NCBI GenBank assembly: GCA_017409825.1 | Contig: JAFQRZ010000031.1 | Span: 1-36,467, forward strand | Source of the DNA: Agathobacter sp. | Lineage (GTDB): Bacteria > Bacillota > Clostridia > Lachnospirales > Lachnospiraceae | Direction of reading: 5' to 3' | DNA length: 36,467 nucleotides | In this document: positions 1-36,467 of the stretch, piece after piece | Position numbering within the stretch: position 1 is the stretch's first letter | Layout of the letters: each line of letters opens with the position of its first letter | Notes under the pieces: generated by a model | The model's database searches: none | What the model saw: only the letters and a program-made list of their open reading frames with translations | Told to the model about the DNA's origin: nothing | Translations under genes and position numbers: made by a program

Positions 1-1
1 T

Positions 2-322
2 ACGCTGAAAGTGCCGAGTTCACTTATCAATTCAAATTCATCCGTAACAAGAACATACCAGATGATTAGAGTACACGATGGAGTAGCCACAGTCATTCCT
101 TGTACTTATAATGCAGCAAATCAAACCATCTCTTGTGAAACCGACCAATTTTCAACATATGCTCTTGCGTATGTTGATCAGCAGAATAATGATGTAAAAG
201 TCGAAGTTCCAAAGACGGGAGATGTAAGTAACGCATATATATGGTTTATCCTTGCATTAGTTATCGGAATTGGAGCACTATACTTAGGTAAAAAAGGATT
301 AGTGCTAAAAAAGGAAAACTAA
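2..322 (+). CDS. C-terminal part of a sortase-anchored surface protein (5' end outside window)
   Basis: The frame is open from base 2, so the gene begins upstream of the window; the GTG at 11 is probably just an internal valine codon. The last part shows a STYALAYVD segment of the kind that closes the stalk of many clostridial surface proteins, then a linker, the sorting-type motif VPKTGD (an LPXTG variant), a hydrophobic stretch of about 20 residues (AYIWFILALVIGIGALYLG) and a short lysine-rich tail ending KKEN. This is the classic cell-wall sorting signal, so the protein is expected to be attached to peptidoglycan by a sortase. The ligand or enzyme domain lies outside the window and cannot be named. 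A strong terminator follows at 366-390, so this is the last gene of its transcript. Confidence 0.8.
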   Translation, partial: TLKVPSSLINSNSSVTRTYQMIRVHDGVATVIPCTYNAANQTISCETDQFSTYALAYVDQQNNDVKVEVPKTGDVSNAYIWFILALVIGIGALYLGKKGLVLKKEN

Positions 323-365
323 ATGAGACATAAAAACAGTAGAAAAACTGTTGCTAAGAAAAGAC

Positions 366-390
366 GGGCAGGTGGCACCTGCCCTCTTTT
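366..390 (+). terminator. Rho-independent terminator after the surface protein gene
   Basis: A GC-rich hairpin, arms GGGCAGGT (366-373) and ACCTGCCC (377-384) with a three-base loop, is followed by TCTTTT. An A-rich stretch just upstream could pair with the T-tract and make it act in both directions. Confidence 0.85.
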
Positions 391-593
391 AGGTATGGAC
401 AGAAATATGTTTGGCTATTTATAAGTATAATTTATGCTTGCATGTTTTTAAGACTTCTGAAAATGCCTGAAACGTCAGTGTTTTCAAGGGTTTGAGGACT
501 TTTGGTAAAAATGCAAAGCTATCGTATTTTATAGGAAAATGGTGTAGTGGAATTGGACGGAGACGTCAAATATCGGGATAAGAAATGAATGAG

Positions 594-636
594 ACCCATG
601 TGCTTGCGGAGGTGAGTGCATGGGTTTTGTTTTTTT
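594..636 (+). terminator. Terminator-like hairpin with no gene in front of it
   Basis: Arms ACCCATG (594-600) and CATGGGT (619-625) enclose an 18-base loop and are followed by TTTGTTTTTTT. No coding sequence ends within 270 bases upstream. It could end a small RNA transcribed from 391-590, back up the terminator at 366-390, or be the relic of a lost gene. Confidence 0.5.
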
Positions 637-770
637 GGGGGGGGAACAAGCGATAAAAGTAAGCGATAAAAAGCGACAGTAAGAGTGGAAGAAAATACGC
701 AAGGTAATACGGAAGATGTGTATAGGATATCATAATGTGTCACAAATGAATGGTTAGGCTTGCATACTTA

Positions 771-792
771 CTTGCATGTGTGCACATGCAAG
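771..792. repeat. Near-perfect 22-bp palindrome
   Basis: The 10-base arms CTTGCATGTG and CACATGCAAG are separated by two bases. The core word TTGCATG recurs at about 437 and, partly, at 760. There is no T-tract, so it looks more like a protein-binding or recombination site than a terminator. Confidence 0.6.
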
Positions 793-837
793 CTACATAC
801 AAGGTAGGCTTGTGAAAAAAGTTTGTTTCGAAATATG

Positions 838-859
838 AAAAAAATTAAAGTTTCGAAAG
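838..859 (+). repeat. 22-bp direct repeat, copy 1, containing TTTCGAAA
   Basis: This 22-bp sequence, seven A followed by TTAAAGTTTCGAAAG, recurs exactly at 917-938. Copy 1 ends eight bases before the -35 box of the promoter in front of the ATPase gene. A further TTTCGAAA lies at 826-833. The 8-bp palindrome inside suggests a dimeric regulator. Confidence 0.75.
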
Positions 860-866
860 TGAATGG

Positions 867-896
867 TTGAATAAATTATACATAAGGTGTTATAAT
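867..896 (+). promoter_or_regulatory. Sigma-A type promoter of the ATPase-HEPN pair
   Basis: TTGAAT (867-872) and a perfect TATAAT (891-896) are separated by 18 bases. Transcription would start near 903, about 45 bases before the ATG at 949. The promoter lies exactly between the two 22-bp repeats, which fits repression through DNA looping or cooperative binding. Confidence 0.7.
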
Positions 897-916
897 ACGA
901 TTAGTTTCAAAACAAT

Positions 917-938
917 AAAAAAATTAAAGTTTCGAAAG
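917..938 (+). repeat. 22-bp direct repeat, copy 2, just before the ATPase start
   Basis: An exact copy of 838-859, spaced 79 bases from it. It lies downstream of the expected transcription start and ends 10 bases before the ATG, so a bound protein would block both elongation and, in the mRNA, the region next to the weak ribosome site GGTGA. Confidence 0.75.
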
Positions 939-948
939 CGGTGAAGAT

Positions 949-2148
949 ATGAAGACAATTGTAAGAGAAAGATATTTGGAAAGAATTAAAGCATTAAAGG
1001 ATACTCCTGATATAAAGATTATTATGGGTATCAGACGTTCCGGAAAATCTAATTTGATGCAGGCTTATATTAATTATTTGAAAAGCGAGTTTAAAGATGT
1101 CAATATTATTTTTATTGACTTTATGGATTTGGAATTTGAAGAAATAAAGGAATATCACGCTTTGCACAAGTATGTGGAAGATAGATACGATAAGGAAAAG
1201 CAGAATTATCTATTTGTGGACGAAGTACAGTTATGTCCAAATTTTGAGTTAGCAATCAATAGCTTATATTCGAAAAATAAATATGATATCTATATAACCG
1301 GTTCAAATGCTTTTTTGCTTAGTGCTGATTTGGCAACTTTGTTCACGGGAAGATATATTGAAATTCATATGTTCCCATTCAGTTTTAAGGAGTATTGTGA
1401 GTATTATAGTGACCAAGCAGACAAGGACAAATTGTTTGAAGAATATTTCATCAAGGGTGGTTTGGCAGGTTCATATGCATACAACACTGACTTGGATAGA
1501 ACAACTTATATCAAGGAAGTGTACGAAACTATTGTAAATAGAGATTTAGTACAAAAATATAATTTGCCTGATACGCAGGTGCTCCGTCAGTTGAGTGAGT
1601 TTCTGATGGATAATATAAGCAATCTGACTTCTCCGAATAGAGTAAGTGATATTTTGACTGCTAATGAAGTGCCGACAAATCATGTGACGATAGGAAAATA
1701 CATCAAGTATTTATGTAATGCATTTATATTTTATGACATTAAGAGATACGACATACGAGGCAAGAAATATTTAGAAACTTCGGATAAGTTTTATATGTGT
1801 GATACAGGAATGCGTTATGCAATATTGGGTAGTCGAAATATGGATTATGGGCGAGTATATGAAAACATTGTATGCGTAGAACTTCTGCGTAGGGGATATG
1901 AAGTTTATGTTGGAAAACTCTATCAAAAAGAAATTGATTTCGTTGCACAGCGTGGCAGTGAGAAAATATATATTCAAGTAAGTGATAATATATCTAATCC
2001 GGAAACTTTTGAGAGAGAATATTCTACGTTGCTGCAAATAAAGGACGCCTATCCCAAGATGATTATTGCAAGAACAAAGCATCCTAAATACACATACGAA
2101 GGAATTGAGGTGTATGATATCGCTGATTGGTTGCTAGAAAAAGAGTAG
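949..2148 (+). CDS. AAA-type ATPase with C-terminal DUF4143 nuclease-like domain
   Basis: A 399-residue member of the AAA_14/DUF4143 ATP-binding family, abundant in gut Firmicutes and Bacteroidetes and of unsettled function. Residues 27-34 form the P-loop GIRRSGKS and DE at 91-92 the Walker B (YLFVDEVQ); the ITGSNAFLLS segment is the usual sensor-1 region. The C-terminal DUF4143 part carries an E-I-D-F motif at about 328-331 followed by KIYIQVS, the spacing of a PD-(D/E)XK nuclease-like fold, although nuclease activity is not established for the family. There is no signal peptide or membrane segment, so it is cytoplasmic. It is preceded by a strong promoter between two 22-bp repeats and followed 35 bases later by the HEPN gene, with no terminator between, so the two are probably co-transcribed. 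A defence or toxin-antitoxin-like role is inferred from that neighbour only. Confidence 0.85.
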   Translation: MKTIVRERYLERIKALKDTPDIKIIMGIRRSGKSNLMQAYINYLKSEFKDVNIIFIDFMDLEFEEIKEYHALHKYVEDRYDKEKQNYLFVDEVQLCPNFELAINSLYSKNKYDIYITGSNAFLLSADLATLFTGRYIEIHMFPFSFKEYCEYYSDQADKDKLFEEYFIKGGLAGSYAYNTDLDRTTYIKEVYETIVNRDLVQKYNLPDTQVLRQLSEFLMDNISNLTSPNRVSDILTANEVPTNHVTIGKYIKYLCNAFIFYDIKRYDIRGKKYLETSDKFYMCDTGMRYAILGSRNMDYGRVYENIVCVELLRRGYEVYVGKLYQKEIDFVAQRGSEKIYIQVSDNISNPETFEREYSTLLQIKDAYPKMIIARTKHPKYTYEGIEVYDIADWLLEKE

Positions 2149-2217
2149 ATTATAAATATGTGATTTTAGGAAAGGAGGATTTCATGGATATAAAAAAATA
2201 CTACCTATGCATGTCGC

Positions 2218-3633
2218 GTGGTAAGTATAAATGGTCAAGAGGTTGATTATCTTTCTGAATTGGTGATAGATGAGGAATGCATAACAAGAATTACGATAAA
2301 AGAAGTAGAACGTAAAATTTATGATAAAGTAAGAAGTGAAACTGTTGTAAATGTTGTTGTTAAGTATGAGGCGACATATATAACCATAGTAGAGTGTCAA
2401 TTAGTTAATAAGTCATACAGGATGGGCTCGGACTGTAATGAAAGCATAATTAATTTGAAGTATATGTCATCTTTGCTTCTGCTTGATTATTTGTGGATTT
2501 CTTCTCAGGAAATTCGATTTACTGGAATTAACTATGAAATCACGGAGATTACGGAGCTACTAGGTGTGTATCCATATAAAATAGATTATGATGAATTAGC
2601 ATTTCCTAGGGTGGAATGTGATATTAAAGGTGATGTTGTCTCAAAAATGGTAGGTCATGGGTTTTCCTATTTTGTTGCTCCTTCAATAACGCATGAACAA
2701 GATGGGCTGCATGTATCAATGTATGGCAGGATTCAATATTCGGGTGGAAAGGAAAGAAATATTAGTGAAATTTACGAGTTACTGAATAGTATTTGTTTGT
2801 TTTTTGAGATTCTGTCAGGTGAAATTATTACGATAGGGGATGTGCCTTTGAATCATGGTGAACGTTCGATTAAGACAGTAGGATTATGTAATTTTCCTAA
2901 GAATAAACTTAATTCATTGCAATCAAACTTTGATACCAGATCTTACCTGCGAAAAGGTCTTTTTAAGATTTCTGATTTTGAAGAGGGGATTGGCTCGGCT
3001 ATTACGGTGTTTTATAAGATTCAGAATGAGTGTATGTTGGCTTGTGAAGCCTATAAGCAAATACTTTTGGATGAGGAAATAAAAATAAGCACATACAATA
3101 AATTCTTGAAGGTTATGCAAGTTGTGGAGGGCTTTCAGAGGACAAAGATTGATGAGAGTGAAGAAGTAGAGTTTGATAATAAAAAGAACGAGCTTATGGA
3201 GAAACTGGACGAGACTGATAGGGCATTTGTAAAGAAATATACATTTTATAATGGGCAGAATTTCAGAAAGTGTATGAATGAATTTACAATAGGGAGCATT
3301 CAAATTATATCAGGATTGCCAAGAACAAAAGCTAAAGAAGCGAGTGAGAAAATTATTGGTAAGATAATAAATGATAGAGATGTATATACACATGCATCCA
3401 AAGAGGCAAGACCTATATTAACTATAGAAGAATTACAAGCAGTTAATTATTGTTATAAGAGTTTCTTTAGGGTATTGGTATTAAATAATATGGGTTTGTC
3501 AGAACGGATTATAAGAAAACGATTACTGTTTGATAGAAAATTTGTAGTATATTATGAGAAGTTATTTAAACTCAAGATAGAAAAAGAAGATAATTATCAT
3601 GATACAGGAGAATTTGATCAAATGATGTGGTGA
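2218..3633 (+). CDS. ApeA-like HEPN ribonuclease, probable phage-defence protein (apparent 5' frame disruption)
   Basis: A 471-residue frame. The N-terminal half (to about 270) is beta-rich and resembles the ApeA N-terminal domain; the C-terminal half is alpha-helical and ends in an Apea-like HEPN domain with the catalytic-type motif R-x4-H as RDVYTH (R387 to H392). HEPN domains of this kind cleave RNA in abortive phage defence, and ApeA is a single-protein defence system. The start is doubtful. The only strong ribosome site, AAAGGAGG at 2171-2178, serves ATG 2184, but that frame stops at 2246. Removing one A from the seven-A run at 2192-2198 would join ATG 2184 to the long frame as MDIKNTTYACRVVSINGQ. 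So either the run is slippery or phase-variable, or this is a frameshift (real or sequencing error); the fallback start, GTG 2218, has no ribosome site. Family assignment is by pattern, moderately sure. Confidence 0.65.
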   Translation: MVSINGQEVDYLSELVIDEECITRITIKEVERKIYDKVRSETVVNVVVKYEATYITIVECQLVNKSYRMGSDCNESIINLKYMSSLLLLDYLWISSQEIRFTGINYEITEITELLGVYPYKIDYDELAFPRVECDIKGDVVSKMVGHGFSYFVAPSITHEQDGLHVSMYGRIQYSGGKERNISEIYELLNSICLFFEILSGEIITIGDVPLNHGERSIKTVGLCNFPKNKLNSLQSNFDTRSYLRKGLFKISDFEEGIGSAITVFYKIQNECMLACEAYKQILLDEEIKISTYNKFLKVMQVVEGFQRTKIDESEEVEFDNKKNELMEKLDETDRAFVKKYTFYNGQNFRKCMNEFTIGSIQIISGLPRTKAKEASEKIIGKIINDRDVYTHASKEARPILTIEELQAVNYCYKSFFRVLVLNNMGLSERIIRKRLLFDRKFVVYYEKLFKLKIEKEDNYHDTGEFDQMMW

Positions 3634-3672
3634 GTTTAAATATAGTATATAGATAACGACAATTCCATTCTA

Positions 3673-3699
3673 TAAAGAAAAATGTGTAAATGCCGATAT
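3673..3699 (+). promoter_or_regulatory. Sigma-D (flagellar sigma) type promoter, copy 1
   Basis: TAAA (3673-3676), 15 bases, then GCCGATAT (3692-3699) match the Bacillus sigma-D consensus TAAA-N15-GCCGATAT at every position. Transcription would start near 3706, in front of the GGATTG-loop hairpin and the gene at 3786. Confidence 0.8.
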
Positions 3700-3716
3700 A
3701 TGTTATAGCTAAGGAA

Positions 3717-3764
3717 AGCGTCTATTTTCAAAGGATTGAATTTGAAAATAGACGCTGTTTTTTT
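3717..3764 (+). promoter_or_regulatory. GGATTG-loop hairpin with T-tract, copy 1 (attenuator, small RNA end or CsrA site)
   Basis: A perfect 16-bp stem, 3717-3732 with 3741-3756, encloses the loop GGATTGAA; seven T follow (3758-3764). It lies between a sigma-D-like promoter and the ribosome site of the next gene. The loop sequence AAAGGATTG contains ARGGAT, the core of the CsrA recognition sequence, presented as CsrA prefers in a hairpin, and a second GGA lies just before the stem (TAAGGAAAG). From the predicted start to the T-tract is about 60 bases, so it could be a separate small RNA or an attenuator. Confidence 0.7.
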
Positions 3765-3785
3765 GTTTGGATTGGAGGTTTTATT

Positions 3786-4751
3786 ATGAGAATACAAGCA
3801 CCAAATACATTTTATACAGGGACTTACTCTGTTTTGAATACGAATAGTGGTTCATCATTTCCGTATGCGATGAAAGTTGAAGGGTATGGAAATTCAGGAA
3901 ACCAAAAGAGCTTATTTCAGTTTGCACATGTGATAATAACGGAACATATGGTAAATGCAAAATATGGTACAAAGATTACAAATGGTCCGAGGATACAGAT
4001 GCAGACAGCGGGGAGTAAGAAAACGGAAGAATGGGTAAATGTTTCCAAAGAAGAGTTAGAGGCAGTAAAACTCCCAGATTCTTTTGAAGAATTAAAGAAA
4101 GAAAACTCTTTTTATTATCATGGAGAAGCAATAACTGATTATGAACTGATACAGACTGCAGTAGCATTAGGTAAAATGGAACTGCCTGTAGACGAAGCAA
4201 AAGACAATCCCTTTAAAGTCGCAATGGATGCGTTTGAAGTGCTTGTCAGAGACCAGGCAGCTCCGAAAAACTCATGGTCAAATACATTGTATTCTGAAGA
4301 TGGAAAATATACCTTTACAAAGACTGAAAGTGGAAGATGGCTTATGCATTTGTTGGATGATGTTGGGATGGAAGCTTCTGTGGAAGATATTGCGAATTGG
4401 ATGATGAGTGGCACGCCCAATAGAAATATTGAGACACGCTACCTGAATTATCTTCATACTGTAGATCCGGATTTATATAATGTGGCTATGCGAATAGGTT
4501 CGGAAGTCCGTACAAATGGTTTTATGGAGGATTTACACCAGCAGGGAATATTAAGTGATAGTCAAAATCAGTATGATATGAGTCTGTTGGGTATGTTGTT
4601 TGGTAAAGATGCGGATAGTATGCGTCTGTTATTGCATGGGTGTAAAGAGTCAGGAAATTTTTTTGAGTTGTTGGATTTATACAGCCCAGATGGAGCAAAA
4701 TCGTTGGATAAGCTTCGGGAACAGCAAAGCAAGAATGGTGGAATTGTTTAG
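3786..4751 (+). CDS. Unknown protein of the sigma-D-type region, starts MRIQAPNTFYTG
   Basis: A 321-residue protein of no family I recognise. ATG 3786 is chosen because TTGGAGG stands eight bases before it; the frame could be extended to 3690 but that part lies in the promoter and hairpin. There is no signal peptide, no membrane segment and only one cysteine, near the C-terminus. The first 30 residues are rich in S, N, T and Y and look disordered; the rest is acidic and mostly helical, with a conserved-looking NTLYSEDGKYTFTKTESGRW segment near residue 195 and a C-terminal helical part. The start MRI followed by a polar, flexible leader resembles substrates of the flagellar type III exporter, which fits the sigma-D-type promoter upstream, but this is inference. 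It is the first gene of the 3786-11879 cluster and is separated from the next by its own promoter. Confidence 0.8.
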   Translation: MRIQAPNTFYTGTYSVLNTNSGSSFPYAMKVEGYGNSGNQKSLFQFAHVIITEHMVNAKYGTKITNGPRIQMQTAGSKKTEEWVNVSKEELEAVKLPDSFEELKKENSFYYHGEAITDYELIQTAVALGKMELPVDEAKDNPFKVAMDAFEVLVRDQAAPKNSWSNTLYSEDGKYTFTKTESGRWLMHLLDDVGMEASVEDIANWMMSGTPNRNIETRYLNYLHTVDPDLYNVAMRIGSEVRTNGFMEDLHQQGILSDSQNQYDMSLLGMLFGKDADSMRLLLHGCKESGNFFELLDLYSPDGAKSLDKLREQQSKNGGIV

Positions 4752-4797
4752 TATAAATGATTCATTCCCATTCAGATAAGGTTTCGTTCCATTACGC

Positions 4798-4824
4798 TAA
4801 GAAAAAATGAATATTGGTCGATAT
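4798..4824 (+). promoter_or_regulatory. Sigma-D type promoter, copy 2
   Basis: TAAG (4798-4801), 15 bases, GTCGATAT (4817-4824): one mismatch in each box against TAAA-N15-GCCGATAT and the same spacing as copy 1. The bases that follow (GTTAATAGCTAGGAGAGCG) are also closely related to those behind copy 1. Confidence 0.7.
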
Positions 4825-4840
4825 AGTTAATAGCTAGGAG

Positions 4841-4888
4841 AGCGTCTATTTTCAAAGGATTGAATTTGAAGATAGACGCTTATTTTTT
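4841..4888 (+). promoter_or_regulatory. GGATTG-loop hairpin with T-tract, copy 2
   Basis: Stem 4841-4856 with 4865-4880 and loop GGATTGAA, followed by TATTTTTT. It is nearly identical to copy 1; the single difference in the right arm (A to G) replaces a U-A by a U-G pair and keeps the stem. As in copy 1 a second GGA (CTAGGAGAG) precedes the stem. It stands between promoter copy 2 and the twin-hairpin leader of the 4972 gene. Confidence 0.7.
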
Positions 4889-4906
4889 GCTAAATAATAT
4901 AATTAA

Positions 4907-4959
4907 ACCACTTGGACCTTTCGGAAAGTGGTGCAACTCTGACTGACAGATGAGTTGCA
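4907..4959 (+). promoter_or_regulatory. Twin-hairpin leader RNA element, copy A
   Basis: Hairpin 1: ACCACTT (4907-4913) pairs with AAGTGGT (4926-4932), loop GGACCTTTCGGA. Hairpin 2: GCAACTC (4933-4939) pairs with GAGTTGC (4952-4958), loop TGACTGACAGAT. The second stem ends two bases before the AAAGGAG ribosome site of the 4972 gene. Copy B at 10183-10234 has the same loops and spacing but different, still pairing, stem bases, which argues for a conserved RNA structure. I do not recognise it as a known riboswitch. Confidence 0.7.
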
Positions 4960-4971
4960 GAAAGGAGAAAT

Positions 4972-7122
4972 ATGGGTATCAATGGTGTAGGGGCATACTA
5001 TGCACAAAATTATGCTACACAAAACCGAAGTCGCGCTATAGGGCATAATGTGTCTGGACTTGGTGGTGAATCAATTGGAAATGCAACATCGCTTTCGGAA
5101 TCATCTAGTAACGGGAAGAAAATAGGTATCACTACGGTTGGAAACAAGGGATATATTGCAATGTATGCAGATTCCTCAACGGAACAAGATCCAGTTATTA
5201 AGATTGGAGATTATGAAGTAAGAGTGAAAGAGGTTAATCCAAACAATGCTACCAAAATGGAAATGTTTGCGTTAATGTCTTATTTGGATGACCAAGGTCT
5301 TACAAATGATCAAGGAATGAAGTCTTTTAACAAGATGACAGCGTATTCCGCACAGGCAGAGTATAATGGATATTGTAGTGGTCTCTCTAATGAGAATGCG
5401 GCATGGACAGAAAAAAGAGACTGGATTGGTATCTTAGGAAATGCAAAAGAATCATTTTACAACATACCTCAAACCTATGAACAGGGATTAGAGTGTGAAA
5501 AGATAATTGACAATTTAAAAAAGTACACTGGGTCATCTTTGAATTCTAATAGTGACTATCTATCACAAATTCATAAGAAGATAGAAGAAATGCAGGAAAA
5601 ACTTGATAACGATGAAGTAAATGAGTCTTTCCAAATTGGAGGGCAAACTTTTACTGTTGAAGAGTGGGATGAATTTTTAAAGAAGTTTGATTCTATCCAA
5701 GAGGCTATGGAAGCACTGATGAAAGAACGTCATACAAAAATGGAAGAGCAACAAACCAACACGGAAGAAGTGATAGATGCAACTACAACGGAAATGATAG
5801 TTTCTGAGAGTACATCTTGTACCTATCCGATAGGTAGTTCGAATGGCGAAGATGTGTTACATATTACCTGGTATACAGAGGAAGGAATCTTTTGTAGAAA
5901 AGCAGGACAAACCGAAGGATACGAATGGTCTATTCCATTTGAAAACAAAGAGCAATATAACAAAGTAATGGAATTTATTGGTCAGCTTCCAAAAGATAGT
6001 GATTGGAGATTTGCATCACAAGAAGGCTTTTGGAAAGATTTTTTGGATGATGAAATTGATATGAGTAGTTTTATAGATTCTATCAAGAATACAAACAAAA
6101 AAGTTGCTAGTAAAGAATATTCAGCAGAGGAAATACAAGAAGCTATTGACCGAGAGATTCAAAGCAATCAGCATAAGAAAAAATCCTTATATGAAATGTT
6201 AATCAATACATGTCCAGAAGGTACTAACGCTACATTTCGTTTTGTAGGAGAAAGTAAAATATATAATTTCTATGAATTTATTGAGGAGTTCCAAAGACGT
6301 TCTGATGAAATCTCTTTAGATTCAACATCTGCAATATCTAATACTAGAAGAACAGAAATAAAAGTTTCAAACTTTAAAGAACATGAAACTGCAAACTATA
6401 AGTTTGTTCCTGAACCAACGATTGGAAAAGGTGGTATGAGAATCTTAAAGAATGGTCAAAGCGTAGCAGTATTTTCTGCTGACAATTTGAAGATTCGAGT
6501 AGATGAGAAAACAGGAACAAGAGTCTTGATTAGTGAAATTCCAGGCATTGGTAATTCTTGGTATGATGCACTACCAGTAGATGTGGAATTAGAAAATGGA
6601 TTAGCAGAGGCAATAGGAGTAGATGATATTCCAGAGGTTGCTTTAGATGGTTACTACATTGGAACTCACGCTGGAACAGGAATACAGTATGTAATGAGAC
6701 CTGGCGATGAGGGACGAGGCGGTAAGGTGCTTCTTAAAGATGCAGCGGATGTGGCAAAATATAATGCTTTGGCAGAAGAATATTTTAACCGTTATCCTAA
6801 TTTAGTCACAAGTCCAGAATATGGAAGAATATATGCTTCTTTTGAAATCTGTGGAATGATGGAGCGAACACCAACAGGTTTTGTAAGGATTGGATTTGAC
6901 AATATTTCTTATAACGATAACTTGGACTATAAGAAGAATTGGAGTGCTAAGATAACTGGAGAGACATGGGATTTGTTATGGAAATGGTTAGAAGAGAACA
7001 GGAGCCATATGGAAGACGTAGGCGAGTTTAGTACTTGGGGTGATATTATAGACGAACTCGGAGGTTCATATGAAAGAGTTTGGTCTGATGAAGAGTTGTT
7101 ACAAGGGTACTTGAATAACTAA
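4972..7122 (+). CDS. Large unknown protein of the sigma-D-type region, starts MGINGVGAYYAQN
   Basis: A 716-residue protein without signal peptide or membrane segment; I recognise no family. ATG 4972 follows AAAGGAG at the usual distance. The first 55 residues (MGINGVGAYYAQNYATQNRS onward) are rich in N, Q, S and G and look unstructured. A helical, coiled-coil-like part is seen near residues 175-270, with an EEWDEFLKKF segment and many E, K and Q. A mixed alpha/beta middle part (about 285-370) carries HITWYTEEGIFCRKAG, and a long globular C-terminal part (about 460-716) contains YYIGTHAGTGIQYVMRPGDE. No catalytic motif stands out. The gene is led by its own sigma-D-type promoter, the GGATTG hairpin and twin-hairpin copy A, the last shared with the 10249 gene. 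It sits directly in front of the LytTR/GHKL pair, suggesting joint function. Confidence 0.8.
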   Translation: MGINGVGAYYAQNYATQNRSRAIGHNVSGLGGESIGNATSLSESSSNGKKIGITTVGNKGYIAMYADSSTEQDPVIKIGDYEVRVKEVNPNNATKMEMFALMSYLDDQGLTNDQGMKSFNKMTAYSAQAEYNGYCSGLSNENAAWTEKRDWIGILGNAKESFYNIPQTYEQGLECEKIIDNLKKYTGSSLNSNSDYLSQIHKKIEEMQEKLDNDEVNESFQIGGQTFTVEEWDEFLKKFDSIQEAMEALMKERHTKMEEQQTNTEEVIDATTTEMIVSESTSCTYPIGSSNGEDVLHITWYTEEGIFCRKAGQTEGYEWSIPFENKEQYNKVMEFIGQLPKDSDWRFASQEGFWKDFLDDEIDMSSFIDSIKNTNKKVASKEYSAEEIQEAIDREIQSNQHKKKSLYEMLINTCPEGTNATFRFVGESKIYNFYEFIEEFQRRSDEISLDSTSAISNTRRTEIKVSNFKEHETANYKFVPEPTIGKGGMRILKNGQSVAVFSADNLKIRVDEKTGTRVLISEIPGIGNSWYDALPVDVELENGLAEAIGVDDIPEVALDGYYIGTHAGTGIQYVMRPGDEGRGGKVLLKDAADVAKYNALAEEYFNRYPNLVTSPEYGRIYASFEICGMMERTPTGFVRIGFDNISYNDNLDYKKNWSAKITGETWDLLWKWLEENRSHMEDVGEFSTWGDIIDELGGSYERVWSDEELLQGYLNN

Positions 7123-7163
7123 ATTTTTCGTTCCAATAGAGGTAGCATTTGGTTCCTTTGCAA

Positions 7164-7190
7164 TTGAAAAACTAAATATTTTTACGATAT
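7164..7190 (+). promoter_or_regulatory. Weak sigma-D-like promoter, copy 3
   Basis: The box TACGATAT (7183-7190) keeps the CGATAT core of the sigma-D -10 element, but at a distance of 15 bases only TTGA (7164-7167) is found. It stands in front of hairpin copy 3 as in the other two copies, which is the main reason for listing it. Confidence 0.35.
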
Positions 7191-7205
7191 AATCAGCAAC
7201 AAGGG

Positions 7206-7247
7206 ATGGCATTTATTTTCAATGGATTGATTGGAGATAAGTGCCAT
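7206..7247 (+). promoter_or_regulatory. GGATTG-loop hairpin, copy 3, with compensated stem
   Basis: Stem 7208-7223 with 7230-7245 (two more pairs at the base, 7206-7207 with 7246-7247), three G-U pairs, loop GGATTG. The outer stem bases differ from copies 1 and 2 (GGCATTTA instead of AGCGTCTA) yet still pair fully. The T-tract is weak (TTCTGTTTTG), so this copy is a poor terminator and fits a regulatory leader better. The TTG start of the response regulator lies 29 bases behind it. Confidence 0.6.
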
Positions 7248-7275
7248 TTCTGTTTTGAAAGAAGAGGGTGATAAT

Positions 7276-7989
7276 TTGATTCGTATTGCGATTGTAGATG
7301 ATGAAAAATTCATTAGAGAGCATGTAAAAAAATTGATAGAGGATAAGCAGGCAGAGTGTTTGCTGGATACATATTCCACAGGAGAAACATTAATCCAAGC
7401 AGATAAATGCTATGACATAGTATTCCTTGATATACAGATGGATGGAATGAACGGCATAGATACAGCCAGAATATTAAGACAGAAAACGGAACATACAGTT
7501 TTAGTTTTTATCACTGGCGTAAAGGAATATGTTTTTGATGCTTTTGATGTAGCTGCGTTCCATTATTTGATAAAGCCAATTGACGAGCAGAAATTTGCAG
7601 ACGTTTTTAAGCGTGCAGTTTTAGAAGTGGGAAAGAAAAAACAGCAGGCAAATGGACAATTATTTGTTAAGACGAGATATCGTAATATCACTTTGGAGCA
7701 GAATGATGTTTTGTATATTGAAAGTCGAGGAAAAAAGGTAGAGATCCATACCAAGACAGATGTGATAGATGCTTATGCAGGCATAGGTGAGTTGGAAAAA
7801 CAGTTAAAACAGAATTTCTATCGCTGTCATAGAGGGTATCTCGTAAATTTAGCATTCATTACGGAATACAGTAATGACAGTATTACCTTAAACAATAGTG
7901 AAAGCATTATCTTGGCAAAGGAGAAGTATGGAGAATTTGTAAAGGTATATATGAGATATCTGAAAAATGGAGGTGGCATCTTTGTATAG
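7276..7989 (+). CDS. LytTR-family response regulator (AgrA-like)
   Basis: A 237-residue regulator: receiver domain (about 1-120) with phosphoacceptor D52 in VFLDIQMDGMNG, acidic pair DD at the start of the domain (IVDDEKF) and the conserved lysine in LIKPID; then a LytTR DNA-binding domain (about 135-235) with ILYIES-type strand (VLYIESRGKK) and the FYRCHRGYLVNL motif. Family members bind paired 9-bp repeats and control exported peptides, bacteriocins and surface traits. The start is TTG 7276, preceded by GAAGAGGGTGA; the longer frame to 7231 would run into hairpin copy 3. The gene overlaps the kinase by eight bases, so the two are a translationally coupled pair. Likely targets are the unknown genes on both sides. 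Confidence 0.9.
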   Translation: MIRIAIVDDEKFIREHVKKLIEDKQAECLLDTYSTGETLIQADKCYDIVFLDIQMDGMNGIDTARILRQKTEHTVLVFITGVKEYVFDAFDVAAFHYLIKPIDEQKFADVFKRAVLEVGKKKQQANGQLFVKTRYRNITLEQNDVLYIESRGKKVEIHTKTDVIDAYAGIGELEKQLKQNFYRCHRGYLVNLAFITEYSNDSITLNNSESIILAKEKYGEFVKVYMRYLKNGGGIFV

Positions 7990-9454
7990 CGTGGTAAGTG
8001 AATTATTTGGAATTGTAACCACTATTTTTACAGGATATTGCCTTGCGTATTATTTTGATTCCTTTATGGATCGAAAGAATCTGTTTTGGGGTTACGGGAA
8101 ATACATCGTTATCATTTTCTATGTCATTTGTGACTATTTACTGGATGGTTTCTTTCCAACTGTATTTGAAACAAAAGATACAATTGGAAAACAGGTATTG
8201 CTATTGGTAGTTGTATTTGGAATGGCTAAGGTGTTTTATTGTTCCAGAATTCAAATGCCTATTTTTCTAACAATTACTTTTGTTGCATTGAAGGATATAT
8301 CTTCTTTTATTTCCATAACAATCTCCATGTGTAGCGATAAAGTGTTTGATTTGTGGCTTGTGTTGTTGGAAAAGGGATATATTTCCGTTGAATCAGTGGA
8401 GAGTTTGATTTCATGGACGGCAGGCATTTTGCAGCTAAGCATGATGGTTGTGTATGGTATGTTGTTCTATCAATCATTAAAGATGGTGGTTAAGAATTAC
8501 AAAAGAAAAGAGCACTTTGTCAGTAAACAGGAATTGTTTTATTTACTGACTCCAGGGGGTGTTGGCTTTTTGTTGTGCGTATTACTTAGAACCATTCTTA
8601 TTACGATGGAAGATGGAATGCCAATGGATTTATTTGATAAGTATCCAGAACTCATTCCTGTGGTTCCATCAGTTATGATATTGTCGATTCTGTCTATTGT
8701 TTGTAGCGTGAAACTGTTCCAAGACATGATTATGGTAAATGAAGAAAGAAGTGAGAAATTCATTTTAGAAAAGCAAATGAAGAGTATGCAGGAACACATT
8801 GCAGAGATGGAACATATCTACAGTGGAGTACGTAGTATGAAGCACGACATGAAAAATACGCTTTCCGTAATTATGCAGCTTGCAGTAAATGAGGATGTTA
8901 AGTCAAATGTGGAGTTGCAGAACTATCTCTCAGAACTGAATCAGACGATGGATAAGTTGGAATTTCAGTATAAAACAGGCAACACAGTGGTGGATATTCT
9001 ACTGAATATGAAATACCACGAATTGACACGGGTTATGCCAGATGTTCAGTTAAACACAGATAGGCTACTATTCCTAGATGATTTGCAGATTCAGGGCTAT
9101 GATATTGGAATTATTATTGGAAACGCTTTGGATAATGCAATCGAAGCCTGTAAGAAACTAAAAGAGCAGAACCAAAGTGCAGATGCTTTTATTACGCTGT
9201 CCTCATTTACCAGAGGAAAGATGTTCTTTATTGAAGTAGAGAACAGTTTTGATGGAAAGATTATTCGGAAAAAATACTCCGAGTTTCCGATAACGGATAA
9301 GAAAGATAAAGAGGCTCACGGAATCGGACTAAGTAATATCAAGAAAACAGCAGAAAAATATCACGGTGGCGTGGATTGGTCTGTTGAAAATAAAAAATTT
9401 ACTTTAACGATTATGTTACAAAATGAAAGGGGAGAGGAAAGTGAATCTTGGTAA
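7982..9454 (+). CDS. GHKL-domain sensor histidine kinase (AgrC-like)
   Basis: About 490 residues. The N-terminal 250 residues hold six or seven hydrophobic segments, a membrane sensor of the AgrC type. Then come a coiled linker, a dimerisation part with the phosphorylated histidine in RSMKHDMKNTLS, and a GHKL ATPase with the N box GNALDNAIEAC and the G box HGIGLSNIKK; the family's usual F box is not obvious. TTG 7982 is preferred, with GGAGG eight bases upstream; ATG 7967, used by the longest frame, contains that ribosome site. The gene overlaps the regulator upstream (8 bases) and the DUF6033-like gene downstream (14 bases). No separate peptide precursor gene of the AgrD type is visible, so the signal is unknown; AgrB is also absent. 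Confidence 0.9.
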   Translation: MYSVVSELFGIVTTIFTGYCLAYYFDSFMDRKNLFWGYGKYIVIIFYVICDYLLDGFFPTVFETKDTIGKQVLLLVVVFGMAKVFYCSRIQMPIFLTITFVALKDISSFISITISMCSDKVFDLWLVLLEKGYISVESVESLISWTAGILQLSMMVVYGMLFYQSLKMVVKNYKRKEHFVSKQELFYLLTPGGVGFLLCVLLRTILITMEDGMPMDLFDKYPELIPVVPSVMILSILSIVCSVKLFQDMIMVNEERSEKFILEKQMKSMQEHIAEMEHIYSGVRSMKHDMKNTLSVIMQLAVNEDVKSNVELQNYLSELNQTMDKLEFQYKTGNTVVDILLNMKYHELTRVMPDVQLNTDRLLFLDDLQIQGYDIGIIIGNALDNAIEACKKLKEQNQSADAFITLSSFTRGKMFFIEVENSFDGKIIRKKYSEFPITDKKDKEAHGIGLSNIKKTAEKYHGGVDWSVENKKFTLTIMLQNERGEESESW

Positions 9455-10181
9455 TGTAGCAAGTGTTATGCAAATGGCATATCAAAAAGCAAATCAAACA
9501 CAGAGAGCATCTGTAAGTGGTAATGATTTTGCAAGTAGATTGCAGGAAGCAAAAGATACAAATATGTCAAAAGTGGATGTTTATACCGAACAACTTAGGT
9601 CAAAGTTTGGAAATGTAATGATTATGTCTGTCGGAAAAGACCAGAATAGTATGGATAATCTGGGAATGGGAACATCAGGATATTCAAATGTTGTAATTGC
9701 ACCAAATATTCTGGAACAGATGGCAAATGATCCTGAAAAGGCTGCCTATTATGAAGAAAAAATACAGCAGCATTTTGACTCAATACCAGAGACAGAGGCA
9801 TTTATGAAAGCGATGGGGCATGTTACGACTTCTTGTGGAGTTGTTATACATGAGGATGGCTCAGTAACATATTATCTTAGCGGTGAAGAAGGACCTGAGA
9901 AGAAAGCAGAATTTGAGGCTGCACAAAAGGCAAAGCGAGAAAAGAAAGCAGAAAAACGAAGAGAAGAAATGGAGCGTAGCAAAGAGATTGCTGAGACGAG
10001 AAGACAGGAGTTAGAAAGTCAATATCGTTATCACATGATGGAACAAATGAGTAATGGACAAATATTTAATGAGATAGTTGCTTTCTGTTATTTGGATTCA
10101 TCTCAAGTAGTTACACCATCGTATTCGGCATATGAAAGAGCAATTAGTTCAATAAGTAGTAATGTAATTTCAGGAATTTAA
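9441..10181 (+). CDS. DUF6033-like protein a
   Basis: A 246-residue protein resembling DUF6033, a family of Lachnospiraceae with no known function. GTG 9441 is chosen because AGGGGAGAGG precedes it; ATG 9423 would contain that site. It begins VNLGNVASVMQMAYQKAN, followed by a polar stretch with NDFASRLQEAK. The core (50-150) contains VVIAPNILEQMANDPEKA and a strand pair SCGVVIHEDGSVTYYLSG. Residues 155-200 are a highly charged helix of K, E and R (coiled coil likely), then a QYRYHMMEQM segment. No signal peptide or membrane segment is present. It overlaps the kinase gene by 14 bases, strong evidence for a common transcript and shared pathway. It shares its core pattern with the 10249 product, so the two are paralogues. 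Confidence 0.75.
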   Translation: MNLGNVASVMQMAYQKANQTQRASVSGNDFASRLQEAKDTNMSKVDVYTEQLRSKFGNVMIMSVGKDQNSMDNLGMGTSGYSNVVIAPNILEQMANDPEKAAYYEEKIQQHFDSIPETEAFMKAMGHVTTSCGVVIHEDGSVTYYLSGEEGPEKKAEFEAAQKAKREKKAEKRREEMERSKEIAETRRQELESQYRYHMMEQMSNGQIFNEIVAFCYLDSSQVVTPSYSAYERAISSISSNVISGI

Positions 10182-10182
10182 A

Positions 10183-10234
10183 CTGCTCGGACCTTCATGG
10201 AGAGCAGAGCAACCTTGACTGACAGATGGGTTGC
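10183..10234 (+). promoter_or_regulatory. Twin-hairpin leader RNA element, copy B
   Basis: Hairpin 1: CTGCTC (10183-10188) with GAGCAG (10202-10207), loop GGACCTTCATGGA. Hairpin 2: GCAACC (10209-10214) with GGTTGC (10229-10234), loop again TGACTGACAGAT plus one closing T-G pair. Compared with copy A the loops are kept while both sides of the stems changed together. It fills the whole gap between the DUF6033-like genes and ends three bases before the GAAGGGGG ribosome site. Confidence 0.7.
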
Positions 10235-10248
10235 AGGAAGGGGGTACT

Positions 10249-11208
10249 ATGATAGATAGTATGCAGTTTGGTTCAATTATGATGAACTGTGGGAGATATA
10301 CAGAAAATAAAACGTCGGGAAGAGAGCAGGTAAACTCTTTTAGTGGAGTTTTAAAAAGTAAGAGTGCTGCATCGGTAGATGCGGCCAAAACTGAGGAAAC
10401 AGCAGGAACAGAGAAAGTATCATTGGAGAGTATGTTAAAAGCTAAGTATCCGAATCTTGTTTACAATGTAGGAGATGCAACAAGTAGTGCTTGGCGCACA
10501 AGAAATGATTATCCATTTGAAGCATTATTTCAAGAGAGTGAAAAATCAGTAGAGCAGATAGAAAACTGGAGCCCAACGAGAGCTAATCCAAAGAATCAAA
10601 GATATATACCTATAGCCCCAGGGTGCAAGGCTGTTATGATACATCCGAAAGCACAGGAAAGAGTGGAAAATGATCCTGAATTTGCACAGGAAGTCATGGA
10701 ACGTATCGAGAGCTGGTGGGCTTATGATATCGCAAGAAATGAAGCAATATCTCCTGGTTGTACAGTTGGAATGTCTCAAGCAATCGCTATCGGAGAGGAT
10801 GGAGAAATTGCTAATGTGCTTGCTTGTGGTGGTGGAGATTCCATTAGTATGAATAAAAACAAGAATGATGATGAAGACCAATATGACTGGTGGATGGAGA
10901 GAATGGCTCGTCATGCCATGTATATGGAGTTGCTTCGTACAGGTAAAATTGATTATAGCAAGTATGCATTTTTTAAAAGTGGTTCGTTTGGTTCTTTCGG
11001 CGGTTCAGGTTTTAATAGCATGAATAGTATGCTTGCGATGCAGTCTGGGCAATCAGCAGAACGAGAAATTCACAGTATGTTACAGAATGGGTTGAAAGAG
11101 AAGTTGGGTGATACAATTTGTGGTATGCCAACAGATGAAGTGATTGACGGAACATGGAAAGATATTGAAGAAGGACGTTCTATAAGAATGTCGTTAATGA
11201 TGATGTAG
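10249..11208 (+). CDS. DUF6033-like protein b (paralogue of the 9441 product)
   Basis: A 319-residue protein. ATG 10249 follows AAGGGGG; the frame up to 10231 lies in the twin-hairpin element. The N-terminal 60 residues (MIDSMQFGSIMMNCGRYTEN..., with SFSGVLKSKSAAS) are polar and unstructured. The core shares with the 9441 product the pattern V-x-I-x-P ... NDPE-x-A ... E-x-I, seen here as AVMIHPKAQERVENDPEFA, and a G-EDG strand (AIAIGEDGEIANVLACGGG). A tryptophan pair (ESWWAYDI, YDWWMERM) and a Gly/Ser/Phe-rich patch (SGSFGSFGGSGF) follow. There is no signal peptide. Same transcript as its neighbours; the leader shares structure with that of the 4972 gene. Function unknown; export by the flagellar route is a guess based on N-terminus and region. 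Confidence 0.7.
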   Translation: MIDSMQFGSIMMNCGRYTENKTSGREQVNSFSGVLKSKSAASVDAAKTEETAGTEKVSLESMLKAKYPNLVYNVGDATSSAWRTRNDYPFEALFQESEKSVEQIENWSPTRANPKNQRYIPIAPGCKAVMIHPKAQERVENDPEFAQEVMERIESWWAYDIARNEAISPGCTVGMSQAIAIGEDGEIANVLACGGGDSISMNKNKNDDEDQYDWWMERMARHAMYMELLRTGKIDYSKYAFFKSGSFGSFGGSGFNSMNSMLAMQSGQSAEREIHSMLQNGLKEKLGDTICGMPTDEVIDGTWKDIEEGRSIRMSLMMM

Positions 11209-11219
11209 GAGGTTGTGGT

Positions 11220-11879
11220 ATGAGAATTACGACACAGATGTTAAATGAATCAGCAAGAAAGGCGGGGCTTCCAATAAACCATACTTCTTTGTTAAATTAC
11301 ATTAAGAGTGATGGAAAACAAAATACTTTGTTGGATGCTCTGAATAAAAGCAATGAAACTTCAGTGAAAAAGGGAAGTTATGAGAAGATTGATAAAGAAG
11401 CAGACAAGTTAATGCAAGCTGCTAATAATTTGATACAAAGCGGAGAAAATAGTGTATTTGAACAAGCAAAAACAAGTAATGATTATCAAAAGGTATATGA
11501 TGGAATAGAAAAACTATTTGAACGATATAATGGAACGCTGGAAGCATTAAAATCCACACCAAATACTATGAATAATTTTTACAGAGAAATGATGTTAGAA
11601 GCTTCAGCAGAAACAAAAGAAAGTCTTTCTGGTGTAGGAATTACATTTGTGAAAGACGGAACTGCTAGAGTTGATATGGAGAAGATAAAAGCAACTGATT
11701 TTGAAACACTAGAAGGTTTGTTTGGAACAGAAAGCGATTTTGTAAATAAAATTAGATTTTTAGCTGAAAAGGTTTCAAATAATGCGGAGGAAAATATTAG
11801 AAGTTTAAACAGTGCCTATAATGCAAGCGGTAGCATATATGCAGCTATTGGAAACAGTAAATTTGACTTTTGGGGCTAG
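11220..11879 (+). CDS. Unknown helical protein with flagellin/FlgL-like first residues (MRITTQML)
   Basis: A 219-residue, largely helical protein. The first residues, MRITTQMLNESARKAG, recall the N-terminus of FlgL and flagellins (MRI-T/S-x-x-M), which belongs to their export and assembly part; the match is short and does not prove homology. The C-terminal part (FVNKIRFLAEKVSNNAEENI, then SAYNASGSIY) is amphipathic, like the tail of filament-cap or hook-associated proteins. ATG 11220 follows GTAGGAGG. It comes 11 bases after the preceding gene and is followed by a terminator at 11936, so it is the last gene of the cluster. It gives the best protein-level hint that the cluster belongs to the flagellar regulon. 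An exported adhesin or chaperone are alternatives. Confidence 0.75.
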   Translation: MRITTQMLNESARKAGLPINHTSLLNYIKSDGKQNTLLDALNKSNETSVKKGSYEKIDKEADKLMQAANNLIQSGENSVFEQAKTSNDYQKVYDGIEKLFERYNGTLEALKSTPNTMNNFYREMMLEASAETKESLSGVGITFVKDGTARVDMEKIKATDFETLEGLFGTESDFVNKIRFLAEKVSNNAEENIRSLNSAYNASGSIYAAIGNSKFDFWG

Positions 11880-11935
11880 AGTAACGGCGGATATTAAATG
11901 AGAATGTAGAATATGTACACATAAAATAAGTTCGA

Positions 11936-11964
11936 GCCGATTGGTGTAATACCAATCGGCTTTT
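11936..11964 (+). terminator. Rho-independent terminator closing the 3786-11879 cluster
   Basis: Arms GCCGATTGGT (11936-11945) and ACCAATCGGC (11951-11960), loop GTAAT, then TTTT. It has no GGATTG loop, unlike the hairpins inside the cluster. Confidence 0.9.
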
Positions 11965-12285
11965 GCTGTCAAAAGTGCTTAAATAAGGAATTTATAGAAG
12001 TAGATATAATTTATTAGTGTAGACATCTTTGGCAGAAATGACTAGAAATAAAAAATTCATATTACGGTAAAATATATCAAAATAATAATTTATCTATTAT
12101 CATATATGGTAGTACTGTTACAAAAGAATATGATATTATAGGTAAAAGATAAAAATTGTTTTAAAGAGAAAAATTCATATATAGATGTAAATTTGATTTG
12201 ATGATTCGGTAAAGCATGGTGAAGTGGAAGTTGTAGAGCAAGAAATAAAGTATAGGTTCATTTAGCCATACTTTTGGAGGTTATT
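11965..12285. other. AT-rich gap with possible promoter of the DUF2589 gene
   Basis: No gene is visible. A TATAAT at 12005-12010 has no good -35 box; the same place also reads TAAA (11980-11983), 16 bases, GTAGATAT (12000-12007), a poor sigma-D match. The word AAAAATTCATAT occurs near 12049 and again near 12168. The ribosome site TTGGAGG of the next gene is at 12274-12280. Confidence 0.4.
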
Positions 12286-12885
12286 ATGGAAGACGAAAAA
12301 AAATTAAAAGCAGAAGACGAAGAGAAAAATACAAAAGCAGGTGTGCCAGCAGATTCTTTCAAAGGTTTACCAATGAACGAGTTAATTTCTGCACCATTGA
12401 TTGCTGTAAGTGAAGCTCAGAAACAGCTTACTGATTCAGCCTTGGACTTTTATAATAAAATTGCTTTTGAAGATGATGCGAAAGCACGTTGTTTAGAATT
12501 TAATTTGAAATATCCCGTTCAGATATCTGATAGTATAGGAACGCAAGAAGTTCACGTAGAAGCACCATTTTTAGGGTTAGTTCCTATACCTTCATTGTTG
12601 ATTGATAATGTAGACGTCAATTTCCAGATGGAGGTTACAGATACATCGACTTCAAAGAACTCAGAAAATGCAGATTTGAGTGCAGATATGACCCCAAAAA
12701 GGTTCGGATATAGTGTAAGTGTGCAAGGAAAGGTAAAGGCATCCAGAGAGAATACAAGCAGTACCGATCAGAATGAAAAATATCAGGTATCGGTATCAGC
12801 GATCCAGCGGCCACAGGCAGAAGGTCTATCTAAATTGATGGATACTATGGCAAGTTGCATAGAACCATTGGATAAAAAGGAATAA
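12286..12885 (+). CDS. DUF2589 family protein
   Basis: A 199-residue cytoplasmic protein. After a charged, low-complexity leader (about 25 residues rich in E, D and K) comes the DUF2589 hallmark, LPMNELISAPLIAVSEAQKQ, where an LP-x(4)-I-x-x-PL pattern leads into a helix, followed by a beta-rich part (VHVEAPFLGLVPIPSLLIDN, then VDVNFQMEV). Family members have no established function. ATG 12286 is six bases behind TTGGAGG; the frame could start at TTG 12274 but that is the ribosome site itself. It stands alone between two terminators. Relation to the cluster before it is not shown by the sequence. Confidence 0.85.
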   Translation: MEDEKKLKAEDEEKNTKAGVPADSFKGLPMNELISAPLIAVSEAQKQLTDSALDFYNKIAFEDDAKARCLEFNLKYPVQISDSIGTQEVHVEAPFLGLVPIPSLLIDNVDVNFQMEVTDTSTSKNSENADLSADMTPKRFGYSVSVQGKVKASRENTSSTDQNEKYQVSVSAIQRPQAEGLSKLMDTMASCIEPLDKKE

Positions 12886-12928
12886 GTTAAAATAAAAATT
12901 GGGCGTAGGAGAATCTGTGTTTAATAGG

Positions 12929-12974
12929 CCTCTCTTTTGATAGACTAAATATTTATCAAAGAGAGGTATTTTTT
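12929..12974 (+). terminator. Rho-independent terminator after the DUF2589 gene
   Basis: Arms CCTCTCTTTTGATA and TTATCAAAGAGAGG (12929-12966) pair with one bulged T, followed by TATTTTTT. Confidence 0.85.
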
Positions 12975-13047
12975 AGTGGACAATTTTACTACCTTATATA
13001 GATAATTAATGAAATTGAAAAAGGTTATAAAAAATATCCTAATCCCC

Positions 13048-13078
13048 TTGACCCTCTACCTAGTTTAGGGTGTAGCGT
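13048..13078 (+). promoter_or_regulatory. MerR-type promoter with operator in a 19-bp spacer
   Basis: TTGACC (13048-13053) and TAGCGT (13073-13078) are 19 bases apart, the overlong spacer typical of promoters that MerR proteins activate by DNA twisting. The dyad ACCCT-N11-AGGGT (13051-13071) fills the spacer. It lies directly in front of the MerR gene, so self-control of the MerR-YidC pair is likely. Confidence 0.8.
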
Positions 13079-13103
13079 AAAAGAAAAAAAGGAGTCAAAA
13101 ACC

Positions 13104-13784
13104 ATGAAAATAGGTGAAGTTGCAAACGAAACAGGTTTATCAATTAGCAATATTCGTTTCTATGAAAAGAAGGGATTATTAGCACCGACAAGGAAAGAAG
13201 AGAGTGGATACAGGGACTATACAGCAGAGGATGTGAACAGATTAAAAACAATTTTACTGTATAGAAAAATGGGACTTCCAATTGAAACGATATATTTAGT
13301 GTTTCAAGGGAGTATTACACTTACAGTAGCATTGGAAAGACAAACAGAGGAATTGCGAAAACAAAAGGAAGAAATAGCTGCATCTCTAGAACTGTGTCAA
13401 AAGGTATTAAATGATACGAATTTAGAAAAGATAAATGTAGATACATATTTAGATTTTGTCGTAGCGGAAGAAGAAAAAGGAAATCATTTCATTGAAATAC
13501 AAGAGATTATAGATGATTTTACAGAGTATACAGGACTAAAAAATTTAGTGTCTGGAAATGGATGCGTTGCACGTTTTTTAAACAATCCAAAGGTGATACG
13601 TGTGTTATCAGCAGTATGGCTAACAACTTGTATTTTATTACCGATTTTTGTAATGCTGGACTCTTATACAAGAGATATATTTGTATCGTTTCAATTGATT
13701 GCATTTTATGTTGTGTGGGTGTTTATCATGTTAGTTCCATTCTTTAAATATCACTTTGTCGATAAGAACAGAGGTGATAATTAG
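13104..13784 (+). CDS. MerR-family regulator with two C-terminal membrane segments
   Basis: A 226-residue regulator. The N-terminal 70 residues are a typical MerR winged helix (MKIGEVANETGLSISNIRFY, then GLLAPTRKEESGYRDY), followed by a long dimerisation helix (about 75-115). Instead of a metal or drug pocket, the C-terminus has two hydrophobic segments, WLTTCILLPIFVML and LIAFYVVWVFIMLVPFF, so the protein is probably tied to the membrane. ATG 13104 follows AAAGGAG. It overlaps the YidC-type gene by one base (TAGTG) and is preceded by a MerR-type promoter. The arrangement suggests that it senses a membrane state, such as insertion stress, and adjusts the insertase. The ligand is unknown. Confidence 0.88.
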   Translation: MKIGEVANETGLSISNIRFYEKKGLLAPTRKEESGYRDYTAEDVNRLKTILLYRKMGLPIETIYLVFQGSITLTVALERQTEELRKQKEEIAASLELCQKVLNDTNLEKINVDTYLDFVVAEEEKGNHFIEIQEIIDDFTEYTGLKNLVSGNGCVARFLNNPKVIRVLSAVWLTTCILLPIFVMLDSYTRDIFVSFQLIAFYVVWVFIMLVPFFKYHFVDKNRGDN

Positions 13785-14413
13785 TGAATGTGATAGCAGA
13801 TTTCATTGGACAAATTGTGCAAGTGTTTTATGGTTTAACAGGAGATTATGGAATCGCCATTGTAATGATTACATTAAGCATAAAGCTCTTGTTATTACCT
13901 CTAAATATAAAGCAAAGAACGCAATTAGAAAAGCAAAAAGAGGTTAGCCAGAAGGTTGCAGAAATACAGCAAAAATATGCCAACAATCAAAATAGGATGA
14001 ATGAGGAGCTGCAAAAAGTATATGCTGAAAATGGAATTGGAAGTATGGGCTGTTTGTCGACATTGATTCAAATGCCTATTATGATAGGACTCTATCACGG
14101 GATAAGGAATGTGATAACTGAAGATGCTACAAGTGTGTTATTACCTTGGGTTTCCTCGTTGCTATTAAGTGATACTGCTTGCATATTGCCGATAGCAACA
14201 TTGATACTTCAGATTGTACCAATGCTGTTTTCATATATGCCCTGTTTTAAAGAGAAACAAATGCAGAAAACACCGATGGGGACAATTATAATGATATTAG
14301 TAATGAATGGTATGTTTGTATTTATGATTCCGTCAGGTGTCGGATTGTATTATTTGGTATCTAGTTTATTTACGGTGGTGGAACAGGTTATTTTTCTTGC
14401 CTTTACACATTGA
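13784..14413 (+). CDS. YidC/Oxa1-type membrane protein insertase (second copy likely)
   Basis: A 209-residue short YidC. The pattern ITLSIKLLLLPLNIKQRTQL is the first core helix and cytoplasmic start; a lysine stands at the place where many family members have the groove arginine. Next is the charged cytoplasmic hairpin (KVAEIQQKYANNQNRMNEEL), then GSMGCLSTLIQMPIMIGLY and two more membrane helices. The family inserts and folds membrane proteins with or without Sec. There is no lipoprotein signal. GTG 13784 overlaps the MerR stop and follows GAGGTGAT. The main YidC of Firmicutes usually sits near rpmH and rnpA; this one, paired with a regulator, is probably an accessory, inducible copy, as with YidC2 in Bacillus, though by another mechanism. 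Confidence 0.88.
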   Translation: MNVIADFIGQIVQVFYGLTGDYGIAIVMITLSIKLLLLPLNIKQRTQLEKQKEVSQKVAEIQQKYANNQNRMNEELQKVYAENGIGSMGCLSTLIQMPIMIGLYHGIRNVITEDATSVLLPWVSSLLLSDTACILPIATLILQIVPMLFSYMPCFKEKQMQKTPMGTIIMILVMNGMFVFMIPSGVGLYYLVSSLFTVVEQVIFLAFTH

Positions 14414-14438
14414 AAACCCCTCCTACTTATGATAAAAT
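14410..14438 (+). promoter_or_regulatory. Sigma-A type promoter of the pyrE operon
   Basis: TTGAAA (14410-14415), 17 bases, TAAAAT (14433-14438). The -35 box overlaps the stop codon of the yidC-type gene. Confidence 0.6.
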
Positions 14439-14477
14439 CACTTTAAATTGAGATACTAGGCTTACGGAGGTTAGAAA

Positions 14478-15158
14478 ATGGAAGCATACAAGCAGGAATT
14501 TATTGAATTTATGGTAGAAAGTGACGTGTTAAAGTTTGGTGATTTCACTTTGAAAAGTGGTCGTAAATCTCCATTCTTCATGAACGCAGGTGCTTACGTA
14601 ACAGGTTCTCAGCTCATGAGACTTGGCGAATACTATGCAAAAGCGATTCATGATAACTATGGTGATGACTTTGACGTATTATTTGGACCAGCCTACAAGG
14701 GTATTCCAATTGCAGTAGTGACAGCGATTGCATACAGCAATTTATATGGCAAAGAAGTACGTTACTGCTCAGATAGAAAAGAAGAAAAAGACCATGGTGC
14801 AGACAAGGGAAGCTTCCTTGGTAGCAAGTTAAAAGATGGTGACAGAGTGGTTATGATTGAAGACGTTACGACATCTGGTAAATCTATGGAAGAAACCGTT
14901 CCAAAGGTAAAAGGTGCTGCTGATGTTACAATCGTAGGTCTTATGGTTTCTTTAAACCGTATGGAAGTTGGCCTTGGTGGCGTAAAGAGTGCCTTAGATG
15001 AAATCAAGGAAACCTATGGTTTTGATGCAAAAGCTATCGTAACAATGGCAGAAGTTACAGAACATTTACACAATCGTGAATGCCAGGGCAGAGTGGTAAT
15101 CGACGATGAAATCAAAGCAGCAATTGACAAATACTACGAACAGTATGGCTGCAAATAA
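14478..15158 (+). CDS. pyrE: Orotate phosphoribosyltransferase
   Basis: A 226-residue enzyme that joins orotate to PRPP giving orotidine 5'-phosphate, the fifth step of pyrimidine synthesis, in the cytoplasm. FTLKSGRKSPFFMNAG is the substrate-binding start typical of OPRTases, and VVMIEDVTTSGKSMEET is the PRPP-binding motif with its two acidic residues; the K-E-E-K-D-H-G loop is the flexible catalytic loop. ATG 14478 follows ACGGAGG. It overlaps the VanZ-like gene by 14 bases and heads a tight gene row up to the aminopeptidase. The other pyr genes are not in the window. No pyrimidine attenuator is visible in the short leader. Confidence 0.96.
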   Translation: MEAYKQEFIEFMVESDVLKFGDFTLKSGRKSPFFMNAGAYVTGSQLMRLGEYYAKAIHDNYGDDFDVLFGPAYKGIPIAVVTAIAYSNLYGKEVRYCSDRKEEKDHGADKGSFLGSKLKDGDRVVMIEDVTTSGKSMEETVPKVKGAADVTIVGLMVSLNRMEVGLGGVKSALDEIKETYGFDAKAIVTMAEVTEHLHNRECQGRVVIDDEIKAAIDKYYEQYGCK

Positions 15159-15606
15159 GAAAGATAATAAGCTGGTAATGTGGGTATGCTTTGTAGCATA
15201 CCTACTTTTGCTGGTATATGTAGTTTTTTTTAGCTCTGGATTTGGCAGAGAGGATCATGCAGAGTATCGATACAATCTGACTCTGTTTCAAGAGATTGGG
15301 AGATATTACGGCGTGGGTATTCGAACAGGTTACTGGAGCTTGTTTGGGCTGAATGTCATAGGGAATATTTGCGTTTTTATGCCTTGGGGAATGTTTCTGC
15401 CAAGTCTTTTTGTAAAGTGCAGAAAATTATTGTTGGTGGTTGTGCTTAGTTTAGAGTTAAGTCTCCTCGTTGAAGTGATTCAGCTGGTAACGAGGGTCGG
15501 AAGTTTTGATGTGGACGACCTGTTACTCAATACGATAGGTGGTATGCTGGGATATTTCATATATAAAATATTTACGGGCATAACTAGTTTGAGGCGAAAA
15601 GGATAA
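15145..15606 (+). CDS. VanZ-like membrane protein
   Basis: A 153-residue membrane protein with four hydrophobic segments (about 12-30, 65-85, 90-110 and 125-145). The patterns LFGLNVIGNICVFMPWGMFL and VEVIQLVTRVGSFDVDDLLLN, with the acidic pair in the D-x-DDLLLNTIGG stretch, are typical of the VanZ family; VanZ itself gives low-level teicoplanin resistance, but most members are of unknown role in the envelope. ATG 15145 lies inside the end of pyrE, so translation is coupled; the longer frame (15106) is less likely. Its place behind pyrE seems to be a matter of operon packing, not of pathway. Confidence 0.85.
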   Translation: MAANKKDNKLVMWVCFVAYLLLLVYVVFFSSGFGREDHAEYRYNLTLFQEIGRYYGVGIRTGYWSLFGLNVIGNICVFMPWGMFLPSLFVKCRKLLLVVVLSLELSLLVEVIQLVTRVGSFDVDDLLLNTIGGMLGYFIYKIFTGITSLRRKG

Positions 15607-15631
15607 GAGGAATAGAAAAGGAAGATACAGG

Positions 15632-15958
15632 ATGAGAAGAAGACGAAGGTCCTATAAGTTTACAGAGAAAACGCATTCCAAAAAAGCGATGGTTTCTTTT
15701 GGGTTGGCAGTAGTTACTTTTGTAACTTATTTTGTTTTTGTATTTTTATCATATAAGGCAGCAGGTCAGCTTTCTGCATATTATGGTGCAGTGGGAGTGC
15801 TGGCAATGCTAGTGGCAATCGTATCAATGGGATTGGCGATTTCCACATTAAGGGAAGAAGACTCCTTTACATTATTTCCACGAATGGCATTAGGTGTGTC
15901 CATCGTGTCTACTGTTTTGTGGGTTGGAAATTATGTGCAGGGATTTATGAGAGGTTGA
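15632..15958 (+). CDS. DUF6142-like small membrane protein
   Basis: A 108-residue protein. An arginine-rich start (MRRRRRSYKFTEKTHSKKAM) is followed by three hydrophobic segments at about 22-43, 50-70 and 85-103, with the conserved-looking STLREEDSFTLFPRMALGVS between the last two. This layout matches DUF6142, a small family of Lachnospiraceae of unknown function; positive residues inside predict a cytoplasmic N-terminus. The ribosome site is weak (GGAAGATACAGG). The stop is one base before the start of the aminopeptidase, so the two are coupled. Confidence 0.75.
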   Translation: MRRRRRSYKFTEKTHSKKAMVSFGLAVVTFVTYFVFVFLSYKAAGQLSAYYGAVGVLAMLVAIVSMGLAISTLREEDSFTLFPRMALGVSIVSTVLWVGNYVQGFMRG

Positions 15959-15959
15959 T

Positions 15960-17987
15960 ATGAAATATTTAGAATTAATTAAAGAAAGCAATGAAGAATT
16001 GTTAGAGCGCTATGAATTGGTGTCAGAGCGTGTGGCAGAATTGGCAAAGGATGCTAGTGAAGCAGGAAAATATGCAGATTATTTTGAGAAGACAGCACAG
16101 TATCTGGTGCTTTTAAATACTATTGTGGATGATGCAAGAAATGGGAAGATTTCTAGCATGGATGAAGAAAAAGGCAAGGAAATCAATGAGAAGCTCTATG
16201 CAGATATTTTAGGTGAGACATACAATACAAGCTATGCGAATCCAAGCTATGCCGTAGAGCAGTTCGGCGTGGAAGCAGGACAAATTTTGACTGCCCTTCA
16301 TGCGAGAATCCGTGGCTGCCGTTTGAGCGTGTTTGAAGGAAGCTTGCAGAATGTATGTATTTTAAGTGAGTTGTTTGTAGAATTATACAGCTATTTCTGT
16401 GAAGAGGCAGTAGAGCTTTCTTTGGTAAAAGATGCACTTTATTCCTTCATGCATGACTATACAGAGGTGTTCAATGAAGATGCAATTGCACGTCTTGTAA
16501 ACCCAGATTATGATTATTATGCAGATATTGTGATGGATAGTAATTTATCTACTACTGCATATTTATATCGTTATGGTTTATTTGTAGGGGAAAATGAAAT
16601 TGGTATTTCGCAGTTCTTAAATACCTTCTCAGACGAAGAGATGCAGGCAATGGCAGATACCTATACCGAAGGATATCGTATGGGCTTTGTGGCGACTCAG
16701 AAGGATTTAAGCAAAAAGACCACAGCAGAAGTGCGTTATCCAATCGGTTTTGAACGTATGGTTCGTGTTGCAGTAAAGAATTTTGAAAAGTTAAACTTAC
16801 GTTGTGTACTCCGTCCATACAGCACATCTGCAAACAAGCAGTATGATTATGACCACAGAGAAAACCATGCACTCTGGATGGACAAGGCCTATGTAGAAAG
16901 AAGCTTAGAAGTATACCGTACAGTATTTGAAAAATACAAAGATATCTGTCCAGGATACGCAGGCCCAGCAGTAATTGAAGTGTTTGGAGAGGTGCCATTT
17001 TCTCCAGCAAGCAAGGATGCAAATATTCGCTTGGATGAAAAACAGCAGCAGCTTTCTATCTATGAACGTAGTCAGTTTGGACAGATGTTAAACAAGGCGA
17101 TTCATGGAGAAGAAAGAAGCTTTACGATTATTGCTTACCCAATTCCTGAAATCGGAGAGCGATTTGAAGAAATCTTTGCTGAAACTGTGAAGCTGAACAC
17201 CTTGGATTATGTGCTTTACCGTGATATGCAGCAGAAGATGATTGATGTATTAGATCAGGCGGAAAAGGTACACATTTTAGGCGCGAATGGCAACAAGACA
17301 GATTTGTATGTGTCTATCTATCCACTCGAAAATCCTGAGAAAGAGACTGCCTTTGAAAACTGTGTGGCAGATGTAAATATTCCAGTTGGTGAAGTATTTA
17401 CTTCTCCAGTATTAAAAGGAACGACAGGTAAGCTTCATGTAAGCCAGGTTTACCTTGGAAATTATAATTATCTGAACCTTGAAATTGATTTCGTAGATGG
17501 TATGATTACGAACTACACCTGTACGAACTTTGAAAACGAGGAAGAAAACAAGAAATACATTCAGGATAATATCCTTCATCATCACGATACATTGGCACTT
17601 GGCGAATTTGCTATTGGAACAAACACCACTGCCTATAAGATGGCACGCCAGTACGATATCGCTGCTAAATTGCCAATTCTCATTGCTGAAAAAACTGGCC
17701 CACACTTTGCGGTTGGCGATACCTGCTTTACTTATGATGAAGACAATATCACTTACAATCCAGATGGCAAAGCGATTGTGGCTCGTGACAATGAAGTTTC
17801 TATCCAGAGAAAGACAGACATGTCAAAGGCTTACTTCAACTGTCATACAGATATTACAATTCCGTATGATGAATTGGGACATATCAAAGTAATTAGAAAA
17901 GATGGAAGTACAGAAGATATCATTGTAGATGGTAGATTCGTGGTTCCAGGAACGGAAGAACTTAATAAACCATTGGATGAAATGTAG
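15960..17987 (+). CDS. M29-family metallo-aminopeptidase (AmpS/PepS type), extended
   Basis: A 675-residue cytoplasmic peptidase. The C-terminal two thirds (from about 250) is the M29 domain with the metal-binding signatures NIPVGEVFTSP (E478), LGEFAIGTN (E549) and EKTGPHFAVGD (H582), and the final RKTDMSKAYFNCHTDITIPY with H/D ligands. M29 enzymes remove N-terminal residues of peptides with two metal ions. The family is usually about 410 residues; the additional N-terminal 250 helical residues occur in Lachnospiraceae members and are of unknown role. ATG 15960 follows GAGAGGTTGAT. It closes the pyrE operon, with a strong terminator at 17995. Confidence 0.9.
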   Translation: MKYLELIKESNEELLERYELVSERVAELAKDASEAGKYADYFEKTAQYLVLLNTIVDDARNGKISSMDEEKGKEINEKLYADILGETYNTSYANPSYAVEQFGVEAGQILTALHARIRGCRLSVFEGSLQNVCILSELFVELYSYFCEEAVELSLVKDALYSFMHDYTEVFNEDAIARLVNPDYDYYADIVMDSNLSTTAYLYRYGLFVGENEIGISQFLNTFSDEEMQAMADTYTEGYRMGFVATQKDLSKKTTAEVRYPIGFERMVRVAVKNFEKLNLRCVLRPYSTSANKQYDYDHRENHALWMDKAYVERSLEVYRTVFEKYKDICPGYAGPAVIEVFGEVPFSPASKDANIRLDEKQQQLSIYERSQFGQMLNKAIHGEERSFTIIAYPIPEIGERFEEIFAETVKLNTLDYVLYRDMQQKMIDVLDQAEKVHILGANGNKTDLYVSIYPLENPEKETAFENCVADVNIPVGEVFTSPVLKGTTGKLHVSQVYLGNYNYLNLEIDFVDGMITNYTCTNFENEEENKKYIQDNILHHHDTLALGEFAIGTNTTAYKMARQYDIAAKLPILIAEKTGPHFAVGDTCFTYDEDNITYNPDGKAIVARDNEVSIQRKTDMSKAYFNCHTDITIPYDELGHIKVIRKDGSTEDIIVDGRFVVPGTEELNKPLDEM

Positions 17988-17994
17988 AAAAGCT

Positions 17995-18028
17995 GGCGGG
18001 ATGAGTATATATCAATCCCGCCTTTTTT
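17995..18028 (+). terminator. Rho-independent terminator of the pyrE-aminopeptidase operon
   Basis: Arms GGCGGGAT (17995-18002) and ATCCCGCC (18015-18022), then TTTTTT. Confidence 0.93.
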
Positions 18029-18035
18029 GTTGCTG

Positions 18036-18054
18036 AAAAGTGACAATATTGTAA
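18036..18054 (+). promoter_or_regulatory. Operator-like box of the two-component/ABC module, copy 1
   Basis: AAAAGTGAC-N4-TTGTAA; the inner part TGACAATATTGTAA is a near-palindrome. The same 15 fixed bases recur at 19802-19820 in front of the ABC genes. A TATAAT (18079-18084) lies 24 bases downstream, in front of the regulator gene. It resembles the regulator boxes of Bce-type systems. Confidence 0.6.
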
Positions 18055-18118
18055 CTGTACCTGTGATATAAAACCGGCTATAATAAACACATCATAAAAG
18101 GAACAAAGGAAACAAGTG

Positions 18119-18787
18119 ATGACAAAGATATTGATTGTAGAAGACGATAAGGGAATCGTAGAGAATCTGACGGAATTTCTAACAAACGAAGGGTTTTCGA
18201 TAGCGTCAGCGAGTGGACAGAAAAAGGCGTTAGAATTTGTAGAGCAGGAGCATTTTGATTTAGTTTTACTGGATATTTCGATTGCGGATGGCAATGGGTT
18301 TGCGGTTTGTTCTGCTATCAAAGCAGATTATAATATTCCAATCATTTTTCTAACTGCTTCCGGCGATGAGTATAGTACCGTAACGGGATTTAATTTGGGG
18401 GCGGATGATTATATAGCAAAGCCATTTCGACCAAGAGAGTTGGTGTCGCGTATCAAAAATATTCTTCGCCTAACAGGAAGTGCTGGTTCTGTGACAGTGC
18501 TTGGTGATGTTTTTGTAGATACAGTAAAGGGTACGGCAAAGAAGAATGGGCAGGAACTTTATCTGTCGGCATTGGAATATCGTCTGCTCTTGGCTTTTAT
18601 CAATCATCGTGGAGCCATTCTTTCTAGAACACAGCTTTTAGAAATGATTTGGGATATCGCAGGAGAGTTTGTAAATGACAATACATTGACGGTTTATATC
18701 AAACGTCTAAGAGAAAAGATAGAGGATGATCCACAAAATCCACAGATAATAAAGACGGTTCGTGGACTGGGGTATCGTGTCGATTAA
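18119..18787 (+). CDS. OmpR/BceR-type response regulator
   Basis: A 222-residue regulator: receiver domain (1-115) with D52 in LVLLDISIADGNG, a DD pair in IVEDDKG and the lysine in IAKPFRPREL; then an OmpR winged helix (about 130-222) with LSALEYRLLLAFINHRGAIL and the closing TVRGLGYRVD. ATG 18119 is used; GTG 18116 directly before it is possible. It is followed by the kinase after nine bases. With the kinase and the FtsX-type ABC transporter it forms a typical envelope-stress or peptide-antibiotic sensing set of Firmicutes. The shared box at 18036 and 19802 suggests that it controls itself and the transporter. Confidence 0.93.
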   Translation: MTKILIVEDDKGIVENLTEFLTNEGFSIASASGQKKALEFVEQEHFDLVLLDISIADGNGFAVCSAIKADYNIPIIFLTASGDEYSTVTGFNLGADDYIAKPFRPRELVSRIKNILRLTGSAGSVTVLGDVFVDTVKGTAKKNGQELYLSALEYRLLLAFINHRGAILSRTQLLEMIWDIAGEFVNDNTLTVYIKRLREKIEDDPQNPQIIKTVRGLGYRVD

Positions 18788-18796
18788 GGAGAGCGT

Positions 18797-19798
18797 ATGA
18801 GGCTATTAAGAAACAAAGAAGTACGAAATGAATGCTTGGTGTTAATTGTGATTACCATTGTGGCAAGCATTGTAGCAGGGCTATGGAATCCAGCCTGTGG
18901 AGGCTGTGTTTTGGTAGTATGCGCTATGTTGAATGGCGTTCATTTAGTAAATACCTACAGAAGATATCGAAGAATTGAGGCATTGTCCGCAGATATCAAC
19001 CGTATCCTGCATGATGATATACATATCTCCTTTGACAAATATGAGGAAGGAGAACTAGCGATTTTGGAGAGCGAAGTACAGAAAATGGTAGTGCGCTTGC
19101 GAGAACAGCAGGGACAGCTTTTGGCAGATAAGAAATATCTGGCGGAGTCCATTGCAGATATTTCGCATCAAATCAGGACTCCCTTGACCTCGATTAATTT
19201 GTTGCTTTCTTTTTTGGCAGAATCAGATATTACAGAAGAAAAAAGACAGAAAACCATTCGTGAGTTGTATGAATTATTATCTCGAATTGATTGGCTGATT
19301 ACGACTTTGCTTAAGATTTCAAAACTGGACGCAGGAACGATTCAGCTAAACAAGGAAAATGTGTTGATGAAAAATTTGATAATGCAAAGTGTAGAACCAC
19401 TTTTGGTGCCAATCGAACTGCGTGGTCTGGAGGTTAAAGTAGAAGCACAGGGCAAGTTTGTGGGAGATGTGAAGTGGACGAGTGAGGCAATAGGAAACAT
19501 TGTCAAAAACTGTATGGAGCATACACCAATGGGAGGAACTTTGCAGATACAGGCGAGTGAAAATGCTTTGTATCAGGAAATTATAGTGGAAGATACGGGG
19601 TGTGGCATTGCACCAGAAGATTTGCCACATATTTTTGAACGATTTTATAAAGGGAAAAATTCAAACGATAAAAGCTTTGGCATAGGCTTGGCTTTGGCTC
19701 GAGGCATCATTACTGCACAGAATGGCACGATTAAGGTGGAAAATAAAAAGACAAACGGGGCGAAATTTACCCTGCGCTTTTATAAAGAGTTGTCTTGA
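18797..19798 (+). CDS. Short sensor histidine kinase (BceS-like, intramembrane sensing)
   Basis: A 333-residue kinase, the usual BceS length. Two hydrophobic segments (about 13-28 and 34-50) are linked by only a few residues (NPACGG), so there is almost no outer sensor domain; such kinases learn of the signal from their partner transporter. The phosphorylated H124 lies in ADISHQIRTPLTS; the ATPase part has N box NIVKNCMEHT, G1 DTGCGIAPED, F box FERFYKG and G2 FGIGLALARGI. AAGGAG precedes ATG 18797. It is followed, 112 bases later, by the transporter genes with their own control region. Confidence 0.93.
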   Translation: MRLLRNKEVRNECLVLIVITIVASIVAGLWNPACGGCVLVVCAMLNGVHLVNTYRRYRRIEALSADINRILHDDIHISFDKYEEGELAILESEVQKMVVRLREQQGQLLADKKYLAESIADISHQIRTPLTSINLLLSFLAESDITEEKRQKTIRELYELLSRIDWLITTLLKISKLDAGTIQLNKENVLMKNLIMQSVEPLLVPIELRGLEVKVEAQGKFVGDVKWTSEAIGNIVKNCMEHTPMGGTLQIQASENALYQEIIVEDTGCGIAPEDLPHIFERFYKGKNSNDKSFGIGLALARGIITAQNGTIKVENKKTNGAKFTLRFYKELS

Positions 19799-19801
19799 AG
19801 T

Positions 19802-19820
19802 AAAAGTGACGGATTTGTAA
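19802..19820 (+). promoter_or_regulatory. Operator-like box of the two-component/ABC module, copy 2
   Basis: AAAAGTGAC-N4-TTGTAA, same fixed bases and spacing as copy 1. About 20 bases further a short dyad TGTCA-N3-TGACA includes a TTGACA that could be the -35 box of the ABC operon; no clear -10 box is seen behind it. Confidence 0.6.
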
Positions 19821-19910
19821 GGGAAAAGTCATGGGACTGTCATCTTGACATGATAGATTTTGATTGTAAGACACAGAGGGCATCTCTCTTGTAAGAAAAG
19901 GAGAAAACAA

Positions 19911-20594
19911 ATGGAAATCTTAAGAGTAGAAAATCTAAGCAAGATATATGGAAAAGCAGAAACCGAAGTGAAGGCTTTGGATAACGTATCCTTTTCCATT
20001 GAAAAAGGACAGTTTGTGGCGATTATCGGGCCTTCGGGTTCTGGAAAATCCACACTTTTACACATTTTAGGTGGTGTAGATAAACCAACCAGTGGAAAAG
20101 TATATGTAGACGGATGTGATGTATATGCACAAAACGATGAGCAGTTGGCAATTTTCCGTCGCCGTCAGGTGGGATTGATTTATCAGTTTTACAATTTGAT
20201 TCCTGTACTTAATGTGACAGAAAATATTACGCTTCCAGCACTTATGGATGGGCAGAAAGTAAATAAGGAGCGTTTACAGGAACTTTTACAGGTGTTGAAA
20301 TTAGAGGAAAGACAAAAGCATTTGCCAAATCAGTTATCCGGTGGACAGCAACAGAGGGTATCTATTGGACGAGCGCTTATGAATGCACCAGCAGTAGTGC
20401 TTGCGGATGAACCTACTGGAAATCTGGACAGTAAAAACAGTCAGGAAATCGTGGAGCTTTTGAAGCTTTCCAATAAGAAATATAATCAGACCTTGATTAT
20501 GATTACCCATGATGAAAATATTGCTCTTCAGGCAGACCGCATCATCGCTATCGAGGATGGAAAAATCATTCGAGATGAGGTGATTCGTTCATGA
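19911..20594 (+). CDS. ABC transporter ATPase (MacB/BceA/LolD type)
   Basis: A 227-residue ATPase with Walker A GPSGSGKS, Q loop (YQFYNLIPVLNV), signature LSGGQQQR, Walker B VVLADEPTGNLD and the switch histidine in IMITHDEN. It powers the FtsX-type permease encoded next; this class does mechanical work on peptides or lipids in the membrane more than classical transport. ATG 19911 follows AAAAGGAG; the 17 codons that could be added upstream belong to the control region. It overlaps the permease by four bases (ATGA), so the two are coupled. Confidence 0.96.
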   Translation: MEILRVENLSKIYGKAETEVKALDNVSFSIEKGQFVAIIGPSGSGKSTLLHILGGVDKPTSGKVYVDGCDVYAQNDEQLAIFRRRQVGLIYQFYNLIPVLNVTENITLPALMDGQKVNKERLQELLQVLKLEERQKHLPNQLSGGQQQRVSIGRALMNAPAVVLADEPTGNLDSKNSQEIVELLKLSNKKYNQTLIMITHDENIALQADRIIAIEDGKIIRDEVIRS

Positions 20595-23227
20595 GTATTT
20601 TTAACAAAGTAACCTTAGAAATTTTAAAGAAAAACAAAACACGTACGATTGTTACAATCATAGGCATTATTCTATCGGCAGCTATGTTTACAGCAGTTAC
20701 GACCACTGTTTCTACGTTGCAGAATTTTATGTTACAGGATGCCATTCATGAAACAGGAGATTGGCATGTTAGTGTAACAGAAGCAGACAAGAGCTTTTTT
20801 GAATTTATAAAGAATCCAGTTTCTTATGTGGAAGGTTCAGACTTTGCAAGTCCGGAAACAAAAGAATTATTTCAGGCGGGAAAAATAAAAAGCTATGTGT
20901 ACAGCCAGCAGCTGGGTTATGCCTATGCAGAAGGATGTACCAATGAATATAAGCCCTATCTTTATGTGATAGGCGCGGATAAAAGATTTTGTGAGACGAT
21001 GCCAGTACATTTGACCGGTGGGCGTTTGCCAGAAAAATCCGACGAAATTCTTTTGCCAGAACATTTGGCGGAAAATGGCGATGTACATTACAAAGTAGGT
21101 GAAGTACTTGCTTTAGAACTTGGAAGTCGTGTTAGTGAAGGTTGTGTATTAGGACAGCATAATCCTTTCCAAAAGCCAGAGGGTGATGACCCAGAAACTC
21201 AGGAAGTATATGAACATTTAGAGGTAGTAGAAACTCGCAATTATACGGTAGTAGGGTTTTATGAAAGACCAGATTTTGAAAACTATTCTGCACCAGGTTA
21301 TACAGCAATTACCGTGATGGATAAAGTAAGACCAGAAGAGGCTCTTTATAATTTCTATTTCAAAATGGAAGACCCAAAGGATGCGTTAGAATGGTATGGA
21401 TATTTGCCAGGGGCCTCATATAATTCTAGTGTGCTAACTTATATGGGGGTATCCGATTTTGTTGGATTTTATAGTGTGCTGTACGGTTTGGCAGCTATTT
21501 TATGTGGGCTAATTATGTTTGGTTCAGTATCCCTTATTTACAATGCGTTTTCCATTTCGGTATCGGAAAGAACCAAACAATTTGGGTTGCTTTCATCAAT
21601 TGGAGCAACGAAGAAACAGCTTCGTCAGATGGTGTTCTTTGAAGCCTTTGTAGTAAGTTTGATAGGTATTCCCCTCGGTATTTTAGCGGGGATAGGCGGT
21701 ATGGGGGTGACCTTCCATTTTATTGGAAAAGCATTTAGTTCCTTGATGGATTATACGGTTCCCCTTTCCCTTTGTATCTACCCAGTGTCGTTAGTAGCAG
21801 CTTGTGTGATTACATTGGCTACAGTGCTCATTTCGGCGTGGATTCCTTCAAAACGTGCCACCATAGTGACGGCTGTAGAAGCAATTCGACAGAGTGGAGA
21901 TGTAAAGCTTTCCAAACATGAAAAGAAGAAATTGCGTAAGACAGAAAAAGATGGAACAACTAGATTGGAACAGATGGTTCATCGAGTATTTGGTCTGTCT
22001 GGAATGATTGCAGATAAGTATTACAAACGCAATAAGAAGAAATATCGTGCGACGGTATTAAGTCTTTTTATGAGTATTGTACTCTTTGTTTCTGCATCTG
22101 CGTTTACAAGTTATTTGACGGATGCGGTAGAAAGTGGGTTTGAGAAGAATGGATACGATATCGTCTATAGTTATGATCCAACGTTGTATATGACTGATGA
22201 GGAAGTCGAAAATCTGGATTTTAAGAGTATGATTTCTCATGAAGTATTATCTGAATTATTTGATGAAGCAGAAGCTGTAACCGACGCAACGTATGTAGCA
22301 AAGAAAGGTAGCAGGATAGAAATTGACGGGCAGGAACTTTTCTTTGGGGTGGTATTTGTAGAAGATAGCGTATATGATGAATTCTTAAAAGAGCATAAGC
22401 TGGATAAAACGAAATATGCAAATCCAGAGCAACCACTTGGTGTTGCAATTGACGGAAGTACATTTTTTGACTATGAAGCAGAAAAATTTGTAACAAAGCA
22501 TTTTTTAGACTCAGAAGAATGTGAAATTACGTTAGGGAGTGGTACAGAGAACGTAACATTGCAGGTAGGCGCAGTGGTCGAAGGCAGACCATATTATGTA
22601 AATGATGTATATGAACTTTCGGTTGTGTATCCATATAGTTTAAGAGAAACTGTTTTGCAGGAAATGGCAAAGGAAACGTTTTTCTGTGATCATTATATTT
22701 TATCCCAAAATCATAAGTTATCTTATGAAGCGATGAAGAATACCGTGGTGGAGCAAGGTCTTAGCAAAAGAATGTTGACGGATTATGCAGAAGCGGCAGA
22801 AGAAAATCGTTTGCTTATTTTGATTGTAAATGTATTTTCGTATGGATTTATTGTGCTGATTTCCTTAATTGCGGCAGCCAATGTGTTTAACACAGTATCC
22901 ACGAATATTATTCTCAGAAGACGTGAGTTTGCGATGTTAAAATCTGTGGGGATGTCAAATAAAGAAATGAGCCGCATGATGAATTTTGAGTGTATCTTAT
23001 ACGGAAGTCGTGCATTGCTGTATGGCTTACCAGTTTCGGCGCTTATTACCTGGTTTATCTATCGTGTCATTTCCAATGGTTTTAGCGCGGGATTTTATCT
23101 GCCTTGGGGAGCGATTGCGATAGCTATATTTAGCGTATTTGCAGTTGTATTTGCGACAATGCTGTATTCCATGAGAAAGATTCAAGGGGACAATCCATTA
23201 GATGCACTTAAAAATGAGAATTTATAA
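20591..23227 (+). CDS. FtsX-like ABC permease, two FtsX domains
   Basis: An 878-residue permease. One membrane helix near the N-terminus (about 17-38) is followed by a large outer domain (40-290), a first FtsX domain (about 290-430) with the cytoplasmic motif SISVSERTKQFGLLSSIGAT, a charged linker, another helix near 480-500, a second outer domain (505-735) and a second FtsX domain (745-870) with NIILRRREFAMLKSVGMS. It is longer than BceB (about 650 residues) and has two outer domains, so it belongs to the wider group of Firmicute FtsX permeases beside such two-component systems. It starts within the ATPase stop and ends the operon. Substrate unknown: antimicrobial peptide or envelope component are the likely choices. 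Confidence 0.92.
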   Translation: MSIFNKVTLEILKKNKTRTIVTIIGIILSAAMFTAVTTTVSTLQNFMLQDAIHETGDWHVSVTEADKSFFEFIKNPVSYVEGSDFASPETKELFQAGKIKSYVYSQQLGYAYAEGCTNEYKPYLYVIGADKRFCETMPVHLTGGRLPEKSDEILLPEHLAENGDVHYKVGEVLALELGSRVSEGCVLGQHNPFQKPEGDDPETQEVYEHLEVVETRNYTVVGFYERPDFENYSAPGYTAITVMDKVRPEEALYNFYFKMEDPKDALEWYGYLPGASYNSSVLTYMGVSDFVGFYSVLYGLAAILCGLIMFGSVSLIYNAFSISVSERTKQFGLLSSIGATKKQLRQMVFFEAFVVSLIGIPLGILAGIGGMGVTFHFIGKAFSSLMDYTVPLSLCIYPVSLVAACVITLATVLISAWIPSKRATIVTAVEAIRQSGDVKLSKHEKKKLRKTEKDGTTRLEQMVHRVFGLSGMIADKYYKRNKKKYRATVLSLFMSIVLFVSASAFTSYLTDAVESGFEKNGYDIVYSYDPTLYMTDEEVENLDFKSMISHEVLSELFDEAEAVTDATYVAKKGSRIEIDGQELFFGVVFVEDSVYDEFLKEHKLDKTKYANPEQPLGVAIDGSTFFDYEAEKFVTKHFLDSEECEITLGSGTENVTLQVGAVVEGRPYYVNDVYELSVVYPYSLRETVLQEMAKETFFCDHYILSQNHKLSYEAMKNTVVEQGLSKRMLTDYAEAAEENRLLILIVNVFSYGFIVLISLIAAANVFNTVSTNIILRRREFAMLKSVGMSNKEMSRMMNFECILYGSRALLYGLPVSALITWFIYRVISNGFSAGFYLPWGAIAIAIFSVFAVVFATMLYSMRKIQGDNPLDALKNENL

Positions 23228-23290
23228 GCGTTGATTCAAAAAGACAAAAGCTTTATTAGAAAAACTAATCACAAAAATAACAATATATAA

Positions 23291-23345
23291 TTGGAAAAAG
23301 ATAGTGTTCAAAGGTATACTATAAGTGTGTCTTTTTGGACACTAT
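23291..23345 (+). promoter_or_regulatory. Promoter with flanking dyad in front of purM
   Basis: TTGGAA (23291-23296), 18 bases, TATACT (23315-23320). A 12-base inverted repeat, 23301-23312 against 23334-23345 with one mismatch, surrounds the -10 box and start site; it could be an operator. It does not match the Bacillus PurR box, and no purine riboswitch is visible. Confidence 0.5.
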
Positions 23346-23386
23346 TTTACTTATTTATTAAACGTTAAATACAGGAGGAAAGCATA

Positions 23387-24412
23387 ATGGATTACAAGAG
23401 TTCCGGTGTTGATATCGAAGCTGGTTACAAATCAGTAGAGCTTATGAAGGAGCACGTAAAGAAAACAATGAGACCAGAAGTATTAGGTGGTCTTGGTGGT
23501 TTCTCAGGTGCATTCTCTTTAGCAAAGATTAAAGAAATGGAAGAACCTACTTTAGTATCAGGTACAGACGGATGTGGTACAAAAGTGAAACTTGCTTTTG
23601 TTATGGACAAGCATGATACCATCGGTATCGACGCAGTTGCTATGTGCGTAAACGATATTGCTTGTGCAGGCGGCGAACCATTATTTTTCTTAGATTATAT
23701 TGCATGTGGTAAGAACTACCCAGAAAAAATTGCTACTATCGTAAAAGGTGTTGCAGAAGGCTGTCTTCAGTCGGAATGTGCACTCATCGGTGGTGAAACA
23801 GCAGAACATCCAGGACTTATGCCAGAAGATGATTATGACTTAGCTGGTTTCGCAGTAGGTGTTGTTGATAAAAAAGACATCATTACTGGTGAAAACTTAA
23901 AAGATGGTGATGTTATCATCGGTATGGCTTCTACAGGTGTTCATTCTAACGGTTTTTCACTTGTTCGTAAAATTTTCAACATGGACAAAGAAACACTTGA
24001 TACATACTACGAAGAATTAGGCACAACTCTTGGGGAAGCACTTATTGCTCCAACAAGAATTTATGTAAAAGCACTCAAAGCGGTTAAAGCAGCAGGTGTT
24101 ACTGTAAAAGCATGTAGCCATATCACAGGTGGCGGTTTCCAGGAAAACGTTCCACGTATGCTTCCAGAAGGAAAACATGCCGTAATTGAAAAGAACAGCT
24201 ACGAAGTTCCAGCGCTCTTCAAATTGATGGCTGAAAAAGGAAACGTAGAAGAAGATATGATGTACAATACTTACAACATGGGTATTGGTATGATGGTTTG
24301 TGTAGACCCAGCAGACGTAGAAACAGCTATGGAAGCGATGAGAAGCACAGGCGATACACCTTATGTAATCGGTAAGATTGTTGACGGAGAAAAAGGAGTT
24401 ACATTATGCTAA
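23387..24412 (+). CDS. purM: Phosphoribosylformylglycinamidine cyclo-ligase (AIR synthetase)
   Basis: A 341-residue enzyme that closes the imidazole ring of FGAM with ATP to give AIR, fifth step of purine synthesis. Typical parts are SSGVDIEAGYKSVELMK at the start, VSGTDGCGTKVKLAF, the strand AMCVNDIACAGGEPLFFLDY, IGGETAEHPG and the ATP-binding STGVHSNGFSLVRK. Full family length. AGGAGG precedes ATG 23387. It overlaps purN by seven bases, so both are made together. Confidence 0.97.
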   Translation: MDYKSSGVDIEAGYKSVELMKEHVKKTMRPEVLGGLGGFSGAFSLAKIKEMEEPTLVSGTDGCGTKVKLAFVMDKHDTIGIDAVAMCVNDIACAGGEPLFFLDYIACGKNYPEKIATIVKGVAEGCLQSECALIGGETAEHPGLMPEDDYDLAGFAVGVVDKKDIITGENLKDGDVIIGMASTGVHSNGFSLVRKIFNMDKETLDTYYEELGTTLGEALIAPTRIYVKALKAVKAAGVTVKACSHITGGGFQENVPRMLPEGKHAVIEKNSYEVPALFKLMAEKGNVEEDMMYNTYNMGIGMMVCVDPADVETAMEAMRSTGDTPYVIGKIVDGEKGVTLC

Positions 24413-25032
24413 AAATAGCAGTATGTGTATCTGGTGGTGGTACAAATCTGCAGGCAATTATCGATGCTGTAGAAAATGGTACAATCACAAATACAGAGAT
24501 TTCTGTAGTTATCAGTAACAACAAAAATGCGTATGCTTTGGAGCGTGCGAAAAATCATAATATCGAGGGTATCTGTATTTCTCCAAAGGATTATGAAACT
24601 CGTGCAGAATTCAATAAAGCATTTTTAGAAAAACTGGATTCCTACGAAGTAGACCTTGTAGTTTTGGCAGGCTTCCTCGTAGTGATTCCACCAGAAATGA
24701 TTGCAAAGTATCGCAATCGTATCATCAATGTACACCCATCTCTCATTCCATCATTCTGTGGAACAGGGTTCTATGGACTTAAGGTTCACGAAGGTGCATT
24801 GGAAAGAGGTGTAAAAGTGACAGGTGCGACAGTGCATTTCGTAGATGAAGGAACTGACACTGGTCCTATCATTTTACAGAAGGCGGTATATATCGAAAAC
24901 GGTGATACAGCAGAAGTGCTCCAAAGACGTGTGATGGAGCAGGCAGAATGGATGATTTTACCGAAAGCAATCGACCTTATCGCAAACGGTAAAGTTTCGA
25001 TTGTGGATGGACATGCAATTATCACAGAGTAA
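24406..25032 (+). CDS. purN: Phosphoribosylglycinamide formyltransferase (GART)
   Basis: A 208-residue folate-dependent enzyme that formylates GAR with 10-formyl-THF, the third step of purine synthesis. It has VCVSGGGTNLQAI for phosphate binding and the catalytic trio N108, H110 (INVHPSLIPSF) and D151 (DEGTDTGPI). The start lies in the end of purM, behind AAAAGGAG. After it come two hairpins before purD, so part of the transcripts may end here. Confidence 0.97.
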   Translation: MLKIAVCVSGGGTNLQAIIDAVENGTITNTEISVVISNNKNAYALERAKNHNIEGICISPKDYETRAEFNKAFLEKLDSYEVDLVVLAGFLVVIPPEMIAKYRNRIINVHPSLIPSFCGTGFYGLKVHEGALERGVKVTGATVHFVDEGTDTGPIILQKAVYIENGDTAEVLQRRVMEQAEWMILPKAIDLIANGKVSIVDGHAIITE

Positions 25033-25039
25033 TTTTCAC

Positions 25040-25063
25040 AGGCTGTTTCAAAAGAGACAGCCT
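25040..25063 (+). terminator. First hairpin between purN and purD (no T-tract)
   Basis: AGGCTGTTTC (25040-25049) pairs with GAGACAGCCT (25054-25063), one G-U pair, four-base loop. Without a T-tract it is more likely an mRNA-end stabiliser or part of an alternative fold than a terminator alone. Confidence 0.5.
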
Positions 25064-25077
25064 ATGGTGCCAAGCAT

Positions 25078-25115
25078 CCAAGAAAAGGTCCAGTGAACCT
25101 TTTCTTGGTTTTTTT
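25078..25115 (+). terminator. Rho-independent terminator between purN and purD
   Basis: Perfect 12-bp arms CCAAGAAAAGGT (25078-25089) and ACCTTTTCTTGG (25097-25108), then seven T. It lies only 14 bases before the purD start, so purD expression needs read-through, regulation of this hairpin, or a promoter inside purN. Confidence 0.8.
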
Positions 25116-25129
25116 GAAGGGAGATAAAC

Positions 25130-26404
25130 ATGAAAGTACTTATCGTAGGAAGCGGCGGTAGAGAGCATGCTATCGCAACAGCAGTGGCAAAAAGCCCTAG
25201 AGTAGATAAGATTTACTGTGCACCAGGCAATGCTGGTATTGCTGGCATCGCAGAATGTGTGAGCATAGGTGCAATGGAATTTGATAAATTAGTAGCTTTT
25301 GCAAAAGAAAACGCAATTGACTTTACTATCATCGGTATGGACGATCCACTCGTAGGTGGTGTAGTAGATGCGTTTGAAGCAGAAGGATTAAAAGTATTTG
25401 GACCACGCAAAAATGCAGCTATTTTAGAAGGCTCAAAAGCATTCTCAAAGGATTTGATGAAAAAATACAATATCCCGACTGCTGCTTATGAAAACTTCGA
25501 TGATGCAGAAAAAGCAATCGAATATTTAAAAACTGCGAAGATGCCAATTGTACTGAAAGCAGATGGTCTTGCACTTGGAAAAGGTGTTCTTATTTGTAAT
25601 ACCTTAGAAGAAGCACTCGCTGGGGTAAAAGAAATCATGGAAGACAAGAAATTCGGTACTGCTGGTAACACCATGGTAGTAGAAGAATTTATGACAGGTC
25701 GTGAAGTATCTGTACTTTCTTTCGTAGATGGAAAGACCATCCAGATTATGTCTTCGGCACAGGACCACAAACGTGCGAAAGATGGCGACCAGGGCTTAAA
25801 TACTGGTGGAATGGGAACCTTCTCACCAAGTCCATTTTACACAGAAGAAGTAGATGAATTCTGCCAGAAGTATATTTATCAGGCAACGGTAGATGCGATG
25901 GCAGCAGAAGGACGTGAATTCAAAGGCGTTATCTTCTTTGGTCTTATGCTCACTCCAGACGGACCAAGAGTATTGGAATACAATGCACGTTTCGGTGACC
26001 CAGAAACACAGGTAGTTTTACCAAGATTGAAGAATGACATTATTGATGTCATGGAAGCATGTGTGGATGGAACACTTGACCAGATTAACTTAGAATTTGA
26101 AGACAAAGCAAATGTATGTGTTGTATTAGCATCCGATGGATACCCACTTGCGTATGACAAAGGGCTTCCAATTACAGGCTTTGAAAACTTCGAAGGCAAA
26201 GAGGACTATTTCTGTTTCCACGCAGGAACCAAGTTTGATGAAAATGGCAGTATCGTAACAAATGGTGGACGTGTACTTGGTATCACAGCAACAGGTGCAG
26301 ATTTAAAAGAAGCAAGAGCAAAAGCGTATGCTGCAACAGAGTGGATTCACTTTGACAACAAATATATGCGTACTGATATTGGTAAAGCAATTGATGAAGC
26401 ATAA
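25130..26404 (+). CDS. purD: Phosphoribosylamine-glycine ligase (GAR synthetase)
   Basis: A 424-residue ATP-grasp enzyme joining glycine to phosphoribosylamine, second step of purine synthesis. MKVLIVGSGGREHAIA is the N-terminal Rossmann-like part; VLKADGLALGKGVLIC is the ATP-grasp loop; DGDQGLNTGGMGTFSP and LEYNARFGDPETQ hold the glycine-, phosphate- and metal-binding residues. Full length. GAAGGGAG precedes ATG 25130. The gene is separated from purN by a terminator-like hairpin and is followed by a strong terminator. Confidence 0.97.
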   Translation: MKVLIVGSGGREHAIATAVAKSPRVDKIYCAPGNAGIAGIAECVSIGAMEFDKLVAFAKENAIDFTIIGMDDPLVGGVVDAFEAEGLKVFGPRKNAAILEGSKAFSKDLMKKYNIPTAAYENFDDAEKAIEYLKTAKMPIVLKADGLALGKGVLICNTLEEALAGVKEIMEDKKFGTAGNTMVVEEFMTGREVSVLSFVDGKTIQIMSSAQDHKRAKDGDQGLNTGGMGTFSPSPFYTEEVDEFCQKYIYQATVDAMAAEGREFKGVIFFGLMLTPDGPRVLEYNARFGDPETQVVLPRLKNDIIDVMEACVDGTLDQINLEFEDKANVCVVLASDGYPLAYDKGLPITGFENFEGKEDYFCFHAGTKFDENGSIVTNGGRVLGITATGADLKEARAKAYAATEWIHFDNKYMRTDIGKAIDEA

Positions 26405-26420
26405 CATAGAGTATAGAAGA

Positions 26421-26453
26421 GGCGTCACAAATTGATATTTGTGACGCCTTTTT
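26421..26453. terminator. Terminator shared by purD and the converging mgtC-like gene
   Basis: Perfect 12-bp arms GGCGTCACAAAT (26421-26432) and ATTTGTGACGCC (26437-26448) and TTTTT on the plus strand. It lies three bases behind the stop of the minus-strand gene and can serve both, though the T-run on the minus strand is poor. Confidence 0.88.
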
Positions 26454-26455
26454 GA

Positions 26456-27142
26456 TTAGATGTTTGTCGATATTTCGCAATCATAATCAATTAACGAAAT
26501 CAATTCTTCTTCTTGAATGTCAGATGGTACATCAATGATGAAAGAATACGTTTTCACATTATTGTTTTGTCTAAGAATCTTGGTTTCGTGTAATTGGATG
26601 TTGTATTCTAGCAAAAGCTCCCGAACTTTGGTCTGATAGTGGTCTTCTGTTACGTTGAAAACTTTCAGTTTCATGGTGCGGTCCTGTTGTAAAAATTTGA
26701 AGTCCATGTGTAGAAATATCTGAGAAACCACGATAATGACGGTGGCGGCAATGCCTACGACATACATACCAGAACCAATGGCCATTCCAACACCGGAAGT
26801 CGCCCAAATCCCTGCGGCTGTGGTCAAGCCAGAGATTTTATTCTTGTTGACAAAAATCGTTCCAGCGCCGAGGAAACCAACACCGCTTACAATAGTAGAT
26901 GCCACACGCGATGGATCGAGACGAACATCAGCGCCAAGCATCATTCCTTGCATTGCTACATCATAGAATGCATATTTCGAGATAATCATCATAAGTGCTG
27001 CGGCACAGGCCACAACACAGTGTGTTCGAATACCTGCACCTTTGGAACGTACTTTTCGTTCATAACCGATTAAACAGCCGCACAAGCCTGCGATAATGAT
27101 TCGAACAATATAATACAAATACTGTACCTCAAATAACTCCAT
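26456..27142 (-). CDS. MgtC/SapB family membrane protein
   Basis: A 228-residue protein with about five membrane helices in the first 145 residues, including the family signature RIIIAGLCGCLIGYERKVRS with GAGIRTHCVV and the pair VSGVGFLGAGTI. The C-terminal 80 residues form a soluble ACT-like part. MgtC of Salmonella restrains the F-type ATPase and aids growth at low magnesium; Firmicute relatives without virulence role are common and mostly unstudied. The start follows GAGGGGG. A TATAAT on the minus strand at 27173-27178 may be its -10 box; no good -35 is seen. No magnesium riboswitch is recognised in the short leader. Confidence 0.9.
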   Translation of the reverse strand: MELFEVQYLYYIVRIIIAGLCGCLIGYERKVRSKGAGIRTHCVVACAAALMMIISKYAFYDVAMQGMMLGADVRLDPSRVASTIVSGVGFLGAGTIFVNKNKISGLTTAAGIWATSGVGMAIGSGMYVVGIAATVIIVVSQIFLHMDFKFLQQDRTMKLKVFNVTEDHYQTKVRELLLEYNIQLHETKILRQNNNVKTYSFIIDVPSDIQEEELISLIDYDCEISTNI

Positions 27143-27280
27143 AAAAAATCCCCCTCATTTTCCGTTTTTATTATTATAACACAATTAAGTATTCAGAATA
27201 TATATAAAAAATATAGAAATTGTAGTAATGATATGATAAAATACAGCTATACTATGCGAAAAATCGCTTTGGGGGAAATT

Positions 27281-30200
27281 ATGTCGGTATTCAATCGAAA
27301 AGAAACAGTAGTAAGTAAAGAAATATTGGAACGTGGCGAATTACAATTAGGTCTTATGAAAATGATGGCAGAGGAAAGTCACGATAAGTTCTTGGAATAT
27401 TATAGAGAAACAGATACGATTATTTTGAGTGAAATTCAGGATGGACGTTTTCACGTGATGGAAACGGTGGAAGGGTTCATTTCGCGTGAAAATATGGTGA
27501 TGAATCGTATTTATGAAAAAGATCAGGATATGTATCGCAAGGAGATACAAAAATGTTTGGCACAGCCGAAACATAGTGTATTTGATGTGCGTTATATTGT
27601 GCCTGACTTTGGACCAAGATGGTATCGCATGTTTTTAATGAGTGTTGGGGATGCCAATGGTTATGTAACGAAGTTTGTTGCGAGAATGGTAAATATTCAG
27701 GAGCAGAAGGCGGCTCAGGAAAATATGAAAAATCAGGCAGAGAGAGATTCTTTGTCTGGCGTCTACAATCATGCCACCTATGAAAAATTATGTACGGAGC
27801 TGGCGGATCGAGTAGATAATGGACTGCTGTTTTTAATGGTAGATATCGATAATTTTAAACAGATTAATGATACCTGTGGACATCATGCCGGAGACCAGGT
27901 GATTCAACATGTGGGTATGGTATTAGAAACCTATGTAAAAGGCAGAGGTTATGCAGGCAGAATCGGTGGAGACGAGTTTTCGGTTTGCTTTTATGATGTG
28001 TTCTCACAAGAGGAAGCAGTATCCTTATGCGTAAATATCAAAGGCGCATTAGGGCAATATATGAGCACGGTTCCATTTACCGTTTCCATTGGTGCGACGA
28101 TGAGTGATGGTCGCAGATTGAATTTCAAAGAATTGTATTTTGAAGCAGATGAAGCTGTTTATTATGCAAAGGAAAATGGAAAGAACCAGATTGTTTTCAA
28201 GAATGAAATTCAGAAGATGAAGCAGGAACGTTTTCGTGAGAGCAAGGGCGAGTACGCGCTGACGGAAGAAGAAATCGCTTTGGATCAGAAAATGCAATAC
28301 ATCACCATTGTAGAGCCTATACAGAAGAAGATATTGTACATGAATGAGGCTGGACGTGAGATATTAGGACTTTCCCTGGAGGAAGTTCAGAATATGTATT
28401 GTTATCAGCTTTTCAAAGGCTGTGACAAAGAGTGCGCGGTATGTGCATTACACGCGAACCATGTACAGGTTTTAAAAGATCATGAATCTGGAGGCTTGAA
28501 AAAATATATTCCGGATGGAAAATTTATTCTTCAAAGCAGTTATACGATGTGGAAGGGAATTTCTGCTAGAAGCATTTCTTTTTTAGATGTCAACGATACA
28601 GAGCATGTGGAGCGTTGCATGGAGGCAGAAATGCAAAGTCAGGAAACCTTTGCAAAATGCTGGTCCTTGATTATGGAATCCAATTCAGGAGACACAGAAT
28701 ACGAGAAGATACTTCGTGTTTTAACGGATTATTATAATGCAGATTGTGCTACGATTGTTACAAAAAATGGTGGCGTTTATACTGAAATATTCGAATACCA
28801 CAAGAATTCTGGACAAGGGGTTGCGGAAGGCTTAAGAGCTTCGCTGGATCAGAATATGTTTGAACGATGCGAAGTATTATTGGATGCGGAAGATTTTATG
28901 CGTCCAAGACATATTCAGGAAAAACTGTTGGAGTATCCAGAACTAGCTGAGGCTTTGGAAAAGAAATTTGTACATAACACGATTGGTATTGCATTACGAA
29001 AATTTGGCGAGCTGATTGGTATTTTGATGGTGATTAACCCAAGAAGCAATATGAGTGATTTGGCGATGATGAGCCGCTTGGGTGTATTTTTTGGAACAGA
29101 CCTTGTGCGTAAGCTTCTTACGGATAACAAAACCTATGAAGAAGACCATGACGTGCTGACTAGACTTTGGAGTCGTGAATTTTTCAATAATGATTGGATG
29201 ATAGATTATTATCCGATTTTTAAAAATGGTATGGGTGTTTTTACTGCGGACATCTATCGTTTAAAAGATATTAACAAACAGTTGGGTTACGAAACAGGGA
29301 ATAAACGAATAGTGGCACTTGCTGATATGCTTCGTCAGGTGTTTACGGGATACAGTATGTTCCGTTATGATGATGACCAGGTGATTGCAATTTGCCATAA
29401 TGTGGATCAAAGACAATTCCAGAAAATGGTAGATTACGCCAAGGAGCTTATCAAAGAACTCGATTTCGAAGTTAGCTATGGATATTCATGGAAGCAGGAA
29501 CCTACCATACCAGATGCGATTACAGAGGCGGAAGAGTATTTGGCGATTCACAGAGCTTATTTGGAGAAAGAAAATGCGGCGGCAAAGAAGCTAGCAAAGA
29601 AAATTGAAAAGGACATTATGGACGAAATCCGAAAAGGAAATTTCCGTATGTTCCTGCAACCGAAGGTGGATATTCATACGAGAAAAACAGTGGGTGCTGA
29701 GGCATTGATTCGTTTGTATCAGCCAGACAAGGGATATATTTCACCAGCAAAGTTTATTCCAGTGTTAGAGCAGCAAAACGAAGTGAATCTGATAGACTTA
29801 TTTATATTAGGACGAGCATTCCAGTTCCAAAAGGCTGCAAAAGAGGCTGGAAGGGAGATAGTACCGATTTCGGTGAATTTCTCAAAAAACACTTTGATGT
29901 ATCCAAAGCTGATGGACTTTATTGCAGAGCAATGTGATTTGTATGGAGAACCAAATCAAATGATTCGTATTGAGATTACAGAGACGATTAGCAATATGGA
30001 TCATATCGAGGTTAATAATATTGCAAGAAAACTCCACATGATGGGATTTTCGATTTCAATGGACGATTTTGGAACGCAATACTCTAATATGGCAGTCCTG
30101 ACGCAGTTCGACTTTGATAGTGTCAAAATTGACCGTTCCATGATTATAAATATTGTAAATGATGAGAAAAACCGCTTGATTTTGAAACATACTGTAGCAA

Positions 30201-30355
30201 TGTTGAAGGAATTAGGCATGGAAATCATTATTGAAGGTGTGGAAACGGAAGAACAGGTAGCAGTGTTAGATCAGCTTGGTTGTGATATTGTCCAAGGCTT
30301 TGTGTTCGGACGGCCGGAGGCAGAAGAGCAGTTTTATGAACTTTATATGAAATAA
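27281..30355 (+). CDS. Multi-domain c-di-GMP enzyme: PAS-GGDEF-PAS-GAF-degenerate GGDEF-EAL
   Basis: A cytoplasmic protein of about 1024 residues, no membrane segment. A PAS-like part (about 40-145) is followed by a GGDEF domain with intact GGDEF at 229-233, so c-di-GMP synthesis is possible; no clear inhibitory RxxD site is seen. Next comes a second PAS-like part with a Cys cluster (C381, C385, C388), then a GAF-like region (about 460-620), a second GGDEF domain with YDDDQ at 696-700 in place of GGDEF, hence inactive, and an EAL domain with EALIRL (807-812), SVNFS, IEITET, MDDFGTQYS, KIDRS and EGVET, which keeps the residues for c-di-GMP hydrolysis. ATG 27281 follows GGGGGA; the frame could reach 27233 but that runs into the promoter-like TAGAAA-N17-TAAAAT (27216-27244). 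Single gene between two terminators or divergent genes. Confidence 0.9.
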   Translation: MSVFNRKETVVSKEILERGELQLGLMKMMAEESHDKFLEYYRETDTIILSEIQDGRFHVMETVEGFISRENMVMNRIYEKDQDMYRKEIQKCLAQPKHSVFDVRYIVPDFGPRWYRMFLMSVGDANGYVTKFVARMVNIQEQKAAQENMKNQAERDSLSGVYNHATYEKLCTELADRVDNGLLFLMVDIDNFKQINDTCGHHAGDQVIQHVGMVLETYVKGRGYAGRIGGDEFSVCFYDVFSQEEAVSLCVNIKGALGQYMSTVPFTVSIGATMSDGRRLNFKELYFEADEAVYYAKENGKNQIVFKNEIQKMKQERFRESKGEYALTEEEIALDQKMQYITIVEPIQKKILYMNEAGREILGLSLEEVQNMYCYQLFKGCDKECAVCALHANHVQVLKDHESGGLKKYIPDGKFILQSSYTMWKGISARSISFLDVNDTEHVERCMEAEMQSQETFAKCWSLIMESNSGDTEYEKILRVLTDYYNADCATIVTKNGGVYTEIFEYHKNSGQGVAEGLRASLDQNMFERCEVLLDAEDFMRPRHIQEKLLEYPELAEALEKKFVHNTIGIALRKFGELIGILMVINPRSNMSDLAMMSRLGVFFGTDLVRKLLTDNKTYEEDHDVLTRLWSREFFNNDWMIDYYPIFKNGMGVFTADIYRLKDINKQLGYETGNKRIVALADMLRQVFTGYSMFRYDDDQVIAICHNVDQRQFQKMVDYAKELIKELDFEVSYGYSWKQEPTIPDAITEAEEYLAIHRAYLEKENAAAKKLAKKIEKDIMDEIRKGNFRMFLQPKVDIHTRKTVGAEALIRLYQPDKGYISPAKFIPVLEQQNEVNLIDLFILGRAFQFQKAAKEAGREIVPISVNFSKNTLMYPKLMDFIAEQCDLYGEPNQMIRIEITETISNMDHIEVNNIARKLHMMGFSISMDDFGTQYSNMAVLTQFDFDSVKIDRSMIINIVNDEKNRLILKHTVAMLKELGMEIIIEGVETEEQVAVLDQLGCDIVQGFVFGRPEAEEQFYELYMK

Positions 30356-30360
30356 AAAAA

Positions 30361-30380
30361 GGAGCAGCAGCTCCTTTTTT
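30361..30380. terminator. Two-way terminator between the c-di-GMP gene and the lipoprotein gene
   Basis: GGAGC-AGCA-GCTCC with A7 before and T6 after works on both strands. The T-tract overlaps the stop codon of the minus-strand gene. Confidence 0.85.
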
Positions 30381-31347
30381 ATTTTCCGATGCTCCAAGTT
30401 GCTTTGATATCGGCTTTAAATTCTTCATAATCCCAGGTTAAATCACTGCGATAAACAGATTTGGGGTCATTGATTTTAAATCCATTTTCATCATAGCCAT
30501 AGATGACAATAAAGTGACCAGAGGATGTGAATTTACCTAGGCGTACGGAACAGATGAGGATATTTCCTTTGTCTAGCTGGGCTTTTAGGTTTGCTTCGCT
30601 CCAGGATATCTGGCGAGAAGACAATCCATAGGTTCTAGGATAATGTGCTAACAGGCTCCAGGCGGTTCCGACTCCTTTGACATAGTACCCATTGTCAAGA
30701 CTATAACGAGCAACGGCATCTGGGGTACAGTTGCGGTCGCCAGTCAAATAATATACTGCCATGGATAAGCAGGTTGGTCCACAGCCGGAGCTTCCCATAT
30801 TACCTTCGGTACCGTAAGGCATATATCCCCAACGTGGGTCAAATTGCAGAAAAAGAGGATAAGTTTCAGAGGTTTCCGCTTCGGTGAAACCTCCACGAAC
30901 GACAGGTTCAGCAGTTAGATATCCATATAAAAAGTCTGCCATTTCTGGATTGCCAGCTCCAGATAGGAGCATTTCTGTGGTGTATTTATCCGCATTCTGG
31001 TACACAAAGTAAAGGGCTGGATACCATCGAGATAACTCCTTGATTTTAGCAATTGCTTCTTCGCGGTTTCTTTTCTTTGGTTGTTCCACAAAATCTAATT
31101 TAATCTGTTCATTGTAGCCAAGCTGTGTCTGTACGACAGGAACGAATGATTCTGTGGATTCTTCTGTTTCGATTTCGTAGAATTCAGTTTCGGATTCTGC
31201 TACGGAATGAATTTCACTTCCACTTTCTGTTTCCAGTGTTTCGGAATTCTTATCCGTTTGCAAAGGTAATAAATTGCAACCAGATAAAAGAAGCGAGAAA
31301 GAAAGAAAAAGTGCTATCGTATATTGTAATTTCCTATGATTTCTCAT
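30379..31347 (-). CDS. Lipoprotein with C39-like (papain-fold) peptidase domain
   Basis: A 322-residue lipoprotein: charged start, hydrophobic core and lipobox LLLSGC with C24 as the lipid-carrying residue. Residues 30-70 are a linker rich in E, S and T. The domain at about 160-322 has the C39_2 pattern: C189 in SSGCGPTCLSMAVYYL, H278 in SGHFIVIYGYD and D294 in KINDP, giving a complete Cys-His-Asp trio. It should act on the outer membrane face, on peptides or peptidoglycan-linked substrates. The start follows TTTTGGAG. It lies 45 bases behind the subtilisin gene on the same strand, no terminator between, so both are likely co-transcribed. Confidence 0.88.
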   Translation of the reverse strand: MRNHRKLQYTIALFLSFSLLLSGCNLLPLQTDKNSETLETESGSEIHSVAESETEFYEIETEESTESFVPVVQTQLGYNEQIKLDFVEQPKKRNREEAIAKIKELSRWYPALYFVYQNADKYTTEMLLSGAGNPEMADFLYGYLTAEPVVRGGFTEAETSETYPLFLQFDPRWGYMPYGTEGNMGSSGCGPTCLSMAVYYLTGDRNCTPDAVARYSLDNGYYVKGVGTAWSLLAHYPRTYGLSSRQISWSEANLKAQLDKGNILICSVRLGKFTSSGHFIVIYGYDENGFKINDPKSVYRSDLTWDYEEFKADIKATWSIGK

Positions 31348-31392
31348 GTAAGTACTCCAAAATTTTTAATAACTTGAATATTTTAACACATC

Positions 31393-33174
31393 TCATCTAG
31401 AAAATAAAGAATCAAATGCACATAACGCGCCCCAACCGGTTTGTGGATTCGGATAGAAATCAAAGCCTGGAAGCGGGCGAGTGCCAGCTATGAGATAAGC
31501 ACGCATTTTTTCCCCGTAGAGGAACAAGTCATTTTCAAGCAAAATGCCCCATTGCATTAACAAACTGGCTGTACCGGTGACAAAAGGAGTTGCCATAGAA
31601 GTGCCAGTACGACTTTCATAACTGCCACCTGGTGCACATGAAATGATATCGACACCGGGCGCAACAAGATCTGGTTTTATCTGCTGGTTGTTCCAGGTGA
31701 AGCCTCGTCCTGAGAATGCTGCGATACTGTTTTGACGGGAGTTGTATGCGCCTACGGTAATTGCTCGTGCAGCAGTAGAGGGAATCGTTAAGGTTGTGTC
31801 TGGATTTGGGCGTAAAAATGCAGTAGCCTCATTACGGATAGCAGACGAAGGCATCCACATGTCCCATAAGCCATTACGTATATTTTGAGGAATTAATCGA
31901 ATCGTCCATATCCCAGCGGTCAGATAGGTGTCTGCAGGGACAAAATCCAGATAGATTTCCTGAAAAGGGGTATAAGGAGTTGGTTCACCATTGTAAGAGT
32001 AAACCTCTGTTTCGCCAAAGGAGTAGCGCCAGCTCCCAGGAGCTTGGGGCAGTGTGATGGATGTACCTACGGGAGGACTTAACGTAATTGTAAATTCGTC
32101 CCAAGCATTTTTCCAAAGCTGGATGTTTAGGCTGGTGGTAAAATCACTAATGCTAAATTCAATGACTTCTGGCTGGTTTAACGACAAATACCCACCAATG
32201 TGTCCTCCAGAAACGCCTTCATTTCCACTTCCTACAATGATAGAAATACGTCCTAATTCGCTGACAGAATCCAAATAGGTTTCTAACAAAGAACTGCCAC
32301 TATGGGAACCATAAGTATTTCCGAAGCTCAGGTTGAGTGCCAGCGGTTGCCCGCGGTTTAGGCTTTCACGCACACAGAAGTCAATGCCCATCATGAGCAG
32401 AGCTGTGCTTGGAAAACTATTCGGTCCTGGGTTGCCTAATTTTACAATTAGTAAGTCTGCTTCGTATGCGACACCTCGATAAATACCATTGGATGCACGA
32501 CCATTTCCTGCAGCAATACCAGTGACATGTGTCCCATGCCCAGATAAATCACGGCTTGGACAAATGGAATTTTGTTCCTGAACATTGTTTATATCAAGGG
32601 CAGCATTTATGATTTCCTGCGAAAACAGTGTGCCAAGAGAATAGCCATTGGGGGCAGATAGGTTGCTTTCGGAATCGAGTGCATTTGAAATGCTATTGGC
32701 GGGAATGGTCTGGTCCCATAATGCGACAATTCTTGAATTGCCATTAGGGAAACGAAAATCAGGATGTGCATAGTCGATGCCGGAATCAATGACGCCCACT
32801 AAGGTGCCTCGGCCCGTCAGCTCTGGTGCACGGGTTTGTAGTGTTGTGATGCAGGCGGCGCGTTTTCCTTCGGTAACTTCAAAGAAGAGCTGCTTCGGTT
32901 TTTCCATGTAGGTGATGGTGTTCTCAGAGGCTATTGTGTCAATCAATGATTCGGGTAGTTTCAGGATGCCATAGTTATTTAGAAGCTCTGTGACAGTGAT
33001 AGAGGGGTATTTCTCTTTTAGCGAGAGGAGGTTTCCTGTATGTTTTACGATGACCTCCCAGGTGTTGTCAGTCGCATCAAATCCAATAAATAAGTCACTG
33101 GATTTGGCTCTTTCTTCTGGCGTAGCATCCAGAGCAGCGCGGAATAGAGTCTCAATTTTTTGATTTGTTTCCAT
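31393..33174 (-). CDS. S8 subtilisin-like serine protease, Csp-like
   Basis: About 593 residues. The triad is complete: D130 (VGVIDSGIDYAHPDF), H213 (SGHGTHVTGIAAG) and S526 (GTSMATPFVTG), with N318 (VGSGNEG) for the oxyanion hole. The first 115 residues are a pro-part, and a jellyroll-like insert (about 335-460) precedes the serine, the layout of the Csp proteases that activate SleC in clostridial spore germination. There is no signal peptide. Lachnospiraceae carry many relatives outside germination gene sets, so the role is open. The start is uncertain: ATG 33174 (METNQKIE) fits relatives best; ATG 33186 is in frame. Neither has a good ribosome site. The partner lipoprotein suggests a two-protease set. 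Confidence 0.9.
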   Translation of the reverse strand: METNQKIETLFRAALDATPEERAKSSDLFIGFDATDNTWEVIVKHTGNLLSLKEKYPSITVTELLNNYGILKLPESLIDTIASENTITYMEKPKQLFFEVTEGKRAACITTLQTRAPELTGRGTLVGVIDSGIDYAHPDFRFPNGNSRIVALWDQTIPANSISNALDSESNLSAPNGYSLGTLFSQEIINAALDINNVQEQNSICPSRDLSGHGTHVTGIAAGNGRASNGIYRGVAYEADLLIVKLGNPGPNSFPSTALLMMGIDFCVRESLNRGQPLALNLSFGNTYGSHSGSSLLETYLDSVSELGRISIIVGSGNEGVSGGHIGGYLSLNQPEVIEFSISDFTTSLNIQLWKNAWDEFTITLSPPVGTSITLPQAPGSWRYSFGETEVYSYNGEPTPYTPFQEIYLDFVPADTYLTAGIWTIRLIPQNIRNGLWDMWMPSSAIRNEATAFLRPNPDTTLTIPSTAARAITVGAYNSRQNSIAAFSGRGFTWNNQQIKPDLVAPGVDIISCAPGGSYESRTGTSMATPFVTGTASLLMQWGILLENDLFLYGEKMRAYLIAGTRPLPGFDFYPNPQTGWGALCAFDSLFSR

Positions 33175-33230
33175 AATATTTCCCATCTTTTTTTATATGT
33201 ATATGTGGGAAAAAGTGACAAAGTGAAAAA

Positions 33231-33294
33231 CGAACATTTGTTCTTGATGCCGTGAGGAAAATGTGTTATTATAAGAGAAACAAACAAGTGTTCG
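33231..33294 (+). promoter_or_regulatory. SOS-controlled promoter: two LexA boxes around -35/-10
   Basis: Box 1, CGAACATTTGTTCT (33231-33244), has the perfect Gram-positive core GAAC-N4-GTTC. Box 2, CAAACAAGTGTTCG (33281-33294), differs from CGAAC-N4-GTTCG in one base. Between them are TTGATG (33244-33249), 17 bases and TATTAT (33267-33272), so LexA would cover the -35 box and the start site. Box 2 overlaps a further GTTC-N5-GAAC dyad. Confidence 0.85.
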
Positions 33295-33313
33295 ATGCGA
33301 ACTAGGAGATATT

Positions 33314-34876
33314 ATGGAAGCGATTAGTAAATGGGATGGAATTATGCAGAAGCTGACAGTCTTATCAGACTCAGCGAAATATGATGTAGCATGTACCAGT
33401 AGCGGTGTTGAGCGAAAGGGCGACGGGAAACATACAGGAAGTGCGGCTGGCTGTGGGATTTGTCATAGCTTTGCTGCAGATGGCAGATGCATTTCATTGC
33501 TAAAGATTCTGATGACCAATGAATGCATTTATAACTGCCAATACTGCATCAATCGTGCTTCCAATGATGTGCAGAGAGAGACCTTTACGCCAGAGGAGAT
33601 TTGCACACTTACGATGGAGTTTTATCGGAGGAATTATATCGAGGGATTGTTCTTAAGTTCAGGGATTATAGGCTCGCCGAATCATACCATGGGGCTTTTG
33701 TATCAAACGCTTTTTTTGTTAAGGACGAAGTATCATTTTCATGGATATATTCACGTGAAAGGGATTCCAGGGGCGTCATCAGAATTGGTGGAATTAGTAG
33801 GATATCTGGCAGACCGTATGAGTGTGAATTTGGAACTGCCTACGGCAGATGGACTGCGACAGCTTGCTCCGAATAAGGTGCGGACGAATATTCTAACGCC
33901 GATGCGGCAGATTCAAAATGGTATCAAGGAGAGCCGCATGAGTCATGGTATTTCCAGCATGAAAGATCGCATTGCAGTAGACGAAAAGACCTATTACAAT
34001 CAGCTGGCAGAAATGCAGGAAAGCTATGATAAGCTATGTGATTACCAGAGTGCCAGAGGGGTGTTGCGAGGAGAAAAAGCAGCAAAGGTAGCTCAGAAAG
34101 CATGGCAGATGAAATTGGAGGAGAGGACAACAGGGGAGAGAACGTCGATATATCTGCCAAGCGTTGACAAAAATATGGCGAGAATAAGTGAAGATACATC
34201 AAGTTACGGTTTGACGCATCATAGCAAATATTTTGTACCTGCAGGCCAAAGCACGCAGATGATTATTGGAGCGACGAATGAGACAGATTACCAGATTATG
34301 GCGGTGTCGGAGGCGTTGTACAATCAGTTTGAGCTGAAACGCGTGTTTTATTCTGCCTTTGTAAATGTGAATCAGGATGAAAGTTTGCCTGCTTTGCAGG
34401 AGGGGCCGCCGCTTCGAAGAGAGCATCGTTTGTATCAAGCGGATTTCCTGCTTCGTTTTTATGGGTTTAAGGCAGACGAATTATTATCCGAACGCAGACC
34501 GAATTTTAATGAATTGATTGACCCAAAGTGTGACTGGGCAGTACGGCATCTGGAACTTTTTCCAGTAGAAATCAATAAGGCAGATTATTATACCCTGCTT
34601 CGCGTACCTGGGATAGGAACGCGAAGTGCCAAGCGTATTATCGCTGCACGCCGTCATGCGAAATTGCGATTTGAAGATATTAAGAAAATGGGTGTGGTAC
34701 TAAAACGAGCCTTGTATTTTATTACCTGTGAGGGGAAGATGATGTACCATATTCCAATAGAGGAGAATTATATCACCAGACAACTGGTGTATAGTGAGAA
34801 ACCAAGTCAATTGTTATTGCCAGATGGAGGAGTGACAAAGTATGAACAAATGTCCATCTTTGATTTTGCAATGTGA
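33314..34876 (+). CDS. Putative DNA modification/repair radical SAM protein
   Basis: A 520-residue enzyme of the family often named 'putative DNA modification/repair radical SAM protein', distantly like spore photoproduct lyase. C71, C75 and C78 (CIYNCQYC) bind the 4Fe-4S cluster that cleaves S-adenosylmethionine; more cysteines nearby (C27, C47, C50, C59) may bind a second metal or assist. The C-terminus has a helix-hairpin-helix DNA-binding motif, LLRVPGIGTRSAKRIIAARR. AGGAG precedes ATG 33314. It is controlled by a two-box LexA promoter and overlaps the DUF4130 partner by 35 bases. Substrate lesion is unknown; SOS control supports DNA repair. Confidence 0.93.
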   Translation: MEAISKWDGIMQKLTVLSDSAKYDVACTSSGVERKGDGKHTGSAAGCGICHSFAADGRCISLLKILMTNECIYNCQYCINRASNDVQRETFTPEEICTLTMEFYRRNYIEGLFLSSGIIGSPNHTMGLLYQTLFLLRTKYHFHGYIHVKGIPGASSELVELVGYLADRMSVNLELPTADGLRQLAPNKVRTNILTPMRQIQNGIKESRMSHGISSMKDRIAVDEKTYYNQLAEMQESYDKLCDYQSARGVLRGEKAAKVAQKAWQMKLEERTTGERTSIYLPSVDKNMARISEDTSSYGLTHHSKYFVPAGQSTQMIIGATNETDYQIMAVSEALYNQFELKRVFYSAFVNVNQDESLPALQEGPPLRREHRLYQADFLLRFYGFKADELLSERRPNFNELIDPKCDWAVRHLELFPVEINKADYYTLLRVPGIGTRSAKRIIAARRHAKLRFEDIKKMGVVLKRALYFITCEGKMMYHIPIEENYITRQLVYSEKPSQLLLPDGGVTKYEQMSIFDFAM

Positions 34877-35627
34877 GGATTCTTTGGAAGGGATTCTCAC
34901 AGCGATTTATGATGCTTTTGTAGAGAAGAATAAAATGCCAGATTTTCAAGATGGTGATATCCGTATTGCGATTGGAGAAAATCACACGCTGTCTTTGTTT
35001 GCCAGACAGATAGAAGTAGTTACAGACTTGGACAAGGCACAGAAGACATTGTTTAGTATTCAAAAGAAGATTAGTTATCTTGCATATAAAAGAGTATTGA
35101 GTGCTTTATGCCATTATGACTTAGAGCGTGGAAATGTAGTGCTCGGCTTTTTGATAAAAGGATTTCCGATGGGAGCTAAAGTGCTAGAAGATATGGCAGA
35201 TGCTTATGTCATGCGTGTAATAGAGTTATCTAGAAAAGTAGACAATGAATCACATTTATTCTGTGGATTTGTGCGTTTTTTTGATTTGGGGAAATTTTTG
35301 TATAGTGAAATAGAACCGAAATGTCATGTGCTGCCACAGATTATGGAGCATTTTGCAGATCGTTATCCAAATGAACATTATGTAATCTATGATAAAAAGA
35401 GACATGTAGCACTGATTCATCTGGCATTTGGAGATAGTTTCTTTGTGTCAGGAGACCAGTGGAATATTGATTTGTCCAAGCACGAGGATTATTTTGAACG
35501 GTTGTGGAGCCAGTACTTTAAGACAATCGCAATTGAAGAACGATATAATCCACGTTGTCAGAATAACCTCGTTCCAAAGTGGTATAGGAAAAACATGGTG
35601 GAATTTCAGGAACAGAGCTCCTTATAA
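34842..35627 (+). CDS. DUF4130 protein, partner of the radical SAM repair protein
   Basis: A 261-residue cytoplasmic protein of the DUF4130 family, regularly coded beside the radical SAM protein and in some bacteria fused to a uracil-DNA glycosylase-like domain. Typical parts are CEDSLEGILTAIYDAF at the start, VRFFDLGKFLYSEIEP in the middle and YDKKRHVALIHL with the closing NPRCQNNLVPKWYRKNMVEF. The basic, conserved C-terminus could contact nucleic acid. It has no glycosylase domain here. ATG 34842 lies inside the end of the radical SAM gene, with GGAGG upstream, so both are made together. It converges on the DUF5721 gene with only 34 bases between and no clear terminator. Confidence 0.92.
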   Translation: MNKCPSLILQCEDSLEGILTAIYDAFVEKNKMPDFQDGDIRIAIGENHTLSLFARQIEVVTDLDKAQKTLFSIQKKISYLAYKRVLSALCHYDLERGNVVLGFLIKGFPMGAKVLEDMADAYVMRVIELSRKVDNESHLFCGFVRFFDLGKFLYSEIEPKCHVLPQIMEHFADRYPNEHYVIYDKKRHVALIHLAFGDSFFVSGDQWNIDLSKHEDYFERLWSQYFKTIAIEERYNPRCQNNLVPKWYRKNMVEFQEQSSL

Positions 35628-35661
35628 AATATATATTTGAGGCGACCAGCACAGGTTTATT

Positions 35662-36165
35662 TTAAATCTCTTCGTAAGCTATTTCATGCTGTTTTAAAAA
35701 CTTCATTACCATTTTGTCCCACTCATTTTCCAATGTTTTATCGGTAGAAAAGACATTGTAGGCGATGCCAGTTGTGAGAGACAATAGCTGGTTTTGGTAT
35801 TTTAAATTGATATACATTCCAGTAATATCGGCTGCACTGTAACTACTTCCAACAGCGGAAACGGTCTTTTCCATATTGCTAGGAGAAAGCAGGAAGACAA
35901 ATCGAAAGGCAGATGGTGTCTTTTTTCCCTTGATTAAATCAAAACAGTTCGTGCGTAACATAGCAAACGGAAGGAATCGACAGCCTTCTAGATGTAGTTC
36001 TTTGATTTCTTCTTCGGAATAAAATCCTTTGGTAATTTGTCCATTGATGTTATAGGTAGCACTGCTGGTAATCGTGGCTTCCTGTAAGAGAAAGTGGTCG
36101 AATACGTCATTGCGAAGTAATTTATTCATAAAATCTTTGATATCGGTTAATTCTAAAGCTATCAT
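35662..36165 (-). CDS. DUF5721-like protein
   Basis: A 167-residue cytoplasmic protein resembling DUF5721, a Lachnospiraceae family without known function. ATG 36165 (MIALELTDIKDFMNKLL) follows TGGAGG closely and is preferred to the in-frame ATG 36204, which has no ribosome site. It contains VFDHFLLQEATITSSATYNI and a strand-rich middle (FRFVFLLSPSNMEKTV). Many relatives sit near other single-copy genes of unknown role. A TATGAT on the minus strand near 36200, with a TG just before it, could be an extended -10 box. Confidence 0.75.
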   Translation of the reverse strand: MIALELTDIKDFMNKLLRNDVFDHFLLQEATITSSATYNINGQITKGFYSEEEIKELHLEGCRFLPFAMLRTNCFDLIKGKKTPSAFRFVFLLSPSNMEKTVSAVGSSYSAADITGMYINLKYQNQLLSLTTGIAYNVFSTDKTLENEWDKMVMKFLKQHEIAYEEI

Positions 36166-36467
36166 TTGGCCTCCATAATCTTTCGAATTCACTATATTTA
36201 TCATACCAAAAATTACGCATATAATCTACTTCAATTTGTAAAGTTCATCTTAGGAAAATTCCGATTTGCCGATGCCTTTTCTTCATGCTTTGAAATATAT
36301 TTTCCCCTGTATCGTGGATGCATTTTCGAACTTTTAGGGAAAACGCTTAAATTTCTTGAAACACAATTACGGCTTAAGTTTTATGTCTTTCAACCATTTT
36401 ACTATCTGCGAAGTATGCTCCGATGTGGGAAAGACACTGGTACATCCTTTCCTAGCATCTCTAAGTA
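36166..36467. other. End of window, mostly non-coding
   Basis: Apart from the leader of the DUF5721 gene and a possible gene tail at 36367-36465 (minus), I see no structure I can name. No clear terminator follows the possible tail. Confidence 0.5.
36367..36465 (-). CDS. Possible 3' end of a minus-strand gene running off the window
   Basis: Read from the window edge on the minus strand, one frame is open for 32 codons and ends with TAA at 36367-36369; its last residues are QIVKWLKDIKLKP. The composition is protein-like and the other two frames have early stops, but the stretch is too short to name or to be sure. Confidence 0.35.
   Translation of the reverse strand, partial: LRDARKGCTSVFPTSEHTSQIVKWLKDIKLKP

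Follow-up and report, generated by a model that had tools for sequence, protein, structure and literature searches.

A twin-hairpin RNA leader that lies before two genes of this Agathobacter cluster is, on comparative evidence, strongly covarying, and is the main new result of our analysis. The same element lies before flgE in this genome and in genomes of other families. The cluster also encodes a member of DUF6033, a family that is nearly restricted to flagellated genomes.

The gene cluster

The window is the whole stretch of DNA analysed, of 36,467 nucleotides. ORF calling and reading of the sequence gave seven ORFs on the + strand within 3673..11964, in the order P1-P2-LytTR-GHKL-P5-P6-P7, with the following features.

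3673..3699, + strand: P1 promoter, sigma-D-type, TAAA-N15-GCCGATAT (pattern match)
3717..3756, + strand: leader hairpin 1 (P1), GGA-containing loop GGATTGAA, T-run 3' of the stem, z -6.3
3786..4751, + strand: P1, 321 aa, matching no family
4764..4790, + strand: paired repeat [AG]TTCC, period 22, copy 2 being 7 nt upstream of the P2 -35
4798..4824, + strand: P2 promoter, sigma-D-type, TAAG-N15-GTCGATAT (sequence reading)
4840..4881, + strand: leader hairpin 2 (P2), loop with GGA, z -6.6
4905..4972, + strand: twin-hairpin RNA leader directly 5' of P2, same element as the flgE leader (comparative)
4972..7122, + strand: P2, 716 aa, modular, C-terminal module common to relatives
7130..7156, + strand: paired repeat [AG]TTCC, period 22, copy 2 being 7 nt upstream of the LytTR -35
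7164..7193, + strand: LytTR promoter, sigma-A-like, TTGAAA-18-TATAAT, 11/12 matches (promoter scan)
about 7208..7245, + strand: leader hairpin 3 (LytTR), loop GGATTG, z -6.8
7276..7989, + strand: LytTR-type response regulator, TTG start; Pfam Response_reg 9.8e-19, LytTR 3.2e-18
7967..9454, + strand: GHKL-type histidine kinase; Pfam HATPase_c_5 4.5e-25
9441..10181, + strand: P5, DUF6033 family, 246 aa; Pfam PF19498 6.4e-29
10180..10248, + strand: twin-hairpin RNA leader before P6, same element (comparative)
10249..11208, + strand: P6, 319 aa, remote P5 relative (hhalign probability 97.4, E 1.4e-11)
11220..11879, + strand: P7, 219 aa, starts MRITTQM, weak FliD-like segment
11936..11964, + strand: terminal hairpin (11936..11960) followed by TTTT (sequence reading)

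The seven genes, two sigma-D-type promoters, three related hairpins and two twin-hairpin leaders described in an earlier sequence-only reading of this DNA are thus real, and the overlapping starts and terminal hairpin that it reported are also borne out: the LytTR gene overlaps the GHKL gene and the GHKL gene overlaps P5, with P6 and P7 separated by 11 nt. The terminal hairpin is not among the hairpins listed by the terminator scan. The statement that five of the products have no signal peptide was based on N-termini read by eye.

P1 has homologues in locus L151 and in locus L013, in the latter upstream of a DUF6033 gene, and in locus L057 the cluster adjoins, by sequence, a flagellin gene and flgF/flgG-like starts. 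The profile of P7 matches FliD in the PDB (5fhy, E 3.5e-4), and when run against three genomes it found FliD never better than E 0.5 among the matches listed. P1, P2 and P6 have no similarity above a cut-off to structural proteins.

The twin-hairpin leader

Loop 1 of the element contains GGAC and loop 2 contains GACAGA, and the element ends at the ribosome-binding site. Folding of single sequences gives z values of only -2.3 (P2) and -1.6 (P6), and it is comparative evidence rather than these values that establishes the leaders. In seven sequences aligned without a model, 11 of 13 pairs show double changes. With 94 sequences 97.7% of cells are paired and 358 are double-change cells, the figures for 148 sequences being 96.1% and 279; the larger alignments (A3, A8) were fitted to the RNA model. 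In all three alignments paired cells, double-change cells and covariation score exceed those of all 500 shuffles. No Rfam family reaches gathering score in the window, and none matches at the element in six loci up to E 10. Nor was the element found in the literature, in titles and abstract starts among the matches listed. In part of that listing, again titles and abstract starts, flgE is absent.

There are at least 45 leader matches before flhA, and all 20 of those fetched from 8-18 kb upstream of flhA are directly before flgE. At the level of the class, 14 of the 15 matches fetched from outside the family of this genome are also directly before flgE, and those 14 genomes carry 10 different family labels. 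In the clusters of relatives there are 151 matches, every one on the same strand as P5, in 61 of 79 loci; these loci come from the best 80 of 164 confirmed places. The leader was found in 105 of 348 genomes, 102 of which have FlhA, and the three others have weak matches only (E 0.003-0.009, E-values of the leader model being rough). A leader match is missing from 82 of the 184 FlhA genomes, in a strict genome search that also missed the flgE leader of this genome. For 15 of 148 leader hits there is no ORF within 90 nt, and an earlier set of 64 leader-borne ORFs left out four ORFs and included one (L135) that is actually flgE. The leader-borne proteins are largely paralogues and the genomes are related, so these counts are not independent.

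DUF6033 and the link to flagella

P5 scores 101.7 bits against PF19498, for which the gathering cut-off is 25, and is thus a member of DUF6033. P6 falls in no Pfam family and below the DUF6033 cut-off, being tied to P5 by profile-profile comparison only. The genome itself is flagellated. Among the 348 genomes searched DUF6033 is present in 119 (this one included), FlhA in 184 and both in 118, so that FlhA is found in 118 of 119 genomes with DUF6033 as against 66 of 229 without it; these 66 are also the FlhA genomes, of 184, that have no DUF6033. The tie to flagella proposed earlier from promoters and N-termini therefore stands for the P5 family, the family tested genome-wide, which is not equally common where flagella are absent. 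As judged by gene content, the P5 family is shown to be confined almost entirely to flagellated genomes of this bacterial family.

The predicted structure of P5 is a small alpha/beta domain and a long helix, with no clear match in a fold search. The first 27 residues have low confidence in the model and are probably flexible.

An N-terminal motif of the hook class

P5 has an FxxxPhi motif at residues 30-34 and P6 at residues 31-35 (FSGVL); it is absent from the N-termini of P1, P2 and P7. In 34 aligned sequences of the P5 family F30 is invariant and L34 conserved in at least 90% (F30 was at least 90% in an earlier 10-row alignment); alignment A6 holds 33 relatives from the 79 loci, as matched stretches instead of whole ORFs. 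The motif lies within residues 21-64 of 92 of the 119 unique leader-borne proteins, compared with 26.5 in shuffles, the chance level for this interval being indicated by 272 of 630 control ORFs, 60 of 66 GHKL and 32 of 59 LytTR proteins. Within the first 75 residues of leader-borne proteins it occurs 106 times, 81 of these starting at residues 26-35, and the 630 control ORFs have no such peak. All 22 leader-borne FlgE proteins have the motif, as do 42 of 74 P2-labelled relatives and one of eight P7 relatives. The pattern M-x-[IVLM]-x-G-[ILVAM] is matched by 76 of the 119 leader-borne proteins, a count made without control.

The N-terminal motif of P5, P6 and many relatives is, as sequence, like that of hook-class and not filament-class substrates. 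Exit through the flagellar type III exporter, suggested earlier, is better founded than it was because the leader is also on flgE and the N-terminal motif is of hook class. Genes under sigma-D are normally on after the export gate has left hook mode. Sigma-D timing is thus at odds with a hook-class signal, unless the cell assembles several flagella simultaneously.

Promoters, regulator and GGA-loop hairpins

The sigma-28 (sigma-D) consensus for this bacterial group is given in the available text of PMC3720852 as TAAA-N16/17-MCGATA. P1 has an exact match and P2 a match with TAAG, with none seen for LytTR. The bare pattern is not enriched in this genome (13 matches, against 17 when it is reversed), so only the placement of promoters is informative. 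Before 30 single-gene DUF6033 relatives there are six sigma-D-like promoters by a strict and nine by a relaxed pattern (reversed 0 and 1), rising to 16 of 30 (reversed 0 of 30) with a wider pattern and re-chosen starts; an 18-locus subset has 10, and the counts shift with pattern width. In the 79 cluster loci such promoters precede 14 of the 169 cluster genes whose upstream region is free (reversed 2) and 12 of 342 other genes (reversed 10); for LytTR genes the figure is 7 of 57, against one reversed. Control by sigma-D thus fits P1, P2 and many single-gene DUF6033 relatives but does not extend well to the clusters of relatives, and because sigma-D-like promoters are rare there, the claim that the products are made late in flagellar assembly is left uncertain.

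The receiver and LytTR domains and the GHKL ATPase domain are those of a two-component system, LytTR/GHKL pairs being of the AgrA/AgrC kind. GHKL genes are present in 62 and LytTR genes in 55 of the 79 cluster loci. There are two [AG]TTCC pairs in the region (Markov control 0.005, for a pattern picked after the sequence had been read), which make a candidate regulator box. The proposal that the products respond to a signal sensed by the kinase gains from these frequent neighbours and from the repeats before two promoters, and is not fully supported. In locus L056 genes for CcpM and TIGR04066 and a TIGR04069-like gene below cut-off adjoin DUF6033, and an AgrB-like gene guessed by eye matched no NCBIfam family. 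Among the matches listed for the 22 loci compared, the two peptide-maturation blast clusters turn up in 2, and no peptide-maturation gene was seen in the window.

Hairpins 1-3 all have GGA in the loop and all are terminator-like by scan; hairpin 1 is like both a CsrA site and an attenuator. Each also has a second GGA near the apical one, as looked for in CsrA leaders. CsrA control of flagellin leaders involves a CANGGANG hexaloop in the available text of PMC4894983. In this genome two of three flagellin leaders read have a GGA hairpin, and fliW- and csrA-like genes adjoin (by sequence, with a CsrA family match). P1 and P2 expression is probably tied to flagellar state through CsrA/FliW.

Proposed explanation and alternatives

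On balance we favour the view that the cluster is a flagellum-linked island of putative type III export substrates, timed with the hook and controlled by LytTR/GHKL, sigma-D and probably CsrA. The GHKL kinase would read an outside signal, and LytTR would act at the paired repeats, upstream of the promoters of its own gene and of P2. Sigma-D, and probably CsrA/FliW too, would make P1/P2 expression depend on the state of the flagellum. The twin-hairpin leader would hold back translation, perhaps by pairing of the hairpin-1 loop with the ribosome-binding site, until active hook-class export frees it. The products would then dock at FlhB by FxxxPhi and leave by the flagellum as it grows, either as secreted factors or as hook or filament accessories.

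The proteins could instead be intracellular, regulating or chaperoning flagellar assembly, for example by titrating FlhB or hook subunits, with the leader serving only as an operator of translation that flgE has too. The evidence from the leader and from co-occurrence fits this equally well, and the P5 model would be plausible for a cytosolic partner. We nonetheless think it unlikely, as an FxxxPhi placed after a probably flexible N-terminus suits an export signal and the many lineage-specific copies look rather like surface or secreted factors. Much the same standing is given to the idea that the products are not released but stay on the flagellum as accessories, decorating hook, junction or cap. 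The leader in common with flgE agrees with this, as do the FlgL-like start of P7 and its FliD-like segment, but the P7 profile found no FliD of the three genomes below E 0.5 among the matches listed, and P1, P2 and P6 do not resemble structural proteins above cut-off.

It is much less probable that the cluster serves signalling of an Agr-like or peptide-maturation kind and is present in motile lineages by chance. The kind of LytTR/GHKL pair and the genes beside DUF6033 in L056 point that way, but the rarity of blast clusters among the loci and the absence of such genes from the window do not, and the flgE leader would be left unexplained. Least probable of all, to the point that we give it hardly any weight, is that the link of leader to flgE arises spuriously, from common ancestry and an RNA model that matches too loosely. 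The genomes and paralogues are related, E-values are rough and the larger alignments were model-fitted; however the covariation is present in the seven sequences aligned without a model, the site before flgE is fixed in 14 genomes with 10 outside family labels, and 151 of 151 cluster matches are on one strand.

Whether mRNA itself contributes to the sorting of type III substrates, and by what means hook synthesis keeps pace with hook assembly, are long-standing questions. A broader form of the favoured reading, which we offer as speculation and consider doubtful, is that the leader works at the mRNA level as a device by which the flagellar type III apparatus sorts and times its substrates, coupling hook-class translation to an open gate, old enough for its flgE placement in several families of the class, and copied by lineages onto many new proteins, making the flagellum a general secretion route. 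A covarying leader on flgE and many uncharacterised proteins is a concrete element to mutate. The favoured reading, if true, would assign a first role to DUF6033 and to several orphan families in motile Lachnospiraceae, and would mean that non-flagellar proteins are secreted through the flagellum in these bacteria.

Comparison with known systems

DUF6033 (PF19498), of which P5 is a member and P6 a remote relative, has a Pfam description without function, and a literature search by that name found no paper.

The CsrA/FliW-controlled flagellin leaders are alike in having GGA in the apical loop and a further GGA near the start, as far as the available text of their description goes. The twin-hairpin leader is a separate element, before flgE instead of flagellin.

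With regard to the gate-recognition motif of rod and hook subunits, for example FlgD 36-FLTLL-40, the available text of PMC8983047 puts it 30 or more residues from the start. In P5, P6 and many leader-borne proteins FxxxPhi likewise stands about 30 residues in, but the peak at 26-35 is at the low edge of that published range, and P1, P2 and P7 differ in lacking the motif.

A further parallel is with the Feds of Campylobacter jejuni, with FspA and FlaC, which in the available text of PMC9856085 are non-flagellar proteins co-expressed with flagella by sigma-28, several being reported as secreted through the flagellum. P1 and P2 likewise have sigma-28-type promoters. A twin-hairpin leader is not mentioned in that available text, the Feds being compared by description, and the present case differs in its frequent LytTR/GHKL neighbours and in an export-like motif belonging to the hook class.

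The gene cluster and its control elements

ORF calling places all seven genes on one strand, between 3786 and 11879, and family searches make two of them a LytTR response regulator and a GHKL kinase. P5 belongs to DUF6033 (E 6.4e-29) and P6 is remotely related to it (hhalign probability 97.4, E 1.4e-11), while family searches with P1, P2 and P7 gave no family above the cut-off.

3786-4751, + strand: P1
4905-4972, + strand: twin-hairpin leader before P2
4972-7122, + strand: P2
7276-7989, + strand: LytTR response regulator
7967-9454, + strand: GHKL kinase
9441-10181, + strand: P5 (DUF6033)
10180-10248, + strand: twin-hairpin leader before P6
10249-11208, + strand: P6
11220-11879, + strand: P7

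The promoters of P1 (TAAA-N15-GCCGATAT) and P2 (TAAG-N15-GTCGATAT) fit the flagellar-sigma consensus, given for this bacterial group as TAAA-N16/17-MCGATA in the part of PMC3720852 consulted, and a sigma-A-like promoter precedes LytTR. Downstream of the promoters are three hairpins that resemble one another and carry GGA in their loops (z -6.3, -6.6 and -6.8); they are terminator-like, so attenuation is possible besides CsrA binding. P2 and LytTR each have a repeat pair of period 22 that ends 7 nt short of the -35; the two pairs are a candidate target of the regulator, under a definition made after the fact.

The flanks hold an AAA_14/DUF4143 ATPase 5' of the cluster (949-2148), with a relative inside the cluster of locus L058 (blast cluster c11), and a DUF2589 protein after the terminal hairpin (12286-12885, E 1.7e-32). 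At 2218-3633 there is an ApeA-like protein with N-terminal and HEPN domains (Pfam 1.7e-13 and 4.6e-11), of a kind known from anti-phage defence.

Association with flagella

The P5 family is associated with flagella. In a family-level sample of 348 genomes from 333 genera, own genome included, 119 have DUF6033 (118 of them with a score over the cut-off), 184 have FlhA and 184 have CsrA; 118 of the 119 have FlhA (Fisher p 3e-43, without correction for shared descent). The sole exception, genome G235, has CsrA, so its FlhA contig is possibly missing. A class-level draw of 291 genomes gave DUF6033 in 15, 8 of them from the window's own family. Of the four control genomes in which FlhA occurs, that of Thermotoga maritima matches the DUF6033 model weakly, below the cut-off.

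The own genome itself is flagellated. Read by sequence, its FlhA (contig C17, 41833) lies inside a long run of flagellar and chemotaxis genes, and a second locus carries flgM, flgN, two flgK, flgL, fliW, csrA, flaG, fliD, two fliS and flagellins; the genome has five Flagellin_N matches and one CsrA match. The three flagellin leaders read at the second locus have sigma-D-like promoters, and in two of them a hairpin loop contains AAGGAT or ATGGAT and TTCAAGGAGG stands at the start, the arrangement to be expected of CsrA sites, for which the part of PMC4894983 consulted gives a CANGGANG hexaloop. The third is without a GGA-type hairpin and start arrangement.

The own genome also has, away from the window, a second P2-type gene group with the twin-hairpin leader (C17, 187608; L072 7609-7677), and it has a single-gene DUF6033 copy (C21, 78997; L049 6884-7591) with a GTCGATAT element, a GGA hairpin and CAAGGAGG upstream.

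A leader shared with flgE

The two window leaders are the same element as is found before cluster genes in other genomes. Seven sequences, collected by a core pattern and aligned independently of any model, have both-side changes at 11 of 13 base pairs, with 98.9% of cells paired; paired cells, double-change cells and covariation score all exceed those of all 500 shuffles. The structure holds in 94 sequences fitted to a covariance model (97.7% of cells pair, 358 double-change cells) and in 148 from named loci (96.1%, 279). The consensus loops are GGAC(C/U)U in hairpin 1 and UGANUGACAGA in hairpin 2, and Rfam has no matching family for the window or six loci.

This structured RNA is common to flgE. 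Under strict filters the covariance model found it in at least 105 of the 348 family genomes, 102 of them with FlhA; matches in the other three are weak. The figure is a lower bound, as the strict search missed the leader of the own flgE; a local search places it (E 4.3e-7) between that gene and a TIGR02530 gene. Among the matches listed, at least 45 of the 150 leader places noted share the strand of flhA and precede it by 8-18 kb, and all 20 of these that were fetched have a flgE-type start after the leader. In the class-level draw of 291 genomes 17 have a match, 15 of them outside the family; 14 of these 15, under 10 different family labels, have the leader before flgE, and the weakest match has no flgE after it.

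Related clusters in other genomes

Scanning named genomes once with a P5 alignment yielded 79 loci, which are the best among 164 confirmed places and are mostly titled Lachnospiraceae, including Eubacterium plexicaudatum, Schaedlerella arabinosiphila, Parablautia intestinalis and Pseudobutyrivibrio ruminis. The two-component pair is a frequent neighbour (GHKL at 62, LytTR at 55), followed by P2-type genes (43), P7 (8) and P1 (1), some loci being cut by contig ends. A common arrangement has LytTR first, then GHKL, DUF6033 (frequently in two or more copies) and P2-type genes; L151 keeps P1, P2, LytTR, GHKL, P5, P6, and in L057 the cluster adjoins a flagellin and flgF/flgG-like starts, judged by sequence. 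The leader model has 151 matches in 61 of the 79 loci, all on the same strand as the P5 gene. After 148 aligned matches come DUF6033/P6 genes (64), P2-type genes (33) or other ORFs (36); 15 have no ORF within 90 nt. A fusion in L204 (6554-7987) of a P6-like N-terminal part with the P2 C-terminal module suggests that the cluster proteins are mosaics.

In L056 (6077-16515) DUF6033 genes are interleaved with CcpM-family radical SAM maturases, a TIGR04066 gene and a gene that resembles TIGR04069 but scores below the cut-off; L070, judged by blast clusters, has the same interleaving of DUF6033 and maturase genes.

Sigma-D-like promoters are a minority at the cluster loci (14 of 169 vs 2 reversed). 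A flagellar layout is frequent among single-gene DUF6033 relatives: of 30, 16 have a sigma-D-like promoter (reversed pattern 0; narrower pattern 9 vs 1 reversed), 16 a GGA hairpin and 20 CA(A/G)GGAG at the ribosome site. In a subset of 18 loci, 12 have a GGA hairpin vs 2.2 in shuffles. Another genome (L013) has a P1 homologue, the ORF ending at 1229, directly 5' of a single-gene DUF6033.

An export-like motif

The part of PMC8983047 consulted describes a gate-recognition motif, 30 or more residues in (FlgD 36-FLTLL-40), with which a rod or hook subunit docks at FlhB. A comparable FxxxPhi is placed in P5, P6 and many relatives: it lies in residues 21-64 of 92 of 119 unique leader-borne cluster proteins vs 26.5 in shuffles (40 of 64 vs 17.9 in an earlier set from other loci), and of 106 occurrences up to residue 75, 81 begin at positions 26-35, a peak at the low edge of that published range. 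It is position, not presence, that tells, as 272 of 630 other ORFs of these loci have FxxxPhi in residues 21-64 without a peak, as do 60 of 66 GHKL and 32 of 59 LytTR proteins. In 34 P5 sequences F30 is invariant and L34 is at least 90% conserved, and in the predicted P5 model confidence is low over residues 1-27 and high in a core spanning about 41 to 200. Against an export tag count the absence of FxxxPhi from P1, P2 and P7 and the many paralogues among the leader-borne proteins.

Proposed role and comparison with known systems

We think it rather probable that the island encodes substrates of the flagellar type III exporter whose synthesis keeps pace with that of the hook. Its proteins would leave through the flagellar type III apparatus, the leader would gate translation, CsrA would control the island and LytTR would act on targets within it. 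Sigma-D genes are normally made once the gate has left hook mode, and the sigma-D promoters are thus in tension with the hook-type tag and leader; a cell already owning one flagellum while building more would reconcile them.

Secretion through the flagellum of sigma-28-dependent non-flagellar proteins is known from Campylobacter (PMC9856085, consulted in part). A structured leader common to flgE and such proteins was not found in Rfam or in the literature as far as consulted.
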